Assembly (NCBI RefSeq): GCF_004342225.1
Contig: NZ_SMAR01000005.1
Location: 1 to 64,000, forward strand
Direction of reading: 5' to 3'
Source of the DNA: Martelella mediterranea
GTDB taxonomy: Bacteria > Pseudomonadota > Alphaproteobacteria > Rhizobiales > Rhizobiaceae
Length of the DNA: 64,000 nucleotides
The notes beneath the pieces are model-generated. The model worked only from the letters and a program-made list of their open reading frames with translations, was not told where the DNA came from and searched no databases. Position numbers and translations under genes: made by a program. Of this stretch, positions 1 through 64,000 are shown in pieces; within the stretch, counting starts at the first letter, position 1; every line of letters starts with the position of its first letter.

Positions 1-83
1 CGTTTGAACTCTTCTGTAAATTCTCGCTGCTTCAATTCCAAGTCTCCTGTCAGTCTTATCTAACAGAAGCCCTCCACTTTTGA

Positions 84-320
84 AGGGGAAGTCCATATTG
101 GCGAAGGGGTATCGGGAAGGCGCTCGTTGATTCTGTTGCCGAGTTAGCCCACCGATGGGGTGAACGCAGAATCTTCGTCTTGGCGAATCCCCTGGCACTC
201 GAATTCTACCGTGCCGCCGGATTCGTGCATGAACGATTTGTCGAAATGCTCCATGCGCCCGCTGTGCCCCTGCTTGTTCGACAAATCCGGGGCCCACTGG
301 AGAGGCCCGTGGAGGGGTGA
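84..320 (+). pseudogene. GNAT acetyltransferase remnant (C-terminal part)
   Basis: This frame reads as the C-terminal half of a GNAT N-acetyltransferase. It shows the acetyl-CoA loop as R-R-G-I-G-K-A-L near its start, then the usual late GNAT pattern ANPLALEFYRAAGFV, and ends at a TGA at 318-320. The frame is closed upstream by a TGA at 81-83, and no start codon or N-terminal half is seen in the 80 bases before it. I infer a decayed or truncated gene. A frameshift within the window edge is a less likely alternative. Confidence 0.55.
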
Positions 321-812
321 ACTACCCGCTTAGGCCGTTCGATATCTAGCCAGAAGCGCCAGTGTAGACACTGAATGTCTGGTTCTATGAAGCACCGGCA
401 CAAGACCTGCCATTCTGGTTTCCACCCCATCCCGGACATCGCAGTTGCTTACGCAGACCGACAGCGTTCGAGAAATCAGGGAGTGGCCTGACTGGCCGAC
501 ATGGCGCCGCCTTCCGGACAGGCTCAAAAGGGGCCGTAAAGTGATCCTGAATCGGCCTACAAATTGAAGACATTTACCTGCCCAAAATGAGAAAAGGAGG
601 TGGCAATAGCAGAAAAAGGCCGGTCGGTGGTTGTGGATCTGGCCTGATGCGGCGTGCACAACCTGCGAGCCTGCGCAGCTGGAGATCAAGGGCGGCACGC
701 CAGTCACCTCGCTCGCACCACCGCCTCCAAATCAAATTTCTCGCTGTCACAGAGTCGTCGGTTGATTTGCGGTTACCCCTGTCGTCACCACTTCATGTAA
801 TATCTCCTGCAT
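321..812. other. Gene-free stretch, no recognisable feature
   Basis: About 490 bases between the GNAT remnant and the first aldolase gene. The open frames here (for example on the minus strand at 385-573) have no family-like sequence and overlap each other. I see no tRNA, repeat or clear terminator. With the broken GNAT gene beside it, it may be degraded DNA. Confidence 0.4.
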
Positions 813-1703
813 CTATTCGTCTTTCACGCCTTTCAGAATTGCCGACATCCGGTCGACCAGTTCTTCCGGCACATCGGACATCGGGCTTTTCGAGAAGCCG
901 CAATCGCGCCCGAGAAGCCCGGCTGCCGCCTTCATGCGGGCAGGGAATTGCGGTCCACGCACGATCTTCCAAAGGGGGTAGAGGCGATTTTGGGTCTTGA
1001 GCGCCTCGTCGTATTTTCCGGCCCGCGTCAGGTCCCACATGCGAACCGAAAGCCGGGGGAAAAGAGCCAGAATGGCAGAGATCGCGCCATCGGCGCCGAG
1101 CGCGAAACAGGAATGGAGCATTTCGTCGGTTGCGGCATAAACCATGCCGCGGTCGCCGCAGGCGATCCGCATGTCGTACATGGCCATGATGCCGCCGACG
1201 CTCTGCTTGACGCCGATGACATGTTCGATGTCGAGCAGCTCGGAAAAGAGTTCGGACGAGATCTCGTTTTGGGGCACGACGTTGTAGATGATGATCGGCA
1301 GGCCGACCGCCTCGGAAATTGCGCCGTAAAAGCGCTTGTTGCCGGCCGCGTCCGGCACCAGGACATTATAGAATGTCGGCGTGACCATAAGCGCATCCGC
1401 GCCGGCCTTCTTGGCCGCCATCGCGGTTTCGATCGCCGCAGCGGTGGAGCAGCGGGCGACGCCGGCGACGATGGGAACGCCCGCACGGTTTTCAGATTTG
1501 ATGATCTCGATCATCTGCACCAGCTCGGCATTCGTGAGCGCCGCGCCCTCGCCGGTGCTTCCGCCGGGCGAAATGCCATGGACGCCTGCATCCAGCAGGT
1601 AGCGAACCTCGCGGCGATAGAGTGCCGTATCGATCTCCTCGTCTTTGGTGAAGGTCGAGACGACGGGTGGAATGATCCCGTGGAATGATGTACCTTTTTT
1701 CAT
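813..1703 (-). CDS. DapA/NanA-family aldolase (dihydrodipicolinate synthase family), copy 1
   Basis: A 296-residue class I aldolase of the DHDPS/N-acetylneuraminate lyase family, predicted cytoplasmic. The family condenses or cleaves pyruvate with an aldehyde through a Schiff base. The carboxylate-binding loop GSTGE is at residues 48-52, the catalytic Tyr is Y140 (IIIYNVVPQ) and the Schiff-base Lys is K166 (GVKQS), so all key residues are present. It is the last gene of the leftward row TctC-TctB-TctA-aldolase-aldolase, 94 bases after copy 2. In this context a catabolic 2-oxo-3-deoxy acid lyase is more likely than lysine biosynthesis. The substrate is unknown. Confidence 0.85.
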   Translation of the reverse strand: MKKGTSFHGIIPPVVSTFTKDEEIDTALYRREVRYLLDAGVHGISPGGSTGEGAALTNAELVQMIEIIKSENRAGVPIVAGVARCSTAAAIETAMAAKKAGADALMVTPTFYNVLVPDAAGNKRFYGAISEAVGLPIIIYNVVPQNEISSELFSELLDIEHVIGVKQSVGGIMAMYDMRIACGDRGMVYAATDEMLHSCFALGADGAISAILALFPRLSVRMWDLTRAGKYDEALKTQNRLYPLWKIVRGPQFPARMKAAAGLLGRDCGFSKSPMSDVPEELVDRMSAILKGVKDE

Positions 1704-1797
1704 TATCTGTTGTCCTGTGGCCTTGCAGCTGGCTGTGTCAAATCGGTTCGGGGCTCCAGAAGAGGACGCCCGCCAGCGTCCTCTCCCGGTGGTTGCG

Positions 1798-2718
1798 TCA
1801 GAGGATGCCGAAGTCGGAAAGGGCTTTTCGAACAGCTTCGACTTCTTCTGGCGTGCCCGGGGTCAGGGGCAGGCGCGGCAGGCCTGCATCCCCGCCGGTC
1901 AGGCGGATGGCATCCTTCCAGAGGCATACCGGGTTTGTGCGACCGTTGATTCCCATGACCTTCAGCAATGGATAGAGCTTGCGCTGCATCGCCGCGCCCT
2001 CGGCAATATTGCCTGCCAGAAAAGTGTCGATCATCTTGCGGATATAGTCGCCGACTACGTGGGAAGCGCCGGATACGACACCGCCGATCCGCTTTTCGCC
2101 GCCTTGCGTGAAGGCTTCGAGAACCATGGTGTCGTCGCCATTGTAGACGATGAAGTCTTCCGGAGTGGCGTTGAGGAAAGCGGTCATTTGCTTGGGATTG
2201 AGTTCTGCCTCCTCCTTGATTGCCACGATATTGTCGAGCGCTGCAAGCTTGCCGACCGTATCGGGGTCAATGTTGACGCCGGTGAAGATCGGAATGTTGT
2301 AGAGCATGATGTTGAGGTCCGAAAGCGCTTCGGCGACCTTGACGAAGTGGTTGTGGATCTCCTGCTGTGCCGGCTTGGTGTAGTAGGGCGCTACGACCAT
2401 GACCGTGTCGAAGCCCAGCTTCTCTGCCTCCTTGCCGAGCGCGATCGTTTCGATCGTCGAGGTGCAGCCGACGCCGGCGATCAGCGGAACGCGGCCGCCG
2501 ACCGCCTTCTTGACCGTTTCGAGAATGGCGACCCGTTCGGCGAATGTCTGTGTGTGAAACTCGCCGGTCGTGCCTGACAGGATGAGCGAGTCGGCAAAGC
2601 CGTTGTCGACCAGATGGGTTGCGAGTGCCGCGAGTTTGCCGTGATCGACGCTCTGGTCTTCGCCGTAAGGGGTGACGAGCGGGATGAGAACGCGGCCGTA
2701 AGTGTCCTTGTTATACAT
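1798..2718 (-). CDS. DapA/NanA-family aldolase, copy 2
   Basis: A 306-residue member of the DHDPS/NAL family with an intact active site: GTTGE at residues 49-53, Y140 (MLYNIPIFTG) and Schiff-base K168 (VAIKEE). It is clearly diverged from copy 1, so the pair are paralogues of probably different specificity rather than a recent duplication. It lies 110 bases behind the TctA permease on the same strand. Lying behind a carboxylate transporter, it probably acts on an imported sugar acid or its dehydrated keto-deoxy product. That role is inference. Confidence 0.85.
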   Translation of the reverse strand: MYNKDTYGRVLIPLVTPYGEDQSVDHGKLAALATHLVDNGFADSLILSGTTGEFHTQTFAERVAILETVKKAVGGRVPLIAGVGCTSTIETIALGKEAEKLGFDTVMVVAPYYTKPAQQEIHNHFVKVAEALSDLNIMLYNIPIFTGVNIDPDTVGKLAALDNIVAIKEEAELNPKQMTAFLNATPEDFIVYNGDDTMVLEAFTQGGEKRIGGVVSGASHVVGDYIRKMIDTFLAGNIAEGAAMQRKLYPLLKVMGINGRTNPVCLWKDAIRLTGGDAGLPRLPLTPGTPEEVEAVRKALSDFGIL

Positions 2719-2828
2719 TTCAGTCTCTTTCTGGAGTTTTCCAAACGATGGTTGTCCCGGTACGGGTGTGTCGTCGGTATTACTTTTCCGTCATCTCCTT
2801 TCTTTTCGTGTTGCCGGTTTCTCGCGCC

Positions 2829-4358
2829 TTACTGCGAGCCCCGGTCGGCATTGGCGATCCCGCCGGTCGCGCCGGCAAGCTTGCGGGTTTGGCTGACGCC
2901 TCTGACGATCAGGGGCAGCACCCAGATGACGATCGTGAAGAGGCCTAGTCCGGCGGCGATCGGGCGTTCGAAGAAGCCCAGGAAGTTCCCGTCGGCGATG
3001 ATCATTGATGTGAGGAAGTTTTTCTCGACGAGCGGGCCGATCACGATGCCCAGGATGATCGGAGCGATCGGAAACCCCTTGCTCTCGAGAATGAAGGCGA
3101 TCACGCCCATGGCCAGCATCACGCCGACACCGAAGACCGAGTTGTTGACCGCGTAGGAGCCGACGATGCAGAAGGCGAGAATGGAGGCGTTGAGATAGGT
3201 GCGCGACAGGCGGAAGATCGAGCGCGAAAAGCGTACGGCAAGCCATCCGAGCGGGATGATCAGCAGGTTCGCCAGCGCAAAGACGATCATGACCGCGTAG
3301 AAGTTCTGGGGATTGTTGATGAAGATTGTCGGGCCGGGATTCATGCCCTTCATCACCAGGACACCTACGGCAATGGCCGTGACAGCATCGCCGGGAATGC
3401 CGAAGACCATGGCCGGGATCCACGCCGAACTCAGCGCGGCATTGTTGGTCGCGGAGGCCTCCACCAGTCCTTCGGAATGTCCGGTCCCAAATTTTTCCGG
3501 CGTTTTCGAGAATTTCTTCGAGATGGCATAGGAAATCCAGGCGCCGAGATCGCCGCCGGCGCCGGGCAGAGCGCCGATCACCGTGCCGAACGCGCTGCCG
3601 CGAAGCACATTGAACTTGTGACGCCAAAGCGTGCCCACCATACCGGCAAGCGGGTTGCCGATCTTCATGACCGGTTCGCGCTTGCCAGGCTCGCCGGCCT
3701 TGTGCCGGAGGATTTCGGACAGGGCGAACATGCCGATCATGGCCGGTATGAAGCTGATGCCGCCCATCAGTTCCGTCCAGCCGAAGGAAAAGCGTGGCGT
3801 GGCAGTCAGCGGGTCGAGGCCGACGGTTGCGATGAACAGGCCGAGAAGCAGCGAAAGCGTTCCCTTGACCTTGCTTCCCGAACTGATCAGCGCCGCGCAT
3901 GACAGCCCCAGCATGGCCAGCCAGAAATATTCGAAACTCGAGAACTGCAGTGCGATCTTGCCGAGGGCCGGCGCGATGAAGAGCAGGGCGACAAAGCCGA
4001 TCATGCCGCCGACCGATGACGAGCAGATGGAAATGCCCAGCGCCTTCGCCGGCCGCCCGGCCTTGGTCATGGCATAGGCCTCGTCGACATAGGCCGCGGA
4101 GGCCGGGGTGCCGGGAATGCGCATCAGCGCTCCGGGGATGTCGCCCGCAATGATGGCCATCGTGGTGCAGGCCACGATTGCTGCGATGGCGGGAACCGGA
4201 TCCATGTAGAAGGAGAAAGGCACAAGCAGCGCCGTCGCCATCGTGGCGGTGAGGCCGGGAATGGCCCCGACGAAAAGGCCGAAAGTCGCTGCGGCGCAGA
4301 TCACCAGCAATGTATAGGGCGTGATGACAAGTTCGATTGCTTCGAGAAAGACATGCAT
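2829..4358 (-). CDS. Tripartite tricarboxylate transporter, large permease (TctA family)
   Basis: A 509-residue TctA-type integral membrane protein, the usual length for the family, with about a dozen hydrophobic segments. It has the family's early glycine/proline-rich stretch (GAIPGLTATMATALLVPFSF) and a second copy of that pattern (ALPGAGGDLGAWISYA). With the small permease (TctB) and the periplasmic binding protein (TctC) upstream it forms a complete secondary TTT carboxylate importer driven by an ion gradient. TctB ends 12 bases before its start, so the two permeases are probably translated from one mRNA. The ligand cannot be read from the sequence. Confidence 0.93.
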   Translation of the reverse strand: MHVFLEAIELVITPYTLLVICAAATFGLFVGAIPGLTATMATALLVPFSFYMDPVPAIAAIVACTTMAIIAGDIPGALMRIPGTPASAAYVDEAYAMTKAGRPAKALGISICSSSVGGMIGFVALLFIAPALGKIALQFSSFEYFWLAMLGLSCAALISSGSKVKGTLSLLLGLFIATVGLDPLTATPRFSFGWTELMGGISFIPAMIGMFALSEILRHKAGEPGKREPVMKIGNPLAGMVGTLWRHKFNVLRGSAFGTVIGALPGAGGDLGAWISYAISKKFSKTPEKFGTGHSEGLVEASATNNAALSSAWIPAMVFGIPGDAVTAIAVGVLVMKGMNPGPTIFINNPQNFYAVMIVFALANLLIIPLGWLAVRFSRSIFRLSRTYLNASILAFCIVGSYAVNNSVFGVGVMLAMGVIAFILESKGFPIAPIILGIVIGPLVEKNFLTSMIIADGNFLGFFERPIAAGLGLFTIVIWVLPLIVRGVSQTRKLAGATGGIANADRGSQ

Positions 4359-4370
4359 GGTCGTTTCTCC

Positions 4371-4874
4371 TCACCCGAGAATGCCGACCGGCAACGGAAC
4401 GCGAAGTCCGTTGACGAAGAGGAAGTAGATGAACACCGTCAGAAATGCTGCATAGAGGCCGCCGCGCACCAGGCCGCCGCCGCCGATGCGGATCATCAGC
4501 AGGATGAACAGGAAGGTAAGCGGCAGGAAGCCGACGGATTCCAGAAGCAGGATGTAGAGGCCAAGGCTCACCAGCACTGTGACCGGAAACCAGGTGAAAT
4601 CCTTGCGTTTGAACAGCACGGCTGCATGACGGCGCAGCATCGCGATTTCCGCGCGTCCCTGAAACGCCAGGATGCCGCCCGCCAGAACGAAGGCGCAGCC
4701 GATGATGATGGGCAGGGTTCCCCCGCCGATGGTCATGCCGCCGAGCCCTTCCATCCGCGTTCCGGTGACAGCCAGAACCACGCCACCGATCACGAAAAGC
4801 AATCCGAGGACGGTGTCCGGAACGCCGGTGGCGACGCGATCTGCATTGTCGTCTTCTGGTGAGGTGTCACTCAT
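4371..4874 (-). CDS. Tripartite tricarboxylate transporter, small permease (TctB family)
   Basis: A 167-residue protein with four predicted membrane segments, typical of TctB. The first segment is around residues 20-40 and the last (GGLYAAFLTVFIYFLFVN) is near the C-terminus. The N-terminus is acidic and polar. It lies between the tctC-like and tctA-like genes, the canonical order. The gap to tctC is 123 bases, the largest inside the transporter set. Function as accessory membrane subunit is inferred from the family and context. Confidence 0.88.
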   Translation of the reverse strand: MSDTSPEDDNADRVATGVPDTVLGLLFVIGGVVLAVTGTRMEGLGGMTIGGGTLPIIIGCAFVLAGGILAFQGRAEIAMLRRHAAVLFKRKDFTWFPVTVLVSLGLYILLLESVGFLPLTFLFILLMIRIGGGGLVRGGLYAAFLTVFIYFLFVNGLRVPLPVGILG

Positions 4875-4997
4875 GGCCTCACTCCTTTCCGTTGGTGTCG
4901 CGAGCAGACGGCCGAAGGCACTCCGGCCGGGATACGGCCGAAAAGAACCGAGTTTCAGATGTCGAATGGAGTGCCTTCGGCGGCGCGGTTCGGTCCG

Positions 4998-5960
4998 TCA
5001 GTCCTTGACGAGACCGGCGGCGTTCATGGCCTTGCCGAAGGCCTCGTCACGCTGGGCGAGGTAGTCGACGAAGGCGTCGCCGCCTTCCCACACGACGCCG
5101 TAGGAGCGCTTGGCCATCAGGTCGGCGAATGCGGGGCTGCTGACGACATCGGCCATGACCTCAATCAGCGTCGCGCTGACGTTGTCGGGGAGGTCGCTTG
5201 GCCCGCCGAGGCCACGCCAGCCATTGATCGGAAAGTCGATACCGGTGCTTTCCTTGATGGTCGGCAGGTCCGGATGTGCCGGATCGCGCTCGGTGCCGAG
5301 GATCGACAGCGCCTTGAGTTCGCCGGCATCGATCAATCCCTGAGCCTCGGGAAGCTGGACGACGCCGACATCGATCGCTCCGGATGCCAGCAATTGCAGG
5401 GCAGGAGCGGCGCCTTCGGTCGGCACCCAGAATGCCCTGTTGCCGTCAAGCTCGTTCACCAGCGTGACATAGGCCAGGTGATTGACGCCGCCCTGATTGG
5501 CGCCGCCGGCCCGGATCGCCGCGGCATTTTCCTCGATCGCGGCGGTAAGCGCGTCCATGCTGTCGAACGGGCCGTCAGTTCTGACGACCACGGCGGACGG
5601 GTCGGCGTTATAAAGGCCGAGCGGCGTGAAATCCTTGTAGGTCAGCTCGGATGTGCCGAGCCAATGGAACATCGACAGTTCCGTGGTGATGATGCCCAGC
5701 GTGTAACCATCGGGATCGGCGTCGGCGATTGCCTTGTGGCCGATGACGCTGCCGCCGCCGGTTCGGTTGACGACATTGATCGGCTGGCCCAGCTCTTCTT
5801 CCATCAGCGTTGCCAGGATCCGTCCGGTGGCATCCGTTCCGCCGCCTGCGCCCCAGGGCACGATCAGCGTGATCGGCCGTTCCGGGTATTCGGCGCACGC
5901 TGCCGAAATACCGCCGACGACGATCACGGTCGTCGCCAGAAGCGTCTTCAGAATATTCAT
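4998..5960 (-). CDS. TctC/Bug-family periplasmic carboxylate-binding protein
   Basis: A 320-residue Bug/TctC solute receptor. I chose the ATG at 5960 because a GGAGGA ribosome site lies just upstream and the protein then opens with a signal peptide (MNILKTLLATTVIVVGG...AACA) before the mature start EYPERPITLIVPW. That motif, followed by GAGGGTDATGR, is the family hallmark and forms the ligand carboxylate-binding loop. It is the first gene of the leftward transporter-aldolase row and diverges from the IclR gene. Organic acids, sugar acids or aromatic acids are the usual ligands of this family. Confidence 0.92.
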   Translation of the reverse strand: MNILKTLLATTVIVVGGISAACAEYPERPITLIVPWGAGGGTDATGRILATLMEEELGQPINVVNRTGGGSVIGHKAIADADPDGYTLGIITTELSMFHWLGTSELTYKDFTPLGLYNADPSAVVVRTDGPFDSMDALTAAIEENAAAIRAGGANQGGVNHLAYVTLVNELDGNRAFWVPTEGAAPALQLLASGAIDVGVVQLPEAQGLIDAGELKALSILGTERDPAHPDLPTIKESTGIDFPINGWRGLGGPSDLPDNVSATLIEVMADVVSSPAFADLMAKRSYGVVWEGGDAFVDYLAQRDEAFGKAMNAAGLVKD

Positions 5961-6384
5961 TGAATTCTCCTCCCAATCTTCCTTTTGGGTTCCGAAAAGA
6001 GCCGACAAGGCCCTGCGGTCCAGAATCCCCCTTTGTTTGACGCGGGCAGGAAAGCCGATGTCCTTTGTGGTCAGAAACGGCCCCGCCGCATCGCAATGGC
6101 GTTGAGCGTCAGATCAAACCTCCCTGTAGCAATACCGCATAATGGAACGCTGTACCGCGAACTGATGCTCTCACTAGAGACTGAATCTGTCAACCTGAAT
6201 CCCAAAAAAAAGAATAGCGTTCCGAATAGTGGGATTTACGGCACGGCGAAGATCGGTTATGGTGTCTCTCGATAAACTCGTTTCAAAATCTATCTTGAGA
6301 CTGAAACGATTTAGATGTTCCGTATATCAGGATTGAATTCCTTATTATGGCAAGCGGGTTCACGGAACGCTTTTGGGGGTAATA
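5961..6384. other. Divergent tctC / iclR promoter region
   Basis: This 424-base region separates the leftward TTT/aldolase genes from the rightward IclR gene. No supported gene lies in it. It is more AT-rich than its surroundings around 6190-6340 and holds the inverted repeat listed separately at 6278-6309, so it probably carries both promoters and the regulator site. Confidence 0.5.
6278..6309. promoter_or_regulatory. Candidate IclR operator (TCGTTTCA ... TGAAACGA)
   Basis: A perfect 8-base inverted repeat, TCGTTTCA and TGAAACGA, with a 16-base spacer, upstream of the IclR gene and in front of the divergent transporter. The TGAAAC/GTTTCA half sites resemble those recorded for KdgR-type IclR regulators. 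Binding by the neighbouring IclR protein is inference. Confidence 0.45.
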
Positions 6385-7179
6385 ATGAAAGACGATCAGA
6401 CAGCACGGGGGAAAGGCAGAGGCGACGAGGGGTTGAAGTCGCTGTCGAAGGTGGTGCGCATCCTGGAGTGCTTTTCAGTCAACGACCGTGCATTGTCGCT
6501 TGCGACGATATGCCAGCGGACTGGGTTTCCCAAGAGCACGACGCACAGGCTGGTGGCTTCCATGCGGGAGGTCGGGTTTCTGGATCAGGACAGGGAGCGC
6601 GACAGTTATCGCCTGGGACTCCGGCTGTTCGAGTTCGGCGATATTGTGCTCGCCAATCTCGATGTGCGCCGGGAAGCCCGGCCGATGATGGAATCTCTTC
6701 AGCACATGACCGGCCAGACCGTTCATCTGGCTGTTTTCGACGGGATGCAGGCCGTTGTCATCCATCGTGTGGGGACCGGAAACGAAAGCCATACCAAAGC
6801 GGGCATGATCGAGAACGCGCCGGTGCATTGCACGAGCATCGGCAAGGCGATCCTCGCTTTTCAGACGGAAGACGCCGTCGAGCGTGTGATTGCGGCGGGC
6901 CTGTCGCGCTACACCGACCAGACAATGACTGATCCCGATGATCTGCGAAGGGCTCTGGCCGAAATTCGCGAGAAGGGCTATGCCGTGGACAATGAGGAGC
7001 ATCAGCCAGGACTGCGATGTCTCGGCGCTCCGATCCACGATCAGAACGGCCGCGTATTCGCCGGCATCAGCGTCAACGGCCCGGCCTGGCAGATTCTCGA
7101 AAACGAAATCCCGGATCTGGCCAAGATCGTCGTCTACCAAGCGCGCGTGATCTCCCAGCGCCTTGGTTGGCACGACTGA
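6385..7179 (+). CDS. IclR-family transcriptional regulator
   Basis: A 264-residue IclR regulator. The start is taken at the ATG at 6385, five bases after a GGGGG Shine-Dalgarno-like run; a TTG at 6373 is also open. Residues about 17-80 form the N-terminal winged helix-turn-helix (LKSLSKVVRILECF ... TGFPKSTTHRLVASM). The rest is the IclR effector domain, ending in the expected PDLAKIVVYQARVIS helix. It diverges from the TTT/aldolase genes and most likely controls them in response to an intermediate of the pathway. IclR proteins can repress or activate; the sign cannot be told here. Confidence 0.92.
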   Translation: MKDDQTARGKGRGDEGLKSLSKVVRILECFSVNDRALSLATICQRTGFPKSTTHRLVASMREVGFLDQDRERDSYRLGLRLFEFGDIVLANLDVRREARPMMESLQHMTGQTVHLAVFDGMQAVVIHRVGTGNESHTKAGMIENAPVHCTSIGKAILAFQTEDAVERVIAAGLSRYTDQTMTDPDDLRRALAEIREKGYAVDNEEHQPGLRCLGAPIHDQNGRVFAGISVNGPAWQILENEIPDLAKIVVYQARVISQRLGWHD

Positions 7180-7263
7180 GCGGCCGGCCGGTGCTTCGGC
7201 GCCTGCGGCTTGCCGGCATCGACGCTCACGGTCTTTGCCGTGTCAGAGGCTGGGGCTCGATCA

Positions 7264-8286
7264 TCACCCGTTATGCAGAGCGAGCACGCTGGAGCGCGCT
7301 ATCAGGCTCGGTTGAACAAAGGTGCGAACGGGCCAAGGGCCTTTACGGCCCGCGCCGATCTGTCGGATGAGCAATTCCGCAGCATGACGACCCATTTCTT
7401 CGACATGCTGGCTGACGGCGCTGATGGTCGGGGTCACCATGGTCATCCAGAGCGCATCGTCATAGGCTACCACCGAGACATCTTCTGGAACGCGCACACC
7501 GTGCTTGCCAAGCGCCACGTAAAGGCGTTGCGAGACGACGCTGTTGGCCGAGAAGATCGCGGTGATCGACCTCGATTTCAGCGCCCCAACAAAACGGTCA
7601 AGACCGGAGGCGATTTCCGCGTCGGAGGATCCGAGCTTGAAAATGAGGTCTTCCGGCACGGCAAGTCCACGCTCCGTGAAGGCTTCGCGCCAGCCCTCGA
7701 TGCGCGCCCGTCCTGTCGTCCACTGGTCGTGATCGATGAGGAGGGCGATCCGTTCATGACCGAAGCCGATCAGATGTTCGGTCGCCATCTTGCCGCCGGC
7801 TCGGTTGTCGCCTGCGACAAGGGCGTTGTCGTCGCTGACGGAGCGGTCGACCTGCAGGACCGGTCGGCCGAAATCGCGCACGCTTGCCACCGCTTCTGCG
7901 GAGACCGGCGTGATCGCGATTGCCGAAACACCCATGGCGATCAGCGACTTCACTGCCGCCCTCTGCTCCTTCGGATCGGCCCGGTCGATGATCAGGATGA
8001 CCTCATAGCCCTCTGCTCGCGCAACCTCCTGAAAACCGGTGGCAAGTTCGGCATAGAAGGGGTCCAGAATGCTCGAGACCACGAGGCCGATCTGTGTGCT
8101 GGAGCCCTGCCTGAGATTGCGGGCATTGAGGTCGGGCACATAGCCGATCTTCTGCGCCGCCGCGACGACGCGCGCCTTGACGTCTGCCGCGACATAACCC
8201 TTGCCGCTGAGTGCGCGCGAGACGGTCGAGGTCGAAAGACCGACCGCCTCCGCGATATCGCCGATCGTGACGCGCTTATCTGCCAT
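7264..8286 (-). CDS. LacI-family transcriptional regulator (module 2)
   Basis: A 340-residue LacI/GalR repressor. The DNA-binding helix-turn-helix and hinge are at residues 5-60 (VTIGDIAEAVGLSTSTVSRALSGKGYV ... AAAQKIGYVPDLNARNL), followed by a periplasmic-binding-protein-like effector domain. It is the last gene of the leftward kinase-isomerase-mannosidase-lyase operon, 29 bases behind the third DapA-like gene. It is convergent with the IclR gene. The two 14-base palindromes between this operon and the divergent ABC transporter fit the LacI consensus, so it probably represses both arms and itself. The inducer is unknown. Confidence 0.93.
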   Translation of the reverse strand: MADKRVTIGDIAEAVGLSTSTVSRALSGKGYVAADVKARVVAAAQKIGYVPDLNARNLRQGSSTQIGLVVSSILDPFYAELATGFQEVARAEGYEVILIIDRADPKEQRAAVKSLIAMGVSAIAITPVSAEAVASVRDFGRPVLQVDRSVSDDNALVAGDNRAGGKMATEHLIGFGHERIALLIDHDQWTTGRARIEGWREAFTERGLAVPEDLIFKLGSSDAEIASGLDRFVGALKSRSITAIFSANSVVSQRLYVALGKHGVRVPEDVSVVAYDDALWMTMVTPTISAVSQHVEEMGRHAAELLIRQIGAGRKGPWPVRTFVQPSLIARSSVLALHNG

Positions 8287-8315
8287 GGAGTACGTGCCTC
8301 ATCAAAAATGCTCTT

Positions 8316-9203
8316 TTAGCGCGTTTTCTGGTATCTGTTGAAGTATTCATCAAGAGCGAAAAGACCGGTGCAGTCGCTGCGCGTCGTCAGCCGCCCCAAA
8401 ACGCGTGAGAAACTGGTCAGGCCGACCCCATAATTTTCGCTGAGCAGTGCCTTGGCAGATCCGGGATAGCTCTGCTCCAGCGCCATATCCCCGGCGGTCA
8501 GCAGCAGTGAGAGCGCATCGGTCTCCTCGGTCGCCGCCCGCTCAAGCATGTCCGGAAAGACATTGGCCATGAGACCGCAGAATCCGTCCGCACCGGCCTT
8601 GAACGAGGCCCGAAATGTTGCCACCTCGGCGTTCATAAGCTTCAGCCGGCTGCCGCTGACAATGTCGATCCGGCGCTTGATTCGCGCAAGATCGCAGCAG
8701 GTATCCTTCAAAAAGGTGAAGCGTCCGCTCTGAGCCGCGTATTCAAGCGCCTTGTCTGAAATTAGTCGCTTATAGGGGCGGGGCGCCTCGTAGAGACCGA
8801 GATCGCCGCTGCAATCGGCGATGATCGTCTCAAGGCATGCGAGAAGAGCGTCGTCGTTTTCACCCTCTTCGACGAGGTGTCCGGTCAAAAGCACAGCGCA
8901 ATCGACGCCGCCGATTGCCCTTACGCGCGCAATTGCCTCAGGCCAGGCTTCGTTATCCTCGCAGAACACCGAAGCGGCAATGGGAACGCGCCCCGACACG
9001 GCGCGGACTGAAGCAGCGATGATCTCGGTGCGCTCGGTATCGTTCATCGATAGCGGTTCAGCAGAAAGCCCTGTAACCAGCAGGCCGGCAACGCCTCGCT
9101 CGATATAGAAATCGACGAGGCCCTGAATGGCATCAAGATCGATCTCCCCGTTTTCCAGAAACGGCGTGAGGAGGGGCGGCCAGATTTCGGGTTGGCGGGC
9201 CAT
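8316..9203 (-). CDS. Atypical DapA/NanA-family protein, copy 3
   Basis: A 295-residue DHDPS/NAL-fold protein. The Schiff-base Lys (K166, TFLKDT) and the catalytic Tyr (Y138, LGLYEAPRP) are kept. The pyruvate-carboxylate loop that reads G-T/S-T-G-E in the other two copies is GLSAEP here (residues 45-50). It may therefore use a substrate other than pyruvate or do a different reaction. The start lies 2 bases after the GH38 stop, and the LacI gene follows, so it belongs to the mannosidase operon. A keto-deoxy-sugar or sialic-acid-like lyase is the default guess, with low certainty. Confidence 0.8.
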   Translation of the reverse strand: MARQPEIWPPLLTPFLENGEIDLDAIQGLVDFYIERGVAGLLVTGLSAEPLSMNDTERTEIIAASVRAVSGRVPIAASVFCEDNEAWPEAIARVRAIGGVDCAVLLTGHLVEEGENDDALLACLETIIADCSGDLGLYEAPRPYKRLISDKALEYAAQSGRFTFLKDTCCDLARIKRRIDIVSGSRLKLMNAEVATFRASFKAGADGFCGLMANVFPDMLERAATEETDALSLLLTAGDMALEQSYPGSAKALLSENYGVGLTSFSRVLGRLTTRSDCTGLFALDEYFNRYQKTR

Positions 9204-9205
9204 GG

Positions 9206-11704
9206 TCAGATACCTTCGGACAGGAGGTTAAGTTGGCGGTCGGGCTCGAACTCGAGAAGATCGAGGGTGACGATCTTGCCGGAAGGCGTGACGGCCAGCG
9301 TACGGATTTCGAAAGGTTCGAGGTCGAGCGAGAGCAGATGGCCGCCGGCATAGTCAAGCCCAAGCCGGGCCGCAATCGGGCCGGACGTGTCATTGACGAA
9401 ACGCATAACGGTTGCCGCAGGATCGTCTTCCCAGGGTTTGAGCGCCGTCAGCCGAAGGCCGGGCGCTTCCTCAAGGCCGGAAATCAGCCCGCGCGCGGCG
9501 GGCATGTCGCCAGGATGGAAGCTTTCCATCATCACGCGGGGCGGCATGACCATCATTTCGGCAAGCCGGTTTGCCTCTGCCATATCGTCGCCCGTCTGGG
9601 GCAAAAGCCGCACGCTGAAGCGCTGCAGGCCCTGATCCTGATAGTGATAATGCTCGTTGTCACGCAACTCGCGCGGATCATGCCAGGCAAAGACAGGGCT
9701 TCTCGCGGCGGTGATGCCGATATCGCCGTCGACGCAGTCATAGGCGTATTTGGCGTTGTTGATCACGCTGATCCGCTTGCCATCCGAACCGGCGACGCTG
9801 ACCCAGCGCTGGCCGGGATATTCGAGCCCGTCTGCGGGCCGCTCCACATAGCCATATTGCATCTGGTAGCGCGCGGTACTGGCCGATATCGCCGTCGGAT
9901 AGCGCAGTTTCAGAAGGTGGAGTTCTTCGTGCCAGTCGATCTCGGTGCGGATTTCGAGCGATCGGGCATCGCTGTCGAGCACGAAGAGCTCGGTCAGGCG
10001 AGAGCGTCCGAGACGGACATTGACGCGGATGGCGGCGCGAACGGGGCCGGCATCCTCGATGTGGATGCTCTCGACTTCAAACTGGCGGCCCTGGCCCACA
10101 TAGGTCTCGACCCGGTGGCCCCAGGTGTCGGAACCATCGGCCGATACGACGGTATGGATGGCGCCTTTGGCAGGGGCGAGATCCTGCCCGTTGGCAAGAG
10201 TGACGAATTCGTCAAGCCAGCCGGTCTGCGGGTTGATCGTCACCCGCAGATGCGCGTTCTCGATGGTGATGCCGTGAGCGCGTGCCTGGACCTGCGGTAT
10301 GGCTTGCGGCGCATCGGTTCTTCGCACGCGATAGAGCCTGTGGCCAAAGGCCGGCACCCTGGCGGGAAAGGCAATGCGAGCGCGATAGCGGTCGCGGAAG
10401 ATGTCTTCCTCGCGGATCGTCGCATCGGCTCTGATCTTCTGCCAGGGCGTCTCCTCGCCATCCTCGGCGCTGACGATCCAGTTACCCGGCAGGAAGGAAA
10501 GTTCCAGCTCGGCCGTGATCTCGGCTTCGAATGGATGCGGGTTGAAGACGATGACCGGCTGCGTTTCCTCGTCTGCCGGTATGGCGATGTCGCGAGCGGC
10601 GATCTGCAGGGCGCGGTTGGTGACCCTGTCTGCCGTCGCGATCACGCCGCCAAGGGCATGGACCGCGTCTTCGCAGGCGGGAAGGATCGAGCTTCCGGGC
10701 AGGATGTCGTGGAACTGGTTGAAGAGCAGCGTCTTCCATGCCTCGTCGAGCTTTTCGCGGGGGTACGGGACCCCCTGTGTGGCCGCGGAAAGCGTGGCGT
10801 ACCGCTCCGCCTCCAATAGGGCTGCTTCCGCCTTCAGATTCATCTGCTTGATCTTCGCAAAGGCCGCGTAGCACCCGGCGGCGTGGCGCTGAAGCTCGCC
10901 CTCGTGAACCGGCATGGGCTTGCCGTTCTTCCGGCGCGCCTCAAAATAGCGGTCGGGGCCGGACATGATCAGCTTGCCGAACCGGCCGTCTGCATTAAGC
11001 GCCTCGATGCTCTTCAGGTTTCGCCGGGTCGGGCCGCCGCCATGATTGCCGACGCCATAGAAGACCATGGCCTCGTCCTCAAGCGCCGCGCCGATCTTGC
11101 TGATGGCGGATTCCATATGCCGGTCGACGTCTTCTGCGGTCGTGCAGTATTCATGCGGGATCCGGTAGGCGGCAACCGAGGCGCCGCCCAGACCTTGCCA
11201 TTCAAACAGCGTATGCGGCATGTCGATTTCGTGCGGGCCGGGGCGCAGGAAGCAGTAGGAGGCGATCCGGTGGCCGGCAAGTACCTGCGGCAGGGCCGCG
11301 GAGTGGCCGAAGGGGTCGGCGTTGAGGCCGACATTGGCGATGCCGCCGAAATGCTCAAGCAGATAGCGCTGGCCGATCAGCCCCTGGCGCACAAAGGATT
11401 CGAGGTTCGGCAGATTGCAGTCCGGCTCGACCCACCAGCCGCCGACCATGGCGATGCGTCCGCATGCAACGAGTTCGCGAAGCCGGGCAAAGAGCTTGGG
11501 GTCGCTCTCGCGAATCCAGTCGACGACGGCGACCTGCTCGAAGGTGAAGACGTAATCCTCGAATTCCTCAAGAAGGGCGACGGCTGCGGCAAGCGTCGCG
11601 CGGGCCTCCTGATAGCCTTCCGTCCAGCGCCACAGCCAGACGGGATCGAGATGGGCATGGCCGACCATGTGAATGGTGGCAAAACGCGATTTCTGCTCAG
11701 ACAT
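9206..11704 (-). CDS. Glycoside hydrolase family 38 alpha-mannosidase
   Basis: An 832-residue GH38 retaining, zinc-dependent alpha-mannosidase. The zinc-binding HAHLDPVW motif is at residues 16-23. The nucleophile is D130 in GLNADPFGHSA, and the middle and C-terminal beta-sandwich regions are present, so the length is normal for bacterial GH38. There is no signal peptide, so it should act in the cytoplasm on imported, possibly phosphorylated, mannosides; the family includes 2-O-mannosylglycerate hydrolases. Its start overlaps the SIS gene by 8 bases and the DapA-like gene follows after 2 bases, so it sits inside a tight operon. Confidence 0.93.
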   Translation of the reverse strand: MSEQKSRFATIHMVGHAHLDPVWLWRWTEGYQEARATLAAAVALLEEFEDYVFTFEQVAVVDWIRESDPKLFARLRELVACGRIAMVGGWWVEPDCNLPNLESFVRQGLIGQRYLLEHFGGIANVGLNADPFGHSAALPQVLAGHRIASYCFLRPGPHEIDMPHTLFEWQGLGGASVAAYRIPHEYCTTAEDVDRHMESAISKIGAALEDEAMVFYGVGNHGGGPTRRNLKSIEALNADGRFGKLIMSGPDRYFEARRKNGKPMPVHEGELQRHAAGCYAAFAKIKQMNLKAEAALLEAERYATLSAATQGVPYPREKLDEAWKTLLFNQFHDILPGSSILPACEDAVHALGGVIATADRVTNRALQIAARDIAIPADEETQPVIVFNPHPFEAEITAELELSFLPGNWIVSAEDGEETPWQKIRADATIREEDIFRDRYRARIAFPARVPAFGHRLYRVRRTDAPQAIPQVQARAHGITIENAHLRVTINPQTGWLDEFVTLANGQDLAPAKGAIHTVVSADGSDTWGHRVETYVGQGRQFEVESIHIEDAGPVRAAIRVNVRLGRSRLTELFVLDSDARSLEIRTEIDWHEELHLLKLRYPTAISASTARYQMQYGYVERPADGLEYPGQRWVSVAGSDGKRISVINNAKYAYDCVDGDIGITAARSPVFAWHDPRELRDNEHYHYQDQGLQRFSVRLLPQTGDDMAEANRLAEMMVMPPRVMMESFHPGDMPAARGLISGLEEAPGLRLTALKPWEDDPAATVMRFVNDTSGPIAARLGLDYAGGHLLSLDLEPFEIRTLAVTPSGKIVTLDLLEFEPDRQLNLLSEGI

Positions 11705-12275
11705 TTTCGCTCTCCGCGACGAGTGTTTCCAGACGGGCGCAGATCAGGTGCATGGCAAGCTGGTGCATTTCCTGAATGCGGGCGGTCATCGTGTGGGGTG
11801 AAATGAAGGCGAGGCTGCAATCCTTCGCGATTTCGGCGCCGTTCTGGCCGGTGAAGAGAACGGTTTTGGCGCCTTTTGCCCAGCCGGCGGCAATTCCCGA
11901 GCGGATATTCTCCGACTGTCCGCTTGTGGAAAAGGCAATGACGATATCCCGCGGTCCGGCAAGGGCCGTGACCTGACGGGCGAAAACGGCATTGAAGGAA
12001 AAGTCGTTGCCAATGCAGGTGAGCGCCGAAACATCGGCGGAGAGGCAGGTCGCGGGCAGGGGGCGCCGGTTGGATTTATAGCGGCCGATCAGCTCGCCAC
12101 TGAAATGCAACGCTTCCGCGGCCGAACCGCCATTGCCGAACACATAGACGCAACCGCCCGCACAGACGCTCTGCCAGATCGCGTCCGCGATGGCGATGAT
12201 ATCGGGAAGGCGAGCCCGCATTTCCGCGTTCATGGCAAAATGGGCCGCCATCTCTTCTTCCAGGCTTGCCGTCAT
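11697..12275 (-). CDS. SIS-domain sugar-phosphate isomerase (GmhA-like)
   Basis: A 192-residue single SIS-domain protein. The start at 12275 gives MTASLEEEMAAHF and overlaps the ROK kinase stop by an ATGA. Two motifs match phosphoheptose isomerase: GNGGSAAEALHFSGELIG (residues 48-65) and FSTSGQSENI (residues 115-124). The last binds the sugar phosphate. True GmhA makes sedoheptulose 7-phosphate into heptose phosphate, but next to a sugar kinase and a mannosidase an aldose/ketose phosphate isomerase of hexoses is equally likely. Cytoplasmic; probably acts right after the kinase in the same operon. Confidence 0.85.
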   Translation of the reverse strand: MTASLEEEMAAHFAMNAEMRARLPDIIAIADAIWQSVCAGGCVYVFGNGGSAAEALHFSGELIGRYKSNRRPLPATCLSADVSALTCIGNDFSFNAVFARQVTALAGPRDIVIAFSTSGQSENIRSGIAAGWAKGAKTVLFTGQNGAEIAKDCSLAFISPHTMTARIQEMHQLAMHLICARLETLVAESENV

Positions 12276-13258
12276 TCTCTGATCCTCACCTTGACGCCCG
12301 TGGCGCTGCCGATTTCGTTCCATGCGACGGAGGCCGCAGAAGCGACGCCCGAATTGCGGCCGAAGCCCGTCTTGCGCACCGTCAGGCGTTGACCGACGCC
12401 GGCGGCCATGCTGCTGCCGACGAGCGCCATCGCGGGCGCGAAGAGCTCCCCATCGGCCTCGGTCACGCCGCCGCCGATCACCAGCAGGGCGGGATCGAAC
12501 AGATCGGCGGCCGCGCGCACCGCACGGGCAAGCATGCCCATCGAACTGTGCCAGAAGGCAAGGGCCTCCTCGTCGCCGGCAAGCGCCGCATCGGCGACGT
12601 CGCGCGCGGAATAGGGGCGCGGCGTCGCCGTGCACGTGGCCTTGGCCTCGGTGTAGCGCTTGCCGATCGATGTTCCCGAGACATAGGCTTCAAAACATCC
12701 CGTCAGGCCGCAGTTACAGGCGCGGCCATCGTAAATCAGCGGGATGTGGCCGAGCTCCGACCCGTTGCCGGTATGGCCAGTATAAAGAAAGCCATCGGTG
12801 ATGACGCCGCAGCCAATCCCCGAAGAGACGGTGATATAGGTCACGTCCCTCACCGCGTCGGGGTTGTCCCAGAGCGCCGTGGCGATTGCGCCCGCCGCCG
12901 CGTCATTCTGCAGATAGGCCTTCGCGCCGAAGCTGGTTTCCATCTGCGTTGTCAGCGGTATGCGATCCCAGTCCGGCAGGTTGGGCGGAGACAGGACCAG
13001 GCCTTTTTCGAGGTCGAGCGGACCGCCGCAGGCAATGCCCGTTCCCTCTATGGTGAGCCCGTTCTTTCTGGCGTGGACCTCGGCTGCCCTGCCGAGCCGC
13101 TCGATCAGCGCCAGGCTCGGCTCCGCCCTGACGGGCGAGCGCTCGCGAGACTGAAAGGCGATTGCGCCATCAGCATGCACGAGGCCGACGGCGATCTTGG
13201 TGGCCCCGATATCCACCGCCAGGACGACGGGCGTCATAGTGTCTCTTTGTTCTGCCAT
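12272..13258 (-). CDS. ROK-family sugar kinase
   Basis: A roughly 328-residue ROK protein without an N-terminal DNA-binding domain, so a kinase and not a repressor. It has the phosphate loop VLAVDIGATKIAVG at its start and the ROK zinc signature CNCGLTGCFEAYVSG near the middle. ROK kinases phosphorylate glucose, mannose, fructose, N-acetylmannosamine or N-acetylglucosamine, mostly at O6. The start at 13258 (MAEQRDT) or 13237 (MTPVV) cannot be separated by ribosome-site strength. It is the first gene of the leftward operon facing the LacI operators. Confidence 0.9.
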   Translation of the reverse strand: MAEQRDTMTPVVLAVDIGATKIAVGLVHADGAIAFQSRERSPVRAEPSLALIERLGRAAEVHARKNGLTIEGTGIACGGPLDLEKGLVLSPPNLPDWDRIPLTTQMETSFGAKAYLQNDAAAGAIATALWDNPDAVRDVTYITVSSGIGCGVITDGFLYTGHTGNGSELGHIPLIYDGRACNCGLTGCFEAYVSGTSIGKRYTEAKATCTATPRPYSARDVADAALAGDEEALAFWHSSMGMLARAVRAAADLFDPALLVIGGGVTEADGELFAPAMALVGSSMAAGVGQRLTVRKTGFGRNSGVASAASVAWNEIGSATGVKVRIRE

Positions 13259-13268
13259 ATCACTTATC

Positions 13269-13282
13269 TGGTAACGATTGCA
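13269..13282. promoter_or_regulatory. LacI-type operator O1 (TGGTAACGATTGCA)
   Basis: This 14-mer fits the central-CG palindrome TGnnAnCGnTTnCA of LacI/GalR-family operators and lies just upstream of the ROK kinase start. A second copy of the same pattern lies at 13420-13433, facing the ABC transporter. The neighbouring LacI gene at 7264-8286 is the obvious candidate binder; that link is inferred. Confidence 0.65.
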
Positions 13283-13419
13283 TGTCCACATCATTGGCAC
13301 GCGCCTCAAATTTAGTCAATACGCCAAAGAGAAGTCCCGTAAAAGGCTATTTCTGAGGCGGAATTCGCGGATTCAGCGTGAAATTTGGTGTGAGGCTTTG
13401 TTGACCAGTGAAAAATATG

Positions 13420-13433
13420 TGATATCGTTTGCA
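13420..13433. promoter_or_regulatory. LacI-type operator O2 (TGATATCGTTTGCA)
   Basis: A second match to TGnnAnCGnTTnCA, 23 bases before the binding-protein ATG and about 151 bases from O1, centre to centre. Its closeness to the start codon means it probably overlaps the transcription start or early leader, fitting repression of the rightward operon. The two sites could also be joined by a DNA loop. Confidence 0.65.
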
Positions 13434-13455
13434 GGTCATTTAGGGAGGAAACAAC

Positions 13456-14805
13456 ATGAATTTTCGTGCTCACTTGAAGCTGTCAACGCTGCTGGCCGCT
13501 GGCTTTGCCTGTGGTCTACCTGCCCTGGCGCAGGCGGAGGAATTGTCCGTTGTCTATCGCGAATCGCCCTATGTGTCGGCGGTCATGGAGGCGGCCAAGG
13601 CCGAATTCGAAGCCGAACACCCCGGCGACACGATCGAGCTCAACGCGATCAGTTCGTCGGCGCGCGACTACTACACCAAGGTTTCGCTGATGAACCAGTC
13701 GGCATCGACGGCGCCTGACATTATCTATGAGGATGGTTTCCAGATCACCGCGGATGCCGCCGCGGGCTATCTCGAGCCGCTGGACGAGCGGCTCTCCGGC
13801 TGGGACGAGTGGGATCAGTTCTCCCAGATCGCGGTCCAGAACGGCAAGTCTTTCGTCGACGGAAAGGTTTACGGCATTCCGCTCGGCACCGACACCCAGG
13901 CCATCTGGTACAACAAGGACCTTCTCGAAAAGGCCGGAGTGGGGGCTGACTGGCAGCCGAAGACCTGGCAGGACATTCTCGATGCCGCGGCCAAGGTGAA
14001 GGAAAACCTCCCCGGCGTCGATCCGATCAATATCTATGTGACGAAGGCCGGCAACGAGGCGAGCACGATGCGGGGTCTGATGAACCTGATCTCTGGCACG
14101 CCGGGCGGGCTCTCTGCAACGCTTTTCGATCCGGAAACGCAGAAATGGATCGTTGGATCCAAGGGCTTCCGCGATGCGCTGGCCTTCCTGAAAACCGCCT
14201 ATGACAACGGCTATCTCGTCTCCGATACCGATCTTCAGGATTCGAGCTTCCAGAACGTTCTGGTCGAACAGCGCGTGCCCGAGGGCAAGGTTGCCATGTT
14301 CATCGACGGCAACTGGATCTGGGCGCGCTGGATCGAGGGTGGCACCGCGCCTTGGGCGGCGTGGAACGAGACGCTCGGCATGGCCAAGATCCCGACGCAG
14401 AATGGCCAGGGCAACGGCTTCACCTCCATGTCCGGCGGCTGGACCATCGCCATGAGCCCGAAGGCCGAGGACAAGGATCTCGCCTTTGATTTCATGACCA
14501 CGGTCGCCAATTTCGAAAACAGCCTGACCTATGCCATTCGCGCCGGATCGATCGGCGTGCGCAAGGACGTCATCGCGGACGAGACCTATCTCGAGACCAA
14601 TCCGACCGCCGGTTTCTTCTCCTCACTGGTTGAGGTGACCAATTTCCGCCCGGCGCTGGAAATCTATCCGCAGGTCTCCTCCCTCATCCAGGAGACGATG
14701 GAGGCCGTAACGGTCGGCGGAGACAGCGTCGAAGACGCCGCCGGCCGCTTCGACCGCCAGCTCACCCGTCTTGCCGGCTCATCGAACGTCGAAAAAGCGA
14801 ACTGA
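13456..14805 (+). CDS. ABC sugar importer, periplasmic binding protein
   Basis: A 449-residue family 1 (MalE/UgpB-like) solute-binding protein. It opens with a signal peptide of about 28 residues ending ALAQA, and an AGGGAGGA ribosome site precedes the ATG. The mature part has the usual sugar-binding patterns: APDIIYEDGFQITADAAAGYLEPLD early, YGIPLGTDTQAIWYNKDLLEKAG in the middle and GNGFTSMSGGWTIAMS later. It is the first gene of the rightward operon SBP-permease-permease-sulfatase-ATPase and faces operator O2. The ligand is probably an oligosaccharide or glycoside that the divergent mannosidase can open. Confidence 0.93.
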   Translation: MNFRAHLKLSTLLAAGFACGLPALAQAEELSVVYRESPYVSAVMEAAKAEFEAEHPGDTIELNAISSSARDYYTKVSLMNQSASTAPDIIYEDGFQITADAAAGYLEPLDERLSGWDEWDQFSQIAVQNGKSFVDGKVYGIPLGTDTQAIWYNKDLLEKAGVGADWQPKTWQDILDAAAKVKENLPGVDPINIYVTKAGNEASTMRGLMNLISGTPGGLSATLFDPETQKWIVGSKGFRDALAFLKTAYDNGYLVSDTDLQDSSFQNVLVEQRVPEGKVAMFIDGNWIWARWIEGGTAPWAAWNETLGMAKIPTQNGQGNGFTSMSGGWTIAMSPKAEDKDLAFDFMTTVANFENSLTYAIRAGSIGVRKDVIADETYLETNPTAGFFSSLVEVTNFRPALEIYPQVSSLIQETMEAVTVGGDSVEDAAGRFDRQLTRLAGSSNVEKAN

Positions 14806-14806
14806 C

Positions 14807-15715
14807 ATGGCGCAAGGGGCAAGCGGAACGGGCCAAGGGCCGGCAGCAGTGCTGATGCGCATTGTGCCGCTTGCCCCGGCCACCCTGATGATCGTCGCCT
14901 TCTTTCTGGTGCCGATCATCTGGGCCATCTACACATCCATGACCAATCTCGGATTGTCGGGCTACGCAGCACGCAATCCGGCCTTCATCGGCTTTGAGAA
15001 CTACTACTATCTCTTTACCGATCCGCGCACATGGGCGGCGCTCGGACGGACGGCGGTGTTCGTCGGCCTCTCCGTTGCCGGGCAGAACATTGTCGGCTTT
15101 TGCATTGCCTATGTGCGGCAGATGGCGACGCCTGCCATCCAGAGTTTGGCCTCGGTCATCGTCATCACCGCCTGGGTGGTGCCGGAAGTCGTTGCGGGCT
15201 TTCTCTGGTACACCTTCCTGCGCGGCGACGAATCCGGCATGAACCAGATTTTCGATATTTTCGGCTTTGCCCACCAGCAATGGCTTCTGACGGCGCCGCT
15301 TGCCGCGGTGATCGTCATCAACATCTGGCGTGGCTGTGCCTTTTCCATGCTCGTCTATTCCGCAGCTCTTCAGGATGTTTCAAGCGAAGTGCTTGAAGCC
15401 GCCGAGATCGACGGGGCAGGGCGCATGCAATCGATCTTCGGCGTCATCCTGCCGATCATCCGCCCGGTGATCGCCATCAATGTGGTGCTGACCACGCTCA
15501 ACACGCTCGGTGTGTTCGGTATCATCTGGATCACCACGGCGGGCGGGCCCGGCACGCGCTCGGAAACGCTGCCGCTCCTGATGTACAATCAGGCCTATGA
15601 TTTCGGCCTTATCGGCTACGGCTCGTCAATCGCCGTCCTGCTGCTTGGCTTCGGCGTCATCGCCTCCCTCATCTATGTCCGTCTGTTCAAAGTGGGAGAA
15701 GCGCGCAATGGCTAA
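14807..15715 (+). CDS. ABC sugar importer, permease 1 (MalF/UgpA-like)
   Basis: A 302-residue inner-membrane permease with six predicted membrane segments. The cytoplasmic EAA loop that contacts the ATPase is visible as EVLEAAEIDGAGRMQSIFGVILPIIRP near residues 200-226. The start at 14807 lies one base after the binding-protein stop, so translation is probably coupled. It pairs with the next gene as the heterodimeric channel. Confidence 0.93.
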   Translation: MAQGASGTGQGPAAVLMRIVPLAPATLMIVAFFLVPIIWAIYTSMTNLGLSGYAARNPAFIGFENYYYLFTDPRTWAALGRTAVFVGLSVAGQNIVGFCIAYVRQMATPAIQSLASVIVITAWVVPEVVAGFLWYTFLRGDESGMNQIFDIFGFAHQQWLLTAPLAAVIVINIWRGCAFSMLVYSAALQDVSSEVLEAAEIDGAGRMQSIFGVILPIIRPVIAINVVLTTLNTLGVFGIIWITTAGGPGTRSETLPLLMYNQAYDFGLIGYGSSIAVLLLGFGVIASLIYVRLFKVGEARNG

Positions 15716-16547
15716 TCTTGCCAAGGCCAAGACCCGCGACCGGCTGGCCGCCGATATCGCGCTCACCTTCGTTGCCATCGCCTTCGTCGTGCCGATGGTG
15801 TGGATGGTGCTGGCGGCCTTCGATGCCGAGGCGACGCTTGCCATTCAACTGCCGGCCCGCTGGAGCCTGACGAATTTCGGCGCGATCCTGACGGAGGATG
15901 TCGCGATCCGTCCCTTCATGAACAGCGTCATCATTTCGGCCGGGACGTCGTGCCTGGTGGTCATCCTCGCGCTCTTTGCCGGCTATCCGTTGTCGCGCTA
16001 CAGGCTGCGCTACGGAAAGCAGTATATCTACACGATCGTCTTTGCCAGCGCGCTGCCGATCACCGCCATCATGGTGCCGATCTATGTGATGTTCGTCCAT
16101 ATCGGCCTCGTCGATACGCTTGCGGGCGTCATCGTCTTCCGCACGGCCGCAGAGCTTCCCTTTGCGGTCTGGCTGATGAAGGGCTTCATGGATGCCATTC
16201 CGACCGATCTGGAAGAGGCGGCGTGGACGGAAGGGGCATCCCGCATGGAAGGCGTCGCCTATATCGTCGTGCCGCTCCTGGCGCCGGGGATCGCGACCAT
16301 CTTCATTCTGTCCTTCATCGAGAACTGGGGCAATTTCTTCGTACCCTTCATCCTGCTGCAAAGCCGCGACAATTATCCGATGGCCGTCTCGCTCTACAGC
16401 TTTTTCGGAGAATATGGCGAGGCCATGTATGGCCAGCTTGCCGCCTTCGCGCTGCTGTACACGGCGCCCACGCTGCTTGTCTATTTCCTGATCCAGAAGC
16501 CGCTGCAGAAGGGTGGTCTCCGGCTTGGCGGCGCGGTCAAGGCCTGA
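15708..16547 (+). CDS. ABC sugar importer, permease 2 (MalG/UgpE-like)
   Basis: A 279-residue permease with six predicted membrane segments and an EAA loop (DLEEAAWTEGASRMEGVAYIVVPLLAP). The start at 15708 overlaps the previous gene by 8 bases, which supports this start over longer in-frame options. It forms the second half of the channel. The sulfatase gene follows 10 bases later in the same operon. Confidence 0.93.
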   Translation: MANLAKAKTRDRLAADIALTFVAIAFVVPMVWMVLAAFDAEATLAIQLPARWSLTNFGAILTEDVAIRPFMNSVIISAGTSCLVVILALFAGYPLSRYRLRYGKQYIYTIVFASALPITAIMVPIYVMFVHIGLVDTLAGVIVFRTAAELPFAVWLMKGFMDAIPTDLEEAAWTEGASRMEGVAYIVVPLLAPGIATIFILSFIENWGNFFVPFILLQSRDNYPMAVSLYSFFGEYGEAMYGQLAAFALLYTAPTLLVYFLIQKPLQKGGLRLGGAVKA

Positions 16548-16557
16548 GGAAGAGATC

Positions 16558-17985
16558 ATGAAAAAGAAGCCTAATATTCTGTTCCTGTTTTCCGACCAGC
16601 ACAGCGTGCGTGCGATGGGTGATTGTGCGGACACGCCGGTGAAAACACCGTCGCTCGACCGCCTGGCCGCAGGCGGCATGCGTTTCGACAACGCCTATTG
16701 CCAGAACCCGCTCTGCGTGCCCAGCCGAGCGAGCCTTCTGACCGGAAAATACTGCCGCACGACCGGCATTTACGACAATCGCCACATCCTCCCCGCCAAC
16801 GGCCCAACGCTGGCGCGCGCGCTCGGCAGCGCCGGATACCGCACCGCGCTTGTGGGCAAGACGCATTTCAACGGCGAGCAGTTCCAGGGCTTTCAGGAAC
16901 GCCCCTATGGCGATCTCTACGGCCAGGCGCACCAGCCGGATCCCGCCCGCCACGCCAACGAATCCGGTCTTGGTGATATCCTGGGCGATGCCGGCCCTTC
17001 AGGCATTCCCCTTGCCATGACGCAGACGGAAATCTGCGTCAGCGAGGCGGCTAAATGGCTGCAGGGTCATGCGGGACGACCGGGAGATGCGCCGTTCTTT
17101 TTGGCCGTCCATTTCGACAAGCCGCATTTTCCGATCAACCCGCCGCGTCGCTTCTTCGAGCGCTTCGCGGGCAGGGTGGAACTACCAGACTATGATCCCG
17201 ACTGGCTTTCCCATGCGCCCGCCTTTGTGCAGAAAGCGGCAGCGGCGAGCGGCACGGCGCATCACCGGGGCGATGATGCGGTGAATGCCCGGGCGCTGGC
17301 TGCCTATTACGGCTGTGTCGAATGGGTCGACGATGCCGTCGGCCGGCTTCTGGATGTGATCGACTATCTCGGTCTCTTCGAGGATACGATCATCATCTAC
17401 GCCTCCGATCACGGTGAGATGGCGGCGCGGCGGGGGCTCTGGCAGAAGACCGTCTTCTATGAGGATTCCGCGCGTGTTCCGCTGATCATCCGCTGGCCGG
17501 GCGTGGCAGAGGCCGGGTGCCGGACGAATGCGCTTGCCGGGCTGATCGACCTTTACCCGACCTTTTGCGCCGCATCGGGAATTACTCCGCCCGACGGTTT
17601 GGAAGGGTGTGACCTCACGCCGGTCATCGCCGGAGGTGAGGCGCCGGACCGTGACCTCTTCTGCGAAAGTGCCGTGTTGAAGCAGCCGGAATATGCCGGT
17701 TGCATGCTGCGCCGCGGCGACTGGAAATACTGCCTCTACCTGGACGGCGGCGAGGAGCTCTACAACCTCGCCGATGATCCCGACGAGTGGAACGATCTCT
17801 CTCAGGCGCCGGGAGAGGCGGCGCTGAAGGCGGATCTGCGGGCAGCGACCGAAGCCTTTTTCAGGCCGGAGGGCTTTGCCGTGCGCTATGCCGCCACCCC
17901 GCGCATGCCCTTCGAGAAGCATTTCTACCCTTATTCAAACCAGTTCATCACCGGCAATGGCGTTGTCTTCGACGCGCGGCCCTGA
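16558..17985 (+). CDS. Type I (formylglycine) sulfatase, cytoplasmic
   Basis: A 475-residue sulfatase of the alkaline-phosphatase superfamily. It has the N-terminal metal-site strand NILFLFSDQH, the maturation signature C-V-P-S-R at residues 53-57 (C53 to be oxidised to formylglycine) followed by ASLLTGK, and the late metal motif YASDHGEM. No signal peptide is present, so it should desulfate its substrate after import. It is placed between the permease and ATPase genes of a sugar importer, so a sulfated sugar ligand is likely. Sequence gives no closer specificity, and a formylglycine-generating enzyme is not in the window. Confidence 0.9.
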   Translation: MKKKPNILFLFSDQHSVRAMGDCADTPVKTPSLDRLAAGGMRFDNAYCQNPLCVPSRASLLTGKYCRTTGIYDNRHILPANGPTLARALGSAGYRTALVGKTHFNGEQFQGFQERPYGDLYGQAHQPDPARHANESGLGDILGDAGPSGIPLAMTQTEICVSEAAKWLQGHAGRPGDAPFFLAVHFDKPHFPINPPRRFFERFAGRVELPDYDPDWLSHAPAFVQKAAAASGTAHHRGDDAVNARALAAYYGCVEWVDDAVGRLLDVIDYLGLFEDTIIIYASDHGEMAARRGLWQKTVFYEDSARVPLIIRWPGVAEAGCRTNALAGLIDLYPTFCAASGITPPDGLEGCDLTPVIAGGEAPDRDLFCESAVLKQPEYAGCMLRRGDWKYCLYLDGGEELYNLADDPDEWNDLSQAPGEAALKADLRAATEAFFRPEGFAVRYAATPRMPFEKHFYPYSNQFITGNGVVFDARP

Positions 17986-18014
17986 CAGACGCGAAACAGC
18001 CGAGGAGGAAACCA

Positions 18015-19148
18015 ATGGCCGGCTTTACCCTGAAAAATCTGAGCAAGTCCTACGGTGCGCTGGAAGTCATCAAGGGCATTGAACTTGAGGTGCGCGACGG
18101 CGAGTTCATCGTTTTTGTCGGCCCTTCCGGCTGCGGTAAATCCACGCTGCTGCGCATGATTGCCGGGCTGGAGGAGGTCAGCGGCGGCGATCTGTTGATC
18201 GGGGAGAAGCGCTGCAATGATATTCCGGCCAAGGCGCGCGGTATTGCCATGGTGTTTCAGTCCTATGCGCTCTATCCGCACAAGACCGTTTATGAAAACA
18301 TGTCGTTCGGCCTCAAGCTCGCCAAACGTCCGAAGGATGAGATCGATAGCAAGGTGCGCGCGGCGGCCGGCATTCTGCACATCGAGCATCTGCTGGAGCG
18401 GCGCCCCAGTCAACTCTCGGGCGGTCAACGCCAGCGCGTTGCCATCGGCCGGGCGATCGTCCGCGACCCGCAGGTGTTTCTGTTCGACGAGCCGCTGTCG
18501 AACCTTGATGCGGCGCTGCGTGTCCACATGCGGCTCGAGCTATCGAAACTGCATGACGACCTTGGCACCACCATGGCCTATGTGACCCACGACCAAATCG
18601 AGGCGATGACGCTTGCCGACCGGATCGTGGTGCTTGACCATGGCGATGTGCAGCAGGTGGGCACCCCGCTGGAGCTCTATCACTTGCCGCAAAACCTGTT
18701 CGTTGCGGGCTTCATAGGTTCGCCGAAGATGAACTTTCTCGAAGGGGCCATCGCCGCCGTGGAAGCCGACGCGATTATTGTGGAGGTGCCCGGGTTTGCT
18801 CGGGTTTCCGTGCCGGTTCGCCCTGCTTCTGATACGCGCAGCGGCGACACGGTGACGATCGGCATCCGCCCGGAACATATCGACCCCGCTGGCGATGCTG
18901 GTGGTTTTGCCTGCGCTATCGAGGTTGCCGAGAATATTGGCGATCATGCCATGCTGCAGTTGCAGGCGGCAGGGGGGCAGTCGCTGATGGTGAAAGCAAG
19001 CGGTGATACGTTCTGGAGCCGCGGGGGCGCATACCCTGTTACCTTTCAGCCGGACGCTTTGCATCTCTTTGATGATAGAGGTACGGCGTTTTCCAGGATC
19101 AACCGTCCGAAAGTGCTGGGCGGCGTGGATGGATTTCAGTCAGCTTGA
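18015..19148 (+). CDS. ABC sugar importer, ATPase (UgpC/MalK family)
   Basis: A 377-residue ATPase. Walker A is GPSGCGKST (residues 36-44), the Q-loop lies in MVFQSYALYPHKTVYENM, the signature is LSGGQRQRVAIGRA, Walker B is VFLFDEPLSNLD and the switch is YVTHDQIEAM. A C-terminal OB-fold (TOBE) regulatory domain follows. A GAGGAGGAAACC ribosome site precedes the ATG at 18015. It closes the rightward operon of module 2 and powers the two permeases. Such MalK-type subunits are sometimes shared between importers. Confidence 0.94.
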   Translation: MAGFTLKNLSKSYGALEVIKGIELEVRDGEFIVFVGPSGCGKSTLLRMIAGLEEVSGGDLLIGEKRCNDIPAKARGIAMVFQSYALYPHKTVYENMSFGLKLAKRPKDEIDSKVRAAAGILHIEHLLERRPSQLSGGQRQRVAIGRAIVRDPQVFLFDEPLSNLDAALRVHMRLELSKLHDDLGTTMAYVTHDQIEAMTLADRIVVLDHGDVQQVGTPLELYHLPQNLFVAGFIGSPKMNFLEGAIAAVEADAIIVEVPGFARVSVPVRPASDTRSGDTVTIGIRPEHIDPAGDAGGFACAIEVAENIGDHAMLQLQAAGGQSLMVKASGDTFWSRGGAYPVTFQPDALHLFDDRGTAFSRINRPKVLGGVDGFQSA

Positions 19149-19511
19149 ACGCGAAGCCTCTATTGCGTTTGGCTGACGGGAGGTCTCTCTGACAGCACGG
19201 TACGACCTTTTCAAAGCGTTCGAAAAGCGGTGCGATGGCGAAGTGGAAACCGCAAGGAACCAACGCGTGCTGCTGTCGAGTGCCTGTGCGTAGTAATCGG
19301 TATGCCGGTATGGATCGAACAACTCACGCGGCCTCGGCATCACTCGCGGATCATCCGCCGGTGGCCCATGAAAAGAAACTGTTCGCCTCCATCGTGTATA
19401 ATTGGGAAGCCTGCTTGGAGGCGACTAAGGACTCATTTTACGCTCTGGCGTCCTGATGATACCCGGATTTCTGGGTGAAGGGCTTGCGGGTATAGTGGCG
19501 ATCTAAGATCG
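19149..19511. other. Gene-free stretch between sugar modules 2 and 3
   Basis: About 363 bases between the module 2 ATPase and the convergent end of the module 3 LacI gene. Short open frames occur on both strands but none has family-like sequence, a good ribosome site or a hydrophobic or charged pattern expected of a real gene. I see no strong terminator. It marks the border of two independently regulated sugar loci. Confidence 0.4.
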
Positions 19512-20525
19512 TCAAACCTTACCGGTGGATGTTCTGACAATCAGGTCGACGGGCCATATTTCCTGAAGTGCCGTCACGGCCTCACCTCCAATGCGTTCAA
19601 GCAGCATTTGGGCGATGCGCTTGCCGGCGGCTTGAACAGGAGAGAAAGTCGTCGTCAGCGGAAGGCTCGACAGATCCGCGCGAACGGTGGATAGGCCATC
19701 ATCATGTGCAACGATCGAGATATCTTTTCCGATATCGAGTCCGTTCTCCCGCAAAGCCTGCATGACCCCTATGGCAACAACGGTTGAGCCACAGGCAATT
19801 GCCGTGGGTTTCACGGTTTGCGTCAAAAACGCACGCGCAGCCTGATATCCTTTTTCCACCGTCATCGGCGCAGCAACCACAAGAGATGGCTCGAAATTCA
19901 GATGGCGGCCCTCCAAGGCCTTCCGGTAGCCAATAAGTCGGTCATCTGCATAATTTCGGTCGGGCTGTCCGTTGATCAGCCCGATCTTCTGATGGCCAAG
20001 GTCAAGCAGAAGTTCTGTTGCCCGCCGAAATCCGCCTTCATTGTCTATATCAAGATAAGCGTGCTCGCTTCCGCGCTTCGTTCGACCATGGGTGACAAAC
20101 GGGAAGTCAAGCTTGGCAAGGTGTTCGACCCGCTCGTCTTCGACCTTTGTGCCGACGATGATGATGCCGTCGACGGCGCCTTCACGAGCCAGACGGTCAT
20201 AGGTGTCGATTTCGCGAGCCGCAATTGTGGGCGTCAGCAGAATGTCGGTTCCCACTTCACCCAGCGCTTCGCTCAATCCCGCGAGCACCTCGAGAAAGTG
20301 CGGATCGACGATCAAATTTCTCTCCATCGGAAAGACCACGCCGATAGAGCCCGCCTTTCCGGTGACAAGCCGGCGTGCTGACGAATTCGGGCGATAACCA
20401 TGTTCCAGGGCCGTCTTAAGAACGAGCCGCTTCGTTTCTTCGCTCACGTCGGCATAGCCGGCAAGCGCGCGGCTAACAGTGGTCTGGGAGAGATTGAGAA
20501 ATGTCGCGAGTTCTTTCTGGTTCAT
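19512..20525 (-). CDS. LacI-family regulator (module 3, AglR-like)
   Basis: A roughly 337-residue LacI/GalR repressor. The helix-turn-helix sits right at the N-terminus (MNQKELATFLNLSQTTVSRALAGYADVSEE), the arrangement of rhizobial AglR-type regulators. The effector domain follows. The start is ambiguous between the ATG at 20525 and a GTG at 20537, since neither has a good ribosome site. It diverges from the binding-protein gene; the shared region holds two near-identical palindromes that are its probable operators. By context the inducer is probably an alpha-glucoside. Confidence 0.92.
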   Translation of the reverse strand: MNQKELATFLNLSQTTVSRALAGYADVSEETKRLVLKTALEHGYRPNSSARRLVTGKAGSIGVVFPMERNLIVDPHFLEVLAGLSEALGEVGTDILLTPTIAAREIDTYDRLAREGAVDGIIIVGTKVEDERVEHLAKLDFPFVTHGRTKRGSEHAYLDIDNEGGFRRATELLLDLGHQKIGLINGQPDRNYADDRLIGYRKALEGRHLNFEPSLVVAAPMTVEKGYQAARAFLTQTVKPTAIACGSTVVAIGVMQALRENGLDIGKDISIVAHDDGLSTVRADLSSLPLTTTFSPVQAAGKRIAQMLLERIGGEAVTALQEIWPVDLIVRTSTGKV

Positions 20526-20577
20526 GTCAAAAGGCACTTGGTGTAGAGGCTCGCAACAATGGCGAACTGGTTAAATT

Positions 20578-20591
20578 CCAATTCGATTTGG
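20578..20591. promoter_or_regulatory. Module 3 operator A (CCAATTCGATTTGG)
   Basis: A central-CG palindrome of the form CCAATnCGAnTTGG, about 55 bases upstream of the LacI gene start. A second site of the same form lies at 20697-20710. The half-site CCAA differs from the TGnnAn half-site of module 2, so the two LacI proteins should not cross-regulate. Placement suggests autoregulation. Confidence 0.6.
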
Positions 20592-20659
20592 AAACATAAT
20601 TATATCAAACATATAGCAAAAAGAGTCCCATTTCCAATTAAAACGTCAAAAAAATGTAT

Positions 20660-20687
20660 TTGACAACTGATGAATACGGAATAGGTT
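20660..20687 (+). promoter_or_regulatory. Candidate promoter of the module 3 transporter operon
   Basis: A perfect -35 box TTGACA at 20660-20665 is followed after 16 bases by a weaker -10 TAGGTT at 20682-20687. The predicted start of transcription would fall at or just before operator B (20697-20710), the classic position for LacI repression. Confidence 0.4.
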
Positions 20688-20696
20688 ACGACTCAT

Positions 20697-20710
20697 CCAA
20701 TACGAATTGG
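20697..20710. promoter_or_regulatory. Module 3 operator B (CCAATACGAATTGG)
   Basis: The second CCAATnCGAnTTGG palindrome, 119 bases from operator A and just downstream of the candidate promoter for the rightward operon. Twelve of 14 positions match operator A, and both are centred on CG as in LacI-family sites. Confidence 0.6.
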
Positions 20711-20811
20711 ATAGTCAATTTGGGTCCTGTAGGCTGCAGTCGGCCTCCGCCGTCGCTGCAATCTCCCGTGTTTGAGGCAGCAGGATCTTGAACCTTGGGA
20801 GGACGAAAACC

Positions 20812-22086
20812 ATGAAATCTCTATTGGCCGGTTGCACCATAAGCGGTGCGGCACTCGCCTTGTCGCTGCTCGCCTCGACCGCAGCCCGTGCCGACGAAAT
20901 ATCGATTGTGACCGGGCTTGTCGGGAACGATCTCGGGCTTCTTCAGGAGCAATTGAAATCTTTCGAGGACAAGACCGGACATACGGTCAAGGTGGTTTCT
21001 CTGCCGCCCTCCTCAAGCGATCAATTCTCTCAGTACCGGCTTTGGCTTGCGGCTGGGAATCCCGACATCGACGTCTATCGCACCGATGTGGTTTGGGCGC
21101 CGCAACTTGCCGATCAGTTCATTGATCTGACGCCCTATACCGAAGATGTCATCGATGAGTATTTCCCGTCGACCATCCGCTCTCAGACCGTCGATGGCAA
21201 GCTCGTCGCCTTGCCCTGGTATGCAACTATCCCCGGACTTTATTACAGGACGGACCTGCTCGAGAAATACGGCAAGGATGTCCCAAAGACCTGGGATGAA
21301 ATGACCACGACTGCTCGGGAAATCATGGACGCTGAAAGAGCGGACGGCAACGCCAGCATGTGGGGCTTTCTGTTTCAGGGGGCGCCCTATGAAGGACTGA
21401 CATGCGACGGGCTGGAATGGCTTGTCTCCAGCGGCGGCGGCAATATCGTCGAAGCTGATGGGGAAATCAGCGTCAACAACCCAAATGCCGCAGCAGCGCT
21501 CGAGCGCGCGAAATCATGGATCGGCACTATCTCTCCGCCAGGAACTCTTTCCTACAAGGAGGAGGATACGCGCGGCATCTGGCAACTTGGAAATGCTGTC
21601 TTCATGCGCAACTGGCCATATGCCTACGCTCTGGGTGAGCAGGACGATTCGGCCATTAAGGGCAAATTTGATGTTGCGCCGCTTCCCGCCGGCGAAAACG
21701 GCGAGTCCGCCGCGACCCTTGGCGGCTTCAACCTCGCGGTTTCCAAATATTCGGAGCACCCGGACGCGGCGGTTGAACTGGTGAAATACCTGACTTCTCC
21801 CGAAGCGCAGAAATATCGCGTGATGTATAACTCGAACGCGCCGACCGCCGTCGCATTGTATGAGGACCCGGAAGTGCAGGCCAAACAACCCTTCGCTTTG
21901 CGTTGGGAAGATTCGCTTGAGACCGCCGTTTCCAGACCATCGAACGTGACAAAGTCGAAATACAACGAAGTTTCGTCGCTGTTCTGGACTGCCGCCTACA
22001 ATACGCTTTCAGGCAATGGTTCTGCTCAGGACAATCTGGAAGAGCTTGAACTGAAGCTCTATCAGCTTCGCGGCAACGGCTGGTAA
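20812..22086 (+). CDS. ABC importer binding protein, trehalose/maltose type (ThuE-like)
   Basis: A 424-residue sugar-binding protein with a signal peptide of about 27 residues ending ARA. A GGGAGGA ribosome site sits before the ATG. The stretch GNPDIDVYRTDVVWAPQLADQFIDLTPY and the later YEGLTCDGLEWLVSSGGG are the pattern of the trehalose/maltose-binding subgroup (ThuE and archaeal TMBP). It begins an operon of binding protein, two permeases, GH13 enzyme and ATPase, the same order as rhizobial aglEFGAK. Likely ligands are trehalose, maltose, sucrose or related alpha-glucosides. Confidence 0.92.
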   Translation: MKSLLAGCTISGAALALSLLASTAARADEISIVTGLVGNDLGLLQEQLKSFEDKTGHTVKVVSLPPSSSDQFSQYRLWLAAGNPDIDVYRTDVVWAPQLADQFIDLTPYTEDVIDEYFPSTIRSQTVDGKLVALPWYATIPGLYYRTDLLEKYGKDVPKTWDEMTTTAREIMDAERADGNASMWGFLFQGAPYEGLTCDGLEWLVSSGGGNIVEADGEISVNNPNAAAALERAKSWIGTISPPGTLSYKEEDTRGIWQLGNAVFMRNWPYAYALGEQDDSAIKGKFDVAPLPAGENGESAATLGGFNLAVSKYSEHPDAAVELVKYLTSPEAQKYRVMYNSNAPTAVALYEDPEVQAKQPFALRWEDSLETAVSRPSNVTKSKYNEVSSLFWTAAYNTLSGNGSAQDNLEELELKLYQLRGNGW

Positions 22087-22172
22087 TCGACCATCAGCGC
22101 GGCGGTCAAGCCACCGCCGCGCCCTCCTTCTCCATATACATTGAAAAAATCAGACGGGATTGGCGGCGTGCC

Positions 22173-23108
22173 ATGAATCAGAAGCTGCAGCTCTCAGCCA
22201 GCCGAAGACGCTGGGCGATACTTTTTGTGACCCCGATGTTGATCATCCTGGCATTCGTGGCAGGGTGGCCCCTTCTCCTGACCATCTACTACAGCTTTAC
22301 GGACGCTTCGCTCAGCAACCTCGCTGCCGCAGAGTTTGTCGGTTTTTCAAACTATCTTTCATCCATAACGCTGCCCAACGGACGAACGCTTACCTTCGGA
22401 TTGTTGGCCGATGCTGCGTGGTGGCAAGCGGTCTGGAACACGCTGCGCTTTGCTTTCGTGTCCGTCGCATTCGAAACCGTTTTCGGGACTGTTATCGCGC
22501 TTGTCCTGAACCGCAAATTTGCCGGGCGGGGCGTGGTGCGTGCGGCGGTGCTTATCCCCTGGGCAATCCCCACGGTGGTTTCAGCCAAGATGTGGGGCTG
22601 GATGCTAAACGACCAGTTCGGCATCATCAATGATGTACTGCTCAACCTTCACCTTATATCGACGCCCATCGCCTGGACGGCCTCTCCCGACACGGCCATG
22701 ATTGCGGTGCTGATCGTTGATATCTGGAAAACAACGCCTTTCATGGCTCTGCTTGTTCTGGCCGGATTGCAGATGATTCCGGGCGACATTTATGAAGCCG
22801 CCTATATTGATGGCGTTTCGCCGCTCAAGGTTTTCTGGCGCATCACGCTGCCGCTGGTCCGGCCCGCATTGATGGTCGCCGTCATTTTCCGTCTGCTCGA
22901 TGCGCTTCGTATTTTCGATCTGATCTACATCCTCACGCCGAACAACGAGCAGACGCAAACCATGTCGGTGTTTGCCCAGCAGAACTTGTTCGCTTTCGAC
23001 AAGTTCGCCTACGGCTCGGCCGCATCGACACTGCTGTTTCTCGTCGTTGCGCTGATTACCATCGCTTACATCCGTATCGGACGGATCAATATCGGGAAAG
23101 GAGCCTGA
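22173..23108 (+). CDS. ABC importer permease 1 (ThuF-like)
   Basis: A 311-residue permease with six to seven predicted membrane segments. It has a long periplasmic loop after the first segment (about residues 45-85) and an EAA loop IYEAAYIDGVSPLKVFWRITLPLVRP around 205-230. It follows the binding-protein gene after 86 bases and precedes permease 2 after one base. Confidence 0.92.
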   Translation: MNQKLQLSASRRRWAILFVTPMLIILAFVAGWPLLLTIYYSFTDASLSNLAAAEFVGFSNYLSSITLPNGRTLTFGLLADAAWWQAVWNTLRFAFVSVAFETVFGTVIALVLNRKFAGRGVVRAAVLIPWAIPTVVSAKMWGWMLNDQFGIINDVLLNLHLISTPIAWTASPDTAMIAVLIVDIWKTTPFMALLVLAGLQMIPGDIYEAAYIDGVSPLKVFWRITLPLVRPALMVAVIFRLLDALRIFDLIYILTPNNEQTQTMSVFAQQNLFAFDKFAYGSAASTLLFLVVALITIAYIRIGRINIGKGA

Positions 23109-23109
23109 T

Positions 23110-23937
23110 ATGCCGCGCCTGATCAAGCAAGTTGCATTCTATGCTCTGGTCGCATTCATTGTGCTGCAGTCGGTTTTCCCTTTTTACTACGCCGCCCTGA
23201 CATCGATGAAGTCCGGCACGGCTCTGTTCCGGGTGAACTATCTGCCGGTTGATTTCAATCTCTCCAATTACATGGCTGTTCTAGGCAACGGGACCTTTCC
23301 GAGAAACATCCTGAATTCCGTCTTCGTAGCCACGGTCGTCGTTCTGATTTCGCTTCTTTTGGCAGTCACTGCGGCATATGCGTTGGCCCGCATTCAGTTC
23401 CGGGGCCGCGGATTGCTGCTTCTGACGATCCTGTCGGTATCGATGTTCCCGCAAATCGCAGTGCTGGCGGGGCTGTTTGAAGTCATTCGCGCGATCGGCC
23501 TTTATAATTCGCTCTGGTCGCTCGTCCTTGCCTATATGATCTTTACTCTGCCGTTTACGGTTTGGGTCCTGACCACATTCATGCGCGACCTGCCCGTCGA
23601 AATCGAGGAAGCGGCGATCGTTGACGGCGCTTCTCCGTGGACGATCGTGACGCGAGTGTTCCTGCCGCTGATGTGGCCGGCACTGGTCACGACCGGGCTG
23701 CTTGCCTTCATTCACGCGTGGAACGAGTTCCTGTTCGCGCTCACCTTTATTTCCAACGATGACCTCAGAACCGTTCCGGTGGCAATCGCGCTCCTGTCCG
23801 GCGCCACCGAGTTCGAGGTTCCGTGGGGCAACATCATGGCCGCCTCGGTGATTGTCACGGTTCCGCTGATCGCGCTGGTTCTCATTTTCCAACGAAAGAT
23901 CATCTCTGGTCTGACTGCCGGAGGTGTCAAAGGATGA
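23110..23937 (+). CDS. ABC importer permease 2 (ThuG-like)
   Basis: A 275-residue permease with six predicted membrane segments and the EAA loop VEIEEAAIVDGASPWTIVTRVFLPLMWP. It starts one base after permease 1 stops and its own stop overlaps the alpha-glucosidase start by ATGA, so the three genes should be translationally coupled. Confidence 0.92.
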   Translation: MPRLIKQVAFYALVAFIVLQSVFPFYYAALTSMKSGTALFRVNYLPVDFNLSNYMAVLGNGTFPRNILNSVFVATVVVLISLLLAVTAAYALARIQFRGRGLLLLTILSVSMFPQIAVLAGLFEVIRAIGLYNSLWSLVLAYMIFTLPFTVWVLTTFMRDLPVEIEEAAIVDGASPWTIVTRVFLPLMWPALVTTGLLAFIHAWNEFLFALTFISNDDLRTVPVAIALLSGATEFEVPWGNIMAASVIVTVPLIALVLIFQRKIISGLTAGGVKG

Positions 23938-25616
23938 CTTTTATTATGCCTTCCAAAGATATGAAGAATGGCTTCGCCTCTATCTCCAGCGATGAAGACT
24001 GGTGGCGCGGCGCCGTCATCTATCAGATCTATCCCCGGTCTTTTCAGGATAGCAATGGCGACGGCATTGGGGACCTCGCCGGAATAACCGCCCGGCTGGG
24101 CTATGTTGCGGCGCTTGGCGTTGACGCGATCTGGCTTTCGCCCTTTTTCGCCTCGCCACAAAAGGACTTCGGATATGACATTTCGGATTATTGCGATGTC
24201 GACCCGATGTTTGGCTCTCTTGACGATTTTGATGCCTTGATTGCCGAGGCGCATCGTCTCGGTCTTCGGGTCATGATTGACCAGGTTCTAAGCCACGCTT
24301 CGAGCCAGCATCCGTGGTTCATCGAAAGCCGGTCAAGCCGAACCAACCCAAAGGCGGACTGGTTCGTCTGGGCTGACATGCAGCCTGACGGCTCACCTCC
24401 GAATAACTGGCTTTCGGTCTTTGGCGGTTCATCCTGGCAATGGGACAGCACGCGTCGACAATACTACCTTCATAACTTCCTGGCTGAACAACCGGATGTG
24501 AATTTGCTCAATCCGGAAGCGCAGGACGCTATTCTGGATACGGTACGCTTCTGGCTGGAACGCGGCGTCGATGGTTTCCGGCTCGATACGACGAACTTTT
24601 ACTGTCACGACGCACGCCTTCGTTCCAATCCGCCGGCAGACTTTGTCGAGAAGTCCAAAGAGATCGAGCCGTATCACTACCAGAACCATCTGTTTGACAA
24701 GAATCGCCCCGAAACAGTGGATTTCTTGCGCCGTTTCCGGGCCTTGCTGAACGAATATCCGGGCTCTGCGAGCGTCGGTGAGATCGGCTATGGTCCTCAG
24801 TCTCTTGACCTGATGGCGGAATACACGTCGAACAACGACAAGCTCAACATGGCGTACACCTTCGACTTTCTCGGTGACGAGTACGATGCTGACATCTTCC
24901 GAAAGCGGATTGCCCGCTTTGAGGAAAAGGCAGCCGGCAGTTGGCCATGCTGGGCCTTTTCCAATCACGATGTGTCGCGACACGTCAGCCGGTGGCATGA
25001 ACATGCCGATGATATCGGCCAGCTTGCCAAGCTTATGGGTTCGCTCCTGCTTTCGCTTCGCGGATCGGTCTGTTGTTATGAAGGTGAAGAGCTCGGGCTG
25101 ACCGAGGCCGAACTGGCCTACGAGGATCTCGTCGATCCCTACGGCATTCGGCTGTGGCCCGAGTTCAAGGGTCGTGACGGTTGCCGTACCCCAATGCCCT
25201 GGGACAGCAAAGCGGATCATGCCGGTTTTTCGCCAGCCCGCCCCTGGTTGCCGGTCGATAGCAACCATCTGCCGCTGGCTGTGAACCGTCAGGAAACCGA
25301 TCCGACCTCCGTCTTGTCGCATTACAGGGCTTTTCTCGCTTTCCGGCGTGCTCATCCGGCGATGATCAAAGGGGATATCGAACTGCTCCCGGCCAGCGTT
25401 GGCGGCGAGGCGATCCTGGCTTTCCGCCGCGTGCACGCGGATGAGGAGGTCCTCTGTATATTCAATCTGGGGCGCTTGCCGGCGCAATATAAGCCGCCCT
25501 TCGATGTGAGCACGTTCAGTGCACTTGACGTGCCAAGTTTCAGGAACAGCGTGTCAGATGGCGTCATCTCATTGGAAGGCACCAGCGCATTCTTCGGAAA
25601 AATCGAGAGGAAATGA
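23934..25616 (+). CDS. GH13 alpha-glucosidase (AglA-like)
   Basis: A 560-residue alpha-amylase family enzyme of the oligo-1,6-glucosidase/alpha-glucosidase type. The start at 23934 overlaps the permease stop by ATGA. Seen in order: WWRGAVIYQIYPRSFQDSNGDGIGDL (residues 23-48), nucleophile D218 in GFRLDTTNF, acid/base E283 in SVGEIGY and the transition-state Asp D346 in FSNHD. There is no signal peptide, so it hydrolyses imported alpha-glucosides in the cytoplasm to feed glucose into metabolism. It is embedded between permease and ATPase genes as aglA is in rhizobia. Exact linkage specificity is not resolved. Confidence 0.92.
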   Translation: MTFIMPSKDMKNGFASISSDEDWWRGAVIYQIYPRSFQDSNGDGIGDLAGITARLGYVAALGVDAIWLSPFFASPQKDFGYDISDYCDVDPMFGSLDDFDALIAEAHRLGLRVMIDQVLSHASSQHPWFIESRSSRTNPKADWFVWADMQPDGSPPNNWLSVFGGSSWQWDSTRRQYYLHNFLAEQPDVNLLNPEAQDAILDTVRFWLERGVDGFRLDTTNFYCHDARLRSNPPADFVEKSKEIEPYHYQNHLFDKNRPETVDFLRRFRALLNEYPGSASVGEIGYGPQSLDLMAEYTSNNDKLNMAYTFDFLGDEYDADIFRKRIARFEEKAAGSWPCWAFSNHDVSRHVSRWHEHADDIGQLAKLMGSLLLSLRGSVCCYEGEELGLTEAELAYEDLVDPYGIRLWPEFKGRDGCRTPMPWDSKADHAGFSPARPWLPVDSNHLPLAVNRQETDPTSVLSHYRAFLAFRRAHPAMIKGDIELLPASVGGEAILAFRRVHADEEVLCIFNLGRLPAQYKPPFDVSTFSALDVPSFRNSVSDGVISLEGTSAFFGKIERK

Positions 25617-25619
25617 TCC

Positions 25620-26714
25620 ATGTCCGGTGTAACCCTGTCCGGTGTCAAAAAGAGCTACGGCTCGGTCGAGGTGCTTCACGGCATTGACCTCGATATCCAG
25701 CCTGGCGAATTCGTCGTTTTCGTAGGACCGTCCGGCTGTGGAAAATCCACGCTTCTGCGCATGATTGCGGGCCTGGAGGAGATTACCGCCGGCACGCTGG
25801 AAATTGACGGGCGCGTAGTGAATTCCCTGACGCCGAAAGAACGCGGCATCGCCATGGTTTTCCAGTCCTATGCTCTCTATCCGCATATGAGCGTTTACGA
25901 AAACATGGCCTTCGGTCTGTCTTTGGGACGCAACACGCCCAAGAGCGAGATCGATCGGCGTGTTCGGGAGGCTGCCGAAATCCTGCAGATCACTCCCTAC
26001 CTCGACAGAAAGCCCAAGGAACTGTCGGGCGGCCAGCGCCAGCGCGTTGCCATCGGACGCGCCATTACCCGTGACCCGAGGGTTTTTCTCTTCGACGAAC
26101 CATTGAGTAACCTCGATGCGGCCTTGAGAGTAGCGACGCGCCTCGAAATTGCCCGTCTTGCCGAGCGCATGAGCGATACGACAATGGTTTATGTGACCCA
26201 TGATCAGGTCGAGGCGATGACGCTGGCCGACCGGATCGTGGTCCTCAATCAGGGCATGATCGAACAGTTCGGAACACCGATGGAGCTTTATCGCAATCCG
26301 GCAAACCTGTTTGTTGCCAAGTTCATCGGCTCGCCATCCATGAACATTGTTCCCGGCGTTTTTTCTCCGGAGGACAACGGCTTCGCGATCGCGTTGGAGG
26401 CGGGCGAACGTATACACATTTCGCGACCTCTGCCGGGGGCAGGTGGTCCGGGGTATATTGGATTAAGACCTGAAGACACGACACTGGTGGCGGAAGAACG
26501 CGCGTTGTTTGCCGGCAAGGTGATGATGACCGAACCTTTGGGGGAGGTCACGCTTGCCTATGTTGACATCGGTCGGGAGGAAACGCCCTTTGTGGTCAAA
26601 CTTCCCGGTGAACCAAACATCAAGCGCGGAGACTTCGTCTTTCTCGGCGCAGAAGAAGACTGCCTTCATCTGTTCGATGCCGACGGGCGCCGCGTCAAAG
26701 AAATGGCTGTCTGA
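25620..26714 (+). CDS. ABC importer ATPase (AglK/ThuK-like)
   Basis: A 364-residue MalK-type ATPase with Walker A GPSGCGKST (36-44), Q-loop MVFQSYALYPHMSVYENM, signature LSGGQRQRVAIGRA, Walker B VFLFDEPLSNLD and switch YVTHDQVEAM, then a C-terminal TOBE domain. It starts 3 bases after the alpha-glucosidase stop and ends the operon. It is close to, but distinct from, the ATPase at 18015-19148. Confidence 0.94.
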   Translation: MSGVTLSGVKKSYGSVEVLHGIDLDIQPGEFVVFVGPSGCGKSTLLRMIAGLEEITAGTLEIDGRVVNSLTPKERGIAMVFQSYALYPHMSVYENMAFGLSLGRNTPKSEIDRRVREAAEILQITPYLDRKPKELSGGQRQRVAIGRAITRDPRVFLFDEPLSNLDAALRVATRLEIARLAERMSDTTMVYVTHDQVEAMTLADRIVVLNQGMIEQFGTPMELYRNPANLFVAKFIGSPSMNIVPGVFSPEDNGFAIALEAGERIHISRPLPGAGGPGYIGLRPEDTTLVAEERALFAGKVMMTEPLGEVTLAYVDIGREETPFVVKLPGEPNIKRGDFVFLGAEEDCLHLFDADGRRVKEMAV

Positions 26715-27036
26715 TCGCCGTTTCGGGGATGCCCATTTCTCTCAAATGGTATTCCGTTGTTCGGACTTCACGGCCGGGGCGCAACACTAGCGCTGAGCGG
26801 TCATGAGAGCTCTCGGTCGGTTTCTACAAAATCTCGACGGGGCTCACAGCCGTTCGCCTGATTGTTTATGGGGCGCAAAATGGGTAACGTTATGTGTATC
26901 ACTAAATGCGTCAGTTGGAAAAAATAAAATAAAAACAATGATGCTATGGGTGCTATCAATCCGGCAAGGGGCACCAAATCTTTTTCTTCGATCTGTAGTG
27001 ATTTTTGCGCCGTTGACAGGCAAAAGCGTTTTTTCG
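26715..27036. other. Gene-free AT-richer junction
   Basis: About 320 bases between the alpha-glucoside operon and the HXXEE gene, which ends at 27037. It holds A-rich runs around 26920-26940 and no supported gene, repeat or att-like site. To the left lie regulated sugar modules, to the right stress-response and housekeeping genes, so it may be the accessory/core border. Confidence 0.4.
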
Positions 27037-27603
27037 TTAGTGCATTTGGTGCAGGCGAAGGCCTGCCTGAGCCATGATCGCAACGTGAATGAACAGCGCT
27101 GCGATGAGCGCGATGAAATGATCGCGCATCGTTATGCCCGGGACACCTGCTGAAACTATCAAAGTGATGAGGCTTAACGGGATGAAAAGTGCGATAGCGG
27201 TCGCAATTCCGGGATTGTAGCACCGGAACCTGAGGCTGGTGATAATATGCAGCAGCGCATTGACCAACAGCAGGTAGGGCGCAACGAGGCCCAGACCCGT
27301 TTTCACAAAAACCGCCGTATAAAATGCAAACAGGTTTACGCCCCAGACCAGTGGTATGTTCACGACAATCACGTCAACAGGTCTGAGGACTTCCTTGCCG
27401 GCAAACAGGCGCGTATTGGTGAAGTGACGGAACCGGTCGCCCGCATGTTCTTCAAACTGATGCAGCATATAGATCGGCAGGTGCAGGTATATCAGCGTCA
27501 GAAAGCCTGAAAAAGATATGGCGATGGCCGGGCCGAGCGCAATGAAACCCACACCCATGAAGAGTGCTGCTGCCACCCAGCGCTTTGCCAGCCAGTTCAC
27601 CAT
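27037..27603 (-). CDS. HXXEE-domain membrane protein
   Basis: A 188-residue protein with about five predicted membrane segments. The diagnostic motif H-Q-F-E-E-H lies at about residues 48-53, after the second segment, which places it in the HXXEE family of unknown function. Conserved His/Glu on a membrane scaffold suggests metal binding, but no activity is established that I can name. It lies downstream of, and on the same strand as, the histidine kinase gene, 173 bases away. Confidence 0.75.
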   Translation of the reverse strand: MVNWLAKRWVAAALFMGVGFIALGPAIAISFSGFLTLIYLHLPIYMLHQFEEHAGDRFRHFTNTRLFAGKEVLRPVDVIVVNIPLVWGVNLFAFYTAVFVKTGLGLVAPYLLLVNALLHIITSLRFRCYNPGIATAIALFIPLSLITLIVSAGVPGITMRDHFIALIAALFIHVAIMAQAGLRLHQMH

Positions 27604-27776
27604 GAAGATGCTTCCCTATGTGCTGAAAATCCCAAAAGAACGGTGCAGGAAAGCCGCTTTAAAAGCAAGCCTCACCGACATTCGGGGCTTCTTGCACGGC
27701 TTTACGGCAGACAGGGAAAGCCGTGCCACCCCAACGCAAGATGGAATGTGAGGTATGGCAGGCAGGGGAGGCTTGA

Positions 27777-29459
27777 TCAGCTGTTCTGCCTGTCCTTTCT
27801 TGAGCGCCGTTTCAGCCCGCGCCGGGATTTCCGGCCGGTGGCTTCTTCAGGGGTCGGGAAAACAATCTCAACCGTCAGCCCTTCCGGGCTGTAGTGACGC
27901 TCAATCTTCCCCTGAAGTTCACCCATGATGTTCGCATCGATCAGGCGTGTACCGAATCCCTTGCGTTTGGGTGGCTCTGAAAATCCGCTGCCGCATTCTT
28001 TCCAGATCAGACGGGCTTTGCGGTCTTTGCCGGAACCTTCAAAGTGCCAGCTGACTGAAAGCGTGGCAGCCCCGCTGGAAACACTGCCATATTTGAGCGC
28101 ATTGGTTGCCAGTTCATGGAATGTCAGACTGAAGGCCTGTGTCGCTTTTTCATCGAGTTCAAGCGTTGGGCCATCGACTTCGTAAGACGTCTGGATTTCT
28201 CCGAAAACCTGTTCCAGTTCTTTGCCCAGCAGTTCTTTCAGGTCGGCACGTCCCCAATGCGAGCGTGTCAGGACATCCTGTGCGGTCGACATCGCCTGCA
28301 GTCTTGCTGAATAGGATTCCATGAAATCTGAAAGGGTTTCCGAATGGTGTGCTGTCTGACGGGCAATGGCGAGCATGCGTGCAATCGAATTCTTGATCCG
28401 ATGCTTCATTTCCTGAAGGATCAGTTCGCGTTCCTGCAAAGATTTTTCTGTTAGCCGCTGTACTTCGCGCGCGGCCGCAAGAGCCTTGATCTGCGATTGT
28501 GCGGAAAGTGCCAGCGCGACGGCGAGCAACAACGAGACAGAGGCAATGACAAAGGGCGTTACATCAAACTGCCGCTGTTCAAAGGCTTCTGTCGGGGTAA
28601 CATCAATCACCCAGGTGCGCCCGGCAATGTCGATTGTCCGTTCAACAGAGACATCGCTTTCTTCAAGTGCGGTATCGTAGTTTTCTGATTTGAATAACGG
28701 TGTTTCTGCGGCTTGCTGATCGTGTGCCTCAATGGCAACCGGCAGGTTCGGTTCGACATCGATAACCGCTTCATAAAGGTCACCTGCACGAAACGGTGCG
28801 TAGATGAAGCCGGACAGAGGCAGGTTGCCCTCTGCGTTAACCGGTCCATTGTCGACTTTAAATGGGAGGTACAGCAGAAAGCCTGTCTGCTTGTCTGCTG
28901 TGATTTCCTGAACAAGCTCAACGGGGCCGCTCGCGCGCGGTGTGTCATTGGCAAAAGCGTCAGCCATGGCCTCGCGTCGAACGGGCTCCGTATACATATC
29001 GTAGCCGATGGCATTGCGGTTGCGCACATCGTCAGGCTCAAGAAGAACGATTGGCGCACGGAAATCCTGATCCGTTTCCTCAGGCCAGACCTCCATGCCG
29101 GAATCGTAGTTTTCGGCGATCATTTTTTGGGCTGTGGCCTCATTGCCGGTGTATATCATCCGTGCAAAGCCGATACCCTGAATACCGTCATAGCGATCTT
29201 CGGTGTCCAGTCCTGCGACATATGTTTTAAAAGCGGCGCGGCTTACATCGCCATTGGTCGCGGTAAAGAATGCTTTGGTTGCCTCCAGCAGAGACATATG
29301 CTGGTTAAAGCGGCTTGCAAGTCTGTCAGCGATGTCATCGGCTGCCATGTCAAGCGCGCTTTCTCGCTCGATATTCGAAGTGCGGTACATGGAAAACGAC
29401 ATTCCAAAGCCAATGGCCGCAACGACAAGGAAAACCAGTATGGGTAGAAAGCGGTTCAC
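27777..29459 (-). CDS. CHASE-domain HWE-type sensor histidine kinase
   Basis: A 560-residue membrane sensor. A first membrane segment at residues 7-27 is followed by a periplasmic CHASE domain (about 35-290) and a second membrane segment (about 301-321). The cytoplasmic HWE/HisKA_2 core follows: phospho-acceptor H353 in EMKHRIKNS, N-box FHELATNALKYG (447-458), the WxE of the HWE family at 486-488 and the G-box KGFGTRLI. The tail is strongly basic. The start is GTG with AGGAG upstream. Kinases of this family feed PhyR, and the phyR-nepR-ecfG locus begins 1 kb away, so it is a likely input of the general stress response. Confidence 0.88.
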   Translation of the reverse strand: MNRFLPILVFLVVAAIGFGMSFSMYRTSNIERESALDMAADDIADRLASRFNQHMSLLEATKAFFTATNGDVSRAAFKTYVAGLDTEDRYDGIQGIGFARMIYTGNEATAQKMIAENYDSGMEVWPEETDQDFRAPIVLLEPDDVRNRNAIGYDMYTEPVRREAMADAFANDTPRASGPVELVQEITADKQTGFLLYLPFKVDNGPVNAEGNLPLSGFIYAPFRAGDLYEAVIDVEPNLPVAIEAHDQQAAETPLFKSENYDTALEESDVSVERTIDIAGRTWVIDVTPTEAFEQRQFDVTPFVIASVSLLLAVALALSAQSQIKALAAAREVQRLTEKSLQERELILQEMKHRIKNSIARMLAIARQTAHHSETLSDFMESYSARLQAMSTAQDVLTRSHWGRADLKELLGKELEQVFGEIQTSYEVDGPTLELDEKATQAFSLTFHELATNALKYGSVSSGAATLSVSWHFEGSGKDRKARLIWKECGSGFSEPPKRKGFGTRLIDANIMGELQGKIERHYSPEGLTVEIVFPTPEEATGRKSRRGLKRRSRKDRQNS

Positions 29460-29810
29460 TCTCGTTTAATCTCCTGTGCGCGCCATGAAATTCAGGCTTC
29501 GGTGGGCTCGTTCCGATTTTGCCCTGGCGCGTTCTGAATGGTTTTATAAAAAAGTCTTTAGGTGGGTCAGTCTAACCCGGAAAGCCGTTGCGGTCTTTAA
29601 ACTATGGCAAGAGCTTTCAGAAAATGACCGGCACTCTTTACCGCTTAAATTAGAATACTGATTTACAGTTATCACTTCCCTTTTTTCATAAGGTTGTCAA
29701 TTACGGCACACAGGGTGAAGTTTTCGATTTTCCTGTCTTTTCGGAACTGTGCCTGCCTGCTCCGCGTTAAGTATGTGTTCTCTGACAGAACATTTAAAAG
29801 GAGCTGAATT
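29460..29810. other. Kinase / csbD divergent intergenic region
   Basis: About 350 bases without a supported gene between the leftward kinase and rightward csbD. It holds the EcfG-type promoter at 29743-29768. A GTTCC (GGAAC on the minus strand) at 29510-29514 has no matching CGTT at the right distance, so I do not call an EcfG promoter for the kinase. Confidence 0.5.
29743..29768 (+). promoter_or_regulatory. EcfG-type promoter of csbD
   Basis: GGAAC at 29743-29747, 17 bases, then CGTT at 29765-29768. This is the known EcfG (general stress sigma) promoter pattern of alphaproteobacteria. It lies 43 bases before the csbD ATG, which also has AAAGGAG upstream. Confidence 0.8.
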
Positions 29811-30011
29811 ATGAATTGGGATCGGATCGAAGGGAACTGGAAACAGTTCCGTGGTGAAGCTCAGGCCCAGTGGGGCAAGCTGACAAATGATGACGTTGAT
29901 GTTGTTAATGGCAATCGCGATAAGCTGATCGGTAAGATTCAGGAGCGCTACGGCAAAGAGCGCGATGAGGCTGAACGCGATGTCGACAGCTGGCTTGATC
30001 GCCTGAATTAG
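29811..30011 (+). CDS. csbD: CsbD-like general stress protein
   Basis: A 66-residue, highly charged protein starting MNWDRIEGNWKQFRG and running into KLTNDDVDVVNGNRDKLIGKIQERYG, the CsbD family pattern. CsbD-like proteins accumulate in stationary phase and general stress; their molecular role is unknown. An AAAGGAG ribosome site and an EcfG-type promoter precede it, and a strong terminator follows at 30036. It is therefore a monocistronic stress gene beside the stress sigma factor locus. Confidence 0.92.
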   Translation: MNWDRIEGNWKQFRGEAQAQWGKLTNDDVDVVNGNRDKLIGKIQERYGKERDEAERDVDSWLDRLN

Positions 30012-30035
30012 AGCAATCAAACCGACTGATCGATC

Positions 30036-30065
30036 AAAAAGCGGCGGACAAACGCCGCTTTTTTT
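30036..30065 (+). terminator. Rho-independent terminator of csbD
   Basis: A GCGGCG/CGCCGC stem with a six-base loop, preceded by a run of A and followed by a run of seven T. It lies 25 bases after the csbD stop. The A run also lets it work in reverse. Confidence 0.85.
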
Positions 30066-30088
30066 GTGTCTTGTTCTGGTCTGATATG

Positions 30089-30118
30089 AAAAAAGCTCCG
30101 CGTTTGAGCGGAGCTTTT
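30089..30118 (-). terminator. Terminator of the DUF1328 gene (bidirectional)
   Basis: An 11-base stem AAAAGCTCCGC/GCGGAGCTTTT with a six-base loop. On the minus strand it follows the DUF1328 stop by about 26 bases and ends in six T. Confidence 0.8.
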
Positions 30119-30143
30119 CAAGGTGTGTCAGATATCTGATCTT

Positions 30144-30305
30144 TCAGCGCCGGGCAAAATTGACGATGACCGCGACAACAAAGAACAGCAGGAACAGAAA
30201 GAACAGGATTTGGGCGATACCCGCAGACGCGCCCGCAATTCCGCCGAAACCAAGTGCTGCGGCGATAAGTGCGATAACCAGGAATACCACTGCATAATAA
30301 AGCAT
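30144..30305 (-). CDS. DUF1328-family small membrane protein
   Basis: A 53-residue protein read on the minus strand: [20 protein letters not shown], then [22 protein letters not shown] and a final VNFARR. Two hydrophobic helices separated by a small-residue stretch are the DUF1328 (YtjA) pattern. GGAGG lies just upstream of the ATG. An EcfG-type promoter on the same strand at 30334-30358 and the neighbouring csbD and phyR genes make it a stress-induced membrane protein of unknown role. Confidence 0.9.
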
Positions 30306-30333
30306 CTCAAACCTCCATATTGTATGAAGATTA

Positions 30334-30358
30334 AACGCAGGTCAGCATGGCTGGTTCC
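30334..30358 (-). promoter_or_regulatory. EcfG-type promoter of the DUF1328 gene
   Basis: On the minus strand GGAAC (30358-30354), 16 bases, CGTT (30337-30334). It lies about 30 bases upstream of the DUF1328 ATG at 30305. Confidence 0.8.
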
Positions 30359-30368
30359 TCCTGCAAAC

Positions 30369-30393
30369 GAGAAAAGGCGACCTTGCGGTCGCC
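30369..30393 (-). terminator. Terminator of phyR
   Basis: A perfect 7-base GGCGACC/GGTCGCC stem with a four-base loop, followed by TTTTCTC on the minus strand, about 50 bases after the phyR stop. It isolates phyR from the DUF1328 promoter. Confidence 0.75.
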
Positions 30394-30442
30394 CCGGTAG
30401 ACTTCGCTGATAATCAGGCGATTGAATATCAGCCCGTCATGC

Positions 30443-31237
30443 TTAAGCAGCTTCTTCTGTATGTTCCTGGAAGAAAAGAGCCTGGCTGATCAGTGCTTTG
30501 ACCATGTCCGGGTTAAACGGTTTCGTCACCAGAAATGTCGGCTCCGGGCGCTCGCCGGTCAGCAGGCGCTCGGGGAATGCGGTGATGAAGATCACCGGTA
30601 GCGTATCCTCGGCCAGAATGTCGTTGACCGCGTCGATGCCGGAGCTGCCATCGGCAAGCTGAATGTCAGCCAGCACCATCTTGGGGCGCGATTTGTTGTA
30701 GAGGTCGACAGCTTCCTTGTGCGTGCGGGCGATGCCGGTGACACGATGACCGAGGCTTTCCACCATCTGCTCAATATCCATGGCGATCAGCGGCTCGTCT
30801 TCGATGATCATGATATCAGTGGCGACCTGTTTGGCGATTTCGGCTGAAGCCTGATCGACAAGGTCTGAAACTGCATCTGTTTCAACGCCGAGGATCGTAG
30901 CGGTTTCTTTGTGAGAGAAGCCCTCAAGCGAAATCAGAAGAAATGCCTGACGCGGCTTGGCGGGCAGCGCCAGCAGATTGGCGGCCGCCCGCTTTTCCCA
31001 CGAATAGGGGGAATCTATATCTTCGATTTCAACTGTCGTGGAACTGAAAAGGTGAGAAAACAGTTTATAAATCGCAACCCGGTCATCACCGTCTTGCGGG
31101 AAAAGCGAAACATCTTCGATCAGGGCTTCGAGCACGGCGGCAACATAGGCGTCGCCAGAGGTCTGCGAACCTGTCACGGCACGTGCGTAGCGCCGGAGGT
31201 AGGGAAGGTGCGCAGCGACACGGGTAGAAAGTGACAT
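30443..31237 (-). CDS. phyR: PhyR, general stress response anti-anti-sigma response regulator
   Basis: A 264-residue protein with the hybrid PhyR architecture: an N-terminal EcfG-like sigma domain (about 1-135, lacking DNA-binding function in the family) joined to a C-terminal receiver. Phospho-acceptor D191 is in MVLADIQLADGSSGI, the acidic pair is in IIEDEP (145-150) and the conserved Lys is K239 in VTKPF. On phosphorylation PhyR proteins bind NepR and free EcfG. It is divergent from nepR-ecfG, the conserved arrangement, with the HWE kinase about 1 kb downstream. Confidence 0.96.
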   Translation of the reverse strand: MSLSTRVAAHLPYLRRYARAVTGSQTSGDAYVAAVLEALIEDVSLFPQDGDDRVAIYKLFSHLFSSTTVEIEDIDSPYSWEKRAAANLLALPAKPRQAFLLISLEGFSHKETATILGVETDAVSDLVDQASAEIAKQVATDIMIIEDEPLIAMDIEQMVESLGHRVTGIARTHKEAVDLYNKSRPKMVLADIQLADGSSGIDAVNDILAEDTLPVIFITAFPERLLTGERPEPTFLVTKPFNPDMVKALISQALFFQEHTEEAA

Positions 31238-31340
31238 AGTAAATACTCTCCTGCCTGTTAAAAGGTCTTGGTATGCAATTAAGCCATGTTAGGCCCTCAA
31301 TGTCATTAAATGGAGTCGTCAGAAAAAAGTTCCCCCGAAC

Positions 31341-31365
31341 GGAACTTTTTATTTTTGGTGGCGTT
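31341..31365 (+). promoter_or_regulatory. EcfG-type promoter of nepR-ecfG
   Basis: GGAAC at 31341-31345, 16 bases, CGTT at 31362-31365, 21 bases before the nepR ATG. It implies positive autoregulation of ecfG. An overlapping GGAAC on the minus strand (31333-31329) points to phyR but lacks a well-spaced CGTT. Confidence 0.82.
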
Positions 31366-31386
31366 TGAAGCTCAGAACCAAAATGA

Positions 31387-31605
31387 ATGCAATGCGGGGT
31401 AAGTCCATTGAAGAATAACAGTAAGGGCCTTGATGAAGGCACGACCCTGCCAGGTGTTGCGAAAAGCCCGGACGAGGCAATCAGCCGTCGTCTCAAAGCT
31501 CTTTATGACGCCGTTGAGCAGGAAGAGATTCCGGATCGGTTTCTCGATCTACTCGAACGCCTTGATGCGGCGGAATCAGCATCCAACCGTAATGCGGAGG
31601 GCTGA
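31387..31605 (+). CDS. nepR: NepR, anti-sigma factor of EcfG
   Basis: A 72-residue protein whose C-terminal half, ISRRLKALYDAVEQEEIPDRFLDLLERLD, is the conserved two-helix NepR core that wraps EcfG or PhyR. The N-terminal third is variable, as usual. The start is uncertain: the ATG at 31387 has no clear ribosome site, while a TTG at 31408 has GGGG about nine bases upstream. Its TGA overlaps the ecfG ATG by one base, so both are co-translated, ensuring balanced sigma and anti-sigma. Confidence 0.93.
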   Translation: MQCGVSPLKNNSKGLDEGTTLPGVAKSPDEAISRRLKALYDAVEQEEIPDRFLDLLERLDAAESASNRNAEG

Positions 31606-32177
31606 TGGCTGTGGTCAGGGAAGAAGAGACGACTTTCAAGCGCGATATGCTGAAAACGGTGCCAAGTCTGCGCGCTTTCGCTGTGTCGCTTTGCGGGCAT
31701 CAGGATCTGGCAGACGATCTTGTGCAGGACACAATTATGAAGGCGTGGGCGAAACAGGAAAGCTTCACTGAAGGCACAAACATCAAAGCCTGGCTTTTTA
31801 CCATTCTGCGGAACGAGTTTTACAGCCAGATGCGCAAAAGCGGTCGCGAGATTCAGGATAGCGATAATGTGTTCACTGAGCGTATGTCGACGCATCCCTC
31901 TCAGCACGGGGTGATGGATCTCAAGGATTTCAGAGAGGCGCTGAATCGTCTTCCCGATGACCAGAGAGAGGCCATCATTCTGGTCGGTGCTTCCGGTTTT
32001 TCCTACGAAGAAGCTGCTGAGATCTGTCATTGCGCTATCGGCACCATTAAAAGCCGGATCGCTCGGGCACGGACCAAGCTGCAGGAGATGCTGGATATAA
32101 AAGGCGAATCTGACTATGGCCCGGATGCCAATACGGCGGCGGTGGTCAGCGGCGTTTTCGCGTCACGGCCTGTCTGA
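31605..32177 (+). CDS. ecfG: EcfG, general stress ECF sigma factor
   Basis: A 190-residue ECF sigma factor. Region 2 (about 15-80) shows LRAFAVSLCGHQDLADDLVQDT and TNIKAWLFTILRNEFYSQ. Region 4 (about 110-165) shows LPDDQREAIILVGASGFSYEEAAEICHCAIGTIKSRIARAR. The position behind nepR and divergent from phyR identifies it as EcfG. It should direct RNA polymerase to GGAAC-N16/17-CGTT promoters, seven of which are visible in this window. A strong terminator follows. Confidence 0.95.
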   Translation: MAVVREEETTFKRDMLKTVPSLRAFAVSLCGHQDLADDLVQDTIMKAWAKQESFTEGTNIKAWLFTILRNEFYSQMRKSGREIQDSDNVFTERMSTHPSQHGVMDLKDFREALNRLPDDQREAIILVGASGFSYEEAAEICHCAIGTIKSRIARARTKLQEMLDIKGESDYGPDANTAAVVSGVFASRPV

Positions 32178-32201
32178 TAGCCGCCTTTAAGCAAAGTGAA
32201 A

Positions 32202-32237
32202 CCGCAGGAGCGCCAAAAAGCCTCCTGCGGATTTTTG
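32202..32237 (+). terminator. Terminator of nepR-ecfG
   Basis: A 9-base CCGCAGGAG/CTCCTGCGG stem with an 11-base loop, followed by ATTTTT, 25 bases after the ecfG stop. Confidence 0.85.
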
Positions 32238-32238
32238 A

Positions 32239-32269
32239 TATGCTCTTGTCTTTGTGGCGCAAGAGCATA
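32239..32269. repeat. Inverted repeat TATGCTCTTG / CAAGAGCATA
   Basis: A perfect 10-base inverted repeat with an 11-base loop in the leader of the S49 peptidase gene, just after the ecfG terminator. It could be an operator or mRNA hairpin. No known binder is recognised. Confidence 0.5.
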
Positions 32270-32312
32270 CATCTCCAGAGAAAAGTGACTTTAAAGGCGG
32301 GAAGCAACATCA

Positions 32313-33179
32313 ATGAGCAACTGGAAAGCGAAACTGATTCCGGCGAAATTTCGCAAGGACAAGACCATAATCCCGGTCGTCCGGCTTTCCGGTACCATCA
32401 TGGCGGGCGGTTCGCCCGGCCGGAGAAACCTTAATCTGGCCTCTTGCGCAACAGCGCTCGAGAAGGCGTTTTCGATGAAGAATGCGCCCTGTGTTGCGAT
32501 TTCTTTGAATTCGCCTGGCGGTTCGCCGGTCCAGTCGCGCCTGATCTATCAGCGAATTCGCGATTTGTCTGAAGAAAAGGGCAAGTCGGTGCTGATCTTC
32601 GTGGAAGATGTTGCCGCATCTGGTGGTTATATGATCGCACTTGCCGGAGATGAGATCTTTGTCGATCCGACATCGATTGTCGGTTCGATTGGTGTTGTTT
32701 CAGGCGGGTTTGGATTTACCGAACTGATCCGTAAAATCGGCGTTGAGCGGCGTGTCTATACCGCCGGTGAAAACAAAGTCATGCTCGATCCGTTCCAGCC
32801 CGAGAAAGAAAGAGATATTGCGTATCTCAAGACCCTTCAGGCGGATATTCATGACGTGTTCACTGGCATGGTGAAGGCGCGGCGCGGGGCGAAACTGGCT
32901 GACGACCCTGATTTGTTCACCGGTCTTTTCTGGACCGGAAGAAAAGGCGTTGAACTGGGGCTGGTCGACGGCATCGGCGATATGCGACCAACGCTGAAAC
33001 AGCGCTATGGCAACAAGGCTGAACTGAAACTCATCAGTGGCCCGACCAGTCTTCTCGGGAAAAAGGTGCCGGGTGTTATTTCCGGCCACGTTAATAGCGA
33101 CGAACTGGCTGCTGGTTTTGTCGCCGGGCTTGCAGAAACGGCTGAAGAACGGGCATTATGGTCCCGGTACGGCCTTTAA
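32313..33179 (+). CDS. S49-family serine peptidase (SppA/SohB-like)
   Basis: A 288-residue signal-peptide-peptidase-like protein. The catalytic dyad is visible: S103 in VAASGGYMIALAGDEIF and K155 in AGENKVMLDPF, 52 residues apart as in single-domain SppA. The preceding ISLNSPGG (63-70) is the oxyanion strand. The N-terminus has no clear membrane anchor, so cytoplasmic or peripheral location is likely. Such enzymes degrade leftover signal peptides or small membrane proteins. The next small gene follows after 35 bases. Confidence 0.9.
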   Translation: MSNWKAKLIPAKFRKDKTIIPVVRLSGTIMAGGSPGRRNLNLASCATALEKAFSMKNAPCVAISLNSPGGSPVQSRLIYQRIRDLSEEKGKSVLIFVEDVAASGGYMIALAGDEIFVDPTSIVGSIGVVSGGFGFTELIRKIGVERRVYTAGENKVMLDPFQPEKERDIAYLKTLQADIHDVFTGMVKARRGAKLADDPDLFTGLFWTGRKGVELGLVDGIGDMRPTLKQRYGNKAELKLISGPTSLLGKKVPGVISGHVNSDELAAGFVAGLAETAEERALWSRYGL

Positions 33180-33214
33180 GGGTTGTACCCAACTTACCAA
33201 CCGGGAGCACTGAT

Positions 33215-33403
33215 ATGGGACGGTTTCTGGTCCTCGCCGCAATTGCAGGTGGCGGATATATGCTTTATCGCAAGTTCATCAACGACGCCGAGGCGCTGAG
33301 CGCGCGTGGTGAACAGAAGCGTGCAGAGCAGAAGAACGGTGCAACCGGGACGCTCGTGAAAGATCCTGTCACCGGTGAGTACCGGGTGAAGAAGGCTGAC
33401 TGA
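33215..33403 (+). CDS. Small single-pass membrane protein, unknown
   Basis: A 62-residue protein starting MGRFLVLAAIAGGGYMLYRKF, one N-terminal membrane helix followed by a charged, Lys/Glu-rich tail ending TGEYRVKKAD. GGGAG precedes the ATG at 33215. It is probably co-transcribed with the S49 peptidase. I do not recognise a family beyond a conserved-hypothetical look. Confidence 0.7.
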   Translation: MGRFLVLAAIAGGGYMLYRKFINDAEALSARGEQKRAEQKNGATGTLVKDPVTGEYRVKKAD

Positions 33404-33745
33404 GAACGTCAGCGTCCTGAAAACATCTCCCTGAATTTTTGTGGAAATATTGCAGGCGAACGGTGGTGTTTCCGTTTGAATGCAGCTTGTGCTTGCCTGA
33501 TAATTATCAAGAATGTTACGATTATCGCAATCGGGTGTGATTGCGATAATCGTATAAGATGTGTCGTACGTTTTAGGTTTAGCTTATCGTGGCATGTCGT
33601 TTTTGAAACTTTAAGGTTCGCCCACTGGCCGGTTTTGGCTGGTCTGGTCCACCTAAAGTGAACTTGAAAAAAAGAGGTGGGGGGACTGCGCTTTCTAAAA
33701 GCCTGCCCGCGTCTAACGGTCGGAACACCAGGCAAGGAAAGAATA
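33404..33745. other. Upstream region of putP, holds a large hairpin
   Basis: About 340 bases without a supported gene. Its main content is the perfect 16-base inverted repeat at 33517-33554, listed separately. The rest is AT-richer than the flanking genes and presumably carries the putP promoter. Confidence 0.5.
33517..33554. repeat. Perfect 16-base inverted repeat upstream of putP
   Basis: Arm 33517-33532 (TACGATTATCGCAATC), six-base loop, arm 33539-33554 (its exact complement). There is no T run after it, so it is not a usual terminator. It lies about 190 bases before the putP ATG. Possible roles are a regulator site, an mRNA hairpin or a small dispersed repeat. Confidence 0.85.
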
Positions 33746-35239
33746 ATGAGCTTTGGAGTCATTTTCAGTCTCACCCTCTATTTTGTGCTGATGCTGGGCA
33801 TCGGCCTCTATGCATGGCGAAAATCCACATCGAATTCCGAGGAATATATTCTTGGCGGGCGGCAGCTGAGCCCTGCTGTTGCAGCCCTTTCTGCCGGCGC
33901 TTCGGATATGAGCGGCTGGTTGCTGCTGGGCTTGCCCGGTGCGCTGTTTGTCAGCGGTCTGACGCAGAGCTGGATCGGGATCGGGTTGACCGTCGGTGCT
34001 TTTTTCAACTGGGTCATCGTTGCCCCGCGTCTGCGCGAGCAGACAGAACGCTACGATAACGCTTTGACGATCCCGGCATTTCTGTCGAGCCGGTTTCCGA
34101 GCAAGGCGCTTACGCTCAGAAGTGTTTCCGCTGTTGTGATCGTGGTCTTCTTTGCGGTTTATACCGCCTCCGGTCTTGTGGCGGGCGGTAAGCTTTTCGA
34201 TACCGCCTTCGGCGATCTGGTCGATATTGGCGGGCTTACGCGCTACCAGACGGGTATTGTCCTGACGATGGGCATCGTGCTGATCTATACGTTGATTGGC
34301 GGGTTTCTGGCTGTCAGTCTCACCGACTTTGTGCAGGGATGCATCATGATGCTGGCGCTGGTGGTCATGCCGATTGTGGTGGTGATACGGGCAGGCGGTC
34401 TTGACGTGACCGCAGAACGGATGTTCAGCGTCGACCCGAACTTCCTGTCGATGACACATGGGCTGACGATTATTGGTTTCCTGTCTGCGGTCGCCTGGGG
34501 GCTTGGTTATTTCGGGCAGCCGCATATCATCGTTCGCTTTATGGCGGTGCGAAGTGTGAAAGAGGTTGGCACTGCGCGTAATATCGGCATGACATGGATG
34601 GTCATTTCGCTGCTTGGCGCGATTGGCGTCGGCATCTTTGGCCGTTCATATGTTGTCGGCAATGATATCAACGTTGCTGACCCGGAAACGATCTTTATCG
34701 TTTTGGCCAATACACTCTTTATCCCTCTGATCACCGGATTCCTGCTGGCCGCGCTGCTGGCCGCAATCATGAGTACGATTTCCTCTCAGCTTCTGGTGTC
34801 ATCGTCTTCACTGACAGAGGATTTTTACGGCCTGTTTCTGCACAGGGAAGCCAGTGACCGGACAATGGTGAATGTCGGCCGTATCTGCGTGTTCCTGGTG
34901 GCGGTGGTCGCGGCATACATTGCCTGGAACCCGGATTCACAGGTTCTCGGACTTGTGTCTCATGCATGGGCCGGTTTCGGATCTGCCTTTGGGCCGCTGA
35001 TCATTCTGGCACTGACATGGCGTGGGATGTCTGGCTGGGGGGCTGTGGCCGGTCTCGTCGTTGGTGCGGTGACGGTTATTGCCTGGATCGCGCTTGGCTT
35101 TAACAGCAGCTTTATGGGTGGCCCCGGCGTTTATGAGATTATTCCCGGATTTATTGCCGCTTTCATCGCCATCTTGGTGGTGAGTCTTGCAACGCCGACC
35201 GAGGGGGAATTCCGCCCGCTTGAAACTCCGGCCGAGTAA
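33746..35239 (+). CDS. putP: Sodium/proline symporter PutP
   Basis: A 497-residue sodium:solute symporter with about 13 predicted membrane segments. The start at 33746 has AAGGAAAG upstream; the longer in-frame start lacks one. The family stretch ASDMSGWLLLGLPGALFVSG, typical of PutP, is at about residues 53-72, and GYFGQPHIIVRFMAVRS lies near residue 255. It would import proline with sodium for nutrition or osmoprotection. No putA neighbour is present. It is a single gene followed by a long hairpin at 35254. Confidence 0.92.
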   Translation: MSFGVIFSLTLYFVLMLGIGLYAWRKSTSNSEEYILGGRQLSPAVAALSAGASDMSGWLLLGLPGALFVSGLTQSWIGIGLTVGAFFNWVIVAPRLREQTERYDNALTIPAFLSSRFPSKALTLRSVSAVVIVVFFAVYTASGLVAGGKLFDTAFGDLVDIGGLTRYQTGIVLTMGIVLIYTLIGGFLAVSLTDFVQGCIMMLALVVMPIVVVIRAGGLDVTAERMFSVDPNFLSMTHGLTIIGFLSAVAWGLGYFGQPHIIVRFMAVRSVKEVGTARNIGMTWMVISLLGAIGVGIFGRSYVVGNDINVADPETIFIVLANTLFIPLITGFLLAALLAAIMSTISSQLLVSSSSLTEDFYGLFLHREASDRTMVNVGRICVFLVAVVAAYIAWNPDSQVLGLVSHAWAGFGSAFGPLIILALTWRGMSGWGAVAGLVVGAVTVIAWIALGFNSSFMGGPGVYEIIPGFIAAFIAILVVSLATPTEGEFRPLETPAE

Positions 35240-35253
35240 GCCGTTTTAAAATC

Positions 35254-35291
35254 GCCATTCGCCGCTGTTTGTTTTTGTTGCGGCGAATGGC
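35254..35291. terminator. Hairpin after putP, weak terminator
   Basis: A perfect 12-base stem GCCATTCGCCGC/GCGGCGAATGGC with a T-rich 14-base loop, 14 bases after the putP stop. It lacks a following T run, so it may be a Rho-dependent or mRNA-stabilising hairpin instead of a classic terminator. Confidence 0.5.
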
Positions 35292-35369
35292 AAGTCGCTC
35301 TGGCTTGACCCTTTCGCGCTTCCGTGGCACTCAGCGCTCACCCTTCAATGAAGACAAAGTTCGTTTGCC

Positions 35370-36320
35370 ATGTCCGATGACGCGATTCCACCCCATATGC
35401 ATCCAAAGCGCTCCTTCCAGGGGCTCATTCTGACGCTTCAGTCCTACTGGGCTGAAAAAGGCTGTGCGATCCTTCAGCCTTACGATATGGAAGTGGGTGC
35501 CGGAACGCTGCATCCCTCAACGACACTGCGAGCGCTTGGGCCGAAACGCTGGAATGTCGGTTATGTTCAGCCATCGCGCCGCCCGGCTGATGGTCGTTAC
35601 GGCGAAAACCCCAATCGCTTGCAGCATTATTACCAGTATCAGGTGCTTCTGAAACCGTCGCCACCGGATTTGCAGGAGCTGTATCTCGGTTCGCTGAAGG
35701 CCATTGGTCTCGATCCATTGCTGCATGATATTCGCTTTGTTGAAGACGACTGGGAGAACCCGACGACGGGCTCATGGGGGCTTGGCTGGGAATGCTGGTG
35801 CGACGGTATGGAAGTCTCGCAGTTCACCTATTTCCAGCAGGTCTGCGGCATTGAATGCGCGCCGGTTGCAGGTGAGCTGACCTATGGTCTGGAGCGTATC
35901 GCCATGTATGTTCAGGGAGTCGACAGCGTTTATGATCTGAACTTCAACGGACGCGAAGGCGACGAAAAGGTCACCTATGGTGATATCTTCCTGCAAACGG
36001 AGCAGGAATACTCCCGCCACAATTTCGAATACGCCAATACTGAAATGTTGCACCGACATTTCATTGATGCTGAAGCTGAATGCAAGGCGCTTCTTTCTGC
36101 CGGTTCACCGGATCATCCGGGTATGCTGCGCAAATGTGTGTTTCCAGCCTACGACCAGTGCATCAAGGCCTCACATATTTTCAATCTTCTGGATGCGCGC
36201 GGTGTCATATCGGTGACAGAGCGTCAGAGTTACATTCTGCGCGTGCGAACACTGGCAAAGGCCTGCGGCGAGGCGTATCTTTTGACCGATGCGGGTGGTT
36301 TCCAGCCGGAAACAGCCTGA
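35370..36320 (+). CDS. glyQ: Glycyl-tRNA synthetase alpha subunit
   Basis: A 316-residue class II synthetase alpha subunit, close to the usual length. It starts with [29 protein letters not shown], the strongly conserved GlyQ opening, and contains [27 protein letters not shown]. It pairs with GlyS (40344-42458) to charge tRNA-Gly in the cytoplasm. The two subunit genes are on one strand but separated by lemA, an aroA-like gene and a DUF2207 gene. Confidence 0.97.
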
Positions 36321-36389
36321 TTGCCGCAAATCTGTCACGCTGCGTGCTTATCGAAGCCCGCGCTTTAAGAGAATGATCGGGGGAGCCGG

Positions 36390-36953
36390 ATGCTGATAAC
36401 CTTCATCGTCTTGATCGTGATCGTATTTGCGATCATCGGTTTTGTTATCTCGCTTTACAATGCGCTCGTGCGTGCCCGCCAGACGGCGGAAGAAGCATGG
36501 TCGGGCATCGATGTTCAGCTGAAGCGCCGTGCCGATTTGATCCCCAATCTGGTCGAGACCGTGAAAGGATACGCCGCCCACGAACGCGGTACGCTGGAAG
36601 AGGTCGTTGAAAAACGTAACAAGGCGCAGAGCGTCGCCTCTGGCGATGTGGCCGGCAGAGCGGAGGCAGAAGGTGAGCTTTCGCAGGCTCTGGGACGGCT
36701 GTTTGCCCTTTCTGAAGCCTATCCGGATCTGAAAGCCAACCAGAATTTCGCTGATCTTCAGGCATCCCTTGAGAAAACAGAAACCGAAATTCAGATGGCG
36801 CGCCGTTATTATAACGGTGCAACCCGCGATCTGAATGTCCGGGTTGAAAGCTTTCCGAGCAACCTTATTGCTGGTCAGTTCGGGTTTCACAAGCGTGATT
36901 ATTTCGAGATCGAAGACGCGGCGGACCGGGCCGTTCCCGACGTTTCCTTCTGA
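36390..36953 (+). CDS. LemA family protein
   Basis: A 187-residue LemA protein. One N-terminal membrane helix (residues 3-25) is followed by the conserved YNALVRARQTAEEAWSGIDVQLKRRADLIPNLVETVKGYAAHE and a long helical bundle, ending with FPSNLIAGQFGF. It is anchored in the inner membrane with the C-terminal part probably outside. Function is unknown. It often occurs with DUF2207/TPM membrane proteins, and the DUF2207 gene is two genes downstream. Confidence 0.94.
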   Translation: MLITFIVLIVIVFAIIGFVISLYNALVRARQTAEEAWSGIDVQLKRRADLIPNLVETVKGYAAHERGTLEEVVEKRNKAQSVASGDVAGRAEAEGELSQALGRLFALSEAYPDLKANQNFADLQASLEKTETEIQMARRYYNGATRDLNVRVESFPSNLIAGQFGFHKRDYFEIEDAADRAVPDVSF

Positions 36954-36999
36954 ATTTCTTGTCTCGTTTTTCAGCGAGGCTTTCGAGAAAGTTTGAGTG

Positions 37000-38253
37000 A
37001 TGAATCCAGACAGGCTTACCGTCATTCCGGCAGATCATGCGCTTGAAGGGCGCGTTCGTCCTCCGGGCTCAAAGTCGATCACCAATCGCGTGCTTCTGCT
37101 TGCCGGGCTGTCCAAAGGCGTAAGCCGTCTGACCGGTGCGCTGAAAAGCGATGATACCCGTCATATGGCAAATGCTCTTAAAGCCATGGGCGTCAGCGTC
37201 GAAGAACCGGACGAAACAACCTTTGTCGTGACCGGGACGGGCAGGCTTGAAGCGCCGCACGAGCCTCTGTTTCTTGGCAATGCCGGTACGGCAACCCGGT
37301 TTTTGACCGCAGCTGCGGCCAGCGTGGATGGTACCGTCATCGTGGATGGCGATGCGCATATGCGCAAACGCCCGATCGGGCCGCTGGTCAATGCGCTGCG
37401 CCGTCTTGGCATTGACGCCCATGCGCCCACCGGTTGCCCGCCTGTCACGATCAACGGAAAGGGCGCTTTCGGAACGGGGGGCGTTGAAATTGATGCAGGC
37501 CTTTCGAGCCAGTATGTTTCCGCTCTGCTGATGGCGGCGCCGCTTGCACCCGAGCCAGTCACAATAGCACTGACCGGCACGGAGATTGGTGCACGCGGCT
37601 ATATCGCGCTGACACTTGATGCGATGCGGGCCTTTGGTGCGAAGGTCGATCAGATTGACGATGCGACGTGGGAGGTTCAGCCAACCGGTTATCAGGCTGC
37701 AGATTTTCACATTGAACCGGATGCGTCTGCCGCAACCTATCTCTGGGCGGCAGAAAAACTCACCGGTGGCAGGATCGACATCGGCACACCGGCTGAAAAA
37801 TTCACCCAGCCGGATGCCAAAGCCTATAACGTCATCGCGGCTTTCCCACATATGCCTGCCGAGATTGATGGGTCGCAGATGCAGGATGCGGTGCCAACAC
37901 TTGCCGTGCTGGCTGCGTTTAATGAAACGCCGGTGCGCTTCACGGGCATTGAAAATCTTCGTGTGAAGGAATGCGACCGCACCCGTGCACTCTCGCTCGG
38001 TCTCAACAATATCCGCGAGGGGCTGGCCGAAGAGGATGGCGACGACCTGATCGTCCACGCCGATCCGGTCCTTGCCGGCCAGCGCCTGCCGGCTGAAATC
38101 GACACATTTGCCGATCATCGCATCGCCATGAGCTTTGCGCTCGCGGGGTTGAAAATCGCTGGCATCACCATTTTAGACCCGCTCTGCGTCGGCAAGACCT
38201 ATCCCGGTTACTGGGACGCACTGGCCTCGCTGGGTGTGAAATACGCAACCTGA
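37000..38253 (+). CDS. aroA: EPSP synthase-like protein (AroA family)
   Basis: A 417-residue enolpyruvyl transferase of the AroA family, which joins phosphoenolpyruvate to shikimate 3-phosphate. Active-site motifs are present: [17 protein letters not shown] (S3P and PEP binding), [37 protein letters not shown] in place of the usual KESDR, and [15 protein letters not shown]. The start is taken at the ATG at 37000; a GTG lies directly before it. Its place inside the glyQ-glyS neighbourhood, away from other shikimate genes, is unusual. It may be a second aroA or a specialised homologue. Confidence 0.88.
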
Positions 38254-38263
38254 AGGAAAGATA

Positions 38264-40255
38264 ATGGCGACAGCGAACCGAAGCCTCCGTTTTACGGAAC
38301 TGAGGGTCACAGTCACGTTGCGGATGGCGTTTGCCATTCTGGCTCTTGCTCTTCTCATGGCCTCCGGTGCGCTATCCCACGCGCATGCGGCCGAATATAT
38401 CCGGCAATTCGTTTCCGACGTGACCGTCGAAAAGTCCGGCGTTTATGATGTCAGCGAGATGATTACCGTCAATGCCGAGGGCGATCAGATCCGGCGCGGC
38501 ATCTATCGCGATTTTCCGCTGCGCTTCAAAACCGATGACGGCCGCACCGGCGATGTGACCTTCAATCTCAAATCGGTCTTGCTCGACGGTGATCCGGTGG
38601 CCCACCACACCGAAAGCATTCCCGGCGGCATCCGCATCTATCTTGGCTCCGCCGATACGAACCTGTCATTTGGCGAGCATTCCTTCGTCATCAATTACGA
38701 AACCGACCGACAGGTGCGTTATTTCGATGACCATGACGAGATTTACTGGAACGCGACCGGCAATTTCTGGGCCTTTCCGATCGACAAGGCCTATGCCCGG
38801 ATCACACTTCCGGAAGGCGTGACGCCTGACGACGTGACATATTATACCGGCGCTTACGGCTCTACCGAGCAAAACGCCCGGGCTCAGGTTGATGGCAATG
38901 TCGTTACCTTCATGACGACGCGGCCGCTTGCGCCGAAAGAGGGGCTTTCCGTAGTCGTGGCCGTGCCGAAAGGGGTCATTGATGCGCCGTCTGCGTCCGA
39001 AAGTGTGGCGTGGTTTTTGAGCGACTATCGCAACTATTTCATTGGCGCCATCGGTCTGTTGCTCGTTTTCGGCTATTACCTCTGGTCTTGGCTCTCGGTC
39101 GGGCGCGATCCGAAACCGGGCGTCATCGTGCCGCGCTGGGATCCGCCGGAAGGCCTGTCGCCCGCGCTCGTTTCCTATATCGAAAACCAGGGGTTCGGTG
39201 CGTCGCGTTTTGAGGCGATCGCCGCGACCGTCGTAGACCTCGCCGTGAAGGGCTTCGTCACCATCGACAAGCCGAAAAAGGGTATGAAGATTACCCGCAC
39301 AGACAAACCCTTCGACACCGCGCTGCCGTCGGGACAGAAGGCCTTGCTGAAGTCTGTCGATGACGCCGGCGGTGTCTTTATCATCGACAAGGCGCACAGT
39401 TCGAAAGTCTCGTCGATGGCGAGCAAGTTTACCTCTGCGATCACAAACGAGCACCGCGGTGATTATTTCGTTTCCAATGCGCTTTATACCGTGGGCGGCG
39501 TTTTTCTTTCCGTCCTGGCCGCGATTGCGCTGTTCATGTTCGGCGAAGTGAATATGGCCGTGCTGCCGGTTCTGTTCATGTCGGTCTTCGCGGCGATTTT
39601 CATCGGTATTTTCTCAGGCACCTTCGCCAAGATGTTCAGCCGACGCGGCAAGGGCATTGGCGCGGTCATCGGACAACTGATTTTCGCCGGTATCCTTGGC
39701 CTTGTCGTCGTCAATGTGATCGGCGGTCTGCTGGTTTCCATCTTCTCGACCAATCTCGGGCCGCATGACTGGATGCTGATTGCCTCGCTTGGCGGGATCG
39801 TCTTGATGAATATCCTGTTCTTCTTCGCCATGGGGGCGCCGACGCCTGCGGGGCGCAAGAAGATGGACGAAATTGCCGGGTTGAAACAGTATCTGACACT
39901 GGCTGAGGCCGACCGGATGAACATGACCGGCTCGCCGGAAATGTCACCGCAGCATTTCGAAACGCTTTTGCCCTATGCCATCGCACTTGGCGTGGAAAAA
40001 CCGTGGTCGGAGACCTTCGACAAATGGCTGACCGCAGCCGTCGCCGCAGGCACGACCGGTTATTACGCGCCTTACTGGTATTATGGCACCTTCAGCCATA
40101 GCAGTCTTTCGCGCGATATCGGCAGTTTCTCCTCGTCTATGGCATCCACCATGTCGTCATCCATGCCGACGCAAAGTTCGTCGTCTTCCGGTTTTTCGGG
40201 CGGCGGCGGCTTTTCCGGCGGTGGCGGTGGCGGCGGCGGCGGTGGCGGCTGGTAG
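38264..40255 (+). CDS. DUF2207 membrane protein with Gly-rich tail
   Basis: A 663-residue protein. An N-terminal membrane helix or signal (about 22-43) precedes a large extracytoplasmic DUF2207 region starting [26 protein letters not shown]. Next come a membrane segment near 252-272, a cytoplasmic part with [29 protein letters not shown], and three or four membrane segments at about 405-525. The C-terminus is Ser-rich, then almost pure Gly, ending in Trp. DUF2207/LemA pairs recur in bacteria; their job is unknown. It follows the aroA-like gene after 10 bases and precedes glyS. Confidence 0.9.
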
Positions 40256-40343
40256 GCCGCTTTCCGCATTCGAGGATGACAATTGCCGCGCAGCTTGCTA
40301 ACACCGCCGCACCGATAATCCACAAACGTTAGAAACAGCCCCG

Positions 40344-42458
40344 ATGCCTGATTTATTGCTTGAACTCCGCTCTGAGGAAATTCCTGCCCGCATGCAGCAA
40401 AAAGCGGCAGGCGACCTGAAAAAGCTTTTGACCGATGCACTTGTGGATGCGGGGCTGACCTATGAGGGGGCGAAGGAGTATTTCACGCCACGCCGTCTTG
40501 CCCTCAATATCAAGGGCCTGACCGCAAGATCGGCAGATGTGCGCGAAGAGCGCAAGGGGCCGCGGGTCGGTGCACCGGAGAAGGCCGTTGCGGGCTTCTT
40601 GCGCGGTGCCGGGCTGGACGATGTTTCGCAGGCGAAAATCCAGTCAGACCCGAAAAAGGGTGATTTCTATGTGGCTGTCATCGAAAAGCCCGGTCGTGAT
40701 GCACAGGACATCATTCGTGATGTCATGCCCGGCATCATTCGTAATTTTCCTTGGCCGAAATCGATGCGGTGGGGCGCTGCCTCGGTAAAGCCGGGCGCTT
40801 TGCGCTGGGTCCGTCCGCTTCAGTCTATCGTCTGCACGTTTGGAACTGAGATCGAGGAAACCGAGGTCATTGACTTTGATGTGGATGGCATCGTTGCCTC
40901 CAATATCACTTACGGTCATCGCTTCCATGCGCCGGAGCCTTTTGAAGTCAAGCGGTTTGACGACTATGCTGCCGGACTGGAAAAGGCCAAGGTTGTGCTC
41001 GATGCCGAGCGTCGCAAGCACATTATTCGAGACGATGCGGCCAACCTTGCTTTCGCCAACGGGCTTGAAGTGGTTGAAGATGAGGGCCTTCTGGACGAGG
41101 TCGCCGGTCTTGTGGAATATCCGCATGTGCTGCTTGGCGCGTTTGAAGAAGATTTTCTGCAGATCCCCGATGAAATCACGCGGCTGACGATCAAGACCAA
41201 TCAGAAGTGTTTTGTGACCCGTCAGCAGGGTGATGAAAAGCTGACCAACAAGTTTATCCTGGTTGCCAATATCGCCGCCAGTGATGGTGGCAAGGAAATC
41301 TGCTACGGGAACGGCAAGGTCGTGCGTGCGCGCCTTTCCGATGCGCTTCATTTCTGGCATATCGACCAGCGCGATCTGCCGGATATGGGCGGGCTGACGG
41401 CATCGGCTGAAAAGTTTGGCCTTGATTTGAAAAAGCCGCTCGACCAGCGCATGGCGAAGCTCGATGCACTTGGCGTGACTTTCCACGCGAAACTCGGCAC
41501 ACAGGGCGAGCGCGTCGCCCGCATTCAGGCGCTGGCTTCGAAGCTGGCGCCGCTGGTTGGCGCCGATCCGGGCGAGGTTGACCGTGCCGTGGTGCTGGCC
41601 AAGGCCGATCTTCGCACCGAAGCTGTGGGAGAGTTTCCCGAGCTTCAGGGGTTGATGGGGCGCAAATATGCGGCTCTGCAAGGCGAAAGCGAAGATGTGG
41701 CCGCAGCCATTGAAGAGCATTACAAGCCGCTGGGCCCGTCAGACCGTGTTCCGCGCAACAAGGTATCGCTGACGGTGGCGCTTGCCGACAAACTCGACAC
41801 GTTGACCGGCTTCTGGTCGATCGACGAAAAACCCACCGGTTCCGGCGACCCTTATGCTCTCAGACGGGCGGCGCTGGGTGTGATCCGCATCATTCTGGAG
41901 CGTGGGGTCAGGATCAGTCTTCTGGATTTTTTTGCTGACCTTGATCTGCTCTCCTTCTTCCACGATCGCTTCAAGGTCTACCTGCGTGACCTGGGTGCGC
42001 GTCATGATTTGATTGACGCCGTGCTGACACCGCAGGCCGATGATCTGGAAACAGTGGCGCGCCGGGTCGAGGCGCTGACGAAATTCCTCGATTCCGAAGA
42101 CGGCAAGAACCTTCTGGCCGGTGAAAAGCGGGCAAGCCAGCTGCTGGCCGCGGAAGAGAAGAAGAAGACCAAGGTGGCAGAAAAGGTCGATCCGGTGCTT
42201 TTCGAGACGGATGCGGAAAAAGCGCTCTATGATGCGATTGTTTCTGCCGCTTCCAAGGCGCGTGAAGCCTCCGAAAAGGAGGACTATTTCGCTGCCATGG
42301 AGGCCTTGTCCGCCCTGCGTGCGCCGGTTGATAAATTCTTTGAGGATGTTCTGGTTAATGCCGACGATGAGGCTGTCAGAGCCAACCGTCTGGCACTTCT
42401 GGCGATGATCCGGGAAGCGACCGGCACGGTTGCGGATTTCTCGAAGATTTCGGGCTGA
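40344..42458 (+). CDS. glyS: Glycyl-tRNA synthetase beta subunit
   Basis: A 704-residue GlyS, normal length. It starts [18 protein letters not shown] and has [13 protein letters not shown], the catalytic-core stretch [17 protein letters not shown] and a C-terminal DALR-like anticodon-binding region (about 590-695). With GlyQ it forms the alpha2beta2 glycyl-tRNA synthetase. A strong terminator follows at 42487, closing the glyQ-to-glyS block. Confidence 0.97.
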
Positions 42459-42486
42459 AAATCCCGGAACTGATATAATTTCAATT

Positions 42487-42520
42487 AAAAGCCCCGGACG
42501 GCGAACGTCCGGGGCTTTTT
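42487..42520 (+). terminator. Terminator after glyS
   Basis: A GC-rich stem GCCCCGGAC/GTCCGGGGC with a seven-base loop, flanked by four A and five T, 28 bases after glyS. It is symmetric enough to act in both directions, so it may also stop the convergent TRAP operon. Confidence 0.88.
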
Positions 42521-42591
42521 CGTATCTAGATCTGGCTAAGTCGGGTGAGCACACCCCCCTCAACGGTCTTTGCGTTTCTAAAATGGCCGTT

Positions 42592-44382
42592 TCAGTCGAA
42601 ATTCAGTGACGGCGGGTTGCCAAGATCAAGACCGTCATTGCCGTCACTATTGTCACCTGAGCCAGACGGTTCATCGAAACTTGGCAGAGCGAATGGATCG
42701 TCACCGCCTGTCCCCCCGAAGCCGCCGTCAAGGCCGAACGGGTCGTCGCTCTGGCCTTCTCCGCCCAGTGAAGGCATTTCAATGGTGACCGATGCAGGGT
42801 CAACGCGGACAATCTCGTCTTTGTAATGGGTCACCAGCTTCGGGAAGAAGATGACAGCAAGAATGACGGCGAACTGGATCGCGATAAACGGAATGATGCC
42901 TTTATAGATATCGAGTGTTCTCACACCGCGCATCGTTGCACCGGTCGCTTTATCGACCCAGTCCCCGCCCGGAGTGACAGAGCGCAGATAGAACAGCGAA
43001 AAGCCGAAGGGGGGTGTCAGAAACGAGGTCTGTAGGTTCAGGCCCAGAATAATGCCGAACCAGATAAGATCGATGCCAAGGGCTTCAGCCGGCATCACCA
43101 GAAGCGGCACCATGATGAAGGCGATCTCGAAGAAATCGAGGAAGCAGCCGAGAATGAAGATAATTATCGTGACAACGATCAGGAAGCCATATTCCCCGCC
43201 CGGCAGGCTGGTGAGCAGCTCCTCAATCCAGACATTACCGTTGATGCCATAAAAGGTCAGGCTGAATACGCGCGCGCCCATCAAGATCATCATCACGAAG
43301 GCAGAAAGCTTCGTGGTGGAATCAAGCGCCTTTTTCAGCGTTGCCATATCAAGGCGGCCCTTGGCCAGCGCCAGGGCCAGAGCGCCTGTTGCGCCCATGG
43401 CACCGCCTTCGGTTGGCGTGGCGATACCAAGGAAAATGGTGCCGAGCACGAGAAAGATCAGCGCCAGCGGCGGCACCAGAACGATGATGACCTGCTGCGA
43501 GAGGCGTGAGAGAATATTCAGATTCATCCGGTCATTGGCGATGGCAAACAGGTAGACAAGCAACACACCGAAGCAAAGCGCTGCAACCAGCCGCCATGCG
43601 TCATCGAAACCTGTAAAGAGAACGTGATAGCCGAGGAAGTAGAGGCCGACTGCAACGGCAAACATGGCGATAAGTGAGGTGACACCGTTACCAAGTGTGC
43701 GGGCTTCCGGCGGCATGGCCGGTGCGGCCTTCGGGCGGATCAACGTCATGATGAAGACATATGCGCAATATGCTGCAATCACCAGAAGCGATGGATAAAG
43801 CGCACCGATATACATATCGCCTACAGAACGACCGAGCTGATCGGCCATGACGATCAGAACCAGCGATGGCGGGACGATCTGTGCCAGCGTACCGGAGGCA
43901 GCGATTGTGCCGGTGGCAAAGGACCGGTCGTAATTGTAGCGCAGCATAACCGGCAGCGAGATCAGGCCCATGGCCATGACCGACGCGGCAACAACCCCTG
44001 TGGTCGCGCCCAGAAGGGCTCCAACCAAAACCACGGCATAGGCAACGCCACCGCGAACGGGACCAAAAAGCTGTCCGATCGTGTCCAGCAGATCTTCAGC
44101 CATGCGGGATCGTTCAAGGATGATCCCCATGAAAGTGAAAAACGGGACGGCCAGCAACGTCTCATTGGACATGATGCCGCCGAAAAAACGATCGGGATGC
44201 GATTGTAGCAGTGGCCAGAACAAATGGATTTCTGGCGAAATCGCCGAAAATTCAACGCCGAGAACAAAGAAAATCAGCCCGCCGGCGGCGAGTGTGAAGG
44301 CCACCGGGTAGCCGAGAAGAAGCATCGCCATCACGGTGATAAACATGATGGGAGCGAGATTATGAGCGATCAGATCAATCAT
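42592..44382 (-). CDS. TRAP transporter large permease (DctM) with acidic C-terminal tail
   Basis: A 596-residue DctM-type permease with about 13 membrane segments, of the longer subtype with an extra insert in the middle (about 205-290). Family stretches include GGIMSNETLLAVPFFTFMGIILERS and GVVAASVMAMGLISLPVMLRY. After the last membrane segment (near residue 520) comes a low-complexity acidic tail of about 70 residues with repeated DDPF-type units. TRAP systems import carboxylates with sodium. Its start overlaps the DctQ stop by ATGA. No DctP binding protein is present nearby. Confidence 0.92.
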   Translation of the reverse strand: MIDLIAHNLAPIMFITVMAMLLLGYPVAFTLAAGGLIFFVLGVEFSAISPEIHLFWPLLQSHPDRFFGGIMSNETLLAVPFFTFMGIILERSRMAEDLLDTIGQLFGPVRGGVAYAVVLVGALLGATTGVVAASVMAMGLISLPVMLRYNYDRSFATGTIAASGTLAQIVPPSLVLIVMADQLGRSVGDMYIGALYPSLLVIAAYCAYVFIMTLIRPKAAPAMPPEARTLGNGVTSLIAMFAVAVGLYFLGYHVLFTGFDDAWRLVAALCFGVLLVYLFAIANDRMNLNILSRLSQQVIIVLVPPLALIFLVLGTIFLGIATPTEGGAMGATGALALALAKGRLDMATLKKALDSTTKLSAFVMMILMGARVFSLTFYGINGNVWIEELLTSLPGGEYGFLIVVTIIIFILGCFLDFFEIAFIMVPLLVMPAEALGIDLIWFGIILGLNLQTSFLTPPFGFSLFYLRSVTPGGDWVDKATGATMRGVRTLDIYKGIIPFIAIQFAVILAVIFFPKLVTHYKDEIVRVDPASVTIEMPSLGGEGQSDDPFGLDGGFGGTGGDDPFALPSFDEPSGSGDNSDGNDGLDLGNPPSLNFD

Positions 44383-44957
44383 TCCGGCTTGTCCTCTTCG
44401 GTCATCATATGGGCGGCGTTGCCGGATTCGGAGTAGAGCGTCTGGTTGCTGGCAAGGTGCCCGCTCAAAACGCCTGCGCGTTTGATGATTTCAGAAAAGG
44501 CCTGCAGCAAAAGCAGTATGAAGCCAATCAGAATAAAGGATTTTGCAGGCCAGAGGATCAGTCCGCCTGCATTGGTCGAATGTTCTCCGCTCGCAAACGA
44601 TCGCCAGAACCAGGGCCATGCGAGATAAACCATCATGCTTGCAAAAGGCACGAGAAACACAATGTGCAGCGTCAGATCAATCCAGTCGCGTGTTCGCTTG
44701 CTCCATGAGCCGGACAGGATATCGATCCTGATGTGCTCATTTTTCAAAAGCGTATATGCGGCAGCCAACATGAAAACGGCGCCGAACAGATACCATTGCA
44801 GCTCCAGCATGGCATTGGATGACAGGGAGAAAAGTTTGCGGCTCACCGCATTTCCTGCACTCACCAGAACGGCCACCAGCAGCAGCCAGGACACAGAATG
44901 TCCGATGAACGTGTTCAGCCTGTCGATTGCACGGCTTATTGTTATCAGTGTTTTCAT
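44379..44957 (-). CDS. TRAP transporter small permease (DctQ)
   Basis: A 192-residue DctQ-type subunit with four predicted membrane segments. The start at 44957 has AAGAAGG just upstream; a TTG at 44984 is less likely. The conserved ELQWYLFGAVFMLAAAYTLLKNEHIRIDI is at about 67-95. It sits with DctM in a two-gene operon whose upstream side is the divergent aa3 subunit gene. The required periplasmic receptor must be encoded elsewhere. Confidence 0.9.
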   Translation of the reverse strand: MKTLITISRAIDRLNTFIGHSVSWLLLVAVLVSAGNAVSRKLFSLSSNAMLELQWYLFGAVFMLAAAYTLLKNEHIRIDILSGSWSKRTRDWIDLTLHIVFLVPFASMMVYLAWPWFWRSFASGEHSTNAGGLILWPAKSFILIGFILLLLQAFSEIIKRAGVLSGHLASNQTLYSESGNAAHMMTEEDKPE

Positions 44958-45311
44958 GTCAGCCTTCTTTAGGAGGTCCTCCAAACCGTCCGAACTCCTT
45001 AAAGGAAGTTGTCAAGGCCGCGCAACATGCCTTTCGTCCAATATGATCCAAAAAAACGCGTTTTCGGATTTATTCATCAATATTTTTGCTAAAAGTCGCA
45101 ATCTAATTTCTTTTTCCGCCAGAAACTGTGTCTTTTTCTGTCGCTGCGGGGATTTTTCGGCCTTTTGCTTTCGTTGCCCGAAACTATAAAAATATGATAT
45201 TTCGCAATAGTGGAGGCGGTCGATACGCATGTAGCGCGACCGGAAGAGACCGGATTTCGACGGGGCTAGGCCTTACGGACCGGTTCCGAAGATGACGAAG
45301 AGGGGCACGCA
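44958..45311. other. Divergent TRAP / aa3 subunit promoter region
   Basis: About 350 bases with no supported gene. It is AT-rich at 45045-45200, as expected for divergent promoters. I see no EcfG-type box and no strong palindrome. Confidence 0.45.
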
Positions 45312-45536
45312 ATGACAGAAGATACGACTGAGTTGTCGGGAAACAAGACCAGCATGGACTATCCGGAACACGAGAAAACCTATCGGTTTTTCATAGCGGG
45401 TACGAAATATGGAAGTGTTCTCGTCGCTGCGCTGATGATTGCCATGGCCGCAGGCCTTGTTGGTCCGTTCGGATTTATTGGCGGCTTGATCGTTTTCATT
45501 CTCGTAAGCGCAATCGGCATTTATACTCTGCGTTGA
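45312..45536 (+). CDS. aa3-type cytochrome c oxidase subunit IV
   Basis: A 74-residue protein with the short motif YPEHEKTYRFFIAGTKYG followed by two hydrophobic helices, the pattern of the small bacterial aa3 oxidase subunit IV family. It would be a single accessory subunit of the inner-membrane oxidase, whose main subunits are not in this window. Being just upstream of pntAA is a familiar alphaproteobacterial arrangement. Confidence 0.82.
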   Translation: MTEDTTELSGNKTSMDYPEHEKTYRFFIAGTKYGSVLVAALMIAMAAGLVGPFGFIGGLIVFILVSAIGIYTLR

Positions 45537-45635
45537 CCGTCAACAGACGTTTCATTGATTCATCGGGAAACCGGCTCGCCGGTCGCTCTTTCGCGGCCGG
45601 TCGCTATTCAGGTTTTATCCTCGTTTTGGGAGTTC

Positions 45636-46790
45636 ATGGTGGGAAAAACAATCTATGTGCCGAAAGAGACGGCGTTCGCGGAAAGTCGCGTCGCTGCCTC
45701 ACCCGACACAGTCAAAAAACTGAAAGCCCTCGGCTTCGATATTGTTATCGAAGCCGGCGCCGGGCTTGCCTCGCGCATTGATGACGATGCATTCCGCGCG
45801 GCAGGTGCCGAAATTGCGGGGGTAGAAGCCGCATCTTCGGCAGATATCATTTTTGCGGTCCGCAGGCCTGAAGAGGACAGTTTCGCGGCTTATAAATCCG
45901 GAGCCGTCGTCGTTGCGCTTATGGATCCTTATGACAATGAGGCGGCGTTGGCCGCGATGGGCGAAAAAGGCCTTTCCGCTTTTGCCATGGAACTGATGCC
46001 GCGCATCACCCGTGCGCAGTCTATGGACGTTCTGTCATCGCAGGCCAATCTTGCCGGGTATCAGGCCGTCATTGAGGCCGCCGCAGTCTTTGACAGGGCA
46101 ATGCCGATGATGATGACAGCTGCCGGAACGGTTCCGGCTGCACGTGTTTTCGTGATGGGGGCAGGGGTTGCCGGTCTTCAGGCCATCGCGACTGCCCGTC
46201 GGTTGGGGGCTGCCGTTTCAGCAACGGATGTTCGCCCGGCTGCCAAGGAGCAGGTCGCTTCTCTTGGCGCTAAATTCATCGCCGTGGAGGACGACGAGTT
46301 CAAGGCGGCTGAAACCGCAGGTGGCTATGCCAAGGAAATGTCGGCTGAGTATCAGGCCAAGCAGGCTGAGCTTATCGCATCGCATATCGCCAAACAGGAT
46401 ATCGTGATCACGACGGCGCTGATACCGGGGCGCCCTGCGCCACGCCTTGTCACACGTGACATGCTGGCTTCGATGAAGCTCGGTTCAGTTGTTGTTGACC
46501 TGGCTGTTGAGCGAGGCGGCAATGTCGAGGGGGCTGAGCCCGGTTCGGTGGTAACAGTCGCGGGTGTCTCGGTTATCGGGTATCAGAATCTGCCCGGACG
46601 GATTGCTGCCAGCGCTTCACTGCTTTACGCGAAGAACCTGCTGACATTTTTCGAAACGCTGGTCGACAAAGAAACCGGTGAGCTCAAAATCAACCGGGAC
46701 GATGAACTGGTCGCAGCAACGCTTTTAACGCATGACGGCGCCGTTGTTCATCCCAAATTTGGCGGTGAAACCGCCGAGGGAGAAGCCTGA
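45636..46790 (+). CDS. pntAA: NAD(P) transhydrogenase alpha subunit, part 1
   Basis: A 384-residue soluble domain I. The start at 45636 (MVGKTIYVPKE) has GGGAG upstream. Alanine-dehydrogenase-like N-terminal part, then the NAD-binding loop MGAGVAGLQAIATARRLGA at about 175-193 and the catalytic RPAAKEQV region. It passes hydride between NADH and NADPH with domain III, driven by the proton gradient. The split alpha subunit (pntAA, pntAB) is typical of alphaproteobacteria. Its stop overlaps pntAB by one base. Confidence 0.94.
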   Translation: MVGKTIYVPKETAFAESRVAASPDTVKKLKALGFDIVIEAGAGLASRIDDDAFRAAGAEIAGVEAASSADIIFAVRRPEEDSFAAYKSGAVVVALMDPYDNEAALAAMGEKGLSAFAMELMPRITRAQSMDVLSSQANLAGYQAVIEAAAVFDRAMPMMMTAAGTVPAARVFVMGAGVAGLQAIATARRLGAAVSATDVRPAAKEQVASLGAKFIAVEDDEFKAAETAGGYAKEMSAEYQAKQAELIASHIAKQDIVITTALIPGRPAPRLVTRDMLASMKLGSVVVDLAVERGGNVEGAEPGSVVTVAGVSVIGYQNLPGRIAASASLLYAKNLLTFFETLVDKETGELKINRDDELVAATLLTHDGAVVHPKFGGETAEGEA

Positions 46791-47203
46791 TGTCTGTTTC
46801 CGATATCAATGCCTCGATTGACGGTGCGATCAAGTCTCTTGAAAGCGCCAAAGAAACTCTGATGAACCTGAATGCCGATGTTGCAGGGGCTGTCGCACAT
46901 GGTGCATCGGGCGGCACTGTTGATCCGTTTATTTTTCAGCTGGCGATTTTTGTTCTTGCCGTCTTCGTTGGTTATTATGTTGTGTGGTCGGTTACGCCTG
47001 CACTGCACACGCCGCTGATGGCCGTTACCAATGCCATTTCCTCAGTCATTGTCGTAGGCGCGCTTTTAGCTGTCGGGCTTTCAGCCAGTGGTGTTGCGAC
47101 CGGTTTTGGCTTCGTCGCGCTCGTTCTTGTTGCGATCAATATTTTCGGCGGTTTTCTTGTCACCCAGCGCATGCTGGCGATGTACAAGAAAAAGGACAAG
47201 TGA
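46790..47203 (+). CDS. pntAB: NAD(P) transhydrogenase alpha subunit, part 2
   Basis: A 137-residue membrane piece of domain II with a charged N-terminal helix and three to four membrane segments (about 45-130). It starts on the TGATG overlap with pntAA. Together with PntB it makes the proton channel. Confidence 0.93.
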   Translation: MSVSDINASIDGAIKSLESAKETLMNLNADVAGAVAHGASGGTVDPFIFQLAIFVLAVFVGYYVVWSVTPALHTPLMAVTNAISSVIVVGALLAVGLSASGVATGFGFVALVLVAINIFGGFLVTQRMLAMYKKKDK

Positions 47204-47215
47204 GGCTAAATCCAC

Positions 47216-48613
47216 ATGTCAGTTAATCTTGCAGCTTTGCTTTTCCTTGTCTCGGCGGTGCTTTTCATCCTCGCACTGCGCGGGCTGTCCCATCCTTCAA
47301 CAAGCCGTCGCGGGAACATCTTCGGTATGGTCGGTATGGCCATTGCCATCGGCACAACGCTTCTTCTGGCCCAGCCCAGCTTTGCGTCTCTGATCTTCAT
47401 CGTTCTGGCTCTCGCGCTGGGCGGTGGCATCGGTGCGTTCATTGCTCGCACAATTCCCATGACTGCGATGCCGCAACTGGTGGCGGGTTTTCATTCGCTG
47501 GTCGGGCTGGCCGCTGTTCTTGTCGCCGCCGCCGCGCTTTATTCCCCGGAAAGCTTCGGCATTGGCGTTCCCGGCGATATCCACCTGCGTGCGCTGATTG
47601 AGATGGCAATCGGTGCGGCAATCGGTGCGATTACTTTTACCGGTTCGATTATTGCATTTCTGAAGCTTGATGGCCGCATGTCCGGCGCTCCGATCATGCT
47701 GCCGATGCGTCATGTCATCAATGCGGCCCTTCTGGCAGCTCTGGTGATTTTCGTGATCAGCCTCTCGGCCACGGCAAACCCGGTGCACTTCTGGTTTATT
47801 GTGGCGCTGGCTCTGGTTCTTGGTGTGCTGATTATTGTTCCGATTGGCGGCGCGGATATGCCGGTTGTCGTCTCGATGCTGAACTCATATTCGGGCTGGG
47901 CTGCAGCGGGTATCGGTTTCACGCTTGGCAATATGGCGCTGATTGTGACCGGGGCGCTGGTCGGCTCGTCCGGTGCGATCCTCTCCTATATCATGTGCAA
48001 GGGGATGAACCGTTCGTTCATCTCGGTCATCCTTGGTGGCTTTGGCGGTGACGCAGCGGCTGCCGGTGGCGCAGACAAGGGCGATCGCAACGTTAAAATG
48101 GGCTCGGCTGATGATGCCGCCTTCCTGATGGAAAATGCGACCAAGGTGATTATCGTGCCGGGCTATGGCATGGCGGTTGCCCAGGCGCAGCATGCCTTGC
48201 GGGAGCTGGCTGATGTGCTGAAAGAAAAGGGTGTGGATGTAAAATATGCCATTCACCCGGTTGCTGGCCGCATGCCCGGCCATATGAATGTTCTGCTGGC
48301 CGAAGCCAATGTGCCTTATGATGAGGTGTTTGAGCTGGAGGACATCAATTCCGAATTCGCACAGGCCGATGTGGCTTACGTGATCGGTGCGAATGACGTT
48401 ACCAATCCGGCTGCGCGCGATGACAAGACCTCGCCGATCTATGGCATGCCGATCCTTGATGTCGATAAGGCCAAGACCTGCCTCTTCGTCAAGCGCTCGC
48501 TTGGTTCTGGCTATGCCGGTATCGACAACGAGCTGTTTTACAAGGATGGCACAATGATGCTTCTGGGCGATGCCAAGAAGATGACGGAAGATATCGTCAA
48601 AGCCATCGAGTAA
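47216..48613 (+). CDS. pntB: NAD(P) transhydrogenase beta subunit
   Basis: A 465-residue PntB. The first 260 residues carry eight to nine membrane helices of domain II. The C-terminal part is the NADP-binding domain III with VIIVPGYGMAVAQAQHALREL and IHPVAGRMPGHMNVLLAEANVPYDEV, plus NDVTNPAAR. It follows pntAB after 12 bases and is closed by a terminator at 48645. The enzyme supplies NADPH. Confidence 0.95.
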   Translation: MSVNLAALLFLVSAVLFILALRGLSHPSTSRRGNIFGMVGMAIAIGTTLLLAQPSFASLIFIVLALALGGGIGAFIARTIPMTAMPQLVAGFHSLVGLAAVLVAAAALYSPESFGIGVPGDIHLRALIEMAIGAAIGAITFTGSIIAFLKLDGRMSGAPIMLPMRHVINAALLAALVIFVISLSATANPVHFWFIVALALVLGVLIIVPIGGADMPVVVSMLNSYSGWAAAGIGFTLGNMALIVTGALVGSSGAILSYIMCKGMNRSFISVILGGFGGDAAAAGGADKGDRNVKMGSADDAAFLMENATKVIIVPGYGMAVAQAQHALRELADVLKEKGVDVKYAIHPVAGRMPGHMNVLLAEANVPYDEVFELEDINSEFAQADVAYVIGANDVTNPAARDDKTSPIYGMPILDVDKAKTCLFVKRSLGSGYAGIDNELFYKDGTMMLLGDAKKMTEDIVKAIE

Positions 48614-48644
48614 ATTCCTTTCGTATTAAATACTGTGCTAACAG

Positions 48645-48673
48645 GCCCCGGAGCGTAAGCATCCGGGGCTTTT
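48645..48673 (+). terminator. Terminator after pntB
   Basis: GCCCCGGA/TCCGGGGC stem with a nine-base loop, followed by four T, 32 bases after the pntB stop. Confidence 0.8.
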
Positions 48674-48693
48674 GTCGTTCTGGCGCATGCTTG

Positions 48694-48718
48694 GGAACCG
48701 CCTCTTGTTTGAAGCGTT
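48694..48718 (+). promoter_or_regulatory. EcfG-type promoter of the extensin-like gene
   Basis: GGAAC at 48694-48698, 16 bases, CGTT at 48715-48718. It sits directly after the pntB terminator and before the extensin-like gene, which supports a start of that gene downstream of 48720. Confidence 0.75.
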
Positions 48719-48749
48719 TGAATTTTATGTCTGGCAAAAGGATATCGCC

Positions 48750-49499
48750 TTGGGACTTCAGAAAACCTTTATGACAGCGTTGGCGCTGATAACGATGAGC
48801 CTTCCCGTGTTCGCTCAGGAGGTCCCGGCCGAGCCGCCGGTGCCAGCAAAGCGCCCAGCAGATCTGGCAGAGACGGCACGAGAGGAAAAGGCAGAAGCCA
48901 AAGTCCAGCAGGAAGACGCCGCATCGCTGCAGACGGAGGATGATGTAGCGTTCCAGCAGTGCATTTCTTCGCTGAAGGCGCTTGGAGCCGAGTTTCGTTC
49001 ATTGGAAACAATCAATGATGCAGGCGTATGCGGGATCGATAAGCCGATTGAGGTGTCGGTCGCGCTGGAAGGTGTCGATCTTGAGCCGGACGCGACAATG
49101 CGTTGCGAAACCGCTTTGCTGCTGGCGCGCTGGGCGCGCGGCTATGTCGATCCTTCAGCGAAGGTTGCAATGGGCACTGACGTGCGGTTAACGGAAATCC
49201 GGCAGGCGTCGGCTTATGTCTGCCGCAATCGCAACAATCGCTCAGGCGGAAAGATATCTGAACATGCCAGAGGCAACGCGATTGATATCCGCAGCCTGAC
49301 GTTTTCGAACGGTCAGAGCGTCGATATGGTTCCGCGCAAGAAAGCCAGCAATATCACCGGTGCCTTCCAGCGTACAATCAGTGCGTCTGCCTGTCTTTAT
49401 TTCACGACCGTCCTGTCGCCGGGCAGTGACGCAACGCATCAGGATCACATGCATCTGGATGTCATAAAACGCGGTGGCGGATACCGTTACTGCCGTTAA
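48750..49499 (+). CDS. Extensin-like family protein, secreted
   Basis: About 249 residues. The start is placed at the TTG at 48750, which has AAGGA eight bases upstream; the ATG at 48771 is the alternative. A signal peptide ends near PVFAQ. A Pro/Ala and charged linker leads to the extensin-like C-terminal domain with CRNRNNRSGGKISEHARGNAIDI and the final HQDHMHLDV, whose His/Asp pattern resembles zinc DD-peptidases. Two Cys pairs fit a periplasmic protein. With an EcfG promoter in front, it is probably a stress-induced envelope protein. Confidence 0.85.
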   Translation: MGLQKTFMTALALITMSLPVFAQEVPAEPPVPAKRPADLAETAREEKAEAKVQQEDAASLQTEDDVAFQQCISSLKALGAEFRSLETINDAGVCGIDKPIEVSVALEGVDLEPDATMRCETALLLARWARGYVDPSAKVAMGTDVRLTEIRQASAYVCRNRNNRSGGKISEHARGNAIDIRSLTFSNGQSVDMVPRKKASNITGAFQRTISASACLYFTTVLSPGSDATHQDHMHLDVIKRGGGYRYCR

Positions 49500-49592
49500 T
49501 GCTCTGCCCTTTTTGACACGAGCGCGCCGCTTTACCAGCCGCCGATGATTGTCGCTGATCGTGACATGGGGCGCCACAAGCAGAATGGGCAC

Positions 49593-49634
49593 AAAAACGC
49601 CGCCAGCAACAGAGTGTGCAAGGGCGGCGTTTTT
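49593..49634. terminator. Bidirectional terminator
   Basis: A 12-base stem AAAAACGCCGCC/GGCGGCGTTTTT with an 18-base loop between the convergent extensin-like gene and SpoIIAA-like gene. It has T runs on both strands and probably serves both. Confidence 0.85.
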
Positions 49635-49647
49635 GAGTCCCGATTGC

Positions 49648-50022
49648 TTACTTTTCGAGCCAGGCGACGGCTTCGCCAACATAGTCTTTGTCCGGGAATT
49701 CATCGCGAATCAGCTTGAATTCTGCATGCGCTAACATGGCGAACATCTGAACGCCCTGCGCAAATCCGACATTGTTGGTAACAAGCGCGATCTTTTTGAT
49801 GTGAAGCGGCTTTTCACGGCGAAACTGCTGTGCGCCAATCTGCGAACCAAGGTCTGTTCCGAGAAAATCCGTTCCGGTAACCAGCAGAAGTTCAATACCG
49901 TCTTCTGCATCCCGTACGTCGAGAGCGGGAATTACAACATTGTTGTAGTCGTCGGCGCTCAATGCGCCATGAATGGTGAAGCCGATTACGGATTCTGGCA
50001 GGTCGTCGATCTTGGTCAGCAT
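49648..50022 (-). CDS. SpoIIAA-like (STAS-fold) protein
   Basis: A 124-residue protein of the SpoIIAA-like family: MLTKIDDLPESVIGFTIHGALSADDYNNVVIPAL at the start, a central beta-alpha pattern and IRDEFPDKDYVGEAVAWL at the end. These small cytoplasmic proteins have a STAS-like fold; their roles are mostly unknown and lipid or regulatory binding has been suggested. It is a single gene, divergent from the DUF2325 gene. Confidence 0.85.
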   Translation of the reverse strand: MLTKIDDLPESVIGFTIHGALSADDYNNVVIPALDVRDAEDGIELLLVTGTDFLGTDLGSQIGAQQFRREKPLHIKKIALVTNNVGFAQGVQMFAMLAHAEFKLIRDEFPDKDYVGEAVAWLEK

Positions 50023-50158
50023 AGTTTCTCTCCATTGGAGCGATTCTGAGAAAGGGCCGGCCGGCCCGGTTTGGGACAGGCTCCCGAAGCTAAGTGATTA
50101 GCCGCAGCGGGAGCCATTCCGGCGCCAACATAAAGCATATTTTTTTGTCGACGGTAGG

Positions 50159-50174
50159 GCTTTTTTAAAAAAGC
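50159..50174. repeat. A/T palindrome GC-T6-A6-GC
   Basis: A perfect 16-base palindrome between the SpoIIAA-like and DUF2325 genes. It could form a short hairpin or a bent-DNA promoter element. A second palindrome, GGGCCGGCCGGCCC, is at 50054-50067 in the same region. Confidence 0.5.
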
Positions 50175-50191
50175 TGTTCCGAAACCGGTAG

Positions 50192-50247
50192 ATAAAACAT
50201 GACTGAAATTATCATCTTTATACTTTACCTTTTTTGTCATGTTTTAT
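50192..50247. promoter_or_regulatory. Inverted repeat with RirA-like box upstream of DUF2325
   Basis: Perfect 12-base arms ATAAAACATGAC (50192-50203) and GTCATGTTTTAT (50236-50247) with 32 bases between. Inside, 50200-50214 reads TGA-N9-TCA, the form of the rhizobial iron-responsive RirA box. Given the IsdG-type heme monooxygenase downstream, iron control is a reasonable guess but unproven. Confidence 0.35.
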
Positions 50248-50293
50248 ATGGTCGATCACAGAGAAGAAACCTGAAGCATTTCGGAGGGAGAGG

Positions 50294-50704
50294 ATGGCGA
50301 AGAAAAACAAGCGGAAGGCGGGTAAAAACCGGGTATCAACCACACAGGGCGCTCAGGCTGATGTCAGTCGCGTTGCTGAAGCACCGGCGGATCTCAACGG
50401 TCGCAGCTTTCTTTATGTCGGTGGCCGTGATTGTCAGGTTGCCCATCTGCGCGCCATTGCCGATGATTACGGTGCCGAGCTGATCCACCATGACGGCGGA
50501 CTGCGTGAGAAGGTCTCACGGATTGACCGTGTTCTTCCATCTGTTGATTGCGTGTTCTGTCCGATTGATTGCATCAGCCACGATGCCTGTGTCCGGGTGA
50601 AGTCTGGCTGCAAGAAGTTCAATAAGGCATTCGTTCCGCTCCGAAACGGGTCTAAATCCTCGCTTGAGCGTGCATTGCAGACGATGAGTGAGCGACAGAA
50701 TTGA
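50294..50704 (+). CDS. DUF2325 domain protein
   Basis: A 136-residue protein. The start at 50294 follows GGAGGGAGAGG. A very basic N-terminus (MAKKNKRKAGKNR) is followed by the DUF2325 core: FLYVGGRDCQVAHLRAIADDYGAELIHHDGG, then VDCVFCPIDCISHDACVRVKSGCKK with four Cys that could bind metal or form disulfides. The family has no firm function. It leads a three- or four-gene run into a heme monooxygenase. Confidence 0.85.
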   Translation: MAKKNKRKAGKNRVSTTQGAQADVSRVAEAPADLNGRSFLYVGGRDCQVAHLRAIADDYGAELIHHDGGLREKVSRIDRVLPSVDCVFCPIDCISHDACVRVKSGCKKFNKAFVPLRNGSKSSLERALQTMSERQN

Positions 50705-50928
50705 TCGCAATTGTTGTTAACGGACGTGAGGCGCGACCCATTGGCCTGCATCGCGTTGATGCCGGTCGTTTTCAAATTTGTGGCGTCACATTCAGTCAGG
50801 CTGAAGTGGTCGCTTTCCCAAATGGCAGATTGGTTCGCACCGCCCGTCATTCCAGGCTAAGGCGTCGAACGGTCATTGAAGCCGACTTCCGTTCACGCCA
50901 TATCCGCAGCATAAAACAATCGGCATGA
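50701..50928 (+). CDS. Hypothetical 75-residue protein
   Basis: An open frame from a TTG that overlaps the DUF2325 stop, ending 8 bases before the next start. The product is basic and Arg-rich at the C-terminal half. No ribosome site or family match is visible. The length and tight fit between genes favour it, the weak start and odd composition count against it. Confidence 0.35.
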   Translation: MIAIVVNGREARPIGLHRVDAGRFQICGVTFSQAEVVAFPNGRLVRTARHSRLRRRTVIEADFRSRHIRSIKQSA

Positions 50929-50936
50929 GGTCTTTG

Positions 50937-51251
50937 ATGTATACTGCTATGAATCGTTTCAAAATATCGACCGGCTCTGAAGAGGCTTTTGAAGCTGTCT
51001 GGAAAGGCCGGGAATCAAGACTTTCAGAGCTTTCAGGCTTTATTTCCTTTCATCTTTTGAAGGGCAAAACCTTTGAGGAAGAGGGCTATACGCTTTATGC
51101 CTCCCACACGATGTGGGAAAGCGAAGACGCGTTCATTGCCTGGACGAAGTCCGAACAGTTCCGCGATGCCCACAAGAATGCGGGCCAGACCAAGGTCGAC
51201 TATGTCGGTCATCCGGAATTCGAGGGCTTTAGCAGCGTTCTGGATTCCTGA
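50937..51251 (+). CDS. IsdG-type heme-degrading monooxygenase (ABM fold)
   Basis: A 104-residue antibiotic-biosynthesis-monooxygenase-fold protein. The start at 50937 has GAGG upstream. The heme-degrading triad of IsdG (Asn, Trp, His at 7, 67, 77) is matched here by N6 (MNRF), W69 (AFIAWTKSE) and H79 (RDAHK). It should open heme with oxygen to release iron, as the rhizobial HmuD/HmuQ proteins do. It overlaps the following glyoxalase start by one base. Confidence 0.85.
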   Translation: MYTAMNRFKISTGSEEAFEAVWKGRESRLSELSGFISFHLLKGKTFEEEGYTLYASHTMWESEDAFIAWTKSEQFRDAHKNAGQTKVDYVGHPEFEGFSSVLDS

Positions 51252-51616
51252 TGGCAGACGCTGCAGACATTTCTGTACTCCCGGTTCTTCCGTCACTGGA
51301 TCTTTCCGAAACCAGAGTGTTTTACGCGGAAAAACTTGGCCTTGATGAGGTCGTCCATGAGGCGGAGAATTATCTCATTCTCCGCCGTCCGGGGCTGGAG
51401 CTGCATTTCTGGCTGACCGGGGAACGGCGCTTATGTGAAAATACCTCCGTCTATATTCGTGGCGGTGGTATCGACGCGCTCTATGCCGAATTTTCAATGC
51501 GGAACATTGCGCGACTGAGTGCTTTTGAAGACCGGCCATGGGGAATGAAGGAATTCTACATTCACGATCCGCATGGCAACCTCTTACGCTTTGGCCGGAT
51601 TCCGGAAGGTGAATAG
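51251..51616 (+). CDS. Glyoxalase/bleomycin-resistance superfamily protein
   Basis: A 121-residue vicinal-oxygen-chelate protein, one beta-alpha-beta-beta-beta repeat pair. It begins VLPVLPSLDLSETRVFYAEKLGL and ends MKEFYIHDPHGNLLRFG, the pattern of the bleomycin-binding subgroup. It would work as a dimer. Coupled by a TGATG overlap to the heme monooxygenase gene; ligand unknown. Confidence 0.85.
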   Translation: MADAADISVLPVLPSLDLSETRVFYAEKLGLDEVVHEAENYLILRRPGLELHFWLTGERRLCENTSVYIRGGGIDALYAEFSMRNIARLSAFEDRPWGMKEFYIHDPHGNLLRFGRIPEGE

Positions 51617-51619
51617 ACT

Positions 51620-51979
51620 TCAGTTGTTTCTCGCTGGCAGAAATGCGGTGAGTGCTGCCAGCAGCCAGCTTGCAATCACAGCCGTGCCGCCAACCGGCGC
51701 GGCCATCCGGAACAGCCCAAAACCGGCATAGCTGTTGGCCACCAGGTCACCGGCAAAAAGTGCGGTGCCGAAGATCATCAAAATACCGGATGCCAGGGCC
51801 GCGCGCGAACGTTCGGACAAGACAGCAAGGCCGATCAGCGCCGGACCGTCGGCCAGGCAGATCAATGCTGCAGATTGCAGAACAGGATTTCCGCCATGAT
51901 AGGCAGCCGCGGCCAGCGTGACACCTGCAGCACCGGATAATCCGCCGAAAAACAAAAGAACCCGTGTCGTGAATGGCAT
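51620..51979 (-). CDS. DUF423 family membrane protein
   Basis: A 119-residue protein with four predicted membrane segments. The start at 51979 (MPFTTRVLLFFGGLSGAAGVTLAAAAYHG) lies 5 bases after the hemoglobin stop. LFAGDLVANSYAGFGLFRMAAPVGGTAVIASWLLAAL near the end is the DUF423 signature. Function unknown; probably co-expressed with the hemoglobin. Confidence 0.85.
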   Translation of the reverse strand: MPFTTRVLLFFGGLSGAAGVTLAAAAYHGGNPVLQSAALICLADGPALIGLAVLSERSRAALASGILMIFGTALFAGDLVANSYAGFGLFRMAAPVGGTAVIASWLLAALTAFLPARNN

Positions 51980-51984
51980 GCATC

Positions 51985-52377
51985 TCACCCCTTGTTCTGC
52001 ATATGATAAGCCAGCTTTTCCACCGGCGGCATGATGATGCCGCGAAGCCGGACATCCGGAACGGTTTCCTCCAGCGCCAGACGGAAGCACAACAGCCATT
52101 CGTCACGCTCGTCAGCACCGATCGGGGCTGGCATATGTCGCATTTTCAGGCGCGGGTGCCCGTGTTTTTCCACATAAACCGGAGGGCCGCCGAAATAGCC
52201 TGTGAGGTAGTCACGAAATTTGGCTTCAGATCCGGACAAGTCTTGAGGATGAATGGCACGGCAGTTTTTCGCCTCCGGCAGCGTGTCCATCAGCGCATAA
52301 AACCTTTGCGTCAGCCGAGCGACAGTTTCGGCGCCGCCGATCGCTTCATAGATGGTCGTTGTTTCCGGCTCGCTCAT
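51985..52377 (-). CDS. Group II truncated hemoglobin
   Basis: A 130-residue 2-on-2 globin. TTIYEAIGGAETVARLTQRFYALMD opens helix A/B, YLTGYFGGPPVYVEKHGHPRLKMRHMP covers the E-F region with the proximal His in RHMP, and W in RDEWLLCF is the group II G8 Trp. Such globins bind oxygen or nitric oxide. It lies close to the heme monooxygenase cluster but on the opposite strand. Confidence 0.9.
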   Translation of the reverse strand: MSEPETTTIYEAIGGAETVARLTQRFYALMDTLPEAKNCRAIHPQDLSGSEAKFRDYLTGYFGGPPVYVEKHGHPRLKMRHMPAPIGADERDEWLLCFRLALEETVPDVRLRGIIMPPVEKLAYHMQNKG

Positions 52378-52427
52378 CGTCTTCCCGTGCCTGTCTGACT
52401 TTATTCAAGTCTTCTTCTAGCGCTTTG

Positions 52428-53192
52428 TCATGCCTGTGCACAATGGAGCGCGATGCCTTTCTCCGACAGCACCTGCCGGTGGTACTGATCCAGTTCTGTC
52501 CCGGTGATAACGGCATGAAAGGTTTCAAGTTCTGTGAGAAAGTGCAGTCCCGGTCGCCCGAACTTTGTGTGATCTGCCAGAAGCACACGTTTTTCCGCAC
52601 CCTTCACCATCAGCCGTTTTGTCTGCACCACTTCCGGATCCTGATGAAAGGCTGCCCCCTCATAAATCGCAGATGCTGAGATGAAGCTCATATCGGCGCG
52701 TAGTCCATTGAGAGCATCTTCGGTCAAAAGACCGAAAAAGCCATTGAACTTCCGGCTATACTGGCCTCCAAGCGTGATCAGATCGACACCGGGTAGACCG
52801 GCCAGCGCCGATATAACACTCAGATTGTTGGTGATCACCGTCAGGGGCAGGCGGGTTTGCAGATGGCTGGCAAGGTGCGCGGCTGTTGATGAATCATCGA
52901 TGATCAGTGTCATGCCGGGTTCGATCCGCTTTGCCGCCAGAGCCGCAATCCGTTCCTTCTCAGCTGCGGCCATTTTTTGCCGGAAGCGGAAGTCGGCCTG
53001 AAACATGGGGGAAGACTGCACCGAAGCGCCGCCGCGTATTTTTCTGAGCTGCCCTGCGGCTTCCAGTTCATCAAGGTCCCGGTGAATGGTCATGCGCGAT
53101 ACGCGGAAATGCTCGGACAGCGCTTCGACGGTTTCTGTCTGCGATTCCATCAGAATGGCCATGATGGCAAGGCGTCTTTCATCTGCTTTCAT
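52428..53192 (-). CDS. DeoR-family transcriptional regulator
   Basis: A 254-residue DeoR regulator. The N-terminal helix-turn-helix (5-60) shows ERRLAIMAILMESQTETVEALSEHFRVSRMTIHRDLDELEAAGQL. The sugar-phosphate-binding domain has IIDDSSTAAHLASHL and a final VLLADHTKFGRPGLH. It is divergent from the class II aldolase gene, so a glycolytic sugar phosphate is a probable effector and the aldolase a probable target. Confidence 0.92.
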   Translation of the reverse strand: MKADERRLAIMAILMESQTETVEALSEHFRVSRMTIHRDLDELEAAGQLRKIRGGASVQSSPMFQADFRFRQKMAAAEKERIAALAAKRIEPGMTLIIDDSSTAAHLASHLQTRLPLTVITNNLSVISALAGLPGVDLITLGGQYSRKFNGFFGLLTEDALNGLRADMSFISASAIYEGAAFHQDPEVVQTKRLMVKGAEKRVLLADHTKFGRPGLHFLTELETFHAVITGTELDQYHRQVLSEKGIALHCAQA

Positions 53193-53262
53193 GGCTTCAG
53201 CGCATCCTGCAACTTGATATCACATCATTATCCATGTGACATATCACACATTGAAACGATTA

Positions 53263-53285
53263 ATATAACAGTATTAGTGTTATAT
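53263..53285. promoter_or_regulatory. Palindrome in the DeoR / fba intergenic region
   Basis: ATATAACA and TGTTATAT, perfect 8-base arms with a 7-base spacer. Just left, TATCACA repeats occur at 53218-53224 and 53242-53248. Either set may be the DeoR site; AT-rich repeated heptamers are usual for this family. Confidence 0.5.
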
Positions 53286-53433
53286 ATAAAATCCGATTGT
53301 TATTTTTGTGCGATGGTCTATTTTCCGTCAAACAATACAAGGCGTGAAAGCCTTGACGTTTCATAATCTTTTTGTCGTTCTGCCCGGGTATGAGGGGCAG
53401 ATACATATTTCGGTATTCAACGGAGGCCCGGAC

Positions 53434-54498
53434 ATGGCACGGATTACCCTAAGACAATTGCTCGATCACGCTGCAGAAAACGGCTATGGCGTGCCCGCTT
53501 TCAACCTTAATAATATGGAGCAGGGCCTGGCGATCATGGCCGCTGCGGAGAAGACGGCTTCACCGGTTATCATTCAGGCCAGCCGTGGCGCCCGCGCTTA
53601 TGCCAATGATGTGGTGCTGGCCAGGCTGATCGACGGTCTGGTTGAGATTTACCCGCATATTCCGGTGGTTATGCATCTCGATCACGGCAATCATGAAGCC
53701 ACCTGCCTGACGGCATTGCAGCATGGATTTACCTCGGTAATGATGGATGGCTCGCTCAAAGCCGACGGGAAGACACCGGCGGATTATGCCTACAATGCTG
53801 GCATTACCCGTCGCGTTTCGGATATGGCGCACTGGGCCGGAGCTTCTGTCGAAGGAGAAATTGGCGTTCTCGGCTCGCTTGAAACGGGCGAGGGGGAGAA
53901 GGAAGACGGTCATGGCTTTGAGGGTAAACTCGAGCAGGATCAGCTTTTGACCGATCCTGAACAGGCGGTTCAGTTTGTGAAAGATACGCAGGTCGACGCA
54001 CTGGCCGTTGCGATGGGCACGAGCCACGGGGCCTATAAGTTCACGCGCAAGCCGGATGGTGAAGTGCTGGCAATGAATGTGATTGAGGAAATCCATCGTC
54101 GTCTGCCGGATACGCATCTGGTCATGCACGGCTCGTCCTCCGTGCCGGAAGAGCTTCAGGAAATCATCAACAAATATGGCGGCGAGATGAAGCCGACCTG
54201 GGGTGTTCCGGTTGAGGAAATTCAGCGTGGCATCAAGCACGGCGTACGCAAGGTCAACATTGATACGGATAACCGCATGGCGATGACCGGCGCCATCCGC
54301 AAGGTGTTTGCAGAGGACCCTTCACAGTTCGATCCGCGCAAATATCTCAAGCCCGCCATGGAAGCCATGACAAAGCTCTGCATTGAGCGTTTTGAGGCCT
54401 TCGGTACAGCTGGCAATGCCGAAAAGATCAGGCCGATCCCGATGTCTGATATGGCAAAGCGCTATGCTGATGGCTCGTTGTCGCCGAAGATCGGTTGA
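53434..54498 (+). CDS. fba: Class II fructose-bisphosphate aldolase
   Basis: A 354-residue zinc aldolase. The start at 53434 has CGGAGG upstream. [23 protein letters not shown] opens the barrel, the zinc/catalytic loop is [14 protein letters not shown], and [18 protein letters not shown] plus [21 protein letters not shown] bind phosphate. This is the CbbA-like subtype used in glycolysis, gluconeogenesis and the Calvin cycle. It stands alone, divergent from a DeoR regulator, with a terminator at 54513. Confidence 0.94.
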
Positions 54499-54512
54499 TC
54501 AAACGCGTCTAG

Positions 54513-54541
54513 AAGCCCGCGGCTTCGGTGCGCGGGCTTTT
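54513..54541 (+). terminator. Terminator after fba
   Basis: AAGCCCGCG/CGCGGGCTTT stem with a nine-base loop and four T, 15 bases after the aldolase stop. Confidence 0.85.
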
Positions 54542-54646
54542 AGAGCATTTCGCAGTCAGATGGAAACATCTGACGTCCGCGAAAATGCGTCAAAACAAAG
54601 AGATGGAGCGGTTGCGCGTTTCCATGAAAGGCGGAACCGCTCTAGA
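54542..54646. repeat. Rhizobial-type small palindromic repeat element
   Basis: A 105-base block built of two hairpins. The first nests GTCAGATG/CATCTGAC inside GCATTTCGC/GCGAAAATGC. The second joins AGCGGTT and AACCGCT around TTTCCATGAAA. Both ends carry AGAGC/GCTCT. This layout resembles the non-coding palindromic repeats scattered in Rhizobiales genomes. Copy number cannot be judged from one window. Confidence 0.65.
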
Positions 54647-54658
54647 GACTTGTGGGCT

Positions 54659-55408
54659 TCAATTGCCCCGATGCACCTGAAACGGTGCCCATGACTGACT
54701 GACTGGCATGGCTTCCAGTGTGTTGATGTTGACGTGGGGAGGCAGAGTGGCCACCCAAAAGATCTGCTCGGCGATATCTTCCGGTGTTAAAGGCTTTGCG
54801 CCGTCATAAAGCTTGTCGGATGCTTCCTGGCTTCCGCCGGTCCGCACAAGTGTAAACTCGCTTTCCGCCATGCCAGGCTCAATTGCCGTGACGCGCACGC
54901 CGGTTCCATGCAGATCAGAACGCAGGCCGTAAGAAAACTGGTGTACGAACGCCTTGGTGCCGCCGTAGACATTGCCGCCGGGGTAAGGGTAATGCGCTGC
55001 GATCGACGCCAGATTGATGATCATGCCCTTTTGTTCGATCAGTTTTGGCAAAAGGTGATGTGTGATTGTGACCAGCCCCTTGATGTTGGTGTCGATCATC
55101 TGGTGCCAATCCTGAAGCTTTGTCTCCTGAGCCGGAGCCGTGCCAAGCGCCAGGCCGGCATTGTTGACCAGAACATCAATGGGCCTGAAGGTATCGGGCA
55201 GGCTGTTTAATGCCTCGGCTGTGGCCTTTTCGTCTGCAATATCGAAGACGAGACCATGAAATTTTGAACCAAGTTCGGATTTCAGCTCTTCCAGTCTTTC
55301 AGCACGCCGGCCAGTGCCGATCACGTTCCAGCCTTCATCGCAAAAACGTCTGGCGGCAGCACGACCAAAGCCAGACGTTGCACCGGTAATCAAAACGGTT
55401 TTCGTCAT
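54659..55408 (-). CDS. Short-chain dehydrogenase/reductase (YdfG-like)
   Basis: A 249-residue classical SDR. The cofactor loop TGATSGFG is at residues 7-14, with Arg residues after the second strand (GTGRRAERL) that favour NADP. NNAG is near residue 87, and the catalytic Y-x-x-x-K is YGGTK at about residues 152-156 with the Ser in NLASIAAHY. YdfG-type members oxidise serine, 3-hydroxy acids or reduce malonic semialdehyde. A single gene. Confidence 0.9.
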   Translation of the reverse strand: MTKTVLITGATSGFGRAAARRFCDEGWNVIGTGRRAERLEELKSELGSKFHGLVFDIADEKATAEALNSLPDTFRPIDVLVNNAGLALGTAPAQETKLQDWHQMIDTNIKGLVTITHHLLPKLIEQKGMIINLASIAAHYPYPGGNVYGGTKAFVHQFSYGLRSDLHGTGVRVTAIEPGMAESEFTLVRTGGSQEASDKLYDGAKPLTPEDIAEQIFWVATLPPHVNINTLEAMPVSQSWAPFQVHRGN

Positions 55409-55504
55409 ATCAAAATCCTTTCATGCAACTATAGCGCCCGTTTTAGAGGCCGTATTCCGCGCTGACAAGCATCTGCCGGCGGTTCAGCGGCGTGGACTGC
55501 ACAT

Positions 55505-56104
55505 TCAGAAAATGATGAACCGTGCGACCCAAATGGCCACAACCAGAGGTACGAGCGCGAAGAGCGCGAACAGGCCGTCACGGCTTAGCATTGAATAGGC
55601 GATCAACATAACCGCGACCCCCAGAAAGGCAGATGCAAAGGGCACAATCTCCAGAAAAGGCATCGCTGCGCCGGAAAGGACACACGCCAGCGGCAGGGCT
55701 GGCAGAAACGGGTCACGGAACAGAAACGAGAGGCGTGCACGGTTGTGCCGGTCAATGAAGCGGGTGACCGGCATGATGCGCTTGAATGCAGAGGCGGCCT
55801 TGTCACTTTCTATGCTGCGGTTGGCCAGGAGGCCGGGAAGCCATATGCTTTTTCGCCCGATGAGGCTCTGGCCAGCGATCAGAACAATGATGATGCCGAA
55901 AAGTGAAGAAAGCCCCGGAACGCCGCCAAGCGGAGATACCACAAGCAGCGCTGGTATGATCAGCAGTGGTACAAATGAAGCATGGCCGAATGCCCGCACC
56001 ATATCACCGACTGAAACCTGATCACCTTGCGTCTGGCTCAGGGCCTGCCGGGCGATATTCGTCAGTGGGTGCTGTTGGCTTTCTCTGGTTTTCTCTGCGC
56101 TCAC
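55505..56104 (-). CDS. exoD: ExoD family membrane protein, copy 1
   Basis: A 199-residue ExoD-type protein with four to five predicted membrane segments. It shows VSVGDMVRAFGHASFVPLLIIPALLVVSPLGGVPGLSS and FIDRHNRARLSFLF. ExoD was first described in rhizobia for exopolysaccharide and alkaline tolerance; its mechanism is unknown. The start is GTG with GAGG five bases upstream. An EcfG-type promoter on the same strand lies at 56138-56162. A paralogue follows upstream at 56230. Confidence 0.88.
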   Translation of the reverse strand: MSAEKTRESQQHPLTNIARQALSQTQGDQVSVGDMVRAFGHASFVPLLIIPALLVVSPLGGVPGLSSLFGIIIVLIAGQSLIGRKSIWLPGLLANRSIESDKAASAFKRIMPVTRFIDRHNRARLSFLFRDPFLPALPLACVLSGAAMPFLEIVPFASAFLGVAVMLIAYSMLSRDGLFALFALVPLVVAIWVARFIIF

Positions 56105-56137
56105 GGTGTCCTCGCTGTGTCGGAATGTCTCTCGACC

Positions 56138-56162
56138 AACGTCCGGATGCTTGCGTCGTTCC
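56138..56162 (-). promoter_or_regulatory. EcfG-type promoter of exoD copy 1
   Basis: On the minus strand GGAAC (56162-56158), 16 bases, CGTT (56141-56138), 33 bases before the exoD GTG. Confidence 0.75.
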
Positions 56163-56170
56163 GCTTAGAG

Positions 56171-56206
56171 CGTCCTTTGTGCATCCACTCGGATGCACAA
56201 AGGACG
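56171..56206. repeat. Perfect 16-base inverted repeat between the exoD genes
   Basis: CGTCCTTTGTGCATCC (56171-56186), four-base loop, exact complement (56191-56206), flanked by TAGAG on the left. It has the look of a dispersed rhizobial palindromic element. No T run follows, but it lies where a terminator for exoD copy 2 would be expected. Confidence 0.7.
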
Positions 56207-56229
56207 ATGCTGTAGCGTTAGCTTGCAGT

Positions 56230-56841
56230 TCAGGTGGCTGCTGCGAGGACGGTCTGAATGCCCCATGTGACAGCGATAAGAGGCACCAGCGCCAGAAGTG
56301 CAAACAAACCGTCTCGGGTGAGCATCGAAAACGCGATCAGCGTGACCGCCAAACCAGTGACAGATGACGAGAACGGGACAAATTCCATAATCGGCATAAT
56401 CGCGCCAAAAATCACACAGGCCAGTGGCAGGAGAAAATAGAGCGGACGCTTGAACAAAAACGTCAGACGCTTCCGGCTGTGCCGGTCTATAAAGCGGGTA
56501 AACGGCAGGATCTGTTTCAGCCCCTGATGCAGTCGCGCTGTTTTAAGTTCGCGCCGCGTGATCCATCCCGGAAGCCATATCTGCCTGTGCCCGGCAAGCC
56601 GCTGGCCTGCGATCAGCATAATGATCAGGCCGCACACTGTGGACAGTCCGGGAATACCACTTAAAGGCGTGATCAGAATCAGCGCAGGCAGGATCAGCAA
56701 TGGCGCGAAAGAGGTGTGTCCGAACGAGCTCAGCAGGTCTCCTACGGAAATCTTCCGGCCACTGGTCGCAGAGATCGTACGCTCGACAATGCTGGTGAGA
56801 GAATCCAGATGGTCTTCGCTGGTCTGACTGGCTTCACTCAC
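56230..56841 (-). CDS. exoD: ExoD family membrane protein, copy 2
   Basis: A 203-residue paralogue of copy 1: ISVGDLLSSFGHTSFAPLLILPALILITPLSGIPGLST and FIDRHSRKRLTFLFKRP align over the full length, but with many substitutions, so the duplication is old. GTG start with TTGGAG upstream. The short gap to copy 1 contains a palindrome and a separate promoter, so the two are probably transcribed separately. A possible EcfG promoter lies at 56979-57004. Confidence 0.88.
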   Translation of the reverse strand: MSEASQTSEDHLDSLTSIVERTISATSGRKISVGDLLSSFGHTSFAPLLILPALILITPLSGIPGLSTVCGLIIMLIAGQRLAGHRQIWLPGWITRRELKTARLHQGLKQILPFTRFIDRHSRKRLTFLFKRPLYFLLPLACVIFGAIMPIMEFVPFSSSVTGLAVTLIAFSMLTRDGLFALLALVPLIAVTWGIQTVLAAAT

Positions 56842-56978
56842 GATACGAACTCCAATGGTCAGGTGACACAGGCAAGAGACTGCGAAACCGGCGATGTTGA
56901 CGGGTAAACCAGAATGCCGCGCCCGCCTCGTTTCTTACATAGAAAGGCGGAGGACGGTCTTGGACTGGTTTCCTGTCA

Positions 56979-57004
56979 AACGTCAAACGCGGGTATCAGG
57001 TTCC
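56979..57004 (-). promoter_or_regulatory. Candidate EcfG-type promoter of exoD copy 2
   Basis: On the minus strand GGAAC (57004-57000), 17 bases, CGTT (56982-56979). It overlaps the 3' end of the upstream hydrolase gene and is 138 bases from the exoD start, so it is less certain than the other sites. Confidence 0.55.
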
Positions 57005-58528
57005 CCCGCCCTGTCGCACAAGACCTTCATCTGTCATTTCCAGTGAGGCCATGGTCTGATCCAGATGGGTGGCGCGCAGATCAAGCAGGCGTTCGGCATA
57101 TTCCAGTCTTTTTTGAAAGTAATGCGGGTCTTCGGCAAGATTATGGAGCTCTTGCGGGTCATCTTTCAGGTTAAACAGCAGCGGCGGAAGCCCGGCAAAA
57201 TGAACATATTTAAAAGCTGCGTCGCGTAAAACCGCCAGATTGCAGCGTGCGGACGGCAGATCAAAATGGCTCTCAGCCTTTTCCTTCGCAATGTCGCGGA
57301 AATCGAACTCGAAAAATGCGGCGTCGCGCCAGTTCGACGGTTTCTTGCCGCGCACAAACGGCATCAGCGAGCCGCCATCAGTGTGGTTCTCCGGGCCTTC
57401 GCCAAGCCGGTTCGCAATTGTCGGCATAAGATCGGCGGCAGATGTGAAGGCATCGACCTTGCGACCATGACCTTTGATGAATTTCGGGTCACGGATCACC
57501 AGCGGAATATGATAACTGGCATCAAAGAAACCACCTTTGCCCAATAGCCAATGATCGCCCATCATCTCACCATGGTCCGAGGTGAAGATTATGATCGTGT
57601 TGTTCCATTCACCGGATTGTCGCAGCCTATCCAAAATCCGCCCGATCTGGGCGTCGACTTCGGCAATCATCCCATAATAAACGGCGCGGATGGTGGCAAA
57701 GTCATCGGTCGTCCAGTCGCGTATGCGACCTTTCGTGCCGGGCAGGAATTTCTTCTTTTTCTTGGCGCCCTGCTGTTCCAGTTGCCAGGCCAGAAACGGG
57801 TGCAGTTCAGCTTCGGCTTCGCGATCTGGCGCGCAGGCAAAGCCGATATTCTGCTCTGTCGAAAACATGGTGTTATAAGGTTCGGGCACCACATAGGGCG
57901 GGTGTGGGCGCACGAAGGAAAGGTGTGCAAACCAGGCCTCATCCTGCTCGGAATGCCAGCGCAGAAATTCATCGGTGAGAAAAGCTGTTTGCGTTTCATC
58001 GCAGCTGTAGCGCGGCGGCGCATTGGTTGCAGCTCGTTCCCCGGTCTTTTCAGGTGTGTGGATGCTGCGATCTTTCGCCGCGTCATAGCCGCGTATCCGC
58101 AGCCATGAAAGCCACTGTTTTTCATGCTCAGGCAAAAGCTGCCTTACAGTGAAGCCCGGCAGCACGCCTTCATAGCTTTTCAAAGCAAGGTCGGCCTCCG
58201 ACAAGCCGCGGGGATCCGGTGCGGTGTCTGTATAGCCAAACAGTGTCGGGTCATATCCGGCACGGCGTGCCAGCCGCGCGATATTGTCAAACCGGTCATC
58301 AAGCGGGGTCCCGTTGCGGCAGACCCGGTGGTTCATCTGGTAAAGCCCGGTATAAAGGCTTGCCCTGGCGGGAGAGCATGGAGCAGCCCCGCCATAGTGG
58401 CGCCGGAAGACAACGCCTTCACTGGCAAGTGCATCGATATTCGGTGTTTTGATGGTCGGGTGACCGGTTGCGCCGAGGCAGTCACCCCGCCACTGGTCAG
58501 CGGTAATCAGCAGAATATTCGGCTTCAT
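56996..58528 (-). CDS. Phosphonate monoester hydrolase-like sulfatase-fold enzyme
   Basis: A 510-residue member of the alkaline-phosphatase superfamily. NILLITADQWRGD opens the metal site, APCSPARASLYTGLYQMNHR carries the formylglycine signature with C51, and FTSDHGEMMGDHWLLGKGGFFDASYHIPLVIRDPK supplies late metal ligands. The LYTGLYQMNHR continuation is closer to rhizobial phosphonate monoester/phosphodiester hydrolases than to sulfate-ester enzymes. No signal peptide. A sulfatase activity cannot be excluded, as these enzymes are promiscuous. It is the second formylglycine-type enzyme in the window. Confidence 0.85.
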   Translation of the reverse strand: MKPNILLITADQWRGDCLGATGHPTIKTPNIDALASEGVVFRRHYGGAAPCSPARASLYTGLYQMNHRVCRNGTPLDDRFDNIARLARRAGYDPTLFGYTDTAPDPRGLSEADLALKSYEGVLPGFTVRQLLPEHEKQWLSWLRIRGYDAAKDRSIHTPEKTGERAATNAPPRYSCDETQTAFLTDEFLRWHSEQDEAWFAHLSFVRPHPPYVVPEPYNTMFSTEQNIGFACAPDREAEAELHPFLAWQLEQQGAKKKKKFLPGTKGRIRDWTTDDFATIRAVYYGMIAEVDAQIGRILDRLRQSGEWNNTIIIFTSDHGEMMGDHWLLGKGGFFDASYHIPLVIRDPKFIKGHGRKVDAFTSAADLMPTIANRLGEGPENHTDGGSLMPFVRGKKPSNWRDAAFFEFDFRDIAKEKAESHFDLPSARCNLAVLRDAAFKYVHFAGLPPLLFNLKDDPQELHNLAEDPHYFQKRLEYAERLLDLRATHLDQTMASLEMTDEGLVRQGGGT

Positions 58529-58695
58529 TGAATCGCTTTCGGCTTTTGCTGGGACACGCGCAGGCTTAGCATTTCACTTCTCTACAATGATTTTTATGAC
58601 GGATTGTTCGGCGGACAAAGTGATGTTTTTCAAGCTTGCCATTGATTATCGGCCTATGATCGCCACTTCGAAGGAACAGTCTGAGAGGAGTGAAA

Positions 58696-58950
58696 ATGAC
58701 CGAAGAACGATTGCAGCGGCTTGAGGCACAGCTGGCCGCACATCAGGAAGTGTTGATTGCGCTGGCGGTATCTCTGCCCGAAGGTGAGGCACAGACGTGT
58801 TTTCGCGCAGCACTCGATGGTCTTCTAACCGTCAAGGAGCAGTCCGAAGACCCGGGCCTCGAACCTGATGGTGCCTTCGCCCATGAGTATCGTTTCGCAG
58901 AGACGCTCCGCGCGATTGTCGAAGGTGCCGAGGCGCGTTCAAACAGCTGA
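58696..58950 (+). CDS. Small hypothetical protein, helical
   Basis: An 84-residue acidic protein with an N-terminal amphipathic helix (TEERLQRLEAQLAAHQEVLIALAVSL). GAGAGGAG precedes; the ATG at 58696 is preferred over a GTG at 58690. A GGAAC lies 25 bases upstream but without a spaced CGTT. No family recognised. Confidence 0.6.
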   Translation: MTEERLQRLEAQLAAHQEVLIALAVSLPEGEAQTCFRAALDGLLTVKEQSEDPGLEPDGAFAHEYRFAETLRAIVEGAEARSNS

Positions 58951-58976
58951 AAATGGCGGGTTCTTGGAGCTTGCGT

Positions 58977-59002
58977 GGAACAATCCCCCTTTCTGCGGCG
59001 TT
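58977..59002 (+). promoter_or_regulatory. EcfG-type promoter of the Rho-N-like gene
   Basis: GGAAC at 58977-58981, 17 bases, CGTT at 58999-59002, 28 bases before the ATG at 59030. This supports the short start of the following gene. Confidence 0.75.
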
Positions 59003-59029
59003 TTGAAGCGCAATGGAAAGGGATGTATT

Positions 59030-59296
59030 ATGGCAGCTCAGGACCAAAGGCCGTCGGTGAAAGACGAAGAGACCTACCAGGCGTTGCGGCGCGAAGGCGC
59101 TTCCAAAGAGAAGGCGGCGCGCATCGCCAATGCACAGGCAAACAGCACGATGAAACCATCGAAAAGAGGTGGTCACTCTGGTCCATATGAAGCCTGGTCA
59201 CGCGAAGATCTTTACAATCGCGCGCGGGAGATCGGCATTGATGGGCGTTCGAGAATGAATAAGAGTGAACTCGTCTCTGCCCTGCGCAACCACTGA
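59030..59296 (+). CDS. Small protein with Rho N-terminal-like (SAP-type) domain
   Basis: An 88-residue basic protein. A Lys/Ala-rich first half (KDEETYQALRREGASKEKAARIANAQA) is followed by YEAWSREDLYNRAREIGIDGRSRMNKSELVSALRNH, a helix-extended-loop-helix like the Rho N-terminal or SAP nucleic-acid-binding fold. The start is fixed by the EcfG promoter and an AAAGGG ribosome site. Family members are widespread and uncharacterised; a stress-induced nucleic-acid binder is the reasonable inference. Confidence 0.8.
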   Translation: MAAQDQRPSVKDEETYQALRREGASKEKAARIANAQANSTMKPSKRGGHSGPYEAWSREDLYNRAREIGIDGRSRMNKSELVSALRNH

Positions 59297-59336
59297 CCGG
59301 GGAGCGTAGGGGCATGGCAGTGGCAGGTCAGAAAAT

Positions 59337-59855
59337 TCAGATGTCGCGATATGCCGGTTCCGGCAGCGTGCCCGCTTCGGTGTCCTGCGGGTCAAGCAGG
59401 TCTGCCACTTTGAGAAAAGCCGTGACGATGGCTTTCTGTTCGCCATCGGTAAAGGCCGAGAACTCCTCCGCAAACCCACGGGCGAACAGGTCAGGGGCGT
59501 GTTTCAGCGTTTCGGTGCCCGTATCCGTCAAAACCGCCTGCACCTTGCGCCGGTCTGTCGAGGAGCGTTTGCGCTCGATCAGTCCCTTTGCTTCCAGTTT
59601 GTCCAGAATGGAAACAGTCGTTGCCGGGCTTAAATCAGCTTGCTTCGAGATGGCCGCTGTCGTCAGCGCGCCCTGGTCATGGACGGCCTGCAGCACAACA
59701 ATCTGCGGGATCGTCAGGCCTGTTTCGCGGCCGATCCTTTTCGATCGCGTGTCGATGGCATGGGCAATGCGGCGAATTGACTTCATCACTGACTGCGCAT
59801 TTCCGGGTGCCACAGAGTTGTCTCGATTCAGTCCGAAGTTCCTGTTGCTGGTCAT
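59337..59855 (-). CDS. MarR-family transcriptional regulator
   Basis: A 172-residue MarR protein. The winged helix is at about 50-115 (TIPQIVVLQAVHDQGALTTAAISKQADLSPATTVSILDKLEAKGLIERKRSSTDRRKVQAVLTDTG). The N- and C-terminal helices form the dimer interface. It is divergent from the NAGGN operon and a near-perfect 17-base palindrome lies between, so it may control osmoprotectant synthesis. Confidence 0.92.
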   Translation of the reverse strand: MTSNRNFGLNRDNSVAPGNAQSVMKSIRRIAHAIDTRSKRIGRETGLTIPQIVVLQAVHDQGALTTAAISKQADLSPATTVSILDKLEAKGLIERKRSSTDRRKVQAVLTDTGTETLKHAPDLFARGFAEEFSAFTDGEQKAIVTAFLKVADLLDPQDTEAGTLPEPAYRDI

Positions 59856-59900
59856 ACCATTTCATTACAGTAGAAATCATTTGAACTCAAACAATTTTTG

Positions 59901-59917
59901 TTGTAATTAAATTGCAA
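59901..59917. promoter_or_regulatory. Candidate MarR operator
   Basis: TTGTAATT-A-AATTGCAA, an 8-base inverted repeat with one mismatch around a central A, the size and AT-rich form expected of MarR sites. It lies 56 bases upstream of the asnO ATG and 46 bases from the MarR start. Confidence 0.5.
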
Positions 59918-59972
59918 CCCTCACTGGGCATTCGCCCGTTAACTGCATCTCACAGGAGAGCCCGACCAGATC

Positions 59973-61748
59973 ATGTGTGGTATTGCCGGAGAAATCAGAT
60001 TCGATGGAACGCTTGCAGACGCCGAAGCCGTGGCGCGCATCACTGAAGCACTCGCGCCGCGCGGGCCCGATGGAAGCGGGATTTTCGCGCAGGGACGGTT
60101 CGCGTTCGGCCATCGCCGGCTGAAGATCATTGATTTGTCAGAAAAGGCAGCCCAGCCGATGACAGACCCTGATCTGGGGCTGACGATCGTGTTCAACGGA
60201 TGCATCTATAATTATCCGGAGTTGCGCAAAGAGCTGATTTCGCTTGGCTATCACTTTTTCTCCACCGGCGACACCGAAGTGATCATGAAAGCCTATCATG
60301 CCTGGGGACGCGATTGCGTGAAACGCTTCCATGGCATGTTTGCCTTTGCGGTGGTGGAGCGTGAAAGCGGTCGCGCTATGATTGCGCGTGACCGTTTCGG
60401 CATCAAGCCGCTTTATTACACCACGAGCGGCAAAAATATCCGCTTTGCATCCACACTGCCTGCACTTTTGAAAGGCGGTGGCATCGACAAGACTATCGAT
60501 CCGGTGGCGTTGCACCATTATATGTCGTTTCATGCGGTTGTTCCCCCGCCTTATACAATCTTAAAGGGCGTTCGCAAGCTGCCACCGGCAACGATCCGCT
60601 GCTTTGAACCTGACGGCACGTTTGAAGATATTCGTTACTGGTCGCCAAACCATGAGCGCGATCCCGAAACGGCCAAGCTTTCGCGTGAGGAGTGGCGTGA
60701 CCGGGTGCTCGAGGCCCTGCGTCTGGCCGTGCGCCGCCGTATGGTGGCGGATGTGCCGGTTGGTGTTCTTCTTTCTGGCGGTGTGGACTCATCGATCATT
60801 ACAGCGCTTCTGGCAGAAGAAGGCCAGAAAGACCTGATGACGTTTTCTATCGGCTTTGAAGAGGCCAATGGCGAAAAGGGTGACGAGTTCAGCTATTCCG
60901 ACCTGATCGCCGAACGCTTCGGTACGGATCACCACAAGATTTTCGTGCCGTCATCGGATCTGATGAGCGCATTGCCGGATACGATCAATGCGATGTCAGA
61001 GCCGATGGTCTCCTATGACAATATCGGTTTCTTCCTTCTTTCGCGGGAGGTGTCGAAGCACATCAAGGTTGTGCAGTCGGGGCAGGGGGCGGACGAGATC
61101 TTTGCGGGCTATCACTGGTATCCTCCGCTCGAAAACTCCAATGATGTGGTTGGTGATTATGCCAAGGGCTTTTTCGACCGAGATCATGCCAAGATGGCGC
61201 GCCACCTTTCGCCGGAATGGCTGGCGGAAGAAGATGTCAGCCGGGCTTTTGTCGAAAGCCATCTGTTGCAGCCGGGTGCCGCAAGCCCGGTGGATCGGGC
61301 ACTGAGGCTCGACAGTCAGGTTATGCTGGTCGATGATCCGGTGAAACGTGTGGACAATATGACGATGGCCTGGGGGCTGGAAGCGCGTGTGCCTTTCCTG
61401 GACCATGAGCTGGCAGAGCTTGCGGCTACGATTCCGCCGGAGTTCAAGCTGAATGATGGTGGCAAGGGGGTTCTGAAGGACGCTGCGCGCAAGGTTGTTC
61501 CGCATGAGGTCATTGATCGCAAGAAGGGCTATTTCCCGGTGCCGCAGCTGAAATATATTTCGGGTGAATATCTCGATATGGTGCGTGATACGCTGACCAG
61601 TCAGGTTTCCAGCGAGCGTGGCCTGTTCAAGAAGTCCTATCTCGATGATCTGTTCATAGACCCGATCAACCATATTACGCCGCTGCGTGGATCGGAACTC
61701 TGGCAGGTTGCCTTGCTGGAAATGTGGTTGCAGTCCCACGATATCTAG
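59973..61748 (+). CDS. asnO: N-acetylglutaminylglutamine amidotransferase (AsnO type)
   Basis: A 591-residue asparagine-synthase-like amidotransferase. Cys2 (MCGIAGEI) is the glutaminase nucleophile of the N-terminal class II domain. The synthetase domain has the ATP loop SGGVDSSI at about residue 268 and VQSGQGADEIFAGYHWY. Followed directly by an ATP-grasp/GNAT fusion and an M42 peptidase, it fits the NAGGN trio and should amidate N-acetylglutaminylglutamine to the osmoprotectant amide. The start is the ATG giving Cys2. Confidence 0.93.
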   Translation: MCGIAGEIRFDGTLADAEAVARITEALAPRGPDGSGIFAQGRFAFGHRRLKIIDLSEKAAQPMTDPDLGLTIVFNGCIYNYPELRKELISLGYHFFSTGDTEVIMKAYHAWGRDCVKRFHGMFAFAVVERESGRAMIARDRFGIKPLYYTTSGKNIRFASTLPALLKGGGIDKTIDPVALHHYMSFHAVVPPPYTILKGVRKLPPATIRCFEPDGTFEDIRYWSPNHERDPETAKLSREEWRDRVLEALRLAVRRRMVADVPVGVLLSGGVDSSIITALLAEEGQKDLMTFSIGFEEANGEKGDEFSYSDLIAERFGTDHHKIFVPSSDLMSALPDTINAMSEPMVSYDNIGFFLLSREVSKHIKVVQSGQGADEIFAGYHWYPPLENSNDVVGDYAKGFFDRDHAKMARHLSPEWLAEEDVSRAFVESHLLQPGAASPVDRALRLDSQVMLVDDPVKRVDNMTMAWGLEARVPFLDHELAELAATIPPEFKLNDGGKGVLKDAARKVVPHEVIDRKKGYFPVPQLKYISGEYLDMVRDTLTSQVSSERGLFKKSYLDDLFIDPINHITPLRGSELWQVALLEMWLQSHDI

Positions 61749-61760
61749 GGGAGCAGGCGG

Positions 61761-63593
61761 ATGACATCCGACAAGGGGCCTAAAGAGCCGCATGATCACG
61801 GCGGCCGGGATCATCGCAATCGCGAAGCCTACAAACATCGCCTGAAGCGGATGCGCGAACAGGGGATGAAACCGCCGATTGGCGGGCAGGAAGAGCAGAA
61901 CCGGCCGAAGCAGGATGTCTCTGTTGACTGCGGCTGGGGCCGGATCGTCTTCGGCCAGACCTTTTCTGATACCAGGCTTCTGATCGAAACGCTGCGTGCG
62001 GAAGTGCCGGACCATCGTGACATCGCGATCTATGTCCGCGATCCGCATGTGGTTCTGGCGACGGCGCCGCAGGAAGTGTTTCTGGATCCCTCGCATACTT
62101 ACCGGCTGGATTTTTCGACCTATCGTTCGGCTTCCGAGCCACCTCACGGTTTTTTCATCCGGCGTCTGACCTCCGAGATCGATGCACAAGCCATCAATCG
62201 GATCTATGCCGCAAGGTCCATGGTACAGGTGCGTCCTGATTTCTTCTGGCGTCAGCGTGATGCCCGTTCGATCGTATATTTTGTCGCCGAAGACGAGCAT
62301 ACCGGTGATGTTCTCGGCACCGTCACTGGTATCGATCACTCGCGGGTTTTCAATGATCCCGAACGCGGGGCATCGCTCTGGTGTCTGGCAAGCGACCCGC
62401 AGGCCCGTCATCGCGGCATTGGCGAGGCGCTGGTGCGTCGGCTGGCTGAGCATTTCATGGCGCGCGGCGCGGCCTACCTTGATTTGTCTGTCCTGCATGA
62501 TAACCCGGCGATCCGGCTTTATGAAAAGCTTGGCTTCAAACGGGTTCCGTTTTTCACGGTTAAACGCAAGAACCACATCAACGAAAAGCTTTTCACCGGA
62601 CCCGAGCAGGAAGAGTATGAAGCTTTGAATCCCTATGCACGGTTGATTGTTGCCGAAGCGCACAGAAGAGGAATTTCGGCCGAAATCACCGATGCAGCGG
62701 GCGGTTTTTTCAGGCTGTCCTACGGTGGTCGCTCAATCCACTGCCGGGAAAGCCTGTCTGAGCTGACATCGGCGGTTTCGATGTCGATCTGTGATGACAA
62801 ATCCGTCACGCGGCGCTTTGTCGAGGCGGCAGGTGTGCGGGTGCCGCGGCAGATGACTTCCGATGCGGGCGAAGAGGCCATTGAGGGGTTTTTGAAGCAG
62901 GCAGGCGCACTGGTGGTCAAGCCAGCCCGTGGCGAGCAGGGGCGGGGCATTTCTGTCGGTGTAACGACGCTTGAGGAAATTCGTGAAGCCATTGAGGCAG
63001 CAAAAGCCTATTGTGATACAGTTCTGATCGAAGAAATGGTTGAAGGCGAGGACCTTCGGCTGATTGTGATCAACTACCGGCTGGTCGCCGCTGCCGTTCG
63101 CCGCCCGGCCAGAATTGTTGCCGATGGTCACTCCAGCATCGAGCAGCTGATTGCCACGCAGAGTGCCCGGCGATCTGCGGCAACGGGCGGAGAATCCTCG
63201 ATACCGCTGGATGCAGAAACAGAACGAACCGTACGCGCTGCCGGTTACACCTTTGCCGATGTCCCCGAAGAAGGCACCGAAATCCGGGTGCGGCGCACGG
63301 CCAACCTGCACACGGGCGGCACGATCCATGACGTGACCGATATCATCCATCCCAAGCTTGTGGATGCAGCGGTTTCCGCAGCGCGGGCGATAAATATTCC
63401 CGTCGTGGGGATTGATTTGATGATCAAGTCGCCCCAAAACCCAGACTATGCCTTTATCGAGGCGAATGAGCGACCCGGCCTCGCCAATCATGAGCCACAG
63501 CCGACAGCCGAACGGTTTGTTGACCTGCTGTTTCCTCTTTCAATGCCCGCATCTGCGCGGCTTTCAGCGCGCGAGGGGCCAAAAAGCGAGTAA
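61761..63593 (+). CDS. ngg: N-acetylglutaminylglutamine synthetase (GNAT plus ATP-grasp)
   Basis: A 610-residue two-domain fusion. A polar N-terminus precedes a GNAT acetyltransferase domain (about 130-275) with LASDPQARHRGIGEALVRRLAEHF and the late NPAIRLYEKLGFKRV. An ATP-grasp domain (about 325-590) has VVKPARGEQGRGISVGV and IEANERPGLANHEPQ. The architecture matches the NAGGN synthetase, which acetylates glutamine and joins a second glutamine. It follows asnO by 12 bases in one operon. Confidence 0.93.
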   Translation: MTSDKGPKEPHDHGGRDHRNREAYKHRLKRMREQGMKPPIGGQEEQNRPKQDVSVDCGWGRIVFGQTFSDTRLLIETLRAEVPDHRDIAIYVRDPHVVLATAPQEVFLDPSHTYRLDFSTYRSASEPPHGFFIRRLTSEIDAQAINRIYAARSMVQVRPDFFWRQRDARSIVYFVAEDEHTGDVLGTVTGIDHSRVFNDPERGASLWCLASDPQARHRGIGEALVRRLAEHFMARGAAYLDLSVLHDNPAIRLYEKLGFKRVPFFTVKRKNHINEKLFTGPEQEEYEALNPYARLIVAEAHRRGISAEITDAAGGFFRLSYGGRSIHCRESLSELTSAVSMSICDDKSVTRRFVEAAGVRVPRQMTSDAGEEAIEGFLKQAGALVVKPARGEQGRGISVGVTTLEEIREAIEAAKAYCDTVLIEEMVEGEDLRLIVINYRLVAAAVRRPARIVADGHSSIEQLIATQSARRSAATGGESSIPLDAETERTVRAAGYTFADVPEEGTEIRVRRTANLHTGGTIHDVTDIIHPKLVDAAVSAARAINIPVVGIDLMIKSPQNPDYAFIEANERPGLANHEPQPTAERFVDLLFPLSMPASARLSAREGPKSE

Positions 63594-63596
63594 GCA

Positions 63597-64000
63597 ATGA
63601 AACGTCTGACGATTGATGCCGAATACCTGTCCGACATCCTGAAAGCCTTGCTTTCGATCCCCAGCCCGACAGGTTACACCGACCCGATCGTTCGTTTTGT
63701 GACCGGCGAACTCGAAAAGCTTGGTCTGGATGTTGAATTGACCCGCCGTGGTGCCATTCGCGCCATTCGCCGCGGTATCGACAGTCGCGGTGCGCGTGCC
63801 ATCGTCTCTCACGTTGATACGCTGGGTGCGCAGGTTAAGTATCTCAAAGGCAATGGCCGGCTGGAACTGGTGCCGATTGGCACATGGTCTGCGCGTTTTG
63901 CAGAAGGCGCGCGTGCGACGATCTTTACCGAAAAAGGCGCCTATCGCGGCACAATCCTGCCACTCAAGGCCTCCGGCCATACCTATAACGACGAAATCGA
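63597..64000 (+). CDS. NAGGN-system M42-type peptidase (partial, runs off right edge)
   Basis: The first 134 residues of an M42-like metallopeptidase. LLSIPSPTGYTDPIVRFV and AIVSHVDTLGAQVK are visible, the latter with the first metal-binding His/Asp pair at about residues 71-73. The start lies 3 bases after the ngg stop. M42 peptidases are the third member of the NAGGN trio, with a supposed but unproven role in breakdown or turnover of the dipeptide. The remaining metal ligands lie outside the window. Confidence 0.88.
   Translation, partial: MKRLTIDAEYLSDILKALLSIPSPTGYTDPIVRFVTGELEKLGLDVELTRRGAIRAIRRGIDSRGARAIVSHVDTLGAQVKYLKGNGRLELVPIGTWSARFAEGARATIFTEKGAYRGTILPLKASGHTYNDEI

Follow-up and report, generated by a model that had tools for sequence, protein, structure and literature searches.

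The whole stretch of DNA analysed here, 64,000 nucleotides of Martelella mediterranea and hereafter called the window, encodes next to an alpha-mannosidase-like hydrolase a DHDPS-like protein whose signature loop departs from the G-X-X-G-E sequence of DHDPS and NAL proper. The locus raises the question of what such a protein catalyses, and above all whether it still acts by pyruvate chemistry. A sequence-only reading had regarded the loop as lost and had proposed a non-pyruvate substrate or a new reaction in the mannosidase operon.

Gene, predicted fold and substituted loop

The reading frame 8316–9203 lies on the minus strand and begins with an ATG at 9203, 2 bases past the stop of the GH38 gene. 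The following elements have been located in it:

8316–9203, minus strand: DHDPS-like Schiff-base aldolase of the CQSSE/GLSAEP branch (295 aa, protein P0001)
9054–9071, minus strand: GLSAEP loop, residues 45–50, replacing G-X-X-G-E (sequence alignment)
8790–8792, minus strand: Tyr138, invariant in 89 of 89 relatives
8706–8708, minus strand: Lys166, the expected Schiff-base lysine, invariant in 89 of 89 relatives

The protein is placed in the DHDPS/NAL superfamily by (i) the PF00701 profile, with 62.9 bits against a curated cut-off of 22.1; (ii) a predicted barrel fold; (iii) the Schiff-base lysine and the conserved tyrosine, K166 and Y138, whose retention the sequence-only reading had correctly observed. 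The AlphaFold2 model has a mean pLDDT of 93.7, with the lowest confidence at the loop (mean 79, residues 41–50) and at the C-terminus (76). This structure prediction, suggested in the same reading, matches DHDPS, NAL and HOGA structures with VIA Z scores of about 30 (up to 30.8) over about 280 residues.

GLSAEP does stand in place of the canonical loop, at residues 45–50. To call the loop lost is nevertheless too strong, as it is substituted and aligns without gaps to DapA sequences of the PDB, in the register G45-L46(X1)-S47(X2)-A48-E49. The first glycine and the glutamate are kept, and the inner glycine is replaced by Ala48; in S. aureus DHDPS, with the loop GTTAE (3daq alignment), alanine likewise occupies the fourth place. 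The two other paralogues of the window, at 813–1703 and 1798–2718, carry the intact loops GSTGE and GTTGE, in agreement with the earlier description. Both are encoded on the minus strand (813–2718) beside tripartite tricarboxylate transporter-like genes at 2829–6008. In Martelella lutilitoris (L021) a TctA-like gene and DHDPS-like reading frames also occur near the aldolase locus.

Comparison with characterised enzymes

DapA gives the best PDB sequence match (E 8.5e-14) and shares with the window protein the fold, the lysine and tyrosine and the register of the loop. It differs at Thr44, Tyr107 and Arg138, which correspond to Leu46, Leu110 and Pro143, the fourth residue of the set, Tyr133, being retained as Tyr138; these positions were taken from the alignment with A. 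baumannii DapA and are given in E. coli DapA numbering. The functional roles of Arg138 and of Thr44, Tyr107 and Tyr133 are described in excerpts of PMC3188589 and PMC5380162.

NanA/NAL (EC 4.1.3.3) has in common with the protein the superfamily, the barrel and the Lys/Tyr pair, and Foldseek ranks C. glutamicum NAL (5c54) first for the model. The wider branch further resembles NanA in its operon logic, which combines a sialidase-fold protein, a YhcH-type anomerase and a lyase. In contrast to NAL, GXXGE is replaced in the window protein, and the sugar-binding places Asp191 and Glu192 are occupied by Val194 and Ala195 (via the DapA alignment). The NAL-to-DapA residue equivalence follows PMC5380162 (in part), according to which C. 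glutamicum NAL likewise lacks the usual residues at Asp191 and Glu192.

All equivalog profiles score well under their cut-offs: 24.3 against 382 and 37.4 against 281 bits for the NAL models of NCBIfam, 55 against 206.15 bits for DapA (TIGR00674), and 40.7 against 373.95 bits for KdgD, the 5-dehydro-4-deoxyglucarate dehydratase (TIGR03249). DapA, NanA and KdgD are thus ruled out as the identity of the protein by profile cut-offs and alignment. The proposal of a new reaction in the mannosidase operon therefore holds in so far as the protein is by sequence none of these three and probably has another substrate; a pyruvate-free chemistry is not supported.

The KdgD score, so far under its cut-off, also speaks against a dehydratase of a 2-keto-3-deoxy sugar acid, similar to KdgD or to the L-2-keto-3-deoxyarabonate dehydratase of the same superfamily. 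Such an enzyme would suit the weak similarity to both dehydratases and an Agrobacterium relative adjoining an ABC transporter and a gene annotated as phosphoglycerate dehydrogenase, but no ketoglutarate-semialdehyde dehydrogenase occurs among the annotated neighbour clusters, which cover a minority of reading frames, and we consider this explanation rather unlikely. Human 4-hydroxy-2-oxoglutarate aldolase (HOGA) matches the model with a VIA Z of 30.5 and is a pyruvate aldolase with a residue other than threonine at X2 (Gly-Ser-Asn-Gly-Glu; PMC3188589, in part). Unlike the window protein, it retains the inner glycine and the X1 hydroxyl.

A branch of the superfamily with its own loop

Two sets of relatives were compiled. 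A scan of genome contigs, in which 80 of 207 matches were kept, provided 79 loci with 32–93% identity, many of them extending less than 8 kb on a side. The 89 rows of the alignment were selected with BLAST E <1e-30 against the window protein, and they include some Martelella-type species twice. Alignment A1 holds 42 rows, 41 of the 79 loci having no row in it, and the tree excludes L002, L003, L004 and L008.

Across the 89 rows the loop shows the following features: (i) the first position is Cys in 80, Gly in 8 and Ser in 1; (ii) X1 is Gln in 76, Leu in 12 and Asn in 1; (iii) X2 is Ser, and the loop glutamate is present, in every row; (iv) the fourth position is Ser in 78, Ala in 8 and Thr in 3. 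Additional signatures of the alignment are YECPxPYKRL and FLKDTCCD. GLSAEP is identical in 8 Martelella-type rows (some the same species twice), while most of the branch, found in Bacillota, Pseudomonadota, Verrucomicrobiota and others, carries CQSSEM. In the tree, the branch is separated from five DapA-like outgroup rows with support of 100/100, the outgroup branches being long, and within it a GLSAEP clade (99/97) stands against the remainder (99/92). As judged from alignment and tree, GLSAEP marks a Martelella-type sister clade of the CQSSE branch, and the altered loop belongs to the branch as a whole.

The copies in named Martelella records are 90 and 93% identical to the window protein, and an orthologue at L117, in the genome G180 from a different family of the same order, has 55% identity and the same GLSAEP loop. 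Besides the genome of the window itself, G180 alone yielded a close relative in a sample of 397 genomes of the order; in a sample of 385 genomes of the class, searched at 1e-60, only the own genome matched. These copies and L117 rule out that GLSAEP is private to this genome. In all 10 pairs among five Martelella-type copies dN/dS is 0.15–0.45, and together with the syntenic orthologue in L117 this rules out a sequencing error or decay as the source of the loop.

The same values bear on the idea that the window clade has no catalytic function and acts as a sensor or binding protein. The leucine at X1 and the loss of the Tyr107 equivalent might be understood in that way, but Tyr138 and Lys166 are kept under the constraint just given and the syntenic L117 orthologue has identical residues, which leaves a non-catalytic role very improbable.

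A search of the PDB at 1e-30 with the window protein as query found no solved structure of the branch, and the best PDB match to the branch profile (4.7e-28) is a canonical DapA, with no branch member. No reported activity of any member was found in the literature searched. In the plasmid records listed (40 of 46), genes of the branch carry no annotation or just the name "dihydrodipicolinate synthase family protein". CQSSE/GLSAEP is a large, uncharacterised branch of PF00701. Its members probably cleave an acidic sugar, for instance Kdo or KDN, and so yield pyruvate and a simple sugar.

Carboxylate binding and proton relay

The meaning of the substitution can be considered from published pyruvate adducts of homologues. 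In NanA of F. nucleatum (FnNanA) the X2 hydroxyl, together with the backbone nitrogen of X1, bonds to the pyruvate carboxylate (PMC6213981), and in human HOGA it is held by the backbone amides of X1 and X2. In the latter enzyme the X1 hydroxyl and a tyrosine act in a proton relay, the loop glutamate is salt-bridged to a lysine and, according to the source, an arginine, the removal of the X1 hydroxyl lowers activity, and glutamine at X2 raises KM 25-fold (PMC3188589).

Ser47, Glu49, Tyr138, Lys166, Lys251 and Arg267 are each invariant in 89 of 89 relatives of the window protein. By alignment, Lys251 and Arg267 are plausible counterparts of the HOGA lysine and arginine that salt-bridge the loop glutamate. 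Because Ser47 and Glu49, with Lys251 and Arg267, are invariant, carboxylate binding can survive the substitution. X1 is leucine here and glutamine in most rows, and the hydroxyl of the proton relay is therefore missing; Leu110 and Pro143 align with Tyr107 and Arg138 of E. coli DapA. From these residues, the variant loop is a real and constrained one in an unstudied aldolase branch, and pyruvate chemistry is more likely to have been kept than lost. The non-pyruvate substrate proposed earlier is unsupported, given the invariant Ser47 at X2 and Glu49 and the neighbours of branch genes, which point to an ulosonic acid.

Neighbours of the branch genes

Partner counts refer to BLAST clusters of neighbouring reading frames, with one to three representatives tested per cluster and most frames unannotated. 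A sialidase-like BNR_2 protein neighbours the aldolase in 17 of 79 loci. A model of this partner, predicted from an alignment of its own, resembles sialidases along the entire length (best VIA match Z 37.4, 305 residues, rmsd 2.2), and 49 of the 50 VIA rows listed are named sialidase, neuraminidase or Nan protein. The likeness appeared in fold searches alone, phmmer finding no PDB relative at 1e-8. Membership of GH33 is not claimed, because the usual N-terminal arginine motif of sialidases was not found on inspection by eye.

A YhcH-family protein occurs in 9 of 79 loci, on the aldolase strand in 5 of the 9, and the one representative tested has 128 bits for PF04074; YhcH opens Neu5Ac for its aldolase NanA (PMC8141875, in part). 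A GH106-like rhamnosidase is present in 10 of 79 loci, three members giving 55–79 bits over part of the model. Side chain C of RG-II is alpha-L-Rhap-(1->5)-alpha-D-Kdop (PMC11288761, in part), a structure that fits the GH106-like and sialidase-fold partners. Other neighbours across the 79 loci are IclR regulators and TRAP or ABC transporters.

The genome of the window contains a second copy of the CQSSE type (L118, 4921–10129), which shares its operon with TctC/TctA genes of a tripartite tricarboxylate transporter and with a gene for a sialidase-like protein. On a plasmid of a wastewater Klebsiella (L102, 6695–11962) an FGGY kinase, the aldolase and an "exo-alpha-sialidase" are located between insertion sequences, together with a weak FucI C-terminal match annotated as "signal transduction protein"; no near match to this operon was found in E. 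coli genomes.

Possible routes for D-arabinose

FucI also isomerises D-arabinose, and ribulokinase can then yield D-ribulose-5-phosphate. FucI lies within 8 kb of the aldolase in 10 of 79 loci, against about 0.24 expected, a Poisson figure that serves only as a guide because related genomes are not independent and the FucI density was assumed. The one FucI representative tested has 1052 bits (cut-off 775). FGGY ribulokinase is found in 5 of 79 loci and accompanies FucI in 3 of the 10 FucI loci (one cluster member tested, 711 bits, cut-off 428).

A second set of neighbours consists of PfkB kinases (8 of 79 loci), RbsD/FucU (6 of 79) and a KpsF/KdsD-like SIS isomerase (7 of 79; 131 bits, under the cut-off of 203.7). 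PfkB with an arabinose-5-phosphate-isomerase-like SIS would reach the same endpoint, ribulose-5-phosphate, via non-homologous enzymes. None of the 79 loci contains FucI together with SIS or PfkB. In a search of 49 of 50 genomes chosen from those of the 79 loci, with L062 left out, a SIS/PfkB locus was present in 5 of 11 genomes without FucI against 2 of 38 with FucI (Fisher p 0.004, post hoc).

The eight searched genomes with a FucI locus have a single FucI, by its coordinates the one at the aldolase locus. In these eight, a stretch of 12 kb to either side on the contig of the locus contains no Aldolase_II (FucA type) match; the nearest are at about 12 kb (G081) and 72 kb (G070), and in the remaining six genomes the FucA-type match is on other contigs of draft assemblies. 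A plain L-fucose pathway at the FucI loci is disfavoured, since no FucA-type match is nearby. Within one Paenibacillus genus, 43 of 51 genomes have FucI and 9 an aldolase-profile match (one borderline, 5.7e-46), so that co-occurrence there is uninformative.

FucI and ribulokinase act on ketoses, and could serve an enzyme whose altered loop no longer binds a carboxylate and which cleaves an uncharged ketose or aldose, such as a mannose-derived ketose, with no pyruvate formed. The leucine or glutamine at X1 and the exchange of the loop glycine for serine or alanine in most rows agree with such a change. It is unlikely all the same: Ser47 and Glu49 are invariant, the PfkB and KdsD-like loci have no FucI-type step, and the sialidase-fold and YhcH-family partners indicate an ulosonic acid.

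If instead the sialidase-like and pentose genes were incidental, the enzyme might be a pyruvate aldolase for a short keto-deoxy acid (KDG, KDGal or KDX). KDG kinase is a possible identity of the PfkB neighbours, and KDX is among the compounds cleaved by NanA and human NPL (PMC13220900, in part). Four PfkB proteins were tested, however, and the best-scoring model is ribokinase for L030, L103 and L104, under its cut-off, and IolC-like for L084; cyclic ulosonates are also the better match for the YhcH-family and sialidase-fold partners, and a short substrate is distinctly unlikely.

The mannosidase locus of the window

The genes surrounding the aldolase are as follows:

7264–8286, minus strand: LacI-type regulator, downstream gene (PF00356, PF13377)
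9206–11704, minus strand: GH38 alpha-mannosidase-like hydrolase, directly upstream (PF01074, PF09261, PF07748 above cut-off)
11697–12275, minus strand: SIS_2 sugar-phosphate isomerase, GmhA-like, 192 aa (PF13580, 68 bits; ATG at 12275 inferred)
12272–13258, minus strand: ROK sugar kinase (PF00480, 188.8 bits; reading frame to 13309, ATG at 13258 inferred)
13456–14805, plus strand: ABC transporter substrate-binding protein of a divergent operon (reading frame; 69% identical in L117; function read from sequence)
14771–15715, plus strand: ABC permease (reading frame; 79% in L117; function read from sequence)
15597–16547, plus strand: ABC permease (reading frame, start probably later; syntenic permease in L117; function read from sequence)
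16513–17985, plus strand: sulfatase (PF00884, 168 bits; 74% in L117)
17787–19148, plus strand: ABC ATPase (reading frame, start probably later; an ATPase-like frame occupies the corresponding position in L117; function read from sequence)

The order is thus ROK, SIS_2, GH38, aldolase and LacI on the minus strand, and substrate-binding protein, two permeases, sulfatase and ATPase on the plus strand. L117 shares this arrangement, the ROK gene there having no separate call. Against the gmhA profile the SIS_2 protein scores 151.7 bits, under the cut-off of 209.45. The sulfatase at 16513–17985, between permeases and ATPase and kept in L117, suggests a sulfated substrate.

D-arabinose genes are absent from the window locus. 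In Paenibacillus L076 and L092 an ABC transporter, GH38, SIS_2, ROK and the aldolase follow consecutively, with identities to the window proteins of 35–36% (GH38), 30% (SIS_2), 31–32% (ROK) and 37–38% (aldolase), and in L061 a GH38 gene without SIS-ROK adjoins the aldolase. L061, L076 and L092 fall in two places of the CQSSE clade, and the link with GH38 therefore arose repeatedly or was transferred. Given the GH38-SIS-ROK setting, KDN is a possible substrate in the window, as is Kdo derived from a mannosyl-Kdo glycan. The simplest reading of the locus is a mannose-centred pathway, with which the KDN and mannosyl-Kdo variants are equally compatible.

Proposed reaction and substrate

Because of the sialidase-fold, YhcH-type and D-arabinose-route neighbours, we favour an aldolase that releases pyruvate from 3-deoxy-ulosonic acids, chiefly Kdo. 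As to the general form of this proposal, in which a functional Schiff-base (class I) aldolase from an uncharacterised branch of the DHDPS superfamily cleaves a 3-deoxy-2-ulosonic acid to pyruvate and an aldose, the chances appear to us evenly balanced. What has been observed comprises the motif with its conservation, the fold of the model, the tree and the operon partners; from these we infer the substrate, the products and every catalytic step. Lys166 would make an imine with the 2-keto group and Tyr138 would handle the proton, while the GLSAEP loop, by analogy with homologues, would still grip the carboxylate by backbone amides and Ser47. For the CQSSE majority the best candidate substrate is Kdo, with D-arabinose and pyruvate as products. 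For the window clade it would be a mannose-tied ulosonic acid, either KDN, giving mannose and pyruvate, or Kdo that has been detached from a mannosyl-Kdo glycan. Mannose would be liberated by GH38 and phosphorylated by the ROK kinase, and the SIS enzyme would isomerise the product to fructose-6-phosphate.

The reaction proposed for the branch, Kdo to D-arabinose and pyruvate, resembles EC 4.1.2.23, which we take to be 3-deoxy-D-manno-octulosonate (Kdo) aldolase, a likeness drawn from gene context. To our knowledge, no gene is known for Kdo aldolase (EC 4.1.2.23). The activity stands in the "Validated orphan activities" table of a 2007 survey, ranked "difficult" (PMC1940265, in part), and the reaction itself is given in PMC4412817 (in part). 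With pyruvate as one partner, NAL-type enzymes form KDO when the other is D-arabinose and KDN when it is mannose (PMC4016182, in part). A special branch for Kdo cleavage is not required, since canonical NALs already perform it; both KDO and KDN are substrates of NanA and human NPL (PMC13220900, in part). No gene for a bacterial catabolic Kdo aldolase was found among the literature matches listed, subscription journals lying outside the search, in which PMC4016182 and PMC4412817 were represented in part; an L-KDO aldolase engineered from E. coli NAL is described in one of these two.

A wider proposal is put forward tentatively, as a possibility. The CQSSE/GLSAEP branch may be the missing bacterial catabolic aldolase for Kdo (EC 4.1.2.23) and KDN, with a rebuilt alpha-keto-acid loop that works without the classical Thr/Tyr proton relay. 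In Firmicutes it would serve the breakdown of RG-II side chain C, through rhamnosidase, Kdo hydrolase, Kdo aldolase and a D-arabinose route, and in the window clade the same chemistry would be joined to mannose and sulfate removal. If true, a gene would be assigned to an activity surveyed as gene-less, a Kdo catabolic pathway would be predicted in soil and gut Firmicutes, which might use plant rhamnogalacturonan II or lipopolysaccharide, and a pyruvate aldolase would be recognised that works without the textbook GXXGE loop and proton relay.

Other members of the branch have different surroundings. A short contig of an order relative (L120, 1–14107) carries three copies with different transporters, one of which adjoins a PfkB kinase and has the variant KDVSCD at the Schiff-base lysine. 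In rhizobial plasmid relatives (L104 and L106) the clusters include ThiF-type adenylyltransferase, shikimate dehydrogenase, VCBS-repeat and ribokinase genes, and this differing context suggests further substrates.
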